A stretch of 49,792 nucleotides of DNA, from positions 1 to 49,792 of the forward strand of contig CASGHD010000116.1 of the NCBI GenBank assembly GCA_949319575.1, read 5' to 3'. The stretch comes from an uncultured Anaerolineales bacterium. GTDB taxonomy: Bacteria > Chloroflexota > Anaerolineae > Anaerolineales > Villigracilaceae. Within the stretch, counting starts at the first letter, position 1; every line of letters begins with the position of its first letter. The notes beneath the pieces were generated by a model that did no database searches, was not told the DNA's origin, and worked only from the letters and a program-made list of their open reading frames with translations. The position numbers were made by a program, and so were the translations under genes. Below are positions 1 to 49,792 of the stretch, one piece after another.

Positions 1-104
1 CCACGAATAAAAACCACGAATACTCGAATTCGCGCCGGGCATTCGCGCGCTTGTGTTGAGTCTATCGAGGCATTCGTGTATTCGTGAATATTCGTGGACG
101 GTTT
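1..104. repeat. Imperfect palindromic intergenic element (CCACGAATA type)
   Basis: The left end reads CCACGAATA twice and the right end carries ATTCGTG three times, ending in TTCGTGG, so the segment folds back on itself around a GC-rich centre. It contains no credible ORF. It resembles the other palindromic intergenic repeats of this window in layout but not in sequence. The element may extend beyond the window start. Confidence 0.6.
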
Positions 105-144
105 ACCCATACAACAGATTAACCTTGCGCTGTAATACTAACCA

Positions 145-272
145 CCTGACACTTTCCTTTTTGGACGCTGATGAACGCTGAAAACGCTGAAAATTTTTTC
201 CGCCTAGTTATTGAAAAATCAGCGTTCATCAGCGTTTTCTGCCTCCCGTTTTTAAAACTGTCAGGTAGGTAG
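145..272. repeat. Palindromic intergenic element with nested inverted repeats
   Basis: The outer ends are inverted (CCACCTGACA on the left, TGTCAGGTAGG on the right). The inner arms read CGCTGATGAACGCTGA and, on the other side, TCAGCGTTCATCAGCG. The centre is T-rich. The right end lies directly next to the stop codon of the small minus-strand gene, so the RNA hairpin may also help to terminate that transcript. Confidence 0.65.
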
Positions 273-274
273 TT

Positions 275-598
275 TTATTTCAACAGTTCTTCACAGAACT
301 CTTTCGCCTCCGCGATCAGGTCTATCTTCACAGGAAGTTTGAATTCTTCATTCACGCGCAAGGTCAAATGATTCGCGATCAATTTTAGGTCGGGGGAGAG
401 GAGCGGGTCGTCTTTGATTAAATTCAACAGGTCAATCGCGCTGGGGCTGAGCGCCGGGGTTCCTTTGCGTTTCAAATGTTCCCGCACAGCGATGCCCGCC
501 GCCCGCCTCGCGCAGACGCGCGCCTGCCCCTCATTGCCGCGCTGGCGGGCTTGCTGTGCCCTGATAATTTCCCTATCGATCTCTATTGTATAGTTCAC
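275..598 (-). CDS. Small conserved-looking protein of unknown function (possibly HEPN-like)
   Basis: The track ORF starts at 664, but a GTG at 598 is preferred because a TATAAT lies exactly 7 nt upstream, which would make the message leaderless. The resulting 107-residue protein is mostly helical, with an Ala/Arg-rich stretch (ARVCARRAAGIAVREHL) and an acidic C-terminus (AEAKEFCEELL). The Arg/His-containing helix recalls HEPN-fold proteins, but the R-x4-6-H ribonuclease motif of HEPN toxins is not clearly present, so no activity is claimed. It stands alone, with a palindromic repeat downstream and a minus-strand glycosyltransferase gene upstream. It is a plausible real gene because its reading frame is uninterrupted and its composition looks protein-like. 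Confidence 0.6.
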   Translation of the reverse strand: MNYTIEIDREIIRAQQARQRGNEGQARVCARRAAGIAVREHLKRKGTPALSPSAIDLLNLIKDDPLLSPDLKLIANHLTLRVNEEFKLPVKIDLIAEAKEFCEELLK

Positions 599-605
599 AA
601 GACGA

Positions 606-611
606 ATTATA
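606..611 (-). promoter_or_regulatory. -10 box (TATAAT) for leaderless small gene
   Basis: A perfect TATAAT on the minus strand is followed by 7 nt and then the GTG start at 598. A partial -35 (TTCACG) lies 18 nt upstream of it. The spacing puts transcription start at or next to the start codon. Confidence 0.55.
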
Positions 612-681
612 CCCTTCCTGTTTTTACAGCGTGAACGCGGCGCTACAAAATGTAAGACGCTCACCGGTTCGCGTTATCGCA

Positions 682-1365
<684 letters not shown>

Positions 1366-1372
1366 AACGGGG

Positions 1373-1378
1373 ATTATA
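1373..1378 (-). promoter_or_regulatory. -10 box (TATAAT) for leaderless glycosyltransferase gene
   Basis: The minus strand reads TATAAT, then 7 nt (CCCCGTT), then the ATG at 1365. There is no room for a Shine-Dalgarno sequence, so the transcript is predicted to start at the ATG. Confidence 0.6.
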
Positions 1379-1511
1379 ACGTCGCGCAAGTATGACGTTG
1401 CTCCTTCAATGCAGATGCAATATTGATTTTCATGGCGCTCGTCATTCGGCAGTATAATTTAGCCGCGCGCTCCATAAAAAATCTTGACCACATCTCAATG
1501 TGGGAGGCAGA

Positions 1512-2849
1512 ATGACGAATCCGCTAGGAAAAACCAACATGGGTACCGGGCTGTTTTCTCCGCCCCCGATCAACTCAGTGGAAGACACGGGTCTCTCCGC
1601 GCTTTGGTTGCAGGACCTGACCCTGAAAATTCTCTATTCGCAGGGATTTTTAAGCGGCTTCAAGATTGCCGAAACGATCGCATTACCGTTTGCCGGGGTG
1701 ACCGACAATATTTTGGAATTGTTGAAACGCGAGAAATTGATCGAGGTCAAATCGTCGCAAGGGGGCTTGGGCGAAGGCTCGTACACCTACGGGATTACCC
1801 AGGCGGGGGTGGCGCGCGCGCGCGAGGCGTTGGAGCGCAGTCAATATTCAGGTCCCGCGCCGGTGCCGTTCGAGGTATACAACGAAGCGATCCGACGTCA
1901 GCGTTCCGGCAGGCTCACGGTCACCATGCGAACGATGCGCCAAATCCTTTCACAACTGATCATCTCTGAAAAAACTTTTCAAAAATTGGGTCCCGCGCTC
2001 AACTCCGGCTCGTCGATTTTCCTATACGGACCTCCCGGCAACGGGAAGACGAGTGTGGCGCGCGCATTTGGCAACCTTGCGTTGAGCCAGGTCTTATATG
2101 TGCCATACGCCCTGTATCTAGACGGGCAAGTGATCAAAGTGTACGACCAGGTTAGTCACCGCCTCGTGCCGGAAGGGGAGGGCGGCTCCTCCTCGGGAAC
2201 GGGGAGCACGGGCAACCTGCGCACCAGCCAGCGACGCGACCCGCGTTGGGTGAAGATTCGCAGACCCTTCGTGGTGGTCGGCGGCGAATTAACACTCGAA
2301 GGCTTGGACTTGGTATACGACGACGTGCACAAATATTACGAAGCGCCGTTTCAAGTGAAAGCCAATGGCGGCATCCTCTTGATCGACGACTTCGGGCGGC
2401 AACAAGTGCGCCCGCGCGACCTGCTCAACCGCTGGATCGTCCCTCTCGAAAACAGGGTGGATTTTCTCACGCTTCACAACGGACGCAAAGTAGAAGTGCC
2501 CTTCGATGTGACCATCGTCTTCTCGACGAACCTGCCTCCCAAAGACCTTGTGGACGAAGCCTTCCTGCGCCGCCTGCGCCACAAGATCGAGATCGGCGAC
2601 CCGAGTTACGAAGAGTATCGCGAGATCTTCAAGCGCGTCGCTTCTGATAAGCGCGTGGAATACAACGACCAGGGACTCGCGTACCTGTTGCAGGAATGGT
2701 ACATCAAACGCAATCGCAAACTGCGCGCGTCGCATCCGCGCGACCTGTGCGACCAGATCCTCGATATTTCTAGTTACCTGGGCGTGCCGCCAGCCATGTC
2801 GCGCGACATGCTCGATCGCGCGGCAAGCGCCTATTTTGTGGATATTTAA
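1512..2849 (+). CDS. AAA+ ATPase with N-terminal winged-helix-like domain
   Basis: A 445-residue ATPase of unknown target. Residues ~15-110 look like a winged-helix module, with short helices and a basic/Gly-rich wing (KSSQGGLGEGSYTYGI). The AAA+ core follows: Walker A GPPGNGKTS near residue 175, Walker B GGILLIDDFG near 290, sensor-1-like VTIVFSTNLPP, and the arginine-rich FLRRLRHKIEIGDP. A Ser/Gly-rich loop (EGEGGSSSGTGSTG) interrupts the core after the first strands. The ATG at 1512 is used instead of the track GTG at 1500 because GGGAGG lies just upstream at ideal spacing. A TATAAT occurs ~55 nt upstream. It could act in gene regulation, pilus function or remodelling; nothing nearby decides this. 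Confidence 0.8.
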   Translation: MTNPLGKTNMGTGLFSPPPINSVEDTGLSALWLQDLTLKILYSQGFLSGFKIAETIALPFAGVTDNILELLKREKLIEVKSSQGGLGEGSYTYGITQAGVARAREALERSQYSGPAPVPFEVYNEAIRRQRSGRLTVTMRTMRQILSQLIISEKTFQKLGPALNSGSSIFLYGPPGNGKTSVARAFGNLALSQVLYVPYALYLDGQVIKVYDQVSHRLVPEGEGGSSSGTGSTGNLRTSQRRDPRWVKIRRPFVVVGGELTLEGLDLVYDDVHKYYEAPFQVKANGGILLIDDFGRQQVRPRDLLNRWIVPLENRVDFLTLHNGRKVEVPFDVTIVFSTNLPPKDLVDEAFLRRLRHKIEIGDPSYEEYREIFKRVASDKRVEYNDQGLAYLLQEWYIKRNRKLRASHPRDLCDQILDISSYLGVPPAMSRDMLDRAASAYFVDI

Positions 2850-2867
2850 CCGAAACCTCTCTCGCGC

Positions 2868-2918
2868 TTTTACGGATTACGCTTCGTAGTATCCTTTGCG
2901 TAATCCGTAAATTTTTTT
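2868..2918 (+). terminator. Intrinsic terminator abutting the next start codon
   Basis: The stem TTTACGGATTACGC pairs with GCGTAATCCGTAAA and is followed at once by seven T residues. It should end the AAA+ ATPase transcript. The T-tract ends on the base before the ATG of the following gene, leaving that gene without a Shine-Dalgarno sequence. Confidence 0.85.
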
Positions 2919-3671
2919 ATGATGATCGAATCGCTTCCCCAACCCGTCATTTTTGCCCATCGCGGCGCCGCCGTCTACGCGCCGGAGAACACCCTCGCGG
3001 CATTCGAGCTTGCCCTCACGCAAGGGGCAGATGCGATTGAGTTGGATGTGAAATTATCCGCCGAGGGATGCGCGGTTGTCATCCACGATGACACTGTGGA
3101 TCGGACAACGAACGGCGCGGGGCGGGTAAAGAATTTGACGCTGGCTGACCTTCGCTCGCTTGATGCGGGCAGCGCATTCTCAGAAAAATATAGCGGCGAG
3201 AAAATTCCACTGTTGGAGGAAGTATTCGAAGCGGTCGGCGGGCGCGCGTTGATCAACGTGGAATTGACCAATTACGACAACAAAGACGATCATCTCGTTG
3301 AAACGGTGTGCATGCTCGTCAAGAAATTCAACATTCAGAAACAGATTCTCTTTTCTTCCTTTGACGCAAGGAACCTGACCAAAGCCTCTGGCTTACTGCC
3401 GGGCGTGCCCCGCGGCTTGCTTGCAGTCAACGATATTCGAGGGGTGTGGCAACGTTCGTTCATGTTCGCGTTTGGGAATTACCAGGCGTTACATCCGCAT
3501 GCGCAGAATACTTCGCCCCAGCAGGTGCGCCGCGTCCATCGCATGAAGCGGAGAGTCCATGTGTGGACGGTCAACGCGGAGGAGGAGATGCGCCGCCTGT
3601 TCCGTTGGGGTGTGGATGGAATTTTTACAGACGACCCGTTGCTGGCGCTCAAGGTTCGAGGAGAGTTGTGA
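2919..3671 (+). CDS. Glycerophosphodiester phosphodiesterase
   Basis: A soluble ~250-residue GDPD-family enzyme that hydrolyses glycerophosphodiesters to glycerol 3-phosphate and an alcohol. The N-terminal signature is complete: FAHRGA, then APENTLAAFELAL, then IELDVKLSAEG and VVIHDDTVDRTTNG, which supply the catalytic histidines and acidic metal ligands. The C-terminus has the usual VWTVNAEEEMRRLFRWGVDGIFTDDP strand-helix end. The length is typical of cytoplasmic UgpQ-type proteins and no signal peptide is seen. Starts at 2919 or 2922 both directly follow the terminator T-tract and neither has a ribosome binding site. The start cannot lie further in, because the HRGA motif must be kept. Confidence 0.92.
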   Translation: MMIESLPQPVIFAHRGAAVYAPENTLAAFELALTQGADAIELDVKLSAEGCAVVIHDDTVDRTTNGAGRVKNLTLADLRSLDAGSAFSEKYSGEKIPLLEEVFEAVGGRALINVELTNYDNKDDHLVETVCMLVKKFNIQKQILFSSFDARNLTKASGLLPGVPRGLLAVNDIRGVWQRSFMFAFGNYQALHPHAQNTSPQQVRRVHRMKRRVHVWTVNAEEEMRRLFRWGVDGIFTDDPLLALKVRGEL

Positions 3672-3730
3672 TGCGCGCGAGGAAAACGCGGCAGGTGGCG
3701 GATCAGCAACGCTTGGGAAAAAGAGCTCTA

Positions 3731-3874
3731 ACGTTTTTGACGGGAAACACTTTTTCAAACACGAAGGGCACGACGGTCACAAAGGAAAAAACCAAGGAAT
3801 CCAGACTTTTCCCCTCCTTTGTGTCCTTCGTGGTGAAGCTCTGTCCTGTTAATTACGGGAGACCCGGAAAAAGA
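3731..3874. repeat. Dispersed intergenic element, copy 1 (GTTTTTGACGGGAAA ... TTAATTACGGGAGACC)
   Basis: This segment is nearly identical to 18410-18592. Shared blocks are GTTTTTGACGGGAAA, TTTTTCAAACAC, CACGACGGTCACAAAGGA, AACCAAGGAATCCAGACTTT, CTTCGTGGTGAAGCTCTGTC and TTAATTACGGGAGACC. The interior is an inverted repeat (CACAAAGG against CCTTTGTG, CACGAAGG against CCTTCGTG). No ORF explains it. The layout suggests a small non-autonomous element spread through intergenic DNA. Confidence 0.8.
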
Positions 3875-3888
3875 AGCGGGGTTTCGTC

Positions 3889-6636
3889 ATGAAGTCAAGG
3901 CGGTTCATCCATTTTGTTTTGGCGGTGCTTCTGTTTGCGTCCATGCTTTGGCGCGCGCCGGTGGCGTATGCCCAGTCGCAGGTGCAAGCCATCTTGAATT
4001 CAATGTCGCCCCAGGAGCGCGTGGGGCAATTGTTTCTTGTCACTTTTCGGGGGACGAGCGTCGCGCCAGATTCGAAAATCTACGATTTGATCGTCAACCG
4101 CCATATCGGGGGAGTTGTGCTGTTGGCGGAGAACGATAATTTTGTCGACGCGCCGGAAACGATTCTCAGCGCCTATCAATTGACCAGCGATCTGCAAAAC
4201 CTTGAGTGGGAGGCAACCCATTCGCTCTCGCCCGCCGAATCGACGAATGAGTATGTTCCATTGTTTGTTGGGATTTCGCAGGATGGGGATGGCGCAAGGC
4301 ACGATCAAATCTTGAGCGGGCTGACGCCCACGCCTTCCTTGATGGCTGTTGGCGCAACGTGGAATGTGTCTCAATCGGAACAGGTCGGGACTGTGTTGGG
4401 TTCTGAGTTGTCTGCCATTGGCTTCAATTTGATCGTTGGTCCGTCGCTTGATGTGGTGGAATCGCCCAACCCGTCTGCGTTGAGCGATCTTGGCACAAGC
4501 GTGTTCGGCGGCGATCCATTCTGGGTGGCAAAGATGGGCGGCGCGTTCATCAAAGGCATTCATGAGGGTAGCAAGAACCGCATGGTGGTGATTACGAAGC
4601 ACTTCCCCGGGCGCGGTGATTCGGATCGACAACTCGGGGAAGAGGTGGCAACGGTGCGGAAGTCGCTGGAGGCATTGAAGCAGGTTGAATTGTTCCCGTT
4701 TTTTGCAGTGGCAAGCGCGACCGATCCCGCTCTCAATGCGGATGGTTTTTTGGTCTCTCATATTCGGTATCAGGGATTTCAAGGGAACATTCGGGCAACG
4801 ACGCGCCCAGTCAGTTTGGATTCGTCTGCCCTGCCTGCCATCCTTGCCTTGCCGGAATTTCAAGGCTGGAGGGCGAACGGCGGCTTGGTGGTAAGCGATG
4901 CCTTGGGGAGCAACGCGGTGCGGGCTTTTTATTCGCAAGGCGGCGAGAATTTTTCATTGCGCTCAGTGGCGCGCGATGCTTTTCAGGCGGGCAACGACTT
5001 AATGTATCTTGGGAACATCAAATCGGATCTTGGTACCGATATCACCTACGAATCTACGGCGGAGATCCTCGATTTCTTCTCACAGGAATATGTCAGCGAT
5101 CCCGCCTTTGCCCAGCGTGTGGACGCGGCAGTTACGCGCATCCTCGCGAAAAAATTGGGGTTGTACGGCGGTAATTTCTCAGTTTCCAATGTGATTTCGT
5201 CCATCCTGGGTCTTGGTTTTACCGGCGAATCGCAACAGGTGAAGTTCGAGGTGGCGAGCAACGCCGCCACGCTGATCAGCCCCGACCCGCAGGAATTGAA
5301 CGCGCTCTTGCCGGCTCCGCCAAACCCAAGCGATCGAATTGTGTTTCTCACAGACGCCTCCACGGCGCAACAGTGCAGTACCTGCGTCTCGAAGGATGCG
5401 CTGGCGGCAGATGCTCTTCAAAAAGCGGTTGACCGGTTGTACGGGCAAGGGGGGAGCGGGCAGGTATTCAACAGCCGCATGAGTTCGTTCTCGTTCCGTG
5501 AAGTGGAATTATTCCTCAATGGCGAGAGCGAAACCAACATCGAAAGCGCGTTGGAACGGGCAACCTGGGTGGTCGTCTCGCTTGCGGATGTGAACAATAA
5601 CCAGTTGTCGCTGTTGCGGCGGTTTTTTTCCGAACGCCCAAACCTGATCCGTAACAAGAACGTCATTTTGTTTTCATTCACGGCTCCGTATTATCTCGAT
5701 GCCACCGATATTTCCAAGTTGACGGCCTATTACGCTCTATATAGTAAACAACCCGCGTTCGTCGATGTCGCCGCGCGGTTGTTGTTTCAACAGATCGCGC
5801 CGGGAGCGTCGCCGGTCTCCATCCCCGCCGTGGGATACGATTTGATCGCCGCCCTCTCGCCGGAGCCTTCGCAAGTGATACCCCTCGCGCTGGATATTTC
5901 GGCGCCGGAGTTGACTGCCACCCCCGATCTTCTCGCGCTACCGGCGACGGCATTACCTCTGTTCAAGATCGGAGATTCGATCGCGGTTCGCGCCGGACCC
6001 ATTCTGGATACCAATGGGCGACTCGTGCCCGACGGGACGATTGCCCGCTTCACCATGTCTACGCGGGAGTCTGGGGGCGGGGTGTTACAGCAAGTGGACG
6101 CGCCCACTGTGGATGGTATCGCGCGCGCTTTGTTCGTGATCGACAAGCCGGGCTTTGTGGAAATCCGCGTGATGAGCGAGCCGGCGTTGGTCTCCGATGC
6201 GCTTCAATTCGACGCGTCGGCGGCGGGCGTGGCTGTGACGGTTATTGCTCCCACGACGATTGTGACGCCAACAACGACCGCCCCATCGCCCACACCGACG
6301 ATCGAGAACGATCTTGTTACGCCGGAAGGGTATCCGCGCCTCGGCGGGTGGATGCTAGCCGTGCTGGCTCTTGCGGGAGGCGCCGTGCTGGTGTTCTGGG
6401 CGGCTAACATCCTCGTCGCTACGCGTTGGGCGCTACGCTTCACTTTGTGCGCGGTAATTGGCGGGTTGATATCCTACAATTATCTCGCGCTCGGTTTTCC
6501 TGGCGCGGCGGCGTGGATCGCCTCCGGGGGCGGCACGTTTGGGGTATTGATCTTGATCTTTAGCGGTGAGGTGTTGGGGATATGCGCCGCTTGGGCGTGG
6601 ATGCGCGCTGGGTTAGCGGGCAAGGGTCGCGAGTAA
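3889..6636 (+). CDS. Exported, membrane-anchored glycoside hydrolase family 3-like protein
   Basis: A 915-residue protein with a signal peptide (residues 1-28, ending AYAQ), a GH3 N-terminal barrel (~30-420), a second alpha/beta-like region, a beta-rich part (~680-780), a Thr/Pro linker and about three C-terminal membrane helices. NagZ-type marks include SPQERVGQLFLV, the KHFPG motif near residue 236 and the presumed nucleophile Asp in VVSDALGSNAV near 336. The loop after KHFPG reads RGDSDRQLGEE and lacks the Asp-Ser-His dyad that gives NagZ its acid/base His. It may therefore use another residue or have lost hydrolytic activity. The role would be on cell-surface glycan or peptidoglycan. Its 3' end overlaps the convergent kinase gene by 24 bp. 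Confidence 0.85.
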   Translation: MKSRRFIHFVLAVLLFASMLWRAPVAYAQSQVQAILNSMSPQERVGQLFLVTFRGTSVAPDSKIYDLIVNRHIGGVVLLAENDNFVDAPETILSAYQLTSDLQNLEWEATHSLSPAESTNEYVPLFVGISQDGDGARHDQILSGLTPTPSLMAVGATWNVSQSEQVGTVLGSELSAIGFNLIVGPSLDVVESPNPSALSDLGTSVFGGDPFWVAKMGGAFIKGIHEGSKNRMVVITKHFPGRGDSDRQLGEEVATVRKSLEALKQVELFPFFAVASATDPALNADGFLVSHIRYQGFQGNIRATTRPVSLDSSALPAILALPEFQGWRANGGLVVSDALGSNAVRAFYSQGGENFSLRSVARDAFQAGNDLMYLGNIKSDLGTDITYESTAEILDFFSQEYVSDPAFAQRVDAAVTRILAKKLGLYGGNFSVSNVISSILGLGFTGESQQVKFEVASNAATLISPDPQELNALLPAPPNPSDRIVFLTDASTAQQCSTCVSKDALAADALQKAVDRLYGQGGSGQVFNSRMSSFSFREVELFLNGESETNIESALERATWVVVSLADVNNNQLSLLRRFFSERPNLIRNKNVILFSFTAPYYLDATDISKLTAYYALYSKQPAFVDVAARLLFQQIAPGASPVSIPAVGYDLIAALSPEPSQVIPLALDISAPELTATPDLLALPATALPLFKIGDSIAVRAGPILDTNGRLVPDGTIARFTMSTRESGGGVLQQVDAPTVDGIARALFVIDKPGFVEIRVMSEPALVSDALQFDASAAGVAVTVIAPTTIVTPTTTAPSPTPTIENDLVTPEGYPRLGGWMLAVLALAGGAVLVFWAANILVATRWALRFTLCAVIGGLISYNYLALGFPGAAAWIASGGGTFGVLILIFSGEVLGICAAWAWMRAGLAGKGRE

Positions 6637-7608
6637 GCTGACCAGAAATAATACAGCCGCGCTCCATGCAAGCGTGGTTTCGGTTGGATTGCCAAGATAA
6701 TCTGAAACGGTTTCCGGGCGCGGGCGGCGCGAAGGCAGGGGACTGCTCGGTGATTCGCTGAACCCAAGCAGGGCTTTGCGGAACTCGTCCACCAATGGCG
6801 GGCGTTCATCGGGGTGAAGCGACATTGCCCACAGGATGGCTTTCTCGGTTTTCTGCGACACGTGTGAGTTGATCTCCCGAATGGGAATCAGGCTTTCAGG
6901 GGAGAGGAAGCGTTTACGCGCATCCGCCGGCGATTCGTTCGTCAGCAGGTGATACAAGGTGGCGCCGAACGCGTAAATATCCGAACGAATATCCGTGTGC
7001 ACATCGCTTCCGCCGTATTGTTCGAGCGGGGTATACAACGCGGTGCCTTGTCCCTGAATGATGGTGATGGTCACTTCTTCGGGCGCGAGAATTTTCACCA
7101 AACCGAAATCCACAAGTTTGATCAAGCCGTAGGGCATGAGTTTGAGGTTGCTGGGTTTGATGTCGCGGTGAACGATGGATGGTTCCTGTCCGTGCAGGTA
7201 GGTGAGGGCGCTGGCAATTTGTTCCGCCCAAGCAAGCACTTCTTTCTCAGGAAGGAAGTGGTTTTTGCGACGCGCCTCGATCATCATGTGGCGCAAATCG
7301 TTGCCGGGCACGTAATCCATAACCAGATAATCACGCGGACCGTTCGAGAAAAAGTCGGAGACCTTTGGCAAGTTTGGGTGATCGAGACGCGCCAATATGG
7401 TTGCCTCGCGCAAAAATTGTTCGCGGGCTTCTTCGCGTATTTTCTCGGGGAGCGCGCGGTCGTACTCGACCTCTTTCAACGCGCACTCGCGCCCTTTCAG
7501 GCGTGTATCGTCGGCGAGGTAGATCGAGCCCATGCCGCCTTGTCCGATTCGTTCACGGACTTTGTAGCGACTGCGCAAGACCTCCCCGCTCTTCAGGGGT
7601 GGGAGCAA
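6613..7608 (-). CDS. Tail-anchored eukaryotic-type Ser/Thr protein kinase
   Basis: A 331-residue Hanks-type kinase. It has the glycine loop IGQGGMGSIY, the VAIK-equivalent lysine in CALKEVEY, the catalytic loop VHRDIKPSNLKL, the metal-binding DFGLVK, a TALYTPLEQY activation/APE-equivalent segment and SDIYAFGATLYHLL. After the kinase domain comes a short Pro/Arg-rich linker and one membrane helix (LAWSAAVLFLVSLLATLA) two residues from the C-terminus, so there is no extracellular sensor domain. The start is a TTG at 7608 with GAGGAGAAAG upstream; no ATG lies before the glycine loop. It is divergent from the FHA/winged-helix regulator, whose FHA domain would bind phosphothreonine, which suggests a signalling pair. 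Confidence 0.93.
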   Translation of the reverse strand: MLPPLKSGEVLRSRYKVRERIGQGGMGSIYLADDTRLKGRECALKEVEYDRALPEKIREEAREQFLREATILARLDHPNLPKVSDFFSNGPRDYLVMDYVPGNDLRHMMIEARRKNHFLPEKEVLAWAEQIASALTYLHGQEPSIVHRDIKPSNLKLMPYGLIKLVDFGLVKILAPEEVTITIIQGQGTALYTPLEQYGGSDVHTDIRSDIYAFGATLYHLLTNESPADARKRFLSPESLIPIREINSHVSQKTEKAILWAMSLHPDERPPLVDEFRKALLGFSESPSSPLPSRRPRPETVSDYLGNPTETTLAWSAAVLFLVSLLATLAR

Positions 7609-7982
7609 TCTTTCTCCTCGAAGTTGTTCGCTTGTTGACCTCGCTGTTCAATTGCGGAATCAACAGGGTTGTGTGGAAGGAACATCTCTCGCAGAGTCAA
7701 TTCGGCGTTGGTTCTGCACAGAAACGCTTGTTTATGCTATATTCCAGACGGGCGCTGGCTCAATGGCTCGAACCAGATCGAAGCGTATTATAAACTCGAT
7801 TCATTTATGTCGTCTCTCGAAAATATTGATCAGACTGCGCTTGTTACGCCAGCAGTTGCACTGCTGGCGGGCGGCAGTACAACTGCCGCCGGAACTGGCG
7901 GTTCATCACGGCAACTCGTAAAGACCCAAAATATTGATCAGACTACGCTGCTTACTTGACATCCAACGTCAATAAAAGTTTC
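7609..7982. promoter_or_regulatory. Divergent kinase/FHA-regulator intergenic region with direct repeats and palindromes
   Basis: No gene is seen here. A perfect 17-bp direct repeat, AAAATATTGATCAGACT, occurs at 7820-7836 and 7928-7944, and the similarity continues for about 10 more bases. Between the copies lie two back-to-back palindromes: CGCCAGCAGT/ACTGCTGGCG (7847-7869) and GGCGGCAGT/ACTGCCGCC (7870-7890). A TTGACA at 7956 lies close to the FHA gene start. The repeats could be binding sites for the divergently encoded winged-helix regulator; that is inference only. Confidence 0.5.
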
Positions 7983-8630
7983 ATGAAAAAAACAGAAGAG
8001 TATCCATTATTGATCGCCGAGGAGGGACCGCTCAAGGGCAAACGCTGGCAAGTGAGTCAGACGCTTGTGCTGGGGCGCGAATCCACGTGTGATGTGGTCG
8101 TTTCTGACCGGCAAATCTCGCGCTTCCATGCCCGCCTGACGCCAACGAACGAAGGCGTGATGTTCGAAGACTTGGGGAGCAAGAATGGAACGTATCACAA
8201 CAGCATGATGCTCTCGGCTCCGGTGATATTGCAGGATGGCGACCGCCTGGCGGTGGGAATTGCCCAACAATTCACCTACCTCACCTCCGACGCCACCATG
8301 CCGCTACTCGAGGGCGGCAAGCCGGGCAGGCTGATGATCGATCAAAAATCCCGCCGCGTGTGGGTGAAGCAACAGCAACTCGACCCGCCGCTGTCGGCGC
8401 AACAGTTCCGGTTGTTATGGCTCTTGTACGACAATCAAGGACAAGTGGTCAGCCGCCCCGATCTTGTGACGGCGGTGTGGGGCGACGATCAATCCATCGG
8501 GGTGACTGATCAGGCGTTGGATGCCTTGATCCGGCGCCTGCGCGATAGACTCGCCGCGCTCGACCCCTCACATCAATACATCCACACCATACGGGGGCAT
8601 GGCGTCAGCCTTGATAATCTACCGTCGTGA
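7983..8630 (+). CDS. FHA domain plus OmpR/PhoB-type winged-helix transcriptional regulator
   Basis: A 215-residue two-domain regulator. Residues ~10-95 form a forkhead-associated domain with LVLGRESTCDVVV, SRFHARL and DLGSKNGTYHN, the residues that read phosphothreonine. Residues ~115-215 form an OmpR/PhoB winged helix (LSAQQFRLLWLLYDNQGQVVSR, VTDQALDALIRRLRDRL, IHTIRGHGVSL). It therefore appears to couple Ser/Thr phosphorylation directly to DNA binding, without a receiver domain. The ATG at 7983 is preferred to the TTG at 7956 because the FHA fold starts soon after it; neither start has a good ribosome binding site. The divergent gene encodes a Ser/Thr kinase that is a natural partner. Confidence 0.9.
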   Translation: MKKTEEYPLLIAEEGPLKGKRWQVSQTLVLGRESTCDVVVSDRQISRFHARLTPTNEGVMFEDLGSKNGTYHNSMMLSAPVILQDGDRLAVGIAQQFTYLTSDATMPLLEGGKPGRLMIDQKSRRVWVKQQQLDPPLSAQQFRLLWLLYDNQGQVVSRPDLVTAVWGDDQSIGVTDQALDALIRRLRDRLAALDPSHQYIHTIRGHGVSLDNLPS

Positions 8631-8986
8631 TTTTCGCATATCGCGCGTATCGAGATTCCTGTGATTGGTTTCAATCGCGGGAATTTTTTATCGGTTTCCT
8701 TGTCATCTGCTATAAAATAGAGTACATTAACTCACAGCACGTTCGTTCTACATTATTTGAAAAGTTGGGATCATGTCATTCTGAATACTATGAAGTTGTC
8801 AAGGTTTTTTGAAAAACCAAGGGATTGACAGAGACATAGTTGGCAATGTACGGTTGTTGAGGAGCGGAGCGACGAAGAATCTCTACCCTCCCCGAGAAAG
8901 CTTTCCGCGCGAGGAGAGATGCTTCGCAAAGTTTATCCTGAGCGAGGTCGAAGGGCTCAGCATGACATAAAATTAGGAGACATTGA
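8631..8986. repeat. Gene-free interval with degenerate GGAGCGGAGCGACGAAG-type palindromic element
   Basis: No convincing gene is present; the 61-codon ORF at 8627-8812 has no ribosome binding site and no recognisable features. From about 8853 to 8968 the sequence contains GAGGAGCGGAGCGACGAAGAATCTC and later GAGAGATGCTTCG and GAAGGGCTCAGCATGACA, related to the palindromic element near 26.9 kb. A TTGACA occurs at 8825. AGGAG before 8987 is the ribosome binding site of the next gene. Confidence 0.55.
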
Positions 8987-11527
8987 ATGGCAGACTCAAA
9001 TTTTTACCTCGGACGCGAGTACGATCCGAAAACTCAAAAAGTAATCGCGAAGAATATCAATTACGATCCCGCCGACCTCACCACTCATGCTGTGGTAACC
9101 GGCATGACGGGTTCAGGCAAGACCGGTTTATGCGTTGCCCTGCTCGAAGAAGCCGCGTTGCAGGGAATCCCCGCCATCATCATTGACCCGAAGGGCGACC
9201 TCACAAATTTAATTTTGCACTTTCCCGAACTTAATCCGCAAGATTTTCAGCCTTGGATAGACGCAGACCTTGCGCGTCGCTCTGGCAAGACTCTCGAACA
9301 GGTCGCAACGGATGCTTCCATGTCGTGGCGAAACGGTTTGCAAGAGTGGGGGATGACACCAGAACGCGTGCTTGCCCTCAAGAACTCTGTGCAGTTTGCA
9401 GTGTTCACGCCCGGCTCCGATTCAGGAATACCCGTCAGCGTGTTATCGTCGCTTGCCGCGCCTGAAATTTCATGGCAGGACAATCGCGAAAGTCTGCGTG
9501 AACGAATCTCAAGCACGGTCACAGCATTATTAGGACTGGTCGGCATCAACGATATTGACCCGATTCGGTCACGCGAACATATTTTGCTTTCCAACATTTT
9601 CGAAAACGCGTGGAGTCAAGGCAAAGACGTTGAACTCACCGAGTTGATCTTGCAAACGCAAACCCCGCCTTTCGATAAACTTGGTGCGTTCTCGGTAGAC
9701 ACCTTCTTCCCCGCCAAAGACCGCATGGAATTGGCGATGGTGTTGAACAACATCCTCGCCTCGCCCGCGTTCGAATCCTGGCGCGAAGGTCAATCGCTTG
9801 ATGTCGCATCCTTGCTGTACACTCCCGAAGGAAAACCGCGTCACAGCATCTTTTATCTTGCGCATCTATCCGACGCCGAGCGCATGTTCTTCGTCACACT
9901 GTTGTTCTCCGCCGTCGAAACATGGATGCGCGCGCAAAGCGGCGCAACCTCCCTGCGCGCGCTCCTCTACATGGACGAAATCTTCGGCTACCTTCCGCCG
10001 CTGGGCAACCCGCCTTCCAAAGAACCTTTGCTTCGCATGTTGAAACAAGCGCGCGCCTTCGGCTTGGGTTTATTGCTCGCCACACAAAACCCGGTGGACG
10101 TGGATTACAAAGGATTGTCCAACGCCGGCACATGGTTTATCGGCAAACTGCAAACCGACCAGGACAAAAACCGCTTGCTCGACGGGCTCGAAAGCGCGGC
10201 GGGCGGCGTCTCGCGCGGCGTGTTCGATAAATTAATTTCATCGCTCGGCAAACGCGTTTTTGTTTTGCACAACGTCCACTCGAAGGCGCCGCAGTTATTG
10301 CAAACGCGCTGGGTGATGAACTTCCTCGCCGGTCCCATCACGCGGACTCAGATCCCCGCGCTGAATCAACTCGCCAATGCGGATGCTTCGCTTCCGACTC
10401 AGGGTCAGCCTGCTTCGCCCTCCTCAACATTTTCCACGCCTCAACCTTCTTTCATGGCGTCTGCGCCGCGAACTCAGTCTCCAGTCTCCAGTCCCCAGTC
10501 TCCAATTCCCCAAACCTCCAATTCTCTTTTCTCAACTACAAAGCCTTCCCTTCCTCCCGCCATCCGCGAATATTTCCTCCCGCAAAACCTCAGCCTGCCC
10601 GAAGCCTTCAAAGCCGCGAATCAACCCGCGCCCTCCGAAGCGATGATCGAAAGCATCGTGTACAAGCCGGCGTTGCTGGCATCCGCCCAAATCCGCATCC
10701 TCGACCGCAAACTCGGCGTGGATAGCGAGATCGCGCGCACGGCGGTTGTCGCGTCGCCTGAAAAGCGCGGCACAGTTCGCTGGGAGGATTATGTCGCCAC
10801 CGGCAAACCTATGGATAACGTGGACACCTCTCCCGCGCCCTCTACCAAATTTGGCGCGTTAGACGCGCCGTTGAACGATTCGAAATTGATGACCGCCTTG
10901 CAAAAAGACTTCACCGATTGGGTCTTCCGCAATTCCTCCATCACCGCGCGGGCGAATCAGGCGTTGAAAGTGTTCGCCGGTCCCGACGTGACGCAAGCGG
11001 AATTTATGACCGCCTGCTCCGACGCGGCGCGTTCCCTGCGCGATGCCGAACTCGAAAAGAAAACCGCCGCCATCGACAAGAAGATCAAATCCATCGAAGA
11101 CAAAATCTATCGGGAAGAACGCGAACTCCGACAGGATCAGGAAGATGCGAGGAACCGTAACATCGAAGCCGGGCTGAATGGGGTGGAGGCAGTGGCCGGC
11201 TTGTTTGGGCTGGGACGCAAGAAGAGTCTCTCCACGCCGGTGTCCAAGTTCCGCATGGCGAAGAATGCAAAAGAAGATGTGCGCGAATCGGAAGAAGCCA
11301 TCCAGCAATTTAAAAACGATATTGACGATCTTCAAAGACAGCGTGAACAGATCGCGGCGGAGATCACCGAGCGCTGGGGCAGAGCCGCCAGCGAAACGAC
11401 CGAGGTGACCGTGAACCCCAAGAAGACCGATGTATATGTAAATTTATTCGGCGTGGGCTGGATGCCTTATTATCTCGTGAAATCGGGCGGCGCCTCGCTT
11501 GAACTCCCCGCATTCGGGGTGGAGTAA
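8987..11527 (+). CDS. HerA-like P-loop ATPase (DUF853/DUF87-type)
   Basis: An 846-residue ATP-binding protein of the HerA/FtsK superfamily. Walker A is GMTGSGKTG near residue 40, followed by AIIIDPKGDLTNLIL. Walker B and a sensor appear as LLYMDEIFGYLPP and GLLLATQNPVDVDYK (~325-370), and NRLLDGLES follows. The C-terminal third is helical and charged, with a likely coiled coil (KKIKSIEDKIYREERELRQD and QFKNDIDDLQRQREQIAAEI) before a beta-rich end. A low-complexity insert at residues ~496-515 (TQSPVSSPQSPIPQ) is encoded by a repeat family found between genes here. The ATG has AGGAG 7 nt upstream. No NurA-like nuclease gene is adjacent, so a role in end resection is not supported; the function is otherwise unknown. 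Confidence 0.85.
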   Translation: MADSNFYLGREYDPKTQKVIAKNINYDPADLTTHAVVTGMTGSGKTGLCVALLEEAALQGIPAIIIDPKGDLTNLILHFPELNPQDFQPWIDADLARRSGKTLEQVATDASMSWRNGLQEWGMTPERVLALKNSVQFAVFTPGSDSGIPVSVLSSLAAPEISWQDNRESLRERISSTVTALLGLVGINDIDPIRSREHILLSNIFENAWSQGKDVELTELILQTQTPPFDKLGAFSVDTFFPAKDRMELAMVLNNILASPAFESWREGQSLDVASLLYTPEGKPRHSIFYLAHLSDAERMFFVTLLFSAVETWMRAQSGATSLRALLYMDEIFGYLPPLGNPPSKEPLLRMLKQARAFGLGLLLATQNPVDVDYKGLSNAGTWFIGKLQTDQDKNRLLDGLESAAGGVSRGVFDKLISSLGKRVFVLHNVHSKAPQLLQTRWVMNFLAGPITRTQIPALNQLANADASLPTQGQPASPSSTFSTPQPSFMASAPRTQSPVSSPQSPIPQTSNSLFSTTKPSLPPAIREYFLPQNLSLPEAFKAANQPAPSEAMIESIVYKPALLASAQIRILDRKLGVDSEIARTAVVASPEKRGTVRWEDYVATGKPMDNVDTSPAPSTKFGALDAPLNDSKLMTALQKDFTDWVFRNSSITARANQALKVFAGPDVTQAEFMTACSDAARSLRDAELEKKTAAIDKKIKSIEDKIYREERELRQDQEDARNRNIEAGLNGVEAVAGLFGLGRKKSLSTPVSKFRMAKNAKEDVRESEEAIQQFKNDIDDLQRQREQIAAEITERWGRAASETTEVTVNPKKTDVYVNLFGVGWMPYYLVKSGGASLELPAFGVE
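10474..10530 (+). repeat. In-frame CTCCAGTCTCCAAT-type repeat inside the HerA-like gene
   Basis: The coding sequence contains CAGTCTCCAGTCTCCAGTCCCCAGTCTCCAATTCC and CTCCAATTCTC, the same units found between genes at 26.3 and 27.6 kb and inside mfd at 29.76 kb. It encodes Ser/Pro/Gln-rich residues between the ATPase core and the C-terminal region. Confidence 0.7.
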
Positions 11528-11562
11528 TCTTCGCAATTAACCACCCCTGCAACGGGAGAGAC

Positions 11563-12198
11563 ATGTTCTGGATCATATTCGCAGTCGCATTTTGGGGATT
11601 CTTTCACTCGTTCAACTCGTCTTATGCGGTCAAGGAATTTGTCCGCCGCGCGTTGGGTGATGGTTTCATGAAATTCTACCGCCTCGCCTTTAACGTCTTT
11701 GCGGTGTTGACCTTTTTGCCGATTCCCCTCCTGTTGGTTGCGCTTCCCAGCCGATTGCTATATCGCGCCCCGTTCCCATTTGGGCAGATGATGATCGCCG
11801 GGCAGGTGTTCTTCGCCGCTTGTTTATTCACCGCCTTTTATCATTATGGGATTCTGTATTTCATTGGCGTGCGGCAGTTGGATGAACATTCCGGCGAACG
11901 CAATTTGGTTGTGAGCGGCTCGTACGCGGTTGTGCGGCATCCCTTTTATACGTATTTCCTTTTTTTTCTCTGGCTGACCCCGTTGATGACGGTCAACTTG
12001 TTGATCGTATATCTTTCGCTGACTATCTATATCCATGTCGGTATTTATTTCGAGGAGCGAAAGTTACTCTGCGAGTTCGGCGAACAGTATGCAAAATACC
12101 GGGCGAATACGCCGATGCTTATCCCCGGTTTGAAATTTGGCGGGAACAAACCGCGTTCCTCACTCGTTCTAGAACCGCAATCGACGGACAAGGCATAA
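11563..12198 (+). CDS. Integral membrane isoprenylcysteine methyltransferase (ICMT)-like protein
   Basis: A 211-residue protein with about five or six membrane helices. The C-terminal part has the ICMT/phospholipid-methyltransferase pattern: GSYAVVRHPFYTYF (the RHP motif), then a helix pair, then EERKLLCEFGEQYAKYRANTPMLIPG, with the Glu-Glu and the YxxY...P residues that bind SAM in this superfamily. The substrate is unknown; bacterial members may methylate lipids, isoprenoid carboxylates or thiols, and NnrU-like proteins share the fold. GGGAGAG precedes the ATG by a few bases. It follows the HerA-like ATPase by 35 bp and may be co-transcribed with it. Confidence 0.82.
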   Translation: MFWIIFAVAFWGFFHSFNSSYAVKEFVRRALGDGFMKFYRLAFNVFAVLTFLPIPLLLVALPSRLLYRAPFPFGQMMIAGQVFFAACLFTAFYHYGILYFIGVRQLDEHSGERNLVVSGSYAVVRHPFYTYFLFFLWLTPLMTVNLLIVYLSLTIYIHVGIYFEERKLLCEFGEQYAKYRANTPMLIPGLKFGGNKPRSSLVLEPQSTDKA

Positions 12199-12242
12199 CT
12201 CGTTTTCTTAGTTGAGACTTAAGTTTGCCTGACCGGTGAAGG

Positions 12243-12248
12243 TATAAT
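12243..12248 (+). promoter_or_regulatory. -10 box (TATAAT) for VanW gene
   Basis: TATAAT ends 9 nt before the ATG at 12258, so the message would have a leader of only about 2-3 nt. There is no Shine-Dalgarno sequence. Confidence 0.5.
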
Positions 12249-12257
12249 TTTTCACCT

Positions 12258-14144
12258 ATGGCTTCCATTTCCAAACCCTATCAACCCACCCCTGCGGTAC
12301 CGCAAATCCTTGCCGCGCTGGTGACCGGCGCGACGTTATTCCTCGGTATCATCGTCGTATGGACGCTGGGCTACCAACTCTTATATGCCGGGCGCATCTT
12401 CCCCGGCGTTTCGGTTGCCGGCGTGAGCCTCTCCGGGCTCACGCGCGATGAAGCCGCGCTGAAGTTAAGCCAAACGCTGTCGTACCCGATCACGGGGAAG
12501 ATTCTTTTCCGGGATGGCGAAAAAGTTTGGGTCGCGTCGCCAGCGGAATTAGGCATGGTGTTCGATCCCTCCTCCACAGCCGGAGCCGCCTTCCAGTTGG
12601 GAAGAAGCGGCGGGTTATTCGGTTCGTTGTCCGGTCAAATTCAGGCGCGTAGCGCGGGCGTCGATGTGCCGGCGGTCATCCTGTTCGACCAGCGCGTGGC
12701 GACTCAGTATTTGAGTCAGATCAGCGCGCAGATCGATCAACCGCTGGCAGAGGCGAGCCTCGAACTCGAAGGGACGAATGTGGTTGCCAAAGCGGGGCAG
12801 GTGGGGCGCGAATTGAAGATCGAAGCGACGATGGTGTATCTCGGCGCGCAATTGCAGACTTTTACAGACGGCGAAGTATCGCTGGTGGTGCAAGAGATTC
12901 AGCCCCAGATTCTGGATGTGAGCGCGCAAGCCGATGCGGCGCGACAGGTGTTGAGCCAGCCGCTTACGTTGTCGATTCAAAATTCAACGGACGGCGACCC
13001 CGGCCCCTATGTGTATGACGCGCAAGTGTTGGCAAGTTTGCTCGGCGTGCAACGCGCGCAAAACGGAACGCAAACTGAGGCGCATGTAGTTTTAAACTCA
13101 GAGGGTTTGCGCAACCTGCTCAACCCGATCAAAGCAGAAGTGGATCGCGCGCCCTCCAATGCCAAATTCATCTTCAACGACGATACGAAACAATTGGACT
13201 TGATGGAAGATTCAAAAACAGGCAGGGCAATGGATGTGAACGCCAGCATTGCAACCATTAACGACGCGTTGTTTCGCGGCGAGCACACAGTTTCGCTGGT
13301 GATCAACGAAGCGCAGCCGAAAATCCCCGGCGCGGCAACGGGGCAGGAATTGGGGATCACCGAATTGATCGCCTCTGAGACATCGTACTTTTATGGCTCA
13401 AGCCAGGAACGCATTCAAAATATCAAAGCCGCCGCGGAACGCTTTCACGGCGTCATGATCGCGCCGGGCGAAATCTTTTCGATGGGCGCGGCGATGGGCG
13501 ATGTGAGCCTCGAAAACGGATTCGCCGAAGCGCTCATCATTTTTGGCGGGCGCACCATCAAGGGCGTGGGCGGCGGGGTGTGTCAGGTCAGCACCACGTT
13601 GTTCCGCGCGGTGTTCAATGCCGGCTTCCCGGTGGTGGAGCGCTATTCGCACGCGTATCGCGTATCCTATTATGAAATGACCGCCAGCGGCGCGGTTGAC
13701 CCCGATCTGGCAGGGTTGGACGCCACTGTGTATTTTCCGCTTGTGGATTTTAAATTCAAGAACGATTCGCCGTATTGGATCTTGATGGAAACCTACGTGA
13801 ACGAAAGCGGTCGTTCGCTGACGTGGAAAATGTATTCCACCTCCACAGGACGTACGGTTTCGTGGAACACGACAGGACCGGTCAATATTGTCCCTGCGCC
13901 ACCGCCCTTGCTTGAGGAGAACCCTGAACTCAAAAAGAACGAAATGAAACAGGTGGATTACGCCGCAAACGGCGCGGATGTCACCGTCACGCGCACCGTA
14001 TCTCAGGATGGCGCGGTGTTGTTTCAGGATCAATTCGTCACACACTATGAACCGTGGCAGGCGATTTGTGAATTCGGACCCGATTCGAGGAATCCCGAAA
14101 AACTGGCGGCAGAGAAAAAATTATGCCGCAACCCATCCACCTAG
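12258..14144 (+). CDS. VanW family protein with tandem peptidoglycan-binding-like domains
   Basis: A 628-residue protein with one N-terminal membrane helix (residues ~18-45), then a long extracytoplasmic part. Residues ~50-340 hold repeated beta-rich modules of the PG_binding_4 type (GVSVAGVSLSGLTRDEAALKL and a second copy). The VanW domain begins near residue 375 with ERIQNIKAAAERFHGVMIAPGEIFS and contains the diagnostic GVGGGVCQVSTTLFRA and YSHAYRVSYYE. A last beta-rich segment resembles a G5-like tail. The family is linked to cell-wall biology and, in some operons, glycopeptide resistance, but its biochemical activity is not established. No van resistance genes are nearby, so it is a general envelope protein here. 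Confidence 0.92.
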   Translation: MASISKPYQPTPAVPQILAALVTGATLFLGIIVVWTLGYQLLYAGRIFPGVSVAGVSLSGLTRDEAALKLSQTLSYPITGKILFRDGEKVWVASPAELGMVFDPSSTAGAAFQLGRSGGLFGSLSGQIQARSAGVDVPAVILFDQRVATQYLSQISAQIDQPLAEASLELEGTNVVAKAGQVGRELKIEATMVYLGAQLQTFTDGEVSLVVQEIQPQILDVSAQADAARQVLSQPLTLSIQNSTDGDPGPYVYDAQVLASLLGVQRAQNGTQTEAHVVLNSEGLRNLLNPIKAEVDRAPSNAKFIFNDDTKQLDLMEDSKTGRAMDVNASIATINDALFRGEHTVSLVINEAQPKIPGAATGQELGITELIASETSYFYGSSQERIQNIKAAAERFHGVMIAPGEIFSMGAAMGDVSLENGFAEALIIFGGRTIKGVGGGVCQVSTTLFRAVFNAGFPVVERYSHAYRVSYYEMTASGAVDPDLAGLDATVYFPLVDFKFKNDSPYWILMETYVNESGRSLTWKMYSTSTGRTVSWNTTGPVNIVPAPPPLLEENPELKKNEMKQVDYAANGADVTVTRTVSQDGAVLFQDQFVTHYEPWQAICEFGPDSRNPEKLAAEKKLCRNPST

Positions 14145-14183
14145 GCGGTGGTAGAATTGCCCGCCACCAAGAAATGAGACGCG

Positions 14184-14402
14184 ATGATTGATACTACTTT
14201 GAAAGAAATTTTGCGATGCCCAAATTGTGTCCGCGCCACTGGCGGCGAACTCACCCTGCACAAGGATACATGGTTCATTTGCAAAGATTGCGGCCGCAAA
14301 TACCCCGTTGTCGATGACATCCCCGTCATGTTGATTGAAGAAGGGGATAAGTGGGTTGGCACAGCAGAAAGCGCCCTGCCGATCCCGCCTCCCTCGAAAT
14401 AA
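14184..14402 (+). CDS. Trm112-like small zinc protein
   Basis: A 72-residue protein of the Trm112/YcaR family. It has two Cys pairs, LRCPNC near residue 11 and FICKDCGRKYP near 32, followed by the conserved VVDDIPVML end. In eukaryotes and archaea Trm112 activates methyltransferases; in bacteria the role is unclear. It ends 1 nt before the GTG start of the HEAT-repeat gene, so the two are probably translated together. Confidence 0.9.
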   Translation: MIDTTLKEILRCPNCVRATGGELTLHKDTWFICKDCGRKYPVVDDIPVMLIEEGDKWVGTAESALPIPPPSK

Positions 14403-14403
14403 C

Positions 14404-14979
14404 GTGAGCGCGTTGCAAGACTTCCTGAACGACCTCACCAGCGGAGACGAAACGAGGGCAGAAAAATCCGTTTCAGCGCTTGCCGAACTGGGCGAGAATG
14501 CAATTCCTGCACTATTGGACTTAACCGCTTCTGCGGATGTGGACACCCGTTGGTGGGCGGTTCGCGCGCTGTCGCAATCGCCTCATGTTTCGACGGGACA
14601 GTTGATCCCGTTCCTCAACGACGCCGCCCCTGAGGTACGCCAATGCGCGGCGCTGGGGCTAGCGGCAAAGCCGGACGGAAGCGCGACCCAGCCTCTCGTC
14701 CGCGCGTTGAACGATGTTGACTCGCTGGTCTGCAATCTCGCGGCTCATGCGTTGGTCAAAATTGGCAAACCCGCTGTCCCGTCGCTGATCGAAGCGGTGG
14801 ATCACGAATCGCAGGCGGTGAGGATTCGCGCCATCCGCGCGTTGGCAGAAATCCGAGATTACCGCGCGATCCCCGCGTTGATGCGGGTGATCGAAGAAGA
14901 TTCGGCGGCGCTTGGATATTGGGCAAAGGAAGGTTTGGAACGACTTGGATTGGACATGGTGTATTTGAAACCGGTGTAA
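14404..14979 (+). CDS. HEAT-repeat / PBS lyase-like repeat protein
   Basis: A 191-residue helical solenoid made of about five HEAT-like units (for example LGENAIPALLDLTASADVDTRWWAVRAL, then PEVRQCAALGL, then SQAVRIRAIRALAEI). Such proteins act as scaffolds or assemble cofactors; no catalytic residues are expected. The GTG at 14404 is used instead of the track start at 14335, because the earlier start overlaps the Trm112 gene by 68 bp and adds non-HEAT sequence. Its stop codon overlaps the next ATG (TAATG), so it is translationally coupled to the LCP gene. Confidence 0.82.
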   Translation: MSALQDFLNDLTSGDETRAEKSVSALAELGENAIPALLDLTASADVDTRWWAVRALSQSPHVSTGQLIPFLNDAAPEVRQCAALGLAAKPDGSATQPLVRALNDVDSLVCNLAAHALVKIGKPAVPSLIEAVDHESQAVRIRAIRALAEIRDYRAIPALMRVIEEDSAALGYWAKEGLERLGLDMVYLKPV

Positions 14980-16427
14980 TGAAAATGAACTTTCTAAAAA
15001 ACATGAAACGCCCCTCGATTGGGGCAATGATTTTCTGGGTTGTAACGGCTGGTTTGGCAATCGGCGCTTTTGTGGCTGTCAAGAACCTGACCACTTGTTG
15101 GGTGGTGACCCCGCTCCCCGGCTGGGCTCCCTCCGAATGCAAAACCGTGCAGAGCGGCGCGGATGGACCCACCCTTACGAACAGCGAAGGCGCGCCCGTG
15201 CCGGGACCGGAGACTTTACCCGACCCGGTCATCATCCCTGCCAGCGACTTGCCGCCTGCCTGGGATGGCGCAAGCCGTATCACTGTGTTGATCATTGGGT
15301 TGGACGCGCGCGATACCGATACCAGCGCGCCGCGCTCCGATACGATGATCCTTCTCACGATCGACCCGTTAACGAAAACGGCGGGTATGTTATCCGTTCC
15401 GCGCGATATGTGGGTGAACATTCCGGGCTTTGGGTATAGCCGCATCAATACCGCTTATTCCTCCGGTGAAGGCAATAAATTGCCGGGCGGCGGACCAGAA
15501 CTTGCGCGAAAAACGGTGGAACAATTTATCGGCGTGCCGGTGCAGTATTATGCGCAGGTCGATTTCAATACGTTTGTTCAATTCATTGACCGTATTGGCG
15601 GTGTCGATATTAACAACGAGGAAGATCTGCGGTTGGACCCGGTTGGCGGCGGCACGGATAAAATTCGGCTTACCTGTTGTGGGATGCGTCATTTGGCTGG
15701 AACCACGGCGCTTGCTTATGCCCGTCATCGCAAAACCGGTGAGGGCGATTTCTCCCGCGCGCAGCGCCAGCAAAAATTGATCCTTGCGATCCGCGATAAA
15801 GTGCTCGACCCGGCGAACTTCCCCACGTTGATCACCCAGGCAGACGATTTCTACAACGAGTTTTCGTCCGGCATCCGCACCAACATGCCGCTCGATGTGG
15901 CGATCCAACTGGCAGTGCTTGCCAAGGATATTCCCGCTGAAAGCATCGAACAAGGCGCTATCGATACCACCATGGTGGCGTTCGATAACGTCATCCTGGG
16001 CGGGCAGGATGCCAGCATCATGAAACCGTTGCCGGACAAGATCCGCATCCTGCGCGATGAGATTTTCACATCGGCTGGAGCGCTCAGCCCGCTGGCTCCG
16101 CAAGACGACCTGACCGCGTTGATGCGCCTCGATCTTGCCCGCGTCCGCGTGTTGAACGGTTCGTTCACGCCGGGGCTTGAAACCAATACCGGTAATTATT
16201 TCCTCGCCCAGGGGATGCAGGTGACGGAAGTTGGTTCTGCCGACCGGGCGTATGACCGCACGGTGATCGTGTTGTATGCGCCAAAACTTTACACGCTCAA
16301 ATACTTGCAGATGGTGTTCGGTATTGCCGAGAATGCGCTGATACAGATCAAACCAGACCCGGCGCAAAATGTGGATGTGGAGATCCGCATCGGCAACGAT
16401 TGGGCGAATAACAACCCCATGCCATGA
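14979..16427 (+). CDS. LytR-CpsA-Psr (LCP) family cell-envelope ligase
   Basis: A 482-residue membrane-anchored enzyme. After a short cytoplasmic N-terminus there is one membrane helix (IGAMIFWVVTAGLAIGAFVAV). The LCP catalytic domain starts near residue 105 with ITVLIIGLDARDTD, RSDTMILLTIDPLTKTAGMLSVPRDMWV and INTAYSSGE, which hold the conserved Asp and Arg residues that bind the polyprenyl pyrophosphate. A C-terminal LytR_C-like domain follows (~390-482, VRVLNGSF). LCP enzymes attach glycopolymers to peptidoglycan or protein. The ATG at 14979 overlaps the stop of the HEAT gene; the track start at 14919 would overlap it by 61 bp. Confidence 0.94.
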   Translation: MKMNFLKNMKRPSIGAMIFWVVTAGLAIGAFVAVKNLTTCWVVTPLPGWAPSECKTVQSGADGPTLTNSEGAPVPGPETLPDPVIIPASDLPPAWDGASRITVLIIGLDARDTDTSAPRSDTMILLTIDPLTKTAGMLSVPRDMWVNIPGFGYSRINTAYSSGEGNKLPGGGPELARKTVEQFIGVPVQYYAQVDFNTFVQFIDRIGGVDINNEEDLRLDPVGGGTDKIRLTCCGMRHLAGTTALAYARHRKTGEGDFSRAQRQQKLILAIRDKVLDPANFPTLITQADDFYNEFSSGIRTNMPLDVAIQLAVLAKDIPAESIEQGAIDTTMVAFDNVILGGQDASIMKPLPDKIRILRDEIFTSAGALSPLAPQDDLTALMRLDLARVRVLNGSFTPGLETNTGNYFLAQGMQVTEVGSADRAYDRTVIVLYAPKLYTLKYLQMVFGIAENALIQIKPDPAQNVDVEIRIGNDWANNNPMP

Positions 16428-16429
16428 CA

Positions 16430-16462
16430 AAACTCCCTCTTGAAAAAGAGGGAGTTTTTATT
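16430..16462. terminator. Bidirectional intrinsic terminator
   Basis: AAACTCCCTCTT pairs with AAGAGGGAGTTT across a GAAA loop and is followed by TTATTTT on the plus strand. It serves the LCP gene. On the minus strand it overlaps the end of the convergent gene. Confidence 0.88.
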
Positions 16463-17324
16463 TTGGTTGTTGGAAGGTGAGTTTGAACCCGCCGGAATAA
16501 TGTTCGCCTGAGGAGGTCTGGCAGGCGGGGGCGATCAACCCGGAGGCCACGTCGCTCCCTTGCGCGAGTTGCACAGAGTAAGCGATGTTTGGAGTCATCA
16601 GGAAGTCGGCATAGCCGTTTCCCAATTCGGGTTTCAGGCCGGTGAAGAAGCGATCCTCGTTCGTTTCCCACGTGATTCTGATTCCCATGCCCGGCATTTG
16701 TCTGCGGTTTGAATTAAGCACAAGCACCTGCAATAAGCCGTCCGGCAGGTTTGAATCGCACAGCGATTCTTGCGCGATCAACTTGAACGAGACGCCAATG
16801 GTTGGAATTGGAGTTTGTGTTGGGCGGGGTGTTGCCGCGACAGCAAAGGTTTGAGTTGGAGTTACTTCCGGCGTGGAGGTAAAAATTTCCTGTGTAGGCG
16901 ATGTTGGGATCGGCGAGAGTGTGCTTGGCGGCAGGCTGGGTTGTATATCCGCAGGTTGCATGCTTGGCGTTGATGGCGGTGGGACGAGGGCAATGCCGTT
17001 TCCCTGTAATGCCGCAGACAAAAGCACGACCTGATCGGCGCTTTGAAATTCTCCGTTGGCAAGCAGGCGTTGCGCCTGGGCGTTCAACGCTTCAATGGAA
17101 TTGGTGTCGCCAAGCAGGGCAAGGCGGGCTTGGGCGCGTTCTATATTTCCGGCGCCGGCATACGCGGCGGCAATCGCGGAACGGTATTGATCTTTGAAAT
17201 CGTCTCGCAGGGCGCTGGGGACCGCGTCGACGACTTGAAGCGGCGAGATCACCCAGGCGTAGGCGAGCCCGGCTCCAAATCCGAGAAGAAGCGCAAGGAA
17301 GACGCCCCAGGGGAAGCGGCTCAT
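16458..17324 (-). CDS. Single-pass membrane protein with Thr/Pro linker (paralogue of upstream gene)
   Basis: A 288-residue protein with an N-terminal membrane helix (FPWGVFLALLLGFGAGLAYAWVI), a helical domain (~30-110), a long Pro/Thr/Ser linker (~120-190) and a beta-rich C-terminal domain (~190-288) with two cysteines. The first ~90 residues are clearly similar to the gene upstream: GAGLAYAW, PSALRDDFKDQYRSAIAAAY, QARLALLGD. The ATG at 17324 overlaps the upstream stop (ATGA), which indicates translational coupling; the longer track start would run into that gene. The family is not recognised. The architecture suggests an envelope protein facing outward. Confidence 0.75.
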   Translation of the reverse strand: MSRFPWGVFLALLLGFGAGLAYAWVISPLQVVDAVPSALRDDFKDQYRSAIAAAYAGAGNIERAQARLALLGDTNSIEALNAQAQRLLANGEFQSADQVVLLSAALQGNGIALVPPPSTPSMQPADIQPSLPPSTLSPIPTSPTQEIFTSTPEVTPTQTFAVAATPRPTQTPIPTIGVSFKLIAQESLCDSNLPDGLLQVLVLNSNRRQMPGMGIRITWETNEDRFFTGLKPELGNGYADFLMTPNIAYSVQLAQGSDVASGLIAPACQTSSGEHYSGGFKLTFQQPK

Positions 17325-17668
17325 GGAATCCCGCTCCAGGCTTGCAGGGCAGTGACGAGCTCTTGAATCAATGCAAGGTCCGGCTCGGCGAATTGGTTTG
17401 CGCGCGCATAGGTCCACCCTTGCGATGCGATGGATGTGGGGGATTGAGAGCCAAAGATGGCGAGTTGCCGGGCAGAGAGGCCGGGGTCGCGGTGCGAATG
17501 ATACGCCTCGGCGACCATCAACACATAATCAGCTTTGAAGTCGGCGCGCAGGGTGTCGGGTGTGAGGTTGAAGAAATCGACGGGATCGATGATCCACCCA
17601 TACACAATGCCCGCGCCAATTCCGATGAAGAGAGCAAGAACGACAAACAGCCAGCGATGTATTTTCAT
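17321..17668 (-). CDS. Short single-pass membrane protein directly downstream of SRP RNA
   Basis: A 115-residue protein with a membrane helix near the N-terminus (WLFVVLALFIGIGAGIVYGWII) and a helical domain with TPDTLRADFKADYVLMVAEAY and ARQLAIFGS. This is the same domain as the start of the downstream paralogue, without its linker and C-terminal domain. The ATG at 17668 is chosen because the membrane helix begins a few residues later; the track extension to 17815 would translate the SRP RNA. There is no Shine-Dalgarno sequence, and the 3' end of the SRP RNA lies 9 nt upstream. The function is unknown. Confidence 0.72.
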   Translation of the reverse strand: MKIHRWLFVVLALFIGIGAGIVYGWIIDPVDFFNLTPDTLRADFKADYVLMVAEAYHSHRDPGLSARQLAIFGSQSPTSIASQGWTYARANQFAEPDLALIQELVTALQAWSGIP

Positions 17669-17677
17669 GAATAAATA

Positions 17678-17779
17678 TCCGGGCAGGTGATCGGCGGCGC
17701 CCAGAAACGCTTCCTTACCGTTGCTGTCTTTCGACCCTGGCGGGGTTCGAAAGGTTCTGCCGCGCCGAGCCTGCCCGGA
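17678..17779 (-). ncRNA. ffs: Bacterial small signal recognition particle RNA (4.5S/scRNA type)
   Basis: The minus strand holds the SRP domain IV hairpin, CAGG-GTC-GAAA-GAC-AGCA, i.e. the conserved symmetric loop CAGG/AGCA capped by a GNRA tetraloop, followed by the asymmetric-loop side CGGTAAGG. The RNA ends pair perfectly (TCCGGGCAGG at the 5' end, CCTGCCCGGA at the 3' end), giving a ~102-nt rod without an Alu domain. The tetraloop is GAAA rather than the GGAA of E. coli. It binds Ffh to deliver nascent membrane proteins. A consensus promoter lies at the expected distance. No terminator separates it from the following membrane-protein gene. Confidence 0.88.
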
Positions 17780-17786
17780 CGGGCGA

Positions 17787-17815
17787 AGGATACCCGATGT
17801 GGGGAGGGGTGTCAA
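17787..17815 (-). promoter_or_regulatory. Promoter of the SRP RNA gene
   Basis: The minus strand reads TTGACA, a 17-nt spacer, then TATCCT; the -10 box ends 7 nt before the predicted RNA 5' end at 17779. Confidence 0.8.
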
Positions 17816-17827
17816 TTAGGATGGTGA

Positions 17828-17875
17828 GGAAATTAAATACGAACAGCCAGCGAGCAATCAGCGCTGGCTGTTCGT
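17828..17875 (-). terminator. Intrinsic terminator of the response-regulator gene
   Basis: A 14-bp stem (ACGAACAGCCAGCG against CGCTGGCTGTTCGT) with a 9-nt loop is followed on the minus strand by ATTTAATTT. It lies just after the stop codon of the response regulator. Confidence 0.8.
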
Positions 17876-17883
17876 TCTTGTCA

Positions 17884-18342
17884 TTATCCATTTAAATGCG
17901 CTTGCGTATTCCAGCCGAGCCAGTAATGCAGGAGGTCGTTCATGAGTTGCTTGAATTCGGGGTAGCCGACCGGTTTTACCAGATAACTATTTGCGTGGTT
18001 GTAGTAGGCTCTGGATACATCTTTTTCCGCTTCCGAGGTGGTGAGGATGATCACCGGAATCGCTTTCAGCGTTTCATCTTCTTTGATGGTTTTCAGCACA
18101 TCGATCCCGTCCACCTTGGGCAGGCGCAGGTCGAGCAAAATGATCTGGGGGCGCGTTTTGTTTTCGGGGTTGGAATAGTCGCCTCGATGTTGAAGAAAAT
18201 CAAGCGCCGATTGTCCATCGAAAAAGTGCTGGACTTCGTTCGCGATACGATGCTCTTCGAGGGTGCGGATGACAAGTTCGGCGTGGTCCGCATTATCTTC
18301 CACGAGCATCACAAGGTAGGGTCTCCCGGTAGTTTTCATCAT
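17884..18342 (-). CDS. Single-domain response regulator (CheY-like, Rcp1 type)
   Basis: A 152-residue receiver domain with no output domain. It has the acidic pair in MLVEDNADH, the phospho-acceptor Asp in IILLDLRLPKVDG, the Thr of VIILTTS and the Lys of SYLVKPVG. The loop between the second helix and third strand is long (HRGDYSNPENKTRP), which is typical of Rcp1-type regulators that pair with phytochrome-like or hybrid histidine kinases. No histidine kinase is in the window. ATG codons at 18342 and 18339 are both possible. A repeat element lies upstream and a strong terminator downstream, so it is transcribed alone. Confidence 0.93.
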   Translation of the reverse strand: MMKTTGRPYLVMLVEDNADHAELVIRTLEEHRIANEVQHFFDGQSALDFLQHRGDYSNPENKTRPQIILLDLRLPKVDGIDVLKTIKEDETLKAIPVIILTTSEAEKDVSRAYYNHANSYLVKPVGYPEFKQLMNDLLHYWLGWNTQAHLNG

Positions 18343-18409
18343 AATATCTTGTTGCGGAACATTCTAACTCATTTTCAGTTTTTGGCGTCGCCTAAATTTC
18401 CGGCGCTAG

Positions 18410-18592
18410 CGTTTTTGACGGGAAATGCTTTTTCAAACACAAAGGCTTGCATTGACGGTTCGTCTTTCGCTCACCGTGTCGAAATGGCACGACGGTCACA
18501 AAGGAAAAAACCAAGGAATCCAGACTTTTTTCCCCTTTGTGTACTTTGTGTCCTTCGTGGTGAAGCTCTGTCCCGTTAATTACGGGAGACCT
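18410..18592. repeat. Dispersed intergenic element, copy 2
   Basis: This is the partner of 3731-3874 and begins and ends with the same blocks (GTTTTTGACGGGAAA, TTAATTACGGGAGACC). It differs by about 40 extra bases after the AAACACAAAGG block (TTGCATTGACGGTTCGTC and following) and by a short duplication of the CTTTGTG unit. It sits between the divergent response-regulator gene and the STAS operon. Confidence 0.8.
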
Positions 18593-18635
18593 AAATTTCC
18601 CATAGTCCAAAATAAAACCGACACTACAGACGTGT

Positions 18636-18641
18636 TATAAT
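18636..18641 (+). promoter_or_regulatory. Probable -10 box of the partner-switching operon
   Basis: TATAAT occurs 41 nt before the STAS gene ATG. The -35 region is poor. GGAGG is correctly placed before the start codon. Confidence 0.5.
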
Positions 18642-18682
18642 TTTGGGAGCAAATAACGCTCAGTCAACCTGGAGGATGTATC

Positions 18683-19018
18683 ATGGAAATTACGACTCAG
18701 GAATTCAAACATTGTGAAATGATCAAAGTCAAGGGCCGGGTGGATAGCGCGACGGCTCCGCAACTTGCGCAGACTCTCGAGAAAGCAAACGAGGATGGTA
18801 AATACAAGTTGGTGATGGATATGAGCGAACTGGAATACATGTCCAGCGCGGGGTTCCGCGCCTTGCTTGCCGCTCAACGCAACGCAAAGAAATATAACCG
18901 CGGTGAAGTTGTGCTCGTTGGCGTGCCCGACCGGATCCGTGAAGCGCTTGAACTTGCGGGTTTTACTGAACTTTTCAAAACGTTTGACGATCCCCTTCAG
19001 GCTGTCGGGCATTTCTAA
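18683..19018 (+). CDS. STAS-domain anti-sigma factor antagonist (RsbV/SpoIIAA type)
   Basis: A 111-residue single STAS domain. The phosphorylation-site motif is present as LEYMSSAGFRALL (Ser in the SSAG loop), after the strand YKLVMDMSEL. In partner-switching systems the unphosphorylated antagonist binds the anti-sigma kinase and releases its target, and a PP2C phosphatase dephosphorylates it. Both partners are encoded directly downstream. The start is supported by GGAGG. The target (a sigma factor or other protein) is not encoded in this window. Confidence 0.93.
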   Translation: MEITTQEFKHCEMIKVKGRVDSATAPQLAQTLEKANEDGKYKLVMDMSELEYMSSAGFRALLAAQRNAKKYNRGEVVLVGVPDRIREALELAGFTELFKTFDDPLQAVGHF

Positions 19019-19050
19019 GTAACGGAGCTCCTTTCAGGTTGGAGAAAGAG

Positions 19051-19092
19051 ATGAAGGCAACGAAAGAGAAGCCGCCCTCAGCCACCGGTTGA
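19051..19092 (+). CDS. Possible 13-codon leader peptide in the STAS-HATPase gap
   Basis: The ATG at 19051 has GGAGAAAGAG upstream and reads M-K-A-T-K-E-K-P-P-S-A-T-G-stop. It covers the left arm of the terminator-like hairpin that precedes the HATPase gene, with the stop codon at the start of the right arm. Ribosomes on it would open the hairpin, as in attenuation. This is a geometric argument only; the peptide may be chance. Confidence 0.3.
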   Translation: MKATKEKPPSATG

Positions 19093-19107
19093 GGCGGCTT
19101 CGGTTTT
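19068..19107 (+). terminator. Terminator-like hairpin between the STAS and HATPase genes (possible attenuator)
   Basis: GAAGCCGCC(C)TCA pairs with TGAGGCGGCTTC with one bulge and is followed by GGTTTTAT. It lies inside the operon, six bases before the HATPase ATG, so it could lower expression of the kinase and phosphatase relative to the STAS protein. Confidence 0.7.
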
Positions 19108-19112
19108 ATCGG

Positions 19113-19523
19113 ATGCAAACGGTCCAATTCCCGGCAAAGTTCGAATTCCTCGACGAGATCCGTGAATTTGTGGGAAACATCGCCCGCGAAAACGGATTCA
19201 ACGACAAGGCTGTTTACAACATCCAGCTTGCCGCGGACGAAGCCGCATCGAACGCGATCGAACATGCTTACAATGGAATCACAGACGGGATGCTCGAGAT
19301 CTCCTGCGGAATGGATGCGAACAACCTGACCATTCTATTGGTCGATCACGGCAAATCCTTTGCTCTATCGGACGTGCCGGCGCCGGACATCCATGCTGAT
19401 CTGGGCGATCGAAAGATCGGGGGGTTGGGAATATTTCTCATGCGTAAGTTAATGGACGAAGTTGAGTACCATTCCACCGCGCGCGCCGGCAATACCCTGA
19501 AAATGACCAAACGAAAGGCATAA
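19113..19523 (+). CDS. HATPase-domain serine kinase / anti-sigma factor (RsbW/SpoIIAB type)
   Basis: A 136-residue GHKL ATPase. The N-box is seen in IQLAADEAASNAIEHAYNG, the G1 box in LLVDHGKSF, and the G2-like loop in KIGGLGIFLMRKLMDEVEY. It would phosphorylate the STAS antagonist and, when free, bind its target. The ATG at 19113 is preferred over the TTG at 19089 because that start lies within the terminator stem. No Shine-Dalgarno sequence is present at either start. It ends 2 nt before the phosphatase gene. Confidence 0.92.
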   Translation: MQTVQFPAKFEFLDEIREFVGNIARENGFNDKAVYNIQLAADEAASNAIEHAYNGITDGMLEISCGMDANNLTILLVDHGKSFALSDVPAPDIHADLGDRKIGGLGIFLMRKLMDEVEYHSTARAGNTLKMTKRKA

Positions 19524-19525
19524 GC

Positions 19526-22500
19526 ATGAAGCAGGCGTCATCGTCAGATTGGCGCGACCTTGCCCGTTTGGGGGAGCAACTGCTCAGCGCCGCCTCACTT
19601 GCCCAGCAACGCGCTCACGTTGTGGATATGGCATCGCGCCTGTTGGGCGGTGAAGCGGAGTTGTGGCTGTACGAATCCACCTTTCGATTACCGAACACGA
19701 AATATGCTTCGATCTTTGCTGTTGAACCGACAACCAAGGGTATGCAGCGCGCCATTGCAAGCGGCAGGATCGTTACGGGGAATAAAGGCGGGAAGAAGAA
19801 TGGCGCGGCGCGTCCTGCGTGGGCGTCGATACCCTTGATCGATCGCGGCGCCACTTTGGGGGCGATTCAAATTATTCGCCCCAATGGGCCTGTCTTCAAA
19901 AAGGACGATATCAACCTACTCGAAGGACTGGCAGGCGTTGTCTCTGTGAGTCTTACCGCCTCGCACCGGATCTCGGTGGAACAATTTCGATTGAACCAGT
20001 TGAATCTGGTGAGCCAGGTGAGCGCGCAGATCGCAAATGTGCTGGATGTTAATGAACTTTCGGAGCGCGTCACACAGCTGATCCAGGAAACATTTCATTT
20101 TTATTATGTTGCGATTTTTACCGTCCGTGAAAATTCTTCCGCTAATCTTCGGTTCCGTTCGAGCGCCATGGCGCAACACAAGGGGAAGTCAAAAGTGAAG
20201 GTCGCGCTGGAGGTGAAGATCGGGCAGGGGTTGATCGGGCAAGCCGCGGCGGAGGGGGAACGGATCGTTGTCCCGAACGTGAAAAAGGACCCGCGCTATC
20301 GGCTCATCAAAGCGTTGCCAGAAACACGTTCGGAGGTGGTCATTCCGCTCAAGATTGAAGGGCGGGTGCTTGGCGCGTTGGACGTGCAAAGCGACCTGGT
20401 GAACGCCTTCCACGCGAATGACTTATTGATCCTCAACGCGCTGGCAGATACTATCGCTCGCGCCATCGAAAGCGCGCGACTCTATCGCGACCTGCGCCGC
20501 CATTCGGACCATCTGGCTTTGATCGCCGATGTGGGGAAGAGCGTGAGCGCCTCGTTGGAATTAAATACGCTCATGAAGAATGTGTCCGACCTCATCCACG
20601 AGCGATTTAAGTTCCCGCACGTGCATTTGTTTACCGTGCACCGCAACCGCCGCGTGATCGCGTATCAGGCGGGGAGCGGCGAGCGCGACGCGGGCTCGGA
20701 GGGATTCACGATCTCGATGGATGATTCGCTGGGCATCATTCCCTGGGTGGCGCGCGAAGGCAAAACGGTAGTTGCCAACGATGTGCGAAAGGATAAACGA
20801 TACGTGCCCTCGCCGTTTCCGCCGCAGAATGTCAAATCGGAGATCTGCGTGCCTCTTTTGTACGATGGCGAAATCGTCGGGTTGCTCGATATTCAAGCGG
20901 ATCGCTACAACGCCTTCACCGCAGAGGATAAATTCATGTTCGAGGCGGTGGCAGACCATATTGCTGTTGCCATCCACAATGCCGCGCTGTTTCGCTCGGA
21001 GCAATGGAGGCGGCGCGTGGCAGACAGCCTGCGCGAGGTGGCGGGCTTGATCTCGGCGGATGAAGACGTGGATGACGTGTTGGATGTGATCCTTGCAGAA
21101 TTGGAGCGCAATTTGCCGGTCGATGTGTCTGCGATCTGGCTGTTGGAAGACGAGCAGTTGTATCTTGCCGCGAGCCGCAATATCGATGAAAACCTGCTGG
21201 AGAGTGTGCTGTACGGCTCTGTGGAAGCGTACGATGGGCTGATGCAAGCCGTACATTCGCAGGGCGTCGAGATCCGCAAGCCAAGCGACCCACTTTGGGT
21301 CTCGGGCCTGGCGGCGGGCTTCGACCAGAATTATTCCGCCCTGGCTGTCTCATTGCGCGTGGGTGACCAGCCTTTCGGCGTGATTACCCTCGCGCATAAC
21401 GCGGCGGGTCGATATGGGCGCGAGGCGCAGGCGATTGCGACCACGTTTGCAAGTTACGCGGCTGTCGCCATCGAGAATACCCGGCTGTACGATATTGCGC
21501 AAGAACAGGCGTACGCGTCGGCGGCATTGTTGCAGGTGGCGCAGGCGATCGTCAGCCTGAACGATCTCGATGAAATCCTCGGCACCATCATCCGCATTAT
21601 GCCGATCCTCACCGGCGTGCAACGCGCCGCTTTGTATCAATGGGATGCTTCCGACGAGCAATTTGTGCCCACGCAAAATTACGGGCTGAGCGTTGAAGAT
21701 GAAAGACAATTTTGGGAACGGTCATTTTCAGCGGGCGATTTTCCATTCCTCGATTCATGCCGCGCCGCCATGGGGATGCTGGCGTGTCCGCTTGGGGGGC
21801 AGGGAGGGTTGCAGGAGTGGCTGCCAGCCAGCCCGTCGGAGGAGGCGAATCTTGCCAACCCGAACGCCTTGCTGTTCGCCGTCCCAATTGCGGTCAAGGA
21901 TGCGTTGTACGGCGTGATGCTCATCGAAGAAGCGGAAGGGGGGTTGCGGTTCCGCGCGCGGCGGTTGGAGATTATTACGGGGATCGCGCAACAAGCCGCG
22001 CTGGCGATCCAGAACGATCTCCTCCAAAAGGAGATGGTGGTGCGCGAACGCCTCGAAACGGAAGTGCAGTTGGCTCGCCAAATCCAGCAGACGTTTCTGC
22101 CTGACGCGCTCCCGCAAGTGGATGGCTGGGATTTTTCAGCCCGCTGGAAAACGGCGCGTCAGGTGGGCGGCGATTTCTACGATGTGTTCGACTTGCCCAA
22201 TGGGCGCATCGGTTTGTTCATCGCCGATGTGGCAGACAAGGGTGTGCCTGCGGCGTTGTTCATGGCGCTCACACGGACGTTGGTGCGCGCCGCGGTGCTC
22301 GAAACCGAGTCGCCGGCTGTGGCGTTGGCGCGGGTCAATGAACTGTTGATTCCCGATACGCGCCAGGGGATGTTCGTTACGGGGGTCTACGCGGTGCTGG
22401 ATACCGGAAGCGGCGAGTTGACTTACGTGAATGCGGGGCACAACCCTCCGATCTGGGTGAAACCCGATGGCTCGTTGGAAAAACTCACCCGCACTGCCAT

Positions 22501-22774
22501 TGCCCTCGGCGTTTCTGCGGACCACGCTGTGGAGCAGAAGACGATCGAGTTGTCTACAGGTGATAATATTCTTTTCTACACCGACGGCTTGACCGAATCG
22601 TTCAATAGTGAGGATGATTTCTATGGGGAGGCGCGCCTGATCGATGCGTTGTTGACGAATACCCGCGCGTCGGCATCTGAGTTGATCGATGTGGTGGAAA
22701 AATCCCTGCTCGATTTTATTCAGGATATGCCTCCCGCTGATGATTTGACGATGCTGGCGGTGCGGCGGATGTGA
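19526..22774 (+). CDS. Multi-GAF PP2C-type (SpoIIE/RsbU) phosphatase
   Basis: A 1082-residue cytoplasmic sensor phosphatase. About five GAF-like domains precede the catalytic part (roughly 10-150, 170-320, 335-490, 510-660, 675-835), with repeated signatures such as VVIPLKIEGRVLGALDVQS and ICVPLLYDGEIVGLLDIQ. A connecting helix (ETEVQLARQIQQTFLP) leads to the SpoIIE/PP2C domain (~870-1082) with metal-binding GGDFYDVF, ADVADKGVPAALFMA, FYTDGLTE and PADDLTMLAV. It would dephosphorylate the STAS antagonist in response to ligands of the GAF domains. No membrane helix is present. It is the last gene of the three-gene switch. Confidence 0.94.
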   Translation: MKQASSSDWRDLARLGEQLLSAASLAQQRAHVVDMASRLLGGEAELWLYESTFRLPNTKYASIFAVEPTTKGMQRAIASGRIVTGNKGGKKNGAARPAWASIPLIDRGATLGAIQIIRPNGPVFKKDDINLLEGLAGVVSVSLTASHRISVEQFRLNQLNLVSQVSAQIANVLDVNELSERVTQLIQETFHFYYVAIFTVRENSSANLRFRSSAMAQHKGKSKVKVALEVKIGQGLIGQAAAEGERIVVPNVKKDPRYRLIKALPETRSEVVIPLKIEGRVLGALDVQSDLVNAFHANDLLILNALADTIARAIESARLYRDLRRHSDHLALIADVGKSVSASLELNTLMKNVSDLIHERFKFPHVHLFTVHRNRRVIAYQAGSGERDAGSEGFTISMDDSLGIIPWVAREGKTVVANDVRKDKRYVPSPFPPQNVKSEICVPLLYDGEIVGLLDIQADRYNAFTAEDKFMFEAVADHIAVAIHNAALFRSEQWRRRVADSLREVAGLISADEDVDDVLDVILAELERNLPVDVSAIWLLEDEQLYLAASRNIDENLLESVLYGSVEAYDGLMQAVHSQGVEIRKPSDPLWVSGLAAGFDQNYSALAVSLRVGDQPFGVITLAHNAAGRYGREAQAIATTFASYAAVAIENTRLYDIAQEQAYASAALLQVAQAIVSLNDLDEILGTIIRIMPILTGVQRAALYQWDASDEQFVPTQNYGLSVEDERQFWERSFSAGDFPFLDSCRAAMGMLACPLGGQGGLQEWLPASPSEEANLANPNALLFAVPIAVKDALYGVMLIEEAEGGLRFRARRLEIITGIAQQAALAIQNDLLQKEMVVRERLETEVQLARQIQQTFLPDALPQVDGWDFSARWKTARQVGGDFYDVFDLPNGRIGLFIADVADKGVPAALFMALTRTLVRAAVLETESPAVALARVNELLIPDTRQGMFVTGVYAVLDTGSGELTYVNAGHNPPIWVKPDGSLEKLTRTAIALGVSADHAVEQKTIELSTGDNILFYTDGLTESFNSEDDFYGEARLIDALLTNTRASASELIDVVEKSLLDFIQDMPPADDLTMLAVRRM

Positions 22775-22930
22775 AGCGACGCGCGGGCGATTGCGCTTCC
22801 TGTTTGTTATTATAAAAACTCACTAGCGTACATTTGCACCGCAAAGACCGCAAAGAATGCTAAGAATCCTTTTTAACTGGGCAATCGTAGCGTGTTTGGC
22901 GGTAAAAAACCCTCATGTACGGTAGAGAAT

Positions 22931-22964
22931 TAAAAAAACTCGCTTCCAACACGAAGCGAGTTTT
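22931..22964. terminator. Bidirectional intrinsic terminator
   Basis: AAAACTCGCTTC pairs with GAAGCGAGTTTT across a 6-nt loop. T-rich tracts follow on both strands. It lies between the convergent phosphatase and zinc-ribbon genes. Confidence 0.85.
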
Positions 22965-22988
22965 CGAGTTAACCGTTCGAATCAGATT

Positions 22989-23516
22989 TTATCCTTCTGC
23001 TTTGACTTCCTCCGCGTTTTCATCTTGTAATTTCAACCCGCGCAGGGCAGCGTCTAAACTTGCCGCGTCGCGGCGCGTGCCGGCGGCGGAGGTCCCGCAG
23101 TAGGGGCAGATATTCCACGGCAGTTCCATCAGTTTGTTGCAGTTCTCGCAGTTCTTCTTCAACTTTGTATGGCAGTTCGGGCACACCTGCCAGTCGTCTT
23201 TGACGCGCCGTTCACAGCCGGGGCAGAGCGGTAAGTCTTCGAGAGCCTGGAGCAAGGCTTCTTCTTCAAGAGTCTTTTGGTAATCTTCTTCGAGAGTCTT
23301 CGACGGGCGGAGGATCAAATAGACGAGAATGCCGGGCAGGCTTAACACGGCGACAAGGAGCGTTGCCAGCGTCTGTACGAGAGGGTCGCGCGCGCGCGCG
23401 CGGATATCGCGATACGTCCAAATGACGAGCGCGATCCACAACGCGGCGACAAAGGCGGCGCCGAAACCTGTCAAGACGAGGATGATGTTGCTGAGAAATG
23501 AAGGGTCGAGATTCAT
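22989..23516 (-). CDS. Membrane protein with C-terminal double zinc ribbon
   Basis: A 175-residue protein with two N-terminal membrane helices (ILVLTGFGAAFVAALWIALVI and LATLLVAVLSLPGILVYLI), a short acidic helix, and a cytoplasmic zinc-binding part with four Cys pairs: LPLCPGCERR, VCPNCHTKL, NCENCNKL and ICPYCGTSA. The pairs are arranged as two rubredoxin-like knuckle sets. This DZANK/zinc-ribbon layout is common in Chloroflexota, but no activity is known. It is transcribed alone on the minus strand, with a terminator directly downstream. Confidence 0.82.
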   Translation of the reverse strand: MNLDPSFLSNIILVLTGFGAAFVAALWIALVIWTYRDIRARARDPLVQTLATLLVAVLSLPGILVYLILRPSKTLEEDYQKTLEEEALLQALEDLPLCPGCERRVKDDWQVCPNCHTKLKKNCENCNKLMELPWNICPYCGTSAAGTRRDAASLDAALRGLKLQDENAEEVKAEG

Positions 23517-23595
23517 ACGCTGTCGATATTTTATCTCATATTACGGCAGGCGGGAAAATTGGGATGGGCGAATGTAGTGTGTAAAAATCCTCTTT

Positions 23596-23655
23596 GCCAC
23601 AGAGAACACCGAGACCGCAGAGAGAAAATCTCAAAATCTCTGTGTGCTCTGTGGC
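23596..23655. repeat. CCACAGAG-type palindromic intergenic element
   Basis: GCCACAGAGAACACCGAGACCGCAGAGAG on the left folds onto CTCTGTGTGCTCTGTGGC on the right, with an A/T-rich loop. Related copies lie at 31948-32010 and 38655-38714. Confidence 0.75.
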
Positions 23656-23750
23656 TGTACACACTAGAATAGTCACTCCCGGAAAATTCAACTTCAATGC
23701 GAATTCAGGTTCGGGTATACTTTGCCGCATTCAATTTATAGGAGTCTTAC

Positions 23751-24581
23751 ATGGAATGGCTTACCCAACCCGCAACCTGGATCGCTTTGATCACGTTGAT
23801 CGCGCTCGAACTCGTCCTCGGCGTGGATAATATTATCTTTATTTCGATTCTGGCGGGCAAACTGCCTCTTGCGCAACAAGCGCGCGCGCGCACCACAGGC
23901 ATTGCCCTTGCGGTGATCACGAGGTTGTTATTATTGCTTTCGCTCTCATGGATCATCCAGCTTACAGACCCGGTACTGACTGTGAGGGGTTTCTCCCTTT
24001 CTGAGCGCGATATGATCCTGCTGGTGGGTGGCGTTTTCCTCATCTGGAAAGCCACGCACGAAATTCACGAGAAACTTGAAGGCACGGAAGGACACGCGTC
24101 TGCCAAAGTTCATGCCTCATTTTGGAGTGTGATCGTTCAGATCATGCTGTTGGATATCGTCTTCTCCCTCGACTCGGTCATCACCGCGGTTGGCATGGTG
24201 GATGAACTGCCGATCATGATCGCGGCGGTCATCATTGCCGCTTTGGCAATGATCTTTCTGGCGGCTCCTCTCAGCGCTTTTGTCGAGGGGCATCCTACGA
24301 TCAAGATTCTGGCGCTCAGTTTCTTGTTGCTGATCGGCTTCACGCTTGTCGTCGAAGGTCTCCATGTTCATATTCCGAAGGGATACATTTACTTTGCCAT
24401 GGGCTTCTCTGTGATGGTGGAAGTATTGAATCTGCGCTTGCGCCAGCGCCCTGCCGAACCGATCCAATTGCGCAGCGCGTATCAAGCCGGCGAGCTTGCT
24501 CCTGCGATGGCGGCGTCGACCGCAAAGCCTGGTAGTATAAAAGCGACACCAAAAAAGAAAGCCGCAAAGAAGCGTAAATAA
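23751..24581 (+). CDS. TerC family integral membrane protein (probable metal exporter)
   Basis: A 276-residue protein with about seven membrane helices. The TerC signature is clear: LELVLGVDNIIFISILAGKLP near the N-terminus and LLDIVFSLDSVITAVGMVDELP near residue 135, each with the intramembrane Asp thought to bind metal. Characterised relatives (YkoY, YceF, Alx) export Mn2+ and help to metallate secreted enzymes. The C-terminal ~40 residues are Ala/Lys-rich and cytoplasmic. TATAGGAG precedes the ATG, and TATACT lies about 30 nt upstream as a possible -10. It is followed by a strong terminator and stands alone. Confidence 0.92.
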   Translation: MEWLTQPATWIALITLIALELVLGVDNIIFISILAGKLPLAQQARARTTGIALAVITRLLLLLSLSWIIQLTDPVLTVRGFSLSERDMILLVGGVFLIWKATHEIHEKLEGTEGHASAKVHASFWSVIVQIMLLDIVFSLDSVITAVGMVDELPIMIAAVIIAALAMIFLAAPLSAFVEGHPTIKILALSFLLLIGFTLVVEGLHVHIPKGYIYFAMGFSVMVEVLNLRLRQRPAEPIQLRSAYQAGELAPAMAASTAKPGSIKATPKKKAAKKRK

Positions 24582-24590
24582 CTTCGAATG

Positions 24591-24624
24591 AAAAGGACTT
24601 CCGCATTTCTCGGAAGTCCTTTTT
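24591..24624. terminator. Bidirectional intrinsic terminator
   Basis: AAAAGGACTTCCG pairs with CGGAAGTCCTTTT across a 7-nt loop, followed by T residues. It lies between the convergent terC-like gene and pyrG. Confidence 0.88.
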
Positions 24625-24628
24625 GATT

Positions 24629-24664
24629 CACACTCTCACTGCTCACTGTTCACTGTTCACTGAT
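24629..24664. repeat. CACTGTTCACTG-type simple repeat
   Basis: Tandem-like CACTCTCACTGCTCACTGTTCACTG units. The complementary form (CAGTGAACAGT) occurs inside mfd (29477-29511) and between the tRNA genes (38898-38950). Confidence 0.6.
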
Positions 24665-24677
24665 CGCTTCTTCCACT

Positions 24678-26333
<1,656 letters not shown>

Positions 26334-26337
26334 TCAA

Positions 26338-26371
26338 CGGGAGATTGCTTCGCTCCGCTCGCAACGACATG
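26338..26371. repeat. Half copy of the GTCATTGCGAGGAGCG palindromic element
   Basis: GGGAGATTGCTTCGCTCCGCTCGCAACGACATG matches the right half of the full element at 26871-26962. Confidence 0.65.
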
Positions 26372-26383
26372 ATTAAACGAAAA

Positions 26384-26407
26384 GGGGAGGGCGTTTCAGC
26401 CCTCCCC
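26384..26407 (-). terminator. Intrinsic terminator of the roadblock gene
   Basis: GGGGAGGGC pairs with GCCCTCCCC around a 6-nt loop. On the minus strand it is followed by TTTTCGTTT. Confidence 0.75.
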
Positions 26408-26451
26408 ATCGGGGATTGCAATTCCTGTGAGTTTCTGGCTTTTCTTCGATT

Positions 26452-26826
26452 TCATCCGACCAGTTTCACAATATCCTCGGAAGCGCGTCGCATCTCAAGG
26501 AAGATCAAACCAAGTTTCGCTTCGTGCCGCGCCATGGCGGTCAGAACCGCCTCCTGCCCGATGGACGTCAGCACGATCGATCCCGCATCGCCTTTGATAT
26601 AGACCTGCTCCAACCCGCCGCGCCCCAACTCGGTCGAAATCCGTTCGCCGAGCGAAAGCATCGCCGCCGACATCGCCGACACGCGATCTTCCTCCACGCC
26701 TTGTTGCAACGCCGAAGCCATGATCAACCCGTCCACTGAAACAACCGCCGAAGCCTCGATATCGGGCGCGGCGGCTTGCATGTTGCGCAGGCGTTCAACC
26801 ATTTGGTCGGAGCGGGATTTTGTCAT
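26452..26826 (-). CDS. Roadblock/LC7 domain protein
   Basis: A 124-residue protein made of a single roadblock/LC7 domain: a helix (RLRNMQAAAPDIEASAVVSVDGLIMAS), then RVSAMSAAMLSLGERIS, then strands (QVYIKGDAGSIVLTSIG) and a last helix. Bacterial relatives (MglB type) are partners of small Ras-like GTPases or act in polarity and signalling, but no GTPase gene lies nearby. The ATG at 26826 is supported by AGGAG upstream; the longer track start is not. The gene is monocistronic, with a palindromic repeat upstream and a terminator downstream. Confidence 0.9.
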   Translation of the reverse strand: MTKSRSDQMVERLRNMQAAAPDIEASAVVSVDGLIMASALQQGVEEDRVSAMSAAMLSLGERISTELGRGGLEQVYIKGDAGSIVLTSIGQEAVLTAMARHEAKLGLIFLEMRRASEDIVKLVG

Positions 26827-26870
26827 AACGATTCTCCTAAAATTATCTGCCACAGTTTACCATAAAAAAT

Positions 26871-26962
26871 CATGTCATTGCGAGGAGCGCGCTTGCTTTT
26901 CGCGACGAAGCAATCTCCAACACGGCGAGGAGATTGCTTCGCCTTCGGCTCGCAACGACATG
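26871..26962. repeat. GTCATTGCGAGGAGCG palindromic intergenic element (full copy)
   Basis: The left end CATGTCATTGCGAGGAGCG and right end GGCTCGCAACGACATG are inverted, as are the inner GACGAAGCAATCTCC and GGAGATTGCTTCG. Partial or diverged relatives lie at 26338-26371 and around 8853-8968. Confidence 0.8.
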
Positions 26963-27011
26963 GATTTGTTGACCCTCATTTCTCTTCGTGTTAAACTTGA
27001 ACGTTCGACTA

Positions 27012-27617
27012 ATGAAGATTCGCCTCTTTCTCCCCTTCGTATTGTTCCTCCTCGCCGCGCAGGATTCGCCGCCGATCGCGATCACCTCGCCCGCGTCAGG
27101 CGAAATTTTACGCGGCGAAATAACGATCATCGGTTCAACGGATGTTCCCAACTTCGCCTCCGCTCAACTGGATTTCAAATACGCTTCAGACGACGGGGAT
27201 AGCTGGTTCCCCCTCGCGGCGTTATCTCAGCCCGCGCTTGATTCGCCTCTCTACCTCTGGAACACCGCCTCCATCACAGACGGCGACTACATCCTGCGCC
27301 TGCGTGTCAATTTAACGGATGGTACATTTCAAGAAGTGACCGTCCCCATCACCATCCAAAACGACGCGCCGATATTAACTCCAACGCCCGTTGTTACCTC
27401 AACTCCCGCATCCATCGGAGTCCAAATCCCAACCGCATTCCTCCTCGCCGCCTCCCCGACTCCCACCGAAGTCCCGCGTCCCACACCGACTCCCTTGCCG
27501 CCCAACCCCGCCTCGTTGACTCAATCCACAATCCTCTCCAGCCTTGGTCGCGGAGCAATCGTCATCATCGGCTTATTTATTTTTTCCTTCATCCTCCTCC
27601 GCCTCCGTCAACCCTAA
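27012..27617 (+). CDS. Exported, C-terminally anchored Ig-like domain protein
   Basis: A 201-residue protein with a signal peptide (MKIRLFLPFVLFLLAAQ), one Ig/fibronectin-like domain (residues ~20-115: ITSPASGEILRGEITIIG and DGDYILRLRVNLTDGTFQEVTVPITI), a Pro/Thr-rich linker with PTPTPLPP, and one C-terminal membrane helix (AIVIIGLFIFSFILL). The short basic tail suggests an outward-facing protein tethered to the membrane. The ATG at 27012 is used because the signal peptide begins there. No enzyme motif is seen. It is followed by a long pyrimidine-rich repeat and then pth. Confidence 0.78.
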   Translation: MKIRLFLPFVLFLLAAQDSPPIAITSPASGEILRGEITIIGSTDVPNFASAQLDFKYASDDGDSWFPLAALSQPALDSPLYLWNTASITDGDYILRLRVNLTDGTFQEVTVPITIQNDAPILTPTPVVTSTPASIGVQIPTAFLLAASPTPTEVPRPTPTPLPPNPASLTQSTILSSLGRGAIVIIGLFIFSFILLRLRQP

Positions 27618-27722
27618 TCCTCAATTCTCTAATCCTCCAATCCTCTAATTCTCTAATCCTCTAATCCTCTAATTCTCTAATTCTCTAATTCTCTGAATCT
27701 CCAGTCTCCAGTCTCCAATTAC
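27614..27722. repeat. Tandem CTCTAATT / CTCCAGTCTCCAAT simple repeat
   Basis: About a dozen 7-9-nt units such as CTCTAATC, CTCTAATT and CTCCAGT fill the gap before pth. The same units occur upstream of pyrG (26286-26330), before mfd (28370-28400) and inside the coding sequences of mfd and the HerA-like gene. Confidence 0.8.
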
Positions 27723-27753
27723 CACTTACCAATTACTCCCAACGGAATCCTCC

Positions 27754-28338
27754 ATGACACCAGAACCCTTCCTCCTCATCGGACTCGGCAACCCAGGACG
27801 CGAATACGCCAACACTCGTCACAACTTTGGCTTCATGGCAATTGACCGCCTTGCAGTCCGTTTGAACGCGCGCGGGATGAAAGTGATGTCGAAAGCCATT
27901 GTGATGGATTCAAAGTACGAAGATCACAAACTCATCCTCGCCAAGCCGCAGACGTTCATGAATCTTTCAGGTCAATCCGTGCAGGGACTGGCTCACTTCT
28001 ACAAAATTCCCAACGAAAACCTGATGATTCTCTCCGACGATCTCGATTTACCCTTCGGCACGATCCGCATCCGCGCTTCAGGCGGACCTGGCGGTCAGCG
28101 CGGCTTGTCGTCCATTTTGGAAAAGTTAGGCACGAAGGATATTCCCCGCATGAGGCTCGGCATCGGTCGCCCGCCTGGGCGCATGGAACCTGCCGATTAC
28201 GTCCTGCAAAACTTCTCACGCGACGATTTGAAATCCATCTCAGAGATCCTCGACCGCGCCGCCGACGCCGCGATCGAATTTGTGACAAACGGCTTGACCG
28301 CCGCGATGAATAAATTTAATGGCGATACCAGAGACTAG
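27754..28338 (+). CDS. pth: Peptidyl-tRNA hydrolase
   Basis: A 194-residue enzyme that releases peptides from prematurely dissociated peptidyl-tRNA. The family motifs are IGLGNPGREYANTRHNFGF (with the catalytic His), KPQTFMNLSGQSV and ILSDDLDLPFG. The motif usually written GGHGGHNGL reads GGPGGQRGL here, so the positions of the Asn and His that contact tRNA in E. coli Pth carry Arg and Gln; other bacterial Pth proteins may share this variant. The catalytic His, Asn and Asp positions elsewhere are kept, so it should be active. It is followed by repeats and then mfd in the same direction. Confidence 0.95.
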   Translation: MTPEPFLLIGLGNPGREYANTRHNFGFMAIDRLAVRLNARGMKVMSKAIVMDSKYEDHKLILAKPQTFMNLSGQSVQGLAHFYKIPNENLMILSDDLDLPFGTIRIRASGGPGGQRGLSSILEKLGTKDIPRMRLGIGRPPGRMEPADYVLQNFSRDDLKSISEILDRAADAAIEFVTNGLTAAMNKFNGDTRD

Positions 28339-28411
28339 AGACTGGATGACTAGAGACTAGTCGCATGGCTATTTCTCTATTCTCTAATTCTCTAATCCTC
28401 TACTCTCTTTT

Positions 28412-31400
28412 ATGCAATCCATTCTCAATAACATCCGCTCCCTTCCTCAATATCAAAATCTTCTAACCCAACTCAAAGCGGGCAAACAAATCGCTGGGCT
28501 GGGACTTCCTCGCGCCGCGCGGTTGCCTGTCCTTGCGGCGTTGCTCGAAGATATTGCCCAGCCGATTCTCTTCATCACCGACCGCGCCGACCATGCGTTG
28601 TCTTTGTTCGATGAATTGGGATTTTGGGTCAAATCGCCGCGCTATCATTTTGCGGAACCGAATCCGCTGTTCTACGAACAAGCCGCGTGGGGCGTGACCA
28701 CCCGCCGCGACCGTTTGCAGACTCTAACGACACTTTCCACTTTCCACTTACCATTTGCATCCAAACCCGAAACGCCTCCAGTTATCATCACCTCCGTCCG
28801 TTCGCTGATGACGCGCACCATGCCGCGACGCGACTTCCTCAAGGCGTGCAAAAAATTATCCGTCAACCAATCCATTCAACCTGATACCCTCTTGCGAAGT
28901 TGGGCAGAGATCGGCTATCAGCGTGTCAACACCGTGCTGGAGCCTGGACAATTCTCCAGCAGGGGAGGGATTCTCGACATCTGGGCAACCGCCGAAACGA
29001 TGCCTGTCCGCTTGGATTTCTTCGGCGATGAGATCGAAACGATTCGCAAGTTTGATCCCGCTTCACAACGCACCATCGAAAAACTAGAATCTATTCTCGT
29101 CACGCCTGCGCGGGAATATCTCCACGCTCACGATCCGTCCGCAGTTCAACTGCTGACGGAACAAGAGAACGAAGAACAATCCGCAGTTGAACTGCGGATT
29201 GAGCAAGGCGTGGAATTATCCGAATTCCACATTCCATTACTTCACAAACAACCTGCGACGTTGCTCGATTACCTCTCGCAAAAAGCAATCGTATTGATTG
29301 ACGATATTTCAATCATCGAATCCATGGCGGAGGAGATTGAGGCGCAGGCGGTCAAGTTTAGGCAAGAGAGTATCGCGGAAGAAACGTTGTCAGCTGACTT
29401 TCCGTTGCCATACATCCCTTGGTCTGAGTTGAATGACAACATTCAATCAAGTGCGTCGTTGGAATTTGGATATTCAGGCAGTGACCAGTTATCAGTGACC
29501 AGTGAACAGTCGTTGAGTAGTTGCTTTGGGCATGATGAAAGGTTTGGAGGGAGATTAAAGCAATTCGTTGAGTATGTTGCAGGATTAGTGTCGAAAAAAG
29601 AATCCGTCATCGTCGTGTCGCGCCAAGCCAAAAGGTTGGAAGAACTTTGGCTGGAACATCAGGACCAAAAACCATTGACGATAGACGATGTGGACAGCAT
29701 GGTCAACCGTCCATTGTCAATGGTCGAATTCATCGAGTCCTCTTTATCCGAAGGATTCACCCTCAATCTCCAGTCTCCAGTCTCCAATCTCCAGTCTCCA
29801 ATTCTCCAATTCTCCAATTCTCTTCACTTAATCACTGATTCCGAAATCTTCGGCTGGGAACGCCCGCAACCCCGCGCGCGCCAGCGACCTGTTGCCGAAA
29901 CGCCTGAATCGGTGTATGCGGATTTGAACGTGGGCGATTATGTCGTGCATATTGATCACGGCGTCGGGCGGTTTGGCGGATTGGTGACGCGCGAGTTGGA
30001 CAATCACGCGCGCGAATTTCTCGCGGTGGAATATGACGGCGGCGGACAGTTGTATGTGCCTGTGCATCAAGCGGATCGGTTGACGCGTTATGTGGGCGCG
30101 GAGGGCGCGGCGCCCGCGCTGGATCGTTTGGGCGGGCAGGAGTGGCACGAGAAGAAGGGTCGCGTCAAAGCCGCTGTGTTGGAAGTGGCGCAAGATATGT
30201 TGGATTTGTATGCGCGGCGAAATGTTGCGTTGGGATATTCTTTCAAACCCGACACCGCGTGGCAAAAAGAATTGGAAGATTCATTTCCGTATGTGGAAAC
30301 GGAAGATCAACTGCGCGCACTAAATGATATTAAGCGCGACATGGAATCATCGCGCCCGATGGATCGTTTGTTGTGCGGCGACGTGGGCTATGGAAAAACA
30401 GAAGTGGCGTTGCGCGCCGCGTTCAAAGCTGTGATGGACGGAAAACAAGTTGCGATACTTGTGCCAACAACGGTATTGGCGCAACAACATTACGAAACAT
30501 TTTTGCAACGACTCGCCGCATTCCCTGTAAAAGTGGAAATGCTTTCGCGGTTTAGAACTCCGCGCGAACAAACAACAATTTTGCACGGACTTGCCATCGG
30601 CGAAATTGATATCGTCATCGGCACGCATCGTTTGATCTCTGGCGATGTGCAATTTAAAGAACTCGGCTTGGTCGTCATTGACGAAGAACAGCGCTTCGGC
30701 GTCACGCACAAGGAGCATCTCAAAAAACTTCGCACCGAAGTGGACGTGTTGACTCTCACTGCCACGCCGATTCCGCGCACGTTGTACATGGCGCTCACGG
30801 GCGTGCGCGATATTTCCAATCTCAACACGCCGCCCGAGGAACGATTGCCCATCGTCACGCATGTCGGCCCGTATTCACCGAAACTTGTGCGTCAGGCAAT
30901 CTTGCGCGAACTCGAACGCGGCGGACAAATTTTCTTCGTGCATAACCGTGTCCAAACCATTGACGCGATGCGCGCGCATCTCCATCAACTCGTCCCCGAA
31001 GCGAACGTGGATATCGGTCACGGGCAGATGCCAGAGAATCAACTCTCCGAAGTGATGCACCGCTTCAACAACGGCGACACAGATATTTTGCTGTCAACCA
31101 CAATCATTGAATCTGGATTGGACATCCCCAACGCGAACACCCTCATCGTGGATCGCGCCGACACCTTCGGCTTGGCTCAACTCTATCAACTACGCGGTCG
31201 CGTCGGACGTGGGGCTGCGCGCGCCTACTCCTACTTTTTTCGCCACAACAAGCTGACTCCCACAGTGGACGGTCAACAGCGACTCGAAGTCATCGCCGAA
31301 AACACGCAACTCGGCGCGGGCTATTCGATCGCGATGCGCGACCTTGAGATCCGCGGCGCAGGCGACCTGCTCGGCACGCGGCAATCAGGTCATATTCAAG

Positions 31401-31945
31401 CCGTTGGATTTCATTTGTATACGCGGTTGCTGGCAGATGCCGTCCGACGTTTAAGGTTGGCAGGTTCAATGTTGAACGTCGAAAGCCTCGCCGCTCAACC
31501 TTCCAACCTTCAAACCTTCAACCTTCAACCGATGTCCATGCCTGTGAACGTAGATTTACCCCTCGCCGTCGGAATCCCCGCTGAATACATCCCCGATCAA
31601 GATTTGCGTTTGCGGTTGTATCGCCGCATCGCGGACTTGCGCGATGAAACCGAAATTGACGCGCTGGCATCCGAGTTCAAAGATCGCTTCGGTGAATTAC
31701 CCGAAATGACCGCGAATCTGTTTTATCAGATGCGAGTCAAGTTGAAGGCAGAGAAGGCGGGACTATCGTCCATCAACTGGGAGAGCGGACAGATCGTGTT
31801 GAAATATCCCGCGTCGGCAAATGGAAATGAGTCCAAGCGGTTGGCAGATTTGGGCGCGGGCATCCGCGGCGGCAAGTCCGCGTATTGGTGTTCGTTTGGG
31901 GAGAAGTGGGAGGGGAGGTTGTTGGAGGTGTTGGGGAAACTTTAA
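28412..31945 (+). CDS. mfd: Transcription-repair coupling factor
   Basis: A 1177-residue SF2 translocase that removes stalled RNA polymerase and recruits UvrA. In order, it has a UvrB-like N-terminal region (RGGILDIW near residue 190), the RNA polymerase interaction domain (YADLNVGDYVVHIDHGVGRF near 500), the helicase core (LLCGDVGYGKTEVALRAAF near 653, VVIDEEQRFG, LTATPIPRTL, LSTTIIESGLDIP, LRGRVGRG) and the C-terminal TRCF domain. Four segments look foreign (residues ~242-263, 356-367, 451-470, 1013-1040), because their DNA matches repeat families found between genes. Despite these inserts the frame is intact. Its last ~100 bp are duplicated beyond hicAB. Confidence 0.96.
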   Translation: MQSILNNIRSLPQYQNLLTQLKAGKQIAGLGLPRAARLPVLAALLEDIAQPILFITDRADHALSLFDELGFWVKSPRYHFAEPNPLFYEQAAWGVTTRRDRLQTLTTLSTFHLPFASKPETPPVIITSVRSLMTRTMPRRDFLKACKKLSVNQSIQPDTLLRSWAEIGYQRVNTVLEPGQFSSRGGILDIWATAETMPVRLDFFGDEIETIRKFDPASQRTIEKLESILVTPAREYLHAHDPSAVQLLTEQENEEQSAVELRIEQGVELSEFHIPLLHKQPATLLDYLSQKAIVLIDDISIIESMAEEIEAQAVKFRQESIAEETLSADFPLPYIPWSELNDNIQSSASLEFGYSGSDQLSVTSEQSLSSCFGHDERFGGRLKQFVEYVAGLVSKKESVIVVSRQAKRLEELWLEHQDQKPLTIDDVDSMVNRPLSMVEFIESSLSEGFTLNLQSPVSNLQSPILQFSNSLHLITDSEIFGWERPQPRARQRPVAETPESVYADLNVGDYVVHIDHGVGRFGGLVTRELDNHAREFLAVEYDGGGQLYVPVHQADRLTRYVGAEGAAPALDRLGGQEWHEKKGRVKAAVLEVAQDMLDLYARRNVALGYSFKPDTAWQKELEDSFPYVETEDQLRALNDIKRDMESSRPMDRLLCGDVGYGKTEVALRAAFKAVMDGKQVAILVPTTVLAQQHYETFLQRLAAFPVKVEMLSRFRTPREQTTILHGLAIGEIDIVIGTHRLISGDVQFKELGLVVIDEEQRFGVTHKEHLKKLRTEVDVLTLTATPIPRTLYMALTGVRDISNLNTPPEERLPIVTHVGPYSPKLVRQAILRELERGGQIFFVHNRVQTIDAMRAHLHQLVPEANVDIGHGQMPENQLSEVMHRFNNGDTDILLSTTIIESGLDIPNANTLIVDRADTFGLAQLYQLRGRVGRGAARAYSYFFRHNKLTPTVDGQQRLEVIAENTQLGAGYSIAMRDLEIRGAGDLLGTRQSGHIQAVGFHLYTRLLADAVRRLRLAGSMLNVESLAAQPSNLQTFNLQPMSMPVNVDLPLAVGIPAEYIPDQDLRLRLYRRIADLRDETEIDALASEFKDRFGELPEMTANLFYQMRVKLKAEKAGLSSINWESGQIVLKYPASANGNESKRLADLGAGIRGGKSAYWCSFGEKWEGRLLEVLGKL
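29137..29200 (+). repeat. In-frame palindromic element in mfd (CCGCAGTTnAACTGCGG)
   Basis: Two palindromes, GTCCGCAGTTCAACTGCTGAC and AATCCGCAGTTGAACTGCGGATT, flank an acidic linker. They encode residues ~242-263. The core CAGTTnAACTG resembles the palindromes at 7847-7890. Confidence 0.7.
29477..29511 (+). repeat. In-frame CAGTGACCAGTTATCAGTGA-type repeat in mfd
   Basis: The coding strand reads GGCAGTGACCAGTTATCAGTGACCAGTGAACAG, encoding Ser/Gln-rich residues ~356-367. It matches the intergenic repeats at 24629 and 38898. Confidence 0.65.
29764..29822 (+). repeat. In-frame CTCCAGTCTCCAAT repeat in mfd
   Basis: Tandem CTCCAGTCTCCAGTCTCCAATCTCC units encode NLQSPVSNLQSPILQFSNS (residues ~451-470), just before the RNA polymerase interaction domain. 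The same DNA forms the non-coding tract before pth. Confidence 0.75.
31448..31530 (+). repeat. In-frame AACCTTCAACC-type palindromic element in mfd
   Basis: GGTTGGCAGGTTCAATGTTGAACGTCGAAAGCC and CAACCTTCCAACCTTCAAACCTTCAACC form an inverted element encoding residues ~1013-1040. A close copy lies inside the leuS T-box leader (39274-39344). Confidence 0.75.
31843..31945 (+). repeat. Direct repeat, left copy (mfd 3' end)
   Basis: From GGCAGATTTGGGCGCGG to the stop codon, the end of mfd is repeated in direct orientation at 32697-32799 with roughly ten mismatches and a 1-nt gap. The pair brackets a palindromic repeat and the hicAB genes. Confidence 0.85.
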
Positions 31946-31947
31946 TG

Positions 31948-32010
31948 ATTCGCCACAGAGACCACAGAGTTCTCTGAGCTTTTTTTCTCAATGCTCTCTG
32001 TGGCGAAAAT
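31948..32010. repeat. CCACAGAG-type palindromic element after mfd
   Basis: GATTCGCCACAGAG on the left is inverted as CTCTGTGGCGAAAAT on the right, with a T-rich centre. It may act as the mfd terminator. Confidence 0.75.
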
Positions 32011-32029
32011 GACTTTCGCAAGAGGTCTA

Positions 32030-32443
32030 TTATTCCGCAGTTCCCTCATGGGAGGCAATGTATTCGAGAGTCGCCTGAGTGATCAACCCTGAACGGGTTT
32101 CTCCATTGTCGGAGGCAAACTTGTCCATCAAATTCAAAACTCTTTCGGGCAAGGTAATGTTTACCCGTTTTGACTTGCCCGATAGTTTCGCCGCGTCCAC
32201 TGAAACGACCGCCCAAATGCCATCGGTGTAGTCGGGATTGTTTTGATGATATTCGATGGTTTGAGGCGTAGGGATGGCTTCCCCATCAATCAACATCCCC
32301 TCCAAATGAGCCTCAATCGCTTCGACAACCTCGGATAATGCTTCGTCGAGGGTTGCGCCCGCGCTAAAGCATCCCGCCACATCTGGAACGGTCACGCCGT
32401 AATCGCTGTTAGGATCTTTGTGAATCACAACTGGATAGCGCAT
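32030..32443 (-). CDS. hicB: HicB-family antitoxin
   Basis: A 137-residue antitoxin. The N-terminal HicB fold shows the family pattern YPVVIHKDPNSDYGVTVPDVAGCFSAGATLDEALSEVVEAIEAHLE. The C-terminal ~45 residues form a ribbon-helix-helix DNA-binding end (KRVNITLPERVLNLMDKFASDNGETRSGLITQATLEYI), so it can both bind HicA and repress the operon. It starts 6 nt after the hicA stop codon. The order toxin first, antitoxin second is usual for hicAB. Confidence 0.94.
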   Translation of the reverse strand: MRYPVVIHKDPNSDYGVTVPDVAGCFSAGATLDEALSEVVEAIEAHLEGMLIDGEAIPTPQTIEYHQNNPDYTDGIWAVVSVDAAKLSGKSKRVNITLPERVLNLMDKFASDNGETRSGLITQATLEYIASHEGTAE

Positions 32444-32449
32444 ATTCTC

Positions 32450-32647
32450 TCACTTCTTCTCCGACCAAGACCAACCTGCCTGCCGATAAATACTGCGAAG
32501 GGTGCCGATTGGCAAATCTCTTTTCGGATGTGGGACAGTCACCCTGCCTGGTTTTACGGGATGTTTGAAATGATGGTGACTGCCGCGCACATGCACAAGC
32601 GACCAGCCGTCTGCCTTGAGTTTTGCAATGATGTCGCGGCTGTTCAT
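32450..32647 (-). CDS. hicA: HicA-family mRNA interferase toxin
   Basis: A 65-residue double-stranded-RNA-binding-like toxin that cleaves mRNA. It has the family core MNSRDIIAKLKADGWSLVHVRGSHHHFKHP, with the catalytic His in the GSHHHFKH segment, followed by VTVPHPKRDLPIGTLRSIYRQAG. The ATG at 32647 is used; the track adds five residues that are not part of the family. The key residues appear intact, so the module is probably functional. Promoter elements are not clear; ATTATA-like sequence lies just upstream of the start. Confidence 0.93.
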   Translation of the reverse strand: MNSRDIIAKLKADGWSLVHVRGSHHHFKHPVKPGRVTVPHPKRDLPIGTLRSIYRQAGWSWSEKK

Positions 32648-32696
32648 GGAGTTATTATACACACACTACACACTGCGTCAATGCCTTGCATGATTC

Positions 32697-32799
32697 GGCA
32701 GATTTGGGCGCGGCATCCGCGGTGGCAAGTCCGCGTATTGGTGTTCGTTTGGGGATGCTTGGGAGGGGAAGTTGTTGGAGGTGTTGGGGAGGTTGTAAT
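32697..32799 (+). repeat. Direct repeat, right copy (untranslated copy of the mfd 3' end)
   Basis: GGCAGATTTGGGCGCGGCATCCGCGGTGGCAAGTCCGCGTATTGG copies the end of mfd, but a 1-nt deletion breaks the frame. It is not preceded by other mfd sequence, so it is a duplicated end and not a second gene. Confidence 0.85.
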
Positions 32800-32912
32800 C
32801 TTGATGGGAATGAGAATTTGAATTGAGTGGGGGGTGCCAAAATTTGCAAGTGGAATAGGAAAATGAGACTTTCCCCATCTTAGCCATAATAACGAATAAC
32901 GATAATAATATA

Positions 32913-32941
32913 TTGACAAACGATAAGTCGTGTGTTACAGT
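32913..32941 (+). promoter_or_regulatory. Promoter of the DUF2975/XRE gene pair
   Basis: TTGACA, a 17-nt spacer and TACAGT. The sequence around the -35 box repeats AACGATAA, which may be an operator. The region is AT-rich. Confidence 0.6.
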
Positions 32942-32974
32942 ATACCTATCCTATTACCAAGTGAGGCATTACTT

Positions 32975-33451
32975 ATGAAAAAAGGGTCAACGCTATTCTT
33001 GAAGTTTGTCATTTGTCTTATCGCTATCGGAGTCCTTATATGGCTGATTTGGTTCCCTCAACTTGAAGGAAGAGCCGCTAAACTAGATCTAATCAGCATT
33101 TATATAGATCCGCTTATTATCTATGCTTACATAGGTTCAATTCCATTTTTTGTTGCGTTATATCAGGCATTTAATCTTTTAGGCTATATTGACGGCAATA
33201 AAGTTTTCTCTCAATTATCAGTGAATGCTGTGAGGAATGTAAAATACTGTGCAATCACATTCAGCGGCTTCATTGTGCTAGGAATACTATACATAAGGTT
33301 ATTTGTTAAAGGTGACGACTCGGCGGGCGTTACTGCCTTGGGCATGTTTACTACTTTTGCTTCTATCGTAATTGCAACCGCTGCTGCTATTTTTCAAAGA
33401 CTTCTGCAAAATGCCGTAGACATAAAATCAGAAAATGATTTAACGGTATAA
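32975..33451 (+). CDS. DUF2975-like four-helix membrane protein
   Basis: A 158-residue protein with four predicted membrane helices (FLKFVICLIAIGVLIWLIWF, PLIIYAYIGSIPFFVALYQAFNLL, YCAITFSGFIVLGILYIRLF and the region around GMFTTFASIVIATAAAIFQRLL). Layout, length and the pairing with a small YozG-like helix-turn-helix gene match the DUF2975 family, whose function is unknown. The ATG at 32975 follows GTGAGG and begins with the typical MKKGS start; the track extension upstream is unlikely. Codon use is AT-rich compared with neighbours, which suggests transfer from a lower-GC bacterium. Confidence 0.85.
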   Translation: MKKGSTLFLKFVICLIAIGVLIWLIWFPQLEGRAAKLDLISIYIDPLIIYAYIGSIPFFVALYQAFNLLGYIDGNKVFSQLSVNAVRNVKYCAITFSGFIVLGILYIRLFVKGDDSAGVTALGMFTTFASIVIATAAAIFQRLLQNAVDIKSENDLTV

Positions 33452-33460
33452 GGTGCAATT

Positions 33461-33667
33461 ATGGCGATAATAATCAATATCGATGTAATGTTGGCAAAGA
33501 GAAAAATGAGTGTTACTGAACTTACCGAGAAAGTTGGTATAACCATGGCCAATCTTTCCATCTTGAAAAATGGAAAGGCAAAGGCTGTCCGTTTTTCAAC
33601 GCTCGAGGCAATTTGTAAAGCATTAGATTGTCAACCGGGAGATATTCTAGAATACAAAAGTGAGTAG
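33461..33667 (+). CDS. Small XRE-family (YozG-like) helix-turn-helix regulator
   Basis: A 68-residue Cro/C1-type DNA-binding protein: MLAKRKMSVTELTEKVGITMANLSILKNGKAKAVRFSTLEAICKALDCQPGDILEY, which is nearly the whole PF13443-like domain with no effector domain. It lies 9 nt after the DUF2975 gene and is surely co-transcribed; such pairs are frequent in Firmicutes and others. It probably autoregulates the operon. The base composition is AT-rich, like its partner. Confidence 0.93.
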   Translation: MAIIINIDVMLAKRKMSVTELTEKVGITMANLSILKNGKAKAVRFSTLEAICKALDCQPGDILEYKSE

Positions 33668-33765
33668 CTTTCTGACTTCAAAATGTAGGGAGTCGTACAT
33701 AGTGATGGCGATGTTGAATAATTGGTCAATTTCATTCTCCTTCAGCCCACCCAACTAGGGGCATT

Positions 33766-33993
33766 CTACATCTTCATCCCCCGCGTGGCAATGTAGTTGG
33801 GATGATATTTCCCCAGCGGCGAATCGGACATCAAGTCTTCGTACAGGTCGGTGATGACGAATCCTGCCGCGCATTGTCCGCCGAGCAGGTCGGTCAGCGA
33901 GTGACCGAATTCGAGGGGCAAGCCTTTGGTGAGATATTCGTCCAAGTCTTCTTTCGAGAGGCTGGTCACAAAAAGCATTTCGCCGATTCCCAA
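33766..33993 (-). pseudogene. 3' remnant of a class I SAM-dependent methyltransferase (copy A)
   Basis: The ORF encodes only the last ~68 residues of the methyltransferase whose end is also at 49574-49792: VTSLSKEDLDEYLTKGLPLE, GGQCAAGFVITDLYED and KYHPNYIATR. Identity with that copy is high at the DNA level (by eye, near 90%) and stops abruptly at the codon GTGACC. Upstream codons (MGIGEMLF) are unrelated. SAM-binding motifs are absent, so it cannot be a working enzyme. It may be a decayed duplicate. Confidence 0.8.
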
Positions 33994-34045
33994 TGGTTAA
34001 AGAAGGGCGCGTTTGATCGCGGATAGTTTCAAACCCCTTATTCTG

Positions 34046-37000
34046 TCAACTAAACAATTTCTCCACATCGTCGTTGGTGAGCGACTTGAAGAAGCTGGCT
34101 TCGGTGGCGATGATGTTTTTTACCAATGCGCGTTTCTTCTCCTGCAATTGCAGGATCTTTTCCTCCACGGTATCACGGGCGATGATCTTATAGATGAAGA
34201 CAGGTTTGTCCTGCCCGATGCGATGAGTGCGGTCGGAGGCTTGCATCTCGACGGCAGGATTCCACCAGGGATCGAGATGGATGACATAATCGGCGGCGGT
34301 CAGGTTCAAACCCACGCCGCCCGCTTTGAGGCTGATGAGGAAGAAGGGATACGCCGGATCGTTCTGGAACTGGTCAACGCGCGCCTGTCGGTTGGAGGTT
34401 TGACCGTCGAGATAGATGTATTTGATCTTACGCGCATCGAGTTCTTTTTTGACGAGTTTGAGCGTTTCTACGAATTGCGAGAAGATGAGCGCTTTATGGT
34501 TTTCGGCTTGCAATGTCTCCAACGTTTCAAACAGAACCTCAAACTTGGGCGCTTCGCCTTTATACTTTTTATCCACGAGGGCGGGATGGATGGCGATCTG
34601 TCGCAGGCGCAGTAAACCTTCAAGAATTTTAAAGCGCGCATCCTGGATGCCGTCGCTTTCGATCAACCCGAGCAGTTCAGCGCGATATCTCTCCCGAGTT
34701 TGCGCGTATATTTTTTTCTGCGCGGGGATCATGTCGGTGTACACGACGCGTTCGGTGCGCGGCGGCAGTTCGGGGGCAACCTGTTCCTTGGTGCGGCGCA
34801 GGATGAACGGATAAACGAGTTTTCGCAGCAGGGAGGCAGTCTCTTCATCGCCGCCGCTTTCGATGGGATTGGCGAACTCGCGCTTGAAGTAATCCATGTT
34901 GCCGAGGAGACCGGGATTGAGAAACGCAAACTGCGACCAAAGTTCGAAGGTATTGTTCTGCACGGGCGTGCCTGTCATCACGATGCGATGATCGCCCTTC
35001 AACAGGCGCGCCGCCTTGGCGCTCTTTGCCAACGGATTTTTGATAGCTTGCGATTCGTCCAGAAGGATGTGATCGAAGTTGTATTTTCGCAGGAGTTCGA
35101 TGTCGCGCAGCATCGTGCCGTAGGTGGTTAGGATCACGTCAAAGTCGTTGAAGGTGGATATATCCTTATTACGAAAGTTCCCCATGTATTCCAGAAAGCG
35201 CAGGTTGGGCGTGAACTTTTCGGATTCGCGCTGCCAGTTGACGATGAGACTTTTTGGAACGACAAGCAAAGACGCCGCGCGGGACTCGCGTGGTCTCGAT
35301 GTATTTTCGGGAACCGCAGCCTGTTCCCGTTGTGATTGAAGATATACCAGCGCTTGGACAGTTTTCCCCAGTCCCATGTCGTCTGCGAGGATGCCGCCGA
35401 AGTTGTATTCGTGTAAAAAATGAAGCCAGTCGAATCCATGTTTTTGGTAGGGACGCAGTTCGCCGGTGAAACCTTTCGGCAGCGGATGCGGCTGGATCCG
35501 CTCGAAGCGACGAAGATGTTCGCGCCGCTGGATCAGGTCGGGGGGAGGTTGAAGCGCGGCGTCCTCCGCGAGCAGGGAATCTAACAAGGGCAGGTGAACG
35601 TCGCTGAGGCGGAATCCTTCGTCGGTCTCTTCCGCCAATCCCCAAAGATGTTTGTATTTCTCGAGCCACTCCGCAGGGATCTTTCCGATGGAGCCGTCGG
35701 TGAGTTTGATGTAGTTTTCACCGCGCTTGAGGGCTTTGCGCGCATCGCGCAGGGAAACCTGCTGGTCGCCGTATTCGATGAAGGTTTTGAGATCGAACCA
35801 ATCAATGCCCGAGGTGATGTAAACGCGCATGGTGGGAGCGGCGCGGTTGATACGCCCTGCCTTGAGATTCTCTTCGCCGTATATCTCGAAGCCCGCCTGC
35901 GCGAGGAGTGGAATCGATTGCATGAGGAAGTCGAAGGGATGGGCGCGGGCGCGCAGTTCGTAGGCGCCTTTGGGGAAGCGGTTGTCGGAGCGTTTGAGGC
36001 GATAGGCGGAATCGGTGAGCAGGTGGATGACATCCTGTTCGCGTTGATGGTTGCGATGAATGCGGATCAGATTCCAACTGTCTGGCACGGTTTCGACGGT
36101 GTAGGGTTCGTCGGTTTTGACGATGGACAGTTCATGTTCCCCGTAGCCAAAGCGCAGATCGGCGCGCAGAATCTTGTCTTTGTTGGTGTCATGCAGGTAG
36201 AGTCGCGGGGTGGGCTCAGCGTGAACGTCCTGCCATTGAACGATGTCGCTTTTTATGGGCAGAAGTTGCGCGATGCGGGCAAAGTATTGTTCGCGAAAGA
36301 TCTCGACCTGCGCTTTGGGAATCTCGATGGGGAAGGATGGCAGAATGGAGAGCGCATTGGCATTGCGGAGCTGGGCGATGCTCTCATCCATCATGATCCA
36401 GACGGGATTCAATGTGATCGTTTCGATATGTTTTTGGGTGTGGATGAATTGCCCGTTTCGCTCACATCCTGCTCGCAGATTGAGCGCGCGCTCATCCTGC
36501 CCCAAATCAATCTTTATTTCCACAGGGTCAGGCAGGATGTGAACGCGGCGTTCGATCTTGTCTGGGTAATGACTCCCGAGGAAAACGGGGATTTCAAGTT
36601 TGGAAAGCATGGAGAGGAATGCGGGCATGTTGCCGGCGCCGATTCCATAGCGCATGTTGTCGGAAAGGGCGTTCAAGAACGAGGCGGAATTAGGGTCAAT
36701 ATTCAGGCATCCCACCGGATTGACATGCTGGAACATGCGGTTGGCAACTTTGATCCATTTTTTGTCCGATTCCAGTAGTTCATTGATCTCTTGCGGCGAT
36801 TTTTTCCAATTGTTTGCAAGCGGTTGCCAGTCATCGGTTTTGACGATCAATGGTTCCAGGGAGTAATAGTAATTGGCGCGGGCGTTGCTTCCGTAACCGT
36901 AATATCCCATTTGCGAACGGGTCAACAACACGACCGCCGCATAATGCGTCAGGTTTGGCGATGTGGAACGACGCGGCGCGAGGGCGAGCGTTTCGCCGAG

Positions 37001-37417
37001 TCTTTTCTCCCAGTTTTGAATGGGCGCTGGGGGAGGAAGAACGGGACTCCTTGCAACGCGCCCTGTCTCATCATCATCATCTTCATCTTCTTCGTAGTCG
37101 CCAAACTCTTTCTCTTCGTCAAGGTAGTCTTTCAATTCCAGCGTGGCGGCGACCATATGCTTGCAGAAGTTGCCTTCGTCTGCGTAGGGACAGTCACATT
37201 CGAAGATCAATTCCCCCGTCTTTTTGCCGACTTCGATCTCGACGGTGTACTCGCCTGAATCGCCGTCCACAAGGATGATCGCTTTGCCGGCGTTAACCAG
37301 TTCAACATTCCAGGCGCGGCCATCTTTGTAGTAGGCGCGTCCGCGCTGGATGGAACCTGGGTCGGTGTACTGCGAAAAAGGAAAATTGGCGATGAGTTCA
37401 GGAGTGAGGGAAGACAT
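34046..37417 (-). CDS. SNF2-family helicase with N-terminal SWIM zinc finger
   Basis: A 1123-residue Swi2/Snf2 ATPase. Near residue 75 it has a SWIM finger (FECDCPYADEGNFCKHMVAATLEL), followed by a very acidic run (YEEDEDDDDE). A long middle region of beta-rich sequence leads to the ATPase core: ILADDMGLGKTVQALVYL, LLDESQAIKNP, VMTGTPVQNN, LRRTKEQVAPELPPR, then the C-terminal lobe LDGQTSNRQARVDQFQ, SLKAGGVGLNLTAADYVIHLDPWWNPA and DRTHRIGQ. It likely remodels DNA-protein complexes. The ATG at 37417 is preferred because TATACT lies 6 nt upstream (leaderless); the track start adds 39 residues of unlikely sequence. Confidence 0.93.
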   Translation of the reverse strand: MSSLTPELIANFPFSQYTDPGSIQRGRAYYKDGRAWNVELVNAGKAIILVDGDSGEYTVEIEVGKKTGELIFECDCPYADEGNFCKHMVAATLELKDYLDEEKEFGDYEEDEDDDDETGRVARSPVLPPPAPIQNWEKRLGETLALAPRRSTSPNLTHYAAVVLLTRSQMGYYGYGSNARANYYYSLEPLIVKTDDWQPLANNWKKSPQEINELLESDKKWIKVANRMFQHVNPVGCLNIDPNSASFLNALSDNMRYGIGAGNMPAFLSMLSKLEIPVFLGSHYPDKIERRVHILPDPVEIKIDLGQDERALNLRAGCERNGQFIHTQKHIETITLNPVWIMMDESIAQLRNANALSILPSFPIEIPKAQVEIFREQYFARIAQLLPIKSDIVQWQDVHAEPTPRLYLHDTNKDKILRADLRFGYGEHELSIVKTDEPYTVETVPDSWNLIRIHRNHQREQDVIHLLTDSAYRLKRSDNRFPKGAYELRARAHPFDFLMQSIPLLAQAGFEIYGEENLKAGRINRAAPTMRVYITSGIDWFDLKTFIEYGDQQVSLRDARKALKRGENYIKLTDGSIGKIPAEWLEKYKHLWGLAEETDEGFRLSDVHLPLLDSLLAEDAALQPPPDLIQRREHLRRFERIQPHPLPKGFTGELRPYQKHGFDWLHFLHEYNFGGILADDMGLGKTVQALVYLQSQREQAAVPENTSRPRESRAASLLVVPKSLIVNWQRESEKFTPNLRFLEYMGNFRNKDISTFNDFDVILTTYGTMLRDIELLRKYNFDHILLDESQAIKNPLAKSAKAARLLKGDHRIVMTGTPVQNNTFELWSQFAFLNPGLLGNMDYFKREFANPIESGGDEETASLLRKLVYPFILRRTKEQVAPELPPRTERVVYTDMIPAQKKIYAQTRERYRAELLGLIESDGIQDARFKILEGLLRLRQIAIHPALVDKKYKGEAPKFEVLFETLETLQAENHKALIFSQFVETLKLVKKELDARKIKYIYLDGQTSNRQARVDQFQNDPAYPFFLISLKAGGVGLNLTAADYVIHLDPWWNPAVEMQASDRTHRIGQDKPVFIYKIIARDTVEEKILQLQEKKRALVKNIIATEASFFKSLTNDDVEKLFS

Positions 37418-37423
37418 GCGCAA

Positions 37424-37429
37424 AGTATA
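37424..37429 (-). promoter_or_regulatory. -10 box (TATACT) for leaderless SNF2 gene
   Basis: On the minus strand TATACT is followed by six bases and the ATG at 37417. There is no space for a ribosome binding site. Confidence 0.55.
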
Positions 37430-37540
37430 CTCTTTCAGGTCTTTCTGAAAAAGAAGATCGCCATATCTGATTCTGACAGAGCAGGAATTGGTAATATACT
37501 GACCGCGGTTACGAATTGCGCTTTTGTTCAACACGGATTC

Positions 37541-37805
37541 GGCGGGCTGAAGCCCTGTGTCTCGACAAGCTCGACAATCACCTCAGTACATGAAAGTCGG
37601 ATAAATCCGACTCGTTGCGCCAGCCCGTAGGCGTCGCAGTGAGCCTGTCGAAATGGCTTCCATGCGCTGAGCCTTGGATTGAGATTGTCGAAATCAGGCG
37701 GCTTCAGCCCCGCGAAACAGGCAACAGAAAACCGCAATTTATGCCCGTGTTTGGTATAGGTTGAATACATGATGGGTTTTTGTAGTAGCGACTTCAATCG
37801 CTACT
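37541..37805. repeat. Gene-free interval with several palindromes
   Basis: The interval between the SNF2 and radC genes (about 37430-37907) has no gene. GGCGGGCTGAAGCCC (37541) is echoed inverted by GGCGGCTTCAGCCCCGC (to 37713). AGTCGGATAAATCCGACT (37595-37612) is a perfect palindrome, and GTAGCGACTTCAATCGCTAC lies at 37785-37804. These resemble the GCGGACTAAAGTCCGC element found inside leuS. Confidence 0.6.
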
Positions 37806-37907
37806 GTGCCGAGAAAAGACGACTAAAGCCATCACTACGATATTCTTATCAGTTATTCAGCGCCACTACCCGAAGATATACCTTCTTATCCATCAATCAA
37901 GGGCGCT

Positions 37908-38615
37908 TCATACAAACCCCAAACCCCTCTCCTTCAACGATACCCACTTGCTCTGACCGATCACGAGATGGTCGAGCACATCCACATCGAGTAGTTTGCC
38001 CGCTTGCACGATGGCGCGCGTCACGGCGACATCGTCGGGGCTGGGGGTCGGGTCGCCGCTGGGGTGGTTGTGGATGACGACGATGCACGATGCGTTTTTG
38101 CGAATCGCTTCTTTGAAGATTTCGCCGACTCTCACTTGCGATGAATTGACCGAGCCTTTGTACACCTCGACTGTTTCCAAAACCCGATTCCGCCTATCGA
38201 GCAACATCACGCGCAGATGCTCCTGCTCCAATGCGGACATTTCGTACAACACCAGCGCGGCGGCATCGGCAGGGGAGTTGATGGCGATTCTTTCTTCGGG
38301 AGATTCAAGAGTGAGCCTCCGACCTAGCTCGATCGCCGCCTTGATCTGCGCCGCTTTCGCGTCGCCGAGTCCGTGTTGCTTTTTCAACTCGGCGAACGGC
38401 GCGCGGTGGAGTCCTGTCAGCCCGCCGAATTTGTTGAGCAAGCGTTGACCGACCTCTACCGCGTTCTCTCCCACCACGCCCACGCGCAGGAGGATGGCGA
38501 TCAGTTCGGCATTGGTGAGGGCTTGCGCTCCCAGCGTGGATAATCTCTCTCGTGGGCGATCAGCCTCACTTAGGTCCATGATGCGGTAGATGGGTTTGGA
38601 GTTTGTCTCAGCCAT
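37908..38615 (-). CDS. radC: RadC/JAB-domain protein
   Basis: A 235-residue protein with a helix-hairpin-helix-like N-terminal part (LTNAELIAILLRVGVVGENAVEVGQRLL and HGLGDAKAAQIKAAIELGRR) and the JAB/MPN metal-binding C-terminal domain with VIHNHPSGDPTPSPDDVAVT and DHLVIG. The histidine/serine/aspartate motif of the domain is intact. Despite the historic name, a role in DNA repair is not firmly established for this family. AAGGGA precedes the ATG. It is separated from the tRNA genes by a palindromic repeat. Confidence 0.95.
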   Translation of the reverse strand: MAETNSKPIYRIMDLSEADRPRERLSTLGAQALTNAELIAILLRVGVVGENAVEVGQRLLNKFGGLTGLHRAPFAELKKQHGLGDAKAAQIKAAIELGRRLTLESPEERIAINSPADAAALVLYEMSALEQEHLRVMLLDRRNRVLETVEVYKGSVNSSQVRVGEIFKEAIRKNASCIVVIHNHPSGDPTPSPDDVAVTRAIVQAGKLLDVDVLDHLVIGQSKWVSLKERGLGFV

Positions 38616-38654
38616 GGAGATATCCCTTCGTTTGGTAAATCAGCGGTCCGCTAA

Positions 38655-38714
38655 GCCACAGAGTTCACAGAGACCTTTGAGAAAAAATCTCAGAATCTCG
38701 GTGTTCTCTGTGAC
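38655..38714. repeat. CCACAGAG-type palindromic element upstream of radC
   Basis: GCCACAGAGTTCACAGAGACCTTTGAGA folds onto TCTCAGAATCTCGGTGTTCTCTGTGAC. It is the third copy of this family in the window. Confidence 0.75.
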
Positions 38715-38766
38715 GAATGAATCTTCGTTGGTTAAACCATTCCCCTATTTTACAGCGAAACCTTGC

Positions 38767-38795
38767 TTGACATGACCCAACCCGTACAGTAGAAT
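38767..38795 (+). promoter_or_regulatory. Promoter of the tRNA-Ala genes
   Basis: TTGACA, a 17-nt spacer and TAGAAT; the -10 box ends 17 nt before the first tRNA. Confidence 0.8.
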
Positions 38796-38812
38796 ACCGA
38801 ACGCATAAACTT

Positions 38813-38885
38813 GGGCCTGTAGCGCAGTTGGGAGCGCGCCTCAATCGCACTGAGGAGGTCAGGGGTTCGAATCCCCTCAGGTCCA
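38813..38885 (+). tRNA. tRNA-Ala (anticodon CGC)
   Basis: A 73-nt cloverleaf: acceptor GGGCCTG/CAGGTCC with the G3-U70 pair that marks alanine tRNAs, D-stem GCGC, anticodon arm CCTCA-ATCGCAC-TGAGG (anticodon CGC), and T-arm AGGGG-TTCGAAT-CCCCT. The 3' CCA is not encoded. Confidence 0.95.
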
Positions 38886-38897
38886 CTTTTCAGCGAC

Positions 38898-38950
38898 AAG
38901 TAATCAGTGAACAGTTATCAGTCTCTGATTACACTGATTACTGATTACTT
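38898..38950. repeat. AGTAATCAGTGAACAGT palindromic element between tRNA genes
   Basis: AAGTAATCAGT at the left is inverted as ACTGATTACTT at the right. Its CAGTGAACAGTTATCAGT core also occurs inside mfd. Confidence 0.7.
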
Positions 38951-38971
38951 TAAAAACTGATAACAGAAATT

Positions 38972-39044
38972 GGGCCCATAGCGCAGTTGGGAGCGCGTCT
39001 CAATGGCATTGAGAAGGTCGAGGGTTCGAATCCCTCTGGGTCCA
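38972..39044 (+). tRNA. tRNA-Ala (anticodon GGC)
   Basis: A 73-nt cloverleaf: acceptor GGGCCCA/TGGGTCC with G3-U70, anticodon arm TCTCA-ATGGCAT-TGAGA (anticodon GGC), T-arm GAGGG-TTCGAAT-CCCTC. CCA is not encoded. D-arm and T-loop are the same as in the first tRNA, so the two are likely duplicates with different anticodons. Confidence 0.95.
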
Positions 39045-39056
39045 CAAATTAATATT

Positions 39057-39089
39057 AGACCTCACAGATTATCAAAACCTGTGAGGTCT
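39057..39089. repeat. Inverted repeat AGACCTCACAG ... CTGTGAGGTCT
   Basis: Eleven-bp arms around an A/T-rich loop, 12 bp after the tRNA and before the T-box leader. It may serve as the tRNA terminator or may be another dispersed palindrome. Confidence 0.65.
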
Positions 39090-39107
39090 GAAACAAAGGT
39101 TTTGACA

Positions 39108-39410
39108 GGAGTAGTAGGTCATCCCGTCAGCGAGTTGGGAATGCGAGGTGGAAGCCCAGCAACAGTGTTTACGGGAACACAGTAGACCGAACTCGCTTGT
39201 CGCCTCGCAAAGAGGGACTTCGCTGGTGAATCGAGTAGTCAGCGACGGGTTAGCCCGTTATAGCAATCAAAGAGCGTTTGAACGTTGGAAGGTTTGAATG
39301 TTGAAGGTGAAAGCCTGCAACTTATAACCTTCAAACCTTCAACCGAATTCGGGTGGTACCGCGGAGTGAACTCTTCGTCCCTGATGTGGATGAGGAGTTT
39401 TTTGTTTTGT
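39108..39410 (+). promoter_or_regulatory. T-box leader (leucine) controlling leuS
   Basis: Stem I has AGTAGGTC, AGCGAGTTGGG and the GGTGGAAGCCCA segment, and the specifier region reads GAA-CTC-GCT, so the codon read by tRNA is CTC (Leu), matching the downstream leucyl-tRNA synthetase. The T-box sequence GGGTGGTACCGCG lies at 39351-39363. A terminator stem CTCTTCGTCC/GGATGAGGAG with a T-tract follows (39371-39410). Uncharged tRNA-Leu should favour the antiterminator. A palindromic repeat has entered the linker between stem I/III and the antiterminator. Confidence 0.92.
39274..39344 (+). repeat. AACCTTCAACC-type palindromic element inside the T-box leader
   Basis: GTTGGAAGGTTTGAATGTTGAAGG pairs with CCTTCAAACCTTCAAC, and the loop carries AAAGCCT. 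It matches the in-frame element of mfd at 31448-31530. Confidence 0.8.
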
Positions 39411-39619
39411 ATTGGACGATGGACAATGGACGATAGACCATAGACAATGCCTTATCGCCCATCGTCAGCAGCCAATGGTCAAAAAGGAGGTAGGTATGAA
39501 CATTCGGATCAACTTTATTTTCTGGATGCAAGGTCCTCTTCTTCCGAATCTCCTCTCGCCTCAAGGGTCGAAAACCTGAAACCTGAAACCTGGAACTTGA
39601 AACTCATAAAGAGGTAAAA

Positions 39620-42367
39620 ATGGCTGCTACGAAAAAGAAAGTAACAACAAAAAAGAAAACCGCGCCGAAGGCTAAAAAGTCTATGCCTGCAAAAAGCAAG
39701 CGGACTAAAGTCCGCAATCCTGAATTTGGCGCGGTGAAAAAGAAAGCGACGAAGCCTGTATCGAAGGTGAAGAAGTCTGCGCCTGCGAAAAGAAAGCGGA
39801 CTGAAGCCCGCGCTCCTGAATCGAGAGACAAATCTTTCAACCCGCAGATCTTTGAGCCGAAGTGGCAGGCGAAGTGGGAAGCGGATAATTTGTATCGCGC
39901 GGTGATTGATGAGAGCAGACCAAAGCATTACGCGCTGACGATGTTGCCGTACCCGAGCGGCGACTTGCACATCGGTCATTGGTATGCGATGACGCCGTCG
40001 GATGCGCGGGCGCGGTTCAAGCGGATGCAGGGCTATAACGTGATGTTCCCGATGGGATTCGACGCGTTCGGTCTGCCTGCGGAGGGCGCGGCGATCAAGA
40101 ACAACATCCACCCGAAAAAGTGGACGTATGCCAACATCGAGCGGATGCGCGCGCAGATGCGTTCGATGGGCGCGATGTTCGATTGGGAACGGGAGGCGGT
40201 TTCGTCTGACCCTGAATACTATAGATGGACGGAGTGGTTCTTCATCCAGCTGTACAAACACGGCTTGGCATATCGCAAGAAGCAAGCCGTGGATTGGTGT
40301 CCCAAGGACAACACGACTCTGGCGCGTGAACAAGTGAAGGGCGAGGATCGAGTCTGTGACCGTTGCGGAACGCCTGTGATCAAAAAAGAGTTGGAGCAGT
40401 GGTTTTTTAAGGCAACGAAATACGCGGATGAGTTGCTGAGCTTCGAAAGCATTGACTGGCCCGAACACATCAAGACTTCGCAGACGAATTGGATTGGGCG
40501 AAGTGAAGGAGCGTCGGTCACTTTCAAAACTGAAGCAGGCGACCCGATTGAGATTTTTACAACCCGTCCCGATACGTTGTGGGGCGCGACGTTCATGGTC
40601 TTCTCGCCTGAGCATCCGCTGGTGGATAAAGTTACCACGCCCGAACATGCGAAAGCCGTCAGCGAGTATAAGGCTCAGGCGGCGAAACAGACCGACATCC
40701 AGCGCGAGGCGAAAGATAAAGAGAAGACGGGAGTCTTCACAGGCGGCTATGCCATCAATCCAGTGAATGAGGAGCGCATCCCCATCTGGGTCGCGGATTA
40801 TGTGTTGATGTCATACGGCACGGGCGCGATCATGGCTGTGCCCGCGCATGATGAACGTGACTTTGAATTTGCGCGCAAGTTTGGATTGAAGGTCCTGCCC
40901 GTCATCCAACCGACCCCCCTCCATCTCCCCCCAAATTCTCCGAATTTGGGGGGAGAGAAAGAGGGGGGTGGCGACACAATGGAAACGGCGTATGAACACG
41001 AAGGCGTGATGATTAACTCAGGTCCGTTCAACGGCACGCGCGCGACGAACGATAAAGGGATGAAGAATCCCGCGATCAAAGCGGTGATCGAATGGCTGGA
41101 GCAAAAGGGAATCGGCAAGCGCGATGTGAATTATCGCTATCGCGATTGGTTGATCTCGCGCCAGCGTTTTTGGGGCGCGCCCATTCCGATGGTGTATTGC
41201 GAAACGCATGGATGGAATCCTGTGCCTGACGATCAACTGCCTGTGTTGTTGCCCGACGACATTGACGAGTGGAAGCCGACGGGCGAATCGCCGTTGAAGT
41301 TTCATCCGACGTGGAAAGATACCACTTGCCCTGTGTGCGGTGAATACGCCGCGCGCGAAACGGATACGATGGATACGTTCATGTGTTCGTCGTGGTATCA
41401 CTTGCGTTATCTGAGTCCGAAAAATGATAACGCGCCGTTCGATGATTCCGAATACAACTATTGGATGCCCGTTGATACGTATACAGGCGGAAGCGAACAC
41501 GCCAACATGCACTTGCTATACTTCCGCTTTTTCCACAAGGCGTTGCGCGACATGGGTATCACCGAAGGTGGCGAGCCTGTAATGCAATTGCGTAATCAAG
41601 GCATGGTGCTGGCGGAAGATAACAGCAAGATGTCGAAGAGCAAAGGCAATGTCGTCGCGCCCGATGTGTTGGTGAAAAAATATGGCGCCGATACCGTCCG
41701 CGCATATTTGATGTTCTTCGCGCGCTGGCAACAAGGCGCGGCATGGGATTCGCACGGCATCGAAGGAACTGCAAGATGGATGCGGAGGGTGTGGACTCTG
41801 TTTACGGATGAGGGTAGGGGCGAGCCGTCAAGCGGGATGAACGCCTCAACCTCAACCATGGCGGCTCGCCCCTACGATGGGCGTCATCTGCGCCGACGCG
41901 TCCACCAAACGTTGAAGCGCGTCACTCACGACTTCGAGAACTTCGAATTCAACACGATCATCTCATCGTTGATGGAGTTGTTGAATGAAATGTACAAGGC
42001 GCGCGAGGCGGGCGCGGTCGGTTCACCCGAATGGGATGAAGCGACTGAAATCTACGTGAAGATGATGGCTCCCGTCGCGCCGCATGTCGCCGAAGAATTG
42101 TGGACGAATCACTTGGGCAAGCCGTATTCCATCCACCAGCAGATGTGGCCCCAAGTGGACGAAGCCGCCGCGCGCGAAGACTCGATTGAAATCCCCGTGC
42201 AGGTCAACGGCAAAGTGCGAGACAGAATCACCGTCGCGGTAGACGCGAGCGAGGATGAAATCCGCACAGCCGCGCTTGCAAGTGAGATCGTCCAGAAATA
42301 TTTGGAGGGCAAAGAGCCGCGCAAGGTCATCGTGGCTCATGGGAAGTTGGTGAGCGTGGTGGTGTAA
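39620..42367 (+). CDS. leuS: Leucyl-tRNA synthetase with lysine-rich N-terminal extension
   Basis: A 915-residue class I synthetase. The enzyme proper begins near residue 73 (NPQIFEPKWQAKWE) and has the HIGH motif (GDLHIGHWYAM), zinc-like CPVCGEYAARETDTMDTFMCSSWY, the KMSKS loop (KMSKSKGNVV), and the C-terminal anticodon-binding helices. The first ~70 residues are a Lys/Ala-rich tail with a duplicated 41-nt unit. Further inserts lie at residues ~432-450, between VIQP and AYEHEGVMINSG of the editing region, and ~732-752, before the anticodon-binding domain; both are encoded by perfect DNA palindromes. Active-site motifs are intact, so it should work. AGAGG precedes the ATG. Control is by the T-box leader upstream. 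Confidence 0.97.
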   Translation: MAATKKKVTTKKKTAPKAKKSMPAKSKRTKVRNPEFGAVKKKATKPVSKVKKSAPAKRKRTEARAPESRDKSFNPQIFEPKWQAKWEADNLYRAVIDESRPKHYALTMLPYPSGDLHIGHWYAMTPSDARARFKRMQGYNVMFPMGFDAFGLPAEGAAIKNNIHPKKWTYANIERMRAQMRSMGAMFDWEREAVSSDPEYYRWTEWFFIQLYKHGLAYRKKQAVDWCPKDNTTLAREQVKGEDRVCDRCGTPVIKKELEQWFFKATKYADELLSFESIDWPEHIKTSQTNWIGRSEGASVTFKTEAGDPIEIFTTRPDTLWGATFMVFSPEHPLVDKVTTPEHAKAVSEYKAQAAKQTDIQREAKDKEKTGVFTGGYAINPVNEERIPIWVADYVLMSYGTGAIMAVPAHDERDFEFARKFGLKVLPVIQPTPLHLPPNSPNLGGEKEGGGDTMETAYEHEGVMINSGPFNGTRATNDKGMKNPAIKAVIEWLEQKGIGKRDVNYRYRDWLISRQRFWGAPIPMVYCETHGWNPVPDDQLPVLLPDDIDEWKPTGESPLKFHPTWKDTTCPVCGEYAARETDTMDTFMCSSWYHLRYLSPKNDNAPFDDSEYNYWMPVDTYTGGSEHANMHLLYFRFFHKALRDMGITEGGEPVMQLRNQGMVLAEDNSKMSKSKGNVVAPDVLVKKYGADTVRAYLMFFARWQQGAAWDSHGIEGTARWMRRVWTLFTDEGRGEPSSGMNASTSTMAARPYDGRHLRRRVHQTLKRVTHDFENFEFNTIISSLMELLNEMYKAREAGAVGSPEWDEATEIYVKMMAPVAPHVAEELWTNHLGKPYSIHQQMWPQVDEAAAREDSIEIPVQVNGKVRDRITVAVDASEDEIRTAALASEIVQKYLEGKEPRKVIVAHGKLVSVVV
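39685..39821 (+). repeat. Duplicated 41-nt unit with GCGGACTAAAGTCCGC palindrome in the leuS 5' end
   Basis: The unit GCCTGCAAAAAGCAAGCGGACTAAAGTCCGCAATCCTGAAT (39685-39725) recurs at 39781-39821 with GCGGACTGAAGCCCGC in place of the perfect palindrome. Both are in frame. Confidence 0.8.
40914..40968 (+). repeat. In-frame palindromic insert in leuS (CTCCCCCCAAATTC)
   Basis: Outer arms CCCCCCTC/GAGGGGGG and inner arms CTCCCCCCAAATTC/GAATTTGGGGGGAG make an almost complete palindrome. It encodes Pro-rich then Gly/Glu-rich residues in the editing region. Confidence 0.8.
41814..41875 (+). repeat. In-frame palindromic insert in leuS (GTAGGGGCGAGCCG)
   Basis: GTAGGGGCGAGCCG at the left is exactly inverted as CGGCTCGCCCCTAC at the right, with a Ser/Thr-coding loop. 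Confidence 0.82.
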
Positions 42368-42398
42368 AGCTGGAGAATAGAGATTGGAGATTAGATGA

Positions 42399-42437
42399 AT
42401 AGTCCCTGAGGGTTTCAAGACTCTCAGGGATTATTTT
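42399..42437. terminator. Intrinsic terminator after leuS
   Basis: AATAGTCCCTGAG pairs with CTCAGGGATTATT around a loop of about 12 nt and is followed by TT. It also lies at the end of the convergent CPBP gene. Confidence 0.75.
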
Positions 42438-42474
42438 ATGGAAAGAAGGATATGCGTTTTCGTTGTCTGGGTGA

Positions 42475-43311
42475 TCAGAATCCTGCCACAAAGCGGGCGA
42501 CATCCTGAATCCAATGAAATGTGATGGCGGATTCGAGTCCCTGATGGCGGGCAAGCAACATTGGCGGCAATCCCCATGACAATGTGATTATTGCTCCCAT
42601 GCCCAATGCTGTCAGCGGCGACTGTAAGAATAGATCGTCGAAATGAGCGTACCCATGAATTAGCGTTACCAGCAGTCCCGTCACCCAAACCGCTTGCGTG
42701 GGCAGATCGTTCCGCAACACCAGCCACAACAGTCCCCACGTGGCGAAGCGATAGATGACTTCCTCCGTTATGCCTGGCTGAAGCGCATCCAGCAGGGCAG
42801 ACGGAGGATGTTGCCACTGAATAGGTTGTCTCTGCGTGAACTGCAGGGCGAAGACATTGAATACTGCCAACGGTAGACCAACGAAAAAACCTATCAGGAT
42901 GCCTCGACTCATACCTTTCCAGTTGCCGTTGGCGGCATGGAGTTGCACCGGTCCGCCCTGGCGCACGATCGCAAGTCCGCCCAGGGTGGCGAGAAAAGTA
43001 AATAGCCCGCGAACCCATGCCTGCCCGATGTTGTCGTGAACGATTCCAAGGAAGGGATAAGGCGTAAAGAGTGTGGCAAATAACATGCCTGCGCCGATCA
43101 CCGCGCCCAGGATCAATGCGGTCGTCCAATCGCCCCGCCGCAGATGGCGGTGGCTTTTCAAAAGGACGAGGGATGCGCCCGCCACAGCCAGGATATCGAA
43201 AATTTCAAATGTTCGCGGCGCAGGGATCACGGAAGCCATCACAGCGCGCGCGAGAAATATCGTTATGATCGCGGCAATCACCAGGAGGAGGGTTGTGTAT
43301 TTATTCTTCAT
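42475..43311 (-). CDS. CPBP-family intramembrane protease (first)
   Basis: A 278-residue protein with about eight membrane helices. The CPBP/Abi (CAAX protease-like) motifs are ITEEVIYRFATWG (the EExxxR motif), VTLIHGYAHFDDL and a last His in ITFHWIQDVARF, which supply the Glu and His residues for metal or catalysis. Bacterial members process membrane proteins or give immunity to bacteriocins. The start at 43311 has GAAGGATA a short way upstream. It is the last of a run of minus-strand membrane-protein genes, separated by 187 bp from the next. Confidence 0.85.
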   Translation of the reverse strand: MKNKYTTLLLVIAAIITIFLARAVMASVIPAPRTFEIFDILAVAGASLVLLKSHRHLRRGDWTTALILGAVIGAGMLFATLFTPYPFLGIVHDNIGQAWVRGLFTFLATLGGLAIVRQGGPVQLHAANGNWKGMSRGILIGFFVGLPLAVFNVFALQFTQRQPIQWQHPPSALLDALQPGITEEVIYRFATWGLLWLVLRNDLPTQAVWVTGLLVTLIHGYAHFDDLFLQSPLTALGMGAIITLSWGLPPMLLARHQGLESAITFHWIQDVARFVAGF

Positions 43312-43498
43312 CGTTGCATATCCTTCGCCTGATCAATAATCTTCAAATAATAGACCTCAGCCGAATTTACATCTCGCAAGTACTCTTCACGATCAGGGCT
43401 GATTTGCCCGCCCCTCAAGTTTGACTTAAGGCGTCAGGCGGCGAATCAGGACGCCCGTCGGTTTGATTCGCCCTTCGTCAGCCTTTATCTCCGCTGAA

Positions 43499-43681
43499 TC
43501 ATTTCCCCTCCTGCTTGCGAAGGTTCATCGCGGCGAAGGCGAACCATCCGATGAAAACGCCCATGAGCGCCCCGCCCAAAATTGCGATCATGTCGTTGAC
43601 GGTGACTGGCGTGAAAAACACGCCGATCTGGGCGCCGATGAGCAATCCCAAAACGATGTAGAGGAAAGATTTGTTGTTCAT
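43499..43681 (-). CDS. Small two-helix membrane protein
   Basis: A 60-residue protein (MNNKSFLYIVLGLLIGAQIGVFF ... MGVFIGWFAFAAMNLRKQEGK) with two Gly-rich membrane helices and a basic C-terminus. It is hidden in a longer track ORF (43499-44020). The real start is at 43681, with AAGGAG upstream, two bases after the stop codon of the preceding gene. The function is unknown; tight spacing shows that it belongs to the operon. Confidence 0.8.
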   Translation of the reverse strand: MNNKSFLYIVLGLLIGAQIGVFFTPVTVNDMIAILGGALMGVFIGWFAFAAMNLRKQEGK

Positions 43682-43683
43682 TT

Positions 43684-44538
43684 TTACTCCTTGATGTTTC
43701 TGAGCAATGACGCCACCATGATTATGTTGGCAATGGCAATGATTGGAAATATCGTGACTTCCATCATGCTGATCGGAACGCCGACACGAAGCATGTTGAG
43801 GCTCATCACGCTGACGGCAACGCCCATCGTCAGGAATTTCATCAATCCCACCGATGCCAGCAGATAACCCCAGGCAGCGCGGCGCAGGAGCAGAATGCCC
43901 GACATCACACAAAGCGGGACAATGAGTCCCAGATCCATTGCCTGGATGAACAGGCTGGTTGTATTTTCCAGCGCGGGGATGGCGTTCGGCGCAAAGGTCG
44001 CAGCGATGCGTCCCAACCATGCCAGCGAGAGAAACGCGGCGGCGAAGAAAAGCAGTCCAGCGATCCAGCCGCGCGGCAGTTTTTCGGAGAAGTGCGACGG
44101 AAGATTTTTTAGGTCAAAAGACATCATGCTCACAATGAAGGCGAACAGGCTCAGGCTGAACAATGCCACGTAGACGAGGAAGAACTTGTTATATGCCGCG
44201 CCGAAGCACATCGTGATGTAGGTGTAAAGAATGAAACCGAGCGTGCCTGTCATGAGCAGGCGCCCGCGCAGGGAGCCGCGCAAGGTCAGCCAAAATGAGA
44301 TTGCCAGTAGTGGCGCGCCGAGCGCCAGCGTCGCCAGATCATTGGCTTGCATCTGCGCGGCGGAACTGACCGTGTCCCAGTAATAGAGTCCGCGCGCGTT
44401 GATGGTAACTTCTTCGCCGCGAAAGTTGGTTAGGGCAAAAGGTTGCCCCTCGCCCGGTAGCAAGCCAGCCAGTGTTGCGATGAGGGTCAGAAGAATGATC
44501 GCGGGGATGAGCCATTTGAGAGGGGAGTTGTTGTTCAT
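43684..44538 (-). CDS. Multi-pass membrane protein of unknown function
   Basis: A 284-residue protein with about seven membrane helices. After the first helix (WLIPAIILLTLIATLAGLLP) there is a short outside loop (NFRGEEVTINARGLYYWDTVSS), then further helices such as LLMTGTLGFILYTYITMCFG and FFLVYVALFSLSLFAFIVSMMSF. No family is recognised. Its ATG overlaps the stop of the upstream CPBP gene (ATGA), and it is followed at 2 nt by the small two-helix gene, so the three are one transcription unit. Confidence 0.82.
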   Translation of the reverse strand: MNNNSPLKWLIPAIILLTLIATLAGLLPGEGQPFALTNFRGEEVTINARGLYYWDTVSSAAQMQANDLATLALGAPLLAISFWLTLRGSLRGRLLMTGTLGFILYTYITMCFGAAYNKFFLVYVALFSLSLFAFIVSMMSFDLKNLPSHFSEKLPRGWIAGLLFFAAAFLSLAWLGRIAATFAPNAIPALENTTSLFIQAMDLGLIVPLCVMSGILLLRRAAWGYLLASVGLMKFLTMGVAVSVMSLNMLRVGVPISMMEVTIFPIIAIANIIMVASLLRNIKE

Positions 44539-45317
44539 GTGTTTTTACCTTCACTCACGTTTTGCGCTTGTGAGCTTTGCGCTCCCCTGATTTGCGGGTG
44601 AAATTTTTGTTGCATGATGAATATTCCATAGGCTGTAAAGGTGATCGTCAGGCTGATGACAATGAAGGACTGCCAGAATGAAGACAGCGCAAAGCCAGGT
44701 TTCTGAATGAAGAAAGCAAAATCTGTGAGGAAGTGAGTCAGGATCAAAAGCCAGAGAGCGTCCTTCTTGAGCGCCAGCGCGGCATAGGCGAAACCAATCG
44801 CGGTCGCGTATCCGATTTGCATCGCGCTCTCCAGCATGTTTTTCCCTGTCAGGGCATTCATGGCATGGGTCAACCCAAAGAGCAAAGCGGTGATGACCGC
44901 CGCCCTCCAATACCCGAGCGGTTTTATGGCTTGCAACATCAAGCCACGGAAAATAGTCTCCTCGGCGAATGCCACCGCCAACGTGACGGCGAACACAGCC
45001 GATACTTGGGCAAAACTTTCGATCTTCACGTCGGGAATTAAATTGAGAATCACAGGGATGAGAGGGAGGAGGAAAAAGAGCAGGTCTCCTTGCCGCCGTA
45101 ACGGAGCGAAGCCGACGGTCTTCCACCACCGTAGCCTGGTCAGCAACACAATGACGATGAGCGTCAGCCCAAGGTTGGCAAGACCGTAGAGCGCCATGTT
45201 CGAAAGCCCCAGAAAATAGGCTACTGTTCCTGTAAGCAGGTAAGCAATCACAACCACTGCCTCCATGATTGCAACAAACCGATACGGGTGACGTTCGATG
45301 AATTGGGCGAGTTTCAT
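44535..45317 (-). CDS. CPBP-family intramembrane protease (second)
   Basis: A 260-residue protein with about eight membrane helices. The motifs are AFAEETIFRGLMLQAI (EExxxR) near residue 135, LLFGLTHAMNAL and ILTHFLTDFAFF, the typical set of Glu and His residues of CPBP (CAAX-like) proteases. It heads the minus-strand operon; the ATG at 45317 has GGAG upstream, and the track start adds six residues. The pairing with a second, only distantly similar CPBP protein downstream suggests that the cluster works on a shared membrane substrate, which remains unknown. Confidence 0.88.
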   Translation of the reverse strand: MKLAQFIERHPYRFVAIMEAVVVIAYLLTGTVAYFLGLSNMALYGLANLGLTLIVIVLLTRLRWWKTVGFAPLRRQGDLLFFLLPLIPVILNLIPDVKIESFAQVSAVFAVTLAVAFAEETIFRGLMLQAIKPLGYWRAAVITALLFGLTHAMNALTGKNMLESAMQIGYATAIGFAYAALALKKDALWLLILTHFLTDFAFFIQKPGFALSSFWQSFIVISLTITFTAYGIFIMQQKFHPQIRGAQSSQAQNVSEGKNT

Positions 45318-45412
45318 TGGCGCTCCTTGAAGCAATAATAGTGGCCGGTTGTGTTAGTGATTGCCTCTGATCAACTTTTAGGATGATGAAATCCTGGAAA
45401 TTTGCGCTACCT

Positions 45413-46513
45413 CTATTTGTAAGTTTCAGGGAGGATGGTCTCCACCATCAGGCGGTAGAACAGGTCGGCTTCCTCCCAAATCATGCCGTGCCCGGAGTTT
45501 TCAAAGAAGATCAATTCTTTTTTTGGCGCTTCGAGCACATTGAAGTATTCTTCAGGAATACTCGAGGGGTTGTTCATGTCGTGTCGTCCTAATATGATGT
45601 ACACCGGTAGATCAAGGCGGGCGGCGTCCACGCGGAAGTCCATCTCTTGCAATTGCGGGTAGACTACGTTGAAAGTATTCATCAGCCCCAGCAAATAATA
45701 AACACGGTCAAGCCAGCCGTATTCGGGTTGCCCGAGCATCAATTGGATGGCGTCGCCTTCGCGGCGATAGGTTTCGTCTTTGATGTTCGGCGCTTCAAAG
45801 AGCTGGTACTCGCGCCCGAACAATTTGGCATACGGCTTGATGGGACTCTTGCCGAGATAGGGCGGCGGGCCCTGCTTTTCAAGCGCTTGCGCGAAGTCCG
45901 TGTCGCCGGTTTGGCGGGAATGCTCCAAAACCAAGTCGAAAATCATCTGGTCGGTTTCCAGCACGTCCACCATTTGGGAAGCGCCGATGTAAGCGTGATA
46001 CAGATCGGGGCGTTGTTGGGCGGCTAACACGCCGATGATGGCGCCCCAGGAATGCCCCACCAGGTAGATTTTCTGCTCGTCGAAGCGAACGCGTAACAAT
46101 TCGCTCAGTTCAATTACGTCAGAAACATACTGGTCAATGGTCAAGTCAGATTTGGGGTTGAGCGAGGGATACGATTTGCCGCAACCCCGTTGTTCCCAGA
46201 TGACGACCACGAAATGCTTCTCCAATTCGCTGTTGAAGCGCAACACGCGCCCCGCCTCGCTGGCGCCAGGTCCGCCGGAGAGAAAGAGCAAGACAGGCTT
46301 ATGGACATCATGACCGCGAACGATGAGCCATTGGTCAACGCCGCCAAGTTTCACTTTTTCGAGCGAGGCGACACTGCCGGGCAGGGGCTGTCCATCTGCG
46401 CCGAGGATGGCGGGGGTGTGTGCCGCCCACTGCGAGTACATCACAAAAGCTACCAACAACAAGGGAATGAGCAGGAAGATCATACGGACTCCAGTCTTGC
46501 TGGACGTATTCAT
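45413..46513 (-). CDS. Membrane-anchored or exported alpha/beta hydrolase (proline iminopeptidase-like)
   Basis: A 366-residue hydrolase with an N-terminal hydrophobic helix (MIFLLIPLLLVAFVMYSQWA) and an alpha/beta-hydrolase fold. The oxyanion loop reads LFLSGGPGASEAG, followed by VVIWEQRGCGKSYP, which together are typical of proline iminopeptidase-like enzymes (S33). The nucleophile elbow is VGHSWGAI (Ser near residue 151), the acid is in IILGRHDMN and the catalytic His in ENSGHGMIWEE. AAGGAAA precedes the ATG. It is transcribed alone. Confidence 0.92.
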   Translation of the reverse strand: MNTSSKTGVRMIFLLIPLLLVAFVMYSQWAAHTPAILGADGQPLPGSVASLEKVKLGGVDQWLIVRGHDVHKPVLLFLSGGPGASEAGRVLRFNSELEKHFVVVIWEQRGCGKSYPSLNPKSDLTIDQYVSDVIELSELLRVRFDEQKIYLVGHSWGAIIGVLAAQQRPDLYHAYIGASQMVDVLETDQMIFDLVLEHSRQTGDTDFAQALEKQGPPPYLGKSPIKPYAKLFGREYQLFEAPNIKDETYRREGDAIQLMLGQPEYGWLDRVYYLLGLMNTFNVVYPQLQEMDFRVDAARLDLPVYIILGRHDMNNPSSIPEEYFNVLEAPKKELIFFENSGHGMIWEEADLFYRLMVETILPETYK

Positions 46514-46832
46514 TGGGTTTCCTTTCTACTTTCTTCGATGGTAGGTGTTCCTTTTTACCCGGTCGAACCCAGGGTTCATCTATGCCCCGCAGATTCACTG
46601 TCGAAACCGACCCAACAGTTGATTACAGCCACATCGCTGGAACAACTACCAACAAGCGATCCGATCGTTCATGTCGATTCATTGTACCGGCGCCCTGACC
46701 CGGAATAACAGTCACATCATTCCCTCTTCTCTACGAAGAAAAGCATATTCTGCGGAAGGGAATGAAATGATTGCCAATTTCACGCGCGCGAGATGAATCC
46801 GCAAGGAAATTTCAGGGGGATTTCTTGAAATC

Positions 46833-46860
46833 AAAAAGCGACCCGCGCCGAGTCGCTTTT
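46833..46860 (-). terminator. Terminator-like hairpin downstream of methyltransferase remnant B
   Basis: AAAAAGCGAC is complementary to GTCGCTTTT. On the minus strand it would lie just after the remnant's stop codon, in the same position as the terminator of copy C. Confidence 0.65.
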
Positions 46861-46921
46861 GAAACATTATCTTCCCGCATGTGCGGTTAAAAAGTTACCC
46901 TGTCCAAAGATGGACATTGAC

Positions 46922-47025
46922 TTAATTACTCGCCGCCCGGGTGGCAATATAGTTGGGATGATATTTCCCCAACTTCGAATCGGACATCACTTCTTCGTAC
47001 AGGTCAGTGAGTGATCGAACTCGGG
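46922..47025 (-). pseudogene. 3' remnant of a class I SAM-dependent methyltransferase (copy B, internally deleted)
   Basis: On the minus strand it encodes LTDLYEEVMSDSKLGKYHPNYIATR and a stop, matching copies A and C. The block coding for LLGGQCAAGFVI is missing; the loss lies between two AGGTCGGT direct repeats of the intact form, consistent with slippage of about 45 nt. The upstream part stops near the EFGHSLT codons. It is a non-functional fragment. Confidence 0.78.
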
Positions 47026-47047
47026 AGGTTTGTAACCTTTTAATTCT

Positions 47048-47075
47048 TTGAAATTCAGAATGAGTATTTTATAAT
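47048..47075 (+). promoter_or_regulatory. Promoter of the 5'-nucleotidase gene
   Basis: TTGAAA, a 16-nt spacer and a perfect TATAAT, about 110 nt before the ATG. Confidence 0.7.
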
Positions 47076-47185
47076 GTTCCAAGAACTTGATTTCTGTTCA
47101 TTCAAGGAGGTGGCTGGGAAAGATTTTCAGGGGCGCTCATGAACTAAAGCAAACGATCCAATTCGATAACCATGAGGAGATTTGT

Positions 47186-49519
47186 ATGAAACGGTCAGTT
47201 CGTATGTTCGTAATTCTACTATTGGTGGGATTGATCCTGATGCCAGCCCAAACATTGGCGCAGGCGTCGAACCTGGCAGGCGTGGGCCTGCTGGACGACT
47301 TCAACCGGGCGAATGGGGTACTAAACGGAAATTGGTCTGGCAACCGATCAAAGTATCGCATCTTGAATAACCAGTTGTACGTCAATAGCAACGCATCGAA
47401 TGCGGATATTTACTGGAAAGACGCACTAGGCATTGACCAGGAAGCCTATGTCACGTTCGTTGACGTGAAAGACACTGCCACCGAACAGAACCTCCTGCTC
47501 AAAGCGCAAAGCAATCGCACCTGGGGCGACGGCGTCATCGAAGTCCTGTACGACGCGAACAATCATGTCGCGCAAGTCTGGACGTGGGAGTGGCCCAAAG
47601 GCTGGGTGAAATATGGCGATGATATGCCCGTCACCTTTGTGGACGGCGATACGTTCAGCGCCCGCGCCTACGGCAACGGGTTTGTCGAAGTCTACCAGAA
47701 TGACACCCTGTTAGGCGCGCGTGATATCACCGCCTGGCCCCATTATGCCAAAGGCGGGTATGTTGGTTTGTGGTTCATCGGCGGACGCGGCGCCAGCCTC
47801 GATGATTTCGGCGGCGGAACGATCATCGATCCCCCATACCAGCTTGTTGACCTCCAGTTGCTGGCTTTCAACGACTATCACGGGTATATCGAAACCGGGG
47901 GAAACCCGGGACCCGGCAATGTGGGCAGTGACCCGGCTGGCGGCGGCGAATTCCTTTCCGCAAAGCTTACCCAACTCCGCGCTGGGCACACAAACAGCCT
48001 CACCGTGGCCGCAGGTGACTTGATCGGCGGTTCGCCCTTCCTCTCTGGCATGTTCCACGACGAGCCGTCTGTTGAATCGCTGAACGCCATGGGGCTGGAT
48101 GTCTCCAGCGTCGGCAATCACGAATTCGATGAAGGCGTGGTCGAGCTCCTGCGTATGCAAAATGGCGGTTGCCACCCTGTGGACGGTTGTTACTTCCCGA
48201 GTAATCCGTATCCCGGCGCAAACTTCAACTGGCTTGCCGCGAACGTCGTCAACGATGTGACCGGCGAAACAGCCCTGCCTCCCTATTGGATCGACGAGAT
48301 CGATGGCGTGAAAGTCGGCTTCATTGGAATGACCCTCGAAGCAACCAACACGCTTGTGTCACAGTCCGGCATCAATGGCTGGACCTTCCTCGATGAAGCG
48401 GATACTGCCAATGCCCTCGTCCCCGAATTGCAGGCGCAAGGCGTGGAAGCAATCATCGTGCTTATGCACGAAGGCGGCTCGCAAACGCCTCCTCCGGGCG
48501 CGGTCAATGCTTGTGTCGGCATCAGCGGGCCTGTCGTCGATATCAATAGCCGGCTCGATCCCGCCATCGACGCAGTAGTCACGGGTCACACGCACCTGCC
48601 ATACAATTGTCTGCTTAACGACCCGAATGGGAATCCCAGAATCGTGACGAGCGCGTATTCGTTTGGGCGTGTGGTATCCGAGCTCAACCTTGTTCTTGAC
48701 CACCGCACAGGCGACGTTCGCCGCGACCTCAGCGGAGCCACCAACCACGCGGTCGTTCGCTCGCAATTGACGGCTGATGCCGCCATCACCGCCATCATCA
48801 ACAAGTGGAAGGTGATCAGCGACCCGATCGGCAAAGCGCAAGTGGGCACCATCACGGCTGATATCCGCCGCGCCTTCAACGGCGCCGCCGAAGATCGCGG
48901 CTCCGAATCGAGCGCCGGTAACATGATCGCCGATGCTCAACTCTTCGCAACCCAGGGCAACGGCGCGCAGATCGCGTTCATGAACCCGGGCGGCATCCGG
49001 TCAGACCTGACGTTTGCCAAGTCTGGCGCAGAGGCAGTGGATGGTATCGTTACCTACGCGGAAGCGTTTACATTCCAGCCGTTCAGCAACGTGCTGATGA
49101 CCATGCCCATGACCGGCGCGCAGGTGGTACAGGTCCTTGAAGATCAGTGCCAGCCTGCCGGCTCGAGCCGACCGTTCCTGCACCTTGGCGTATCGGTTGG
49201 GTTCACGTACGATCTCTCCAAGACCTTTGGCTTGGTGGACCACGACAATACCCCGGTCACCGCGCCCATTAACTCGTGCACGTCGATCACGGTTACGAAC
49301 GTCTTGTTGAACGGTGTTCCGCTCAATCCGGCGGATACATACATGGTGACGGTCAACCAGTTCCTTGCCGATGGCGGCGATAACTTCGCCACCTTCCGCG
49401 ATATAAACCCGTCCCTGCGTATCGGCGGCGGCATCGATCTCGACGAGCTCATCAGCTACTTCGCGGCGAACAGCCCGATCTCTCCTCCGGGAACGAATCG
49501 AGCCAACGAACTGCCGTAA
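47186..49519 (+). CDS. Secreted 5'-nucleotidase/metallophosphatase with N-terminal lectin-like domain
   Basis: A 777-residue exported enzyme. A signal peptide (residues 1-~27, ending TLAQA) is followed by a beta-rich concanavalin/LamG-like domain (~30-220, starting LLDDFNRANGVLNGNWSG). The metallophosphatase domain (~225-530) has FNDYHGYIE, AAGDLIGGSPFL, VGNHEFDEG, IIVLMHEGG and VTGHTHLPY, the two-metal ligands of 5'-nucleotidases. The C-terminal nucleotidase domain (~560-777) has SSAGNMIADA, FMNPGGIRSDL and FQPFSN, the substrate-binding part. It would remove phosphate from external nucleotides. The ATG at 47186 has GAGGAG upstream; the track start at 47087 is not used. Confidence 0.94.
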   Translation: MKRSVRMFVILLLVGLILMPAQTLAQASNLAGVGLLDDFNRANGVLNGNWSGNRSKYRILNNQLYVNSNASNADIYWKDALGIDQEAYVTFVDVKDTATEQNLLLKAQSNRTWGDGVIEVLYDANNHVAQVWTWEWPKGWVKYGDDMPVTFVDGDTFSARAYGNGFVEVYQNDTLLGARDITAWPHYAKGGYVGLWFIGGRGASLDDFGGGTIIDPPYQLVDLQLLAFNDYHGYIETGGNPGPGNVGSDPAGGGEFLSAKLTQLRAGHTNSLTVAAGDLIGGSPFLSGMFHDEPSVESLNAMGLDVSSVGNHEFDEGVVELLRMQNGGCHPVDGCYFPSNPYPGANFNWLAANVVNDVTGETALPPYWIDEIDGVKVGFIGMTLEATNTLVSQSGINGWTFLDEADTANALVPELQAQGVEAIIVLMHEGGSQTPPPGAVNACVGISGPVVDINSRLDPAIDAVVTGHTHLPYNCLLNDPNGNPRIVTSAYSFGRVVSELNLVLDHRTGDVRRDLSGATNHAVVRSQLTADAAITAIINKWKVISDPIGKAQVGTITADIRRAFNGAAEDRGSESSAGNMIADAQLFATQGNGAQIAFMNPGGIRSDLTFAKSGAEAVDGIVTYAEAFTFQPFSNVLMTMPMTGAQVVQVLEDQCQPAGSSRPFLHLGVSVGFTYDLSKTFGLVDHDNTPVTAPINSCTSITVTNVLLNGVPLNPADTYMVTVNQFLADGGDNFATFRDINPSLRIGGGIDLDELISYFAANSPISPPGTNRANELP

Positions 49520-49539
49520 GAACAAGCGAGTCGTTTCAA

Positions 49540-49575
49540 AAAAATCAGGGTCGCAGAAATGCGACCCTGATTTTT
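49540..49575. terminator. Bidirectional intrinsic terminator
   Basis: AAAAATCAGGGTCGCA pairs with TGCGACCCTGATTTTT around a GAAA loop. It serves both the 5'-nucleotidase gene and the convergent methyltransferase gene. Confidence 0.9.
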
Positions 49576-49792
49576 ATTCCTTCACCGCCCGCGTAGCAAT
49601 ATAGTTGGGATGATATTTCGCCAGCGGCGAATCGGACATCACGTCTTCGTACAAATCGGTGATGACGAATCCCGCCGCGCATTGACCGCCGAGTAGGTCG
49701 GTCAGCGCGTGACCGAATTCGAGCGGCAGACCTTTGGCGAGGTATTCGTCCAAGTCTTCTTTCGAGAGGCTGGTCACATCTGAATACGGTAT
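49574..49792 (-). CDS. C-terminal part of a class I SAM-dependent methyltransferase (copy C, runs off the window)
   Basis: The frame is open to the window edge (residues IPYSDVTSLSKEDLDEYLAK before and through the track ORF), so this is the 3' part of a longer gene and not a 67-residue protein. The end GGQCAAGFVITDLYED ... KYHPNYIATRAVKE is typical of the C-terminus of a common class I methyltransferase family. The SAM-binding motifs would lie outside the window. It is the likely intact relative of remnants A and B. A strong terminator follows. Confidence 0.8.
   Translation of the reverse strand: MPYSDVTSLSKEDLDEYLAKGLPLEFGHALTDLLGGQCAAGFVITDLYEDVMSDSPLAKYHPNYIATRAVKE

What the first reader, a model, noticed from the sequence alone, without database searches (positions are those of the whole stretch)
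39108..39410. A mobile-looking palindrome sits inside a leucine T-box riboswitch
Seen: a T-box leader with specifier CTC, the T-box core GGGTGGTACCGCG and a terminator lies upstream of leuS. Between stem I/III and the antiterminator there is a 71-nt palindrome (39274-39344) matching the in-frame element in mfd. Inference: the same element family can enter both proteins and regulatory RNA, and the linker tolerates a stable extra hairpin.
Basis: partly seen in the sequence, partly recalled or inferred. Interest (0 to 1): 0.75.

Follow-up and report, generated by a model that had tools for sequence, protein, structure and literature searches.

The report
Repeat palindrome serving as riboswitch helix
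In this Chloroflexota bacterium the helix just before the switching part of a tRNA-sensing RNA (a T-box, upstream of leuS) is built from a palindrome family scattered through the genome, and related species have swapped unrelated palindromes into the same slot while keeping the functional bases on either side.

Summary
The T-box leader and the 71-nt palindrome are real, but the palindrome is not an extra hairpin in a linker. It is the T-box's own Stem III. [quoted passage not shown] All 29 leuS leaders compared keep that motif. The palindrome does belong to a dispersed family: an in-frame copy in mfd and about a dozen full or half copies elsewhere in the genome. It is not a recent hit in this genome. 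The same GTTGAA cassette is Stem III in 19 T-boxes (leuS and valS) across 17 of 152 family genomes and three genera. In other species the slot holds unrelated palindromes or a plain 16-26 nt stem. The sister species G001 and G007 have nearly identical leaders, but Stem III is a 26-nt stem in one and a ~148-nt octamer palindrome in the other; the octamer family is spread through G007's genome. The thrS and serS T-boxes of this genome likewise carry other dispersed palindromes as Stem III. Best reading: Stem III is an exchangeable slot that repeatedly takes up dispersed palindromes. Precedents exist in other RNAs; I found none for a riboswitch.

The parts
39093..39405 (+). leucine T-box leader (transcription-attenuation type) upstream of leuS
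   Evidence: RF00230 full-model match 39093-39385; core, antiterminator and terminator
39192..39194 (+). likely specifier codon CTC (Leu)
   Evidence: read directly from the sequence, context GAACTCGC on the 3' side of Stem I; agrees with the leuS gene downstream
39244..39260 (+). Stem IIA/B pseudoknot region (GACGGG...CCCGTTA)
   Evidence: Rfam alignment; CCGTTA present in 29 of 30 leuS loci
39270..39274 (+). 5' half of the RRRxG-StemIII-AA motif (AAGAG)
   Evidence: motif published in PMC7583486; found in 29 of 29 leuS leaders
39275..39345 (+). Stem III, formed by the 71-nt GTTGAA-type palindrome
   Evidence: Rfam position; fold z -5.1; dispersed relatives; same cassette in 17 genomes
39346..39347 (+). 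3' half of the motif (AA)
39351..39381 (+). T-box core GGGTGGTACCGCG and antiterminator
39368..39404 (+). intrinsic terminator competing with the antiterminator
   Evidence: fold -18.5 kcal/mol followed by a T run
31448..31523 (+). in-frame copy of the same palindrome family in mfd
   Evidence: 78% identity, E 7e-8 genome-wide; linker shorter in order-level relatives
39056..39092 (+). intergenic copy of a second family (AGACCTCACAG...CTGTGAGGTCT), the family that forms Stem III of this genome's thrS T-box
40914..40969 (+). in-frame CCCCCCTCC palindrome inside leuS, resembling Stem III of this genome's serS T-box
   Evidence: insert absent from most relatives

Best explanation
The palindrome is Stem III of a leucine T-box riboswitch. 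Stem III is part of the discriminator that senses whether the tRNA 3' end is charged, but the conserved contacts lie in its flanking purines, so almost any stable hairpin should serve there. In this lineage (Candidatus Villigracilaceae-like Anaerolineales) genomes carry many short palindrome families. These families have repeatedly replaced or extended Stem III in several T-boxes without disturbing the RRRxG and AA flanks. In leuS a GTTGAA cassette is shared by members of three genera and has been kept as Stem III, and lost or swapped in some species. Shown: the position as Stem III, retention of the flanks, dispersal of the family, exchange between species. Inferred: that the direction is genome to T-box, that the riboswitch still works with these cassettes, and the means of transfer (transposition, template switching or recombination).
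For: Rfam places it at Stem III. The published motif 5'-RRRxG-Stem III-AA-3' (PMC7583486) brackets it and is kept in 29 of 29 leuS leaders. Dispersal in its own genome: about 12 other places for the leuS cassette and 26 for the thrS Stem III, against four marginal 21-26 nt hits for 1049 nt of Stem I-IIA/B from the same six leaders. Sister species G001 and G007: 5' leader 96% identical, Stem III region 23% identical and 44 versus 166 nt; G007's stem recurs on at least 23 other contigs of that genome. Same cassette in 17 genomes of three genera, in leuS and valS.
Against: The leuS cassette's dispersed relatives are diverged (72-90%) and many match only one arm, so low complexity inflates the count. 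The long stems of G016 and G006 show no clear dispersed copies in their own genomes. No compensatory changes above shuffles, so selection on pairing is not proven. No target-site duplication or transposase is tied to the family, and mobility has not been observed.
Confidence: 0.8

Rival explanations
1. Stem III grew in place. A short ancestral stem (CGTTTG...CAAACG) lengthened by replication slippage or hairpin-templated duplication of heptad units; the copies elsewhere are look-alikes or came from the T-box.
For: Short versions with the same base pairs exist (CGTTTGTTTATTCAAACG in L192; CGTTTGCTTATCAAACG in G121), and G166 has a symmetrically shortened form.
Against: Unrelated families fill the same slot in thrS, serS and in G007, multi-copy in their own genomes. 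The mfd copy matches across both arms and the centre.
Confidence: 0.15
2. Cassettes spread mainly by recombination between T-box leaders, not from dispersed repeats.
For: In G015 the leuS and valS leaders resemble each other from CCCGTTA through the antiterminator but not upstream. trpE and trpB leaders also share sequence.
Against: Does not explain Stem IIIs such as the thrS 33-mer with 26 copies elsewhere or the G007 octamer.
Confidence: 0.2
3. One reading: a mobile palindrome recently inserted into a permissive linker as an extra hairpin beside an intact Stem III.
For: Family match to mfd.
Against: No other hairpin remains between Stem IIA/B and the T-box core. The flanks are the Stem III motif, and the cassette is shared by 17 genomes.
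Confidence: 0.03

Closest known systems
T-box riboswitch discriminator, Stem III (RF00230; Li et al. 2019 as reviewed in PMC7583486)
   Same: same position, flanking RRRxG/AA motif, downstream T-box core, antiterminator and terminator
   Different: Stem III is known to be variable, but here its sequence belongs to dispersed genomic palindrome families and is exchanged between unrelated families
Rickettsia palindromic elements (RPEs; PMC2229807)
   Same: palindromes found intergenically, in-frame in proteins, and in two RNA genes (tmRNA and M1 RNA)
   Different: RPEs are 105-146 bp families; here the element is shorter, heptad-based, and forms an integral named helix of a riboswitch. No sequence relationship tested
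Heptanucleotide-repeat P6b stem of the Nostoc trnL intron (PMC4476775), and STRR sequences in cyanobacterial RNase P RNA (title only, cited in PMC2858038)
   Same: a peripheral helix of a structured RNA built of heptad repeats, with shifts between unrelated repeat classes
   Different: self-splicing intron or ribozyme rather than riboswitch; two repeat classes rather than many; other phylum

Membership tests
T-box riboswitch (RF00230) | match to the covariance model over its full length | tested here: met
   56.7 bits, model 1-219, E 7e-12, though below the gathering score of 93; other T-boxes of the same genome exceed it
T-box riboswitch (RF00230) | T-box core with antiterminator/terminator alternative upstream of an amino-acid-related gene | tested here: met
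   GGGTGGTACCGCG 39351-39363, terminator 39368-39404, leuS at 39620
T-box riboswitch (RF00230) | regulation by uncharged tRNA-Leu | not testable with these tools
   needs transcription-termination assays
Stem III of the T-box discriminator | hairpin flanked by 5'-RRRxG and AA-3' just before the antiterminator | tested here: met
   AAGAG-hairpin-AA at 39270-39347; 29 of 29 leuS leaders
Stem III of the T-box discriminator | base pairing maintained by selection (covariation) | tested here: inconclusive
   95% of cells paired in 18 sequences, but changes on both sides no more than in shuffles
Dispersed palindromic repeat (MITE/RPE/STRR-like) | multiple copies at unrelated places in the genome, in genes and between genes | tested here: met
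   about 12 other places incl. mfd, many partial
Dispersed palindromic repeat (MITE/RPE/STRR-like) | precise presence/absence at orthologous sites | tested here: met
   Stem III slot swapped between sisters G001/G007; the LeuS loop insert (a different palindrome) is absent from most relatives
Dispersed palindromic repeat (MITE/RPE/STRR-like) | target-site duplication or partner transposase | not tested
   six Y1 transposase (RAYT-type) matches are present but not linked to this family

The most novel reading that the evidence does not exclude
In this bacterial family, Stem III of T-box riboswitches is a general docking slot that keeps recruiting dispersed genomic palindromes, so a regulatory RNA is being rebuilt from selfish or low-complexity DNA, perhaps with effects on switching.
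Probability: 0.4. Interest if true: 0.72.

Novelty: new variant of a known kind. Interest (0 to 1): 0.56.

Why it matters
It shows how a functional RNA helix can be handed over to repeat DNA: the part that must only be a hairpin is freely exchangeable, while the few bases that touch tRNA stay fixed. It supplies many natural swap experiments for testing what Stem III contributes to T-box switching, and a clean system for asking how bacterial palindromes spread.

Tried and rejected
Default Rfam scan misses the T-box. Plasmid collection: no match. Covariation on 8 and then 18 sequences gave no signal beyond shuffles, so compensatory evolution is not claimed. Attributing spread to RAYT transposases: matches present, no link found. 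LeuS tree: many weak forks and genera not monophyletic, so no count of gains and losses is claimed. Distant loci L200 onward mostly lacked a recognisable leader in the flank. Papers searched for a T-box/Chloroflexi/Stem III precedent: none held; Vioque 1997 is not in the library.

Full report
OBSERVATION. The window holds a leucine T-box leader at 39093-39405 upstream of leuS (39620-42367). Rfam's T-box model aligns end to end (56.7 bits, E 7e-12). The score is below the family's gathering cut-off, so the default scan is silent; the long hairpin probably costs score. The palindrome 39275-39345 is far more stable than shuffles (-25.4 kcal/mol, z -5.1, 0 of 200), and its best match elsewhere in the genome is inside mfd (31448-31523, 78%, E 7e-8 genome-wide), where the reading frame stays open.

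WHERE IT SITS. In the Rfam alignment the hairpin lies at the Stem III position, directly before the antiterminator, and CGACGGGTTAGCCCGTTA upstream is the Stem IIA/B region. [quoted passage not shown] Here the hairpin is bracketed exactly by AAGAG (39270-39274) and AA (39346-39347). All 29 leuS leaders with an identifiable core from the window and its relatives keep both sides. RRRxG alone is loose enough to occur by chance in purine-rich DNA; what counts is its place just before the helix.

WHAT FILLS THE SLOT IN RELATIVES. Of 30 leuS loci, 29 gave a Stem III region of 35-166 nt. Several share the GTTGAA cassette of the window; others hold a GACGTT cassette, octamer repeats (GATAGTCT, GTTAGATA), other palindromes, or a plain stem. 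The clearest case is G001 against G007, sisters in the LeuS tree (100/92): the 5' part of the leader is 96% identical, the part 3' of the slot nearly identical, and Stem III is a 26-nt plain stem in one and a ~148-nt octamer palindrome in the other. A pattern search of 152 family genomes found the GTTGAA cassette in a T-box in 17 genomes of three genera, 19 T-boxes in all, with none for the reversed pattern; two of these were identified as valS by their downstream protein group and a third (G011) by its sequence. Nearly all fold as full-length hairpins; one is symmetrically shortened and one takes a partly different fold. So the cassette is shared and retained, not a recent accident of this genome.

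IS IT REPEAT DNA? The leuS cassette has about 12 other places in its genome at E up to about 0.01, five covering 50 nt or more and the rest one arm. Several lie in open frames of genes (Mfd, chorismate-synthase-like, E2-acyltransferase-like). Stem III of the thrS T-box (a 33-nt palindrome, GAGACCTCACAGG...) has 26 other places at 83-100% identity; serS has 2, trpE-leader sequence 3, ileS and pheS none. As a control, 1049 nt of Stem I to IIA/B of the same six leaders gave only four marginal hits of 21-26 nt. In G007 the leuS stem recurs on at least 23 other contigs; plain stems of G001 and G013 match only themselves in their own genomes; the long stems of G016 and G006 show no strong dispersed copies, so the rule is not universal.

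MECHANISM. Shown: position, flank conservation, exchange, dispersal. Inferred: because the conserved contacts reside in the flanking purines, any hairpin satisfies Stem III, so palindromes landing there are tolerated or even recruited. The transfer step is unknown. In G015, leuS and valS leaders are alike from CCCGTTA through the antiterminator and unlike upstream, which points to exchange between T-boxes as one route. Short stems with the same base (L192, G121) leave room for growth or shrinkage in place. Covariation is not informative: 95% of cells pair, but changes on both sides do not exceed shuffles.

KNOWN RELATIVES. Rickettsia palindromic elements enter proteins and two RNA genes, tmRNA and M1 RNA (PMC2229807). 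The P6b stem of the Nostoc trnL intron is built from one of two heptad classes with repeated class shifts (PMC4476775). STRR sequences in cyanobacterial RNase P RNA are a similar case known here only from a title. I found no report of this in a riboswitch, in a library that lacks most subscription journals. The finding is therefore a new variant of a known kind.

TAXON. Named relatives include a Candidatus Villigracilaceae bacterium (LeuS 86%); the family assignment of the window is inferred from that. The genome is in 227 contigs, but the leader is conserved across many assemblies, so misassembly is unlikely.

Noticed in passing
L028 (trpE leader), also L156, L161, L167, L172 and trpB leader L143: trp T-box leaders of the genus carry an extra terminator-like hairpin with a T run (e.g. 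CCTGTGTGCATCACGCAGGAATTTTTTG) between Stem IIA/B and the T-box core. Purpose unexplained.
   Followed up: no
window 28412-31945: Mfd holds at least two further low-complexity in-frame stretches (YSGSDQLSVTSEQSLSS and LNLQSPVSNLQSPILQFSN) that look like other repeat families.
   Followed up: no
window 40914-40969 and L032-L060: The same LeuS loop has taken different in-frame proline-rich inserts in different species and is empty in most.
   Followed up: partly
window 38887-38960 and 39411-39470: Other short-unit repeats (CAGTGAACAGTTATCAG type and GGACGATGGACAATGG type) flank the tRNA-Ala genes and the T-box.
   Followed up: no
leuS leaders L036, L037, L038, L042, L045: Palindrome-like CCTGAGC...GTCGAAGG inserts also appear in the Stem II region, and in one case (L045) inside the antiterminator.
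   Followed up: no
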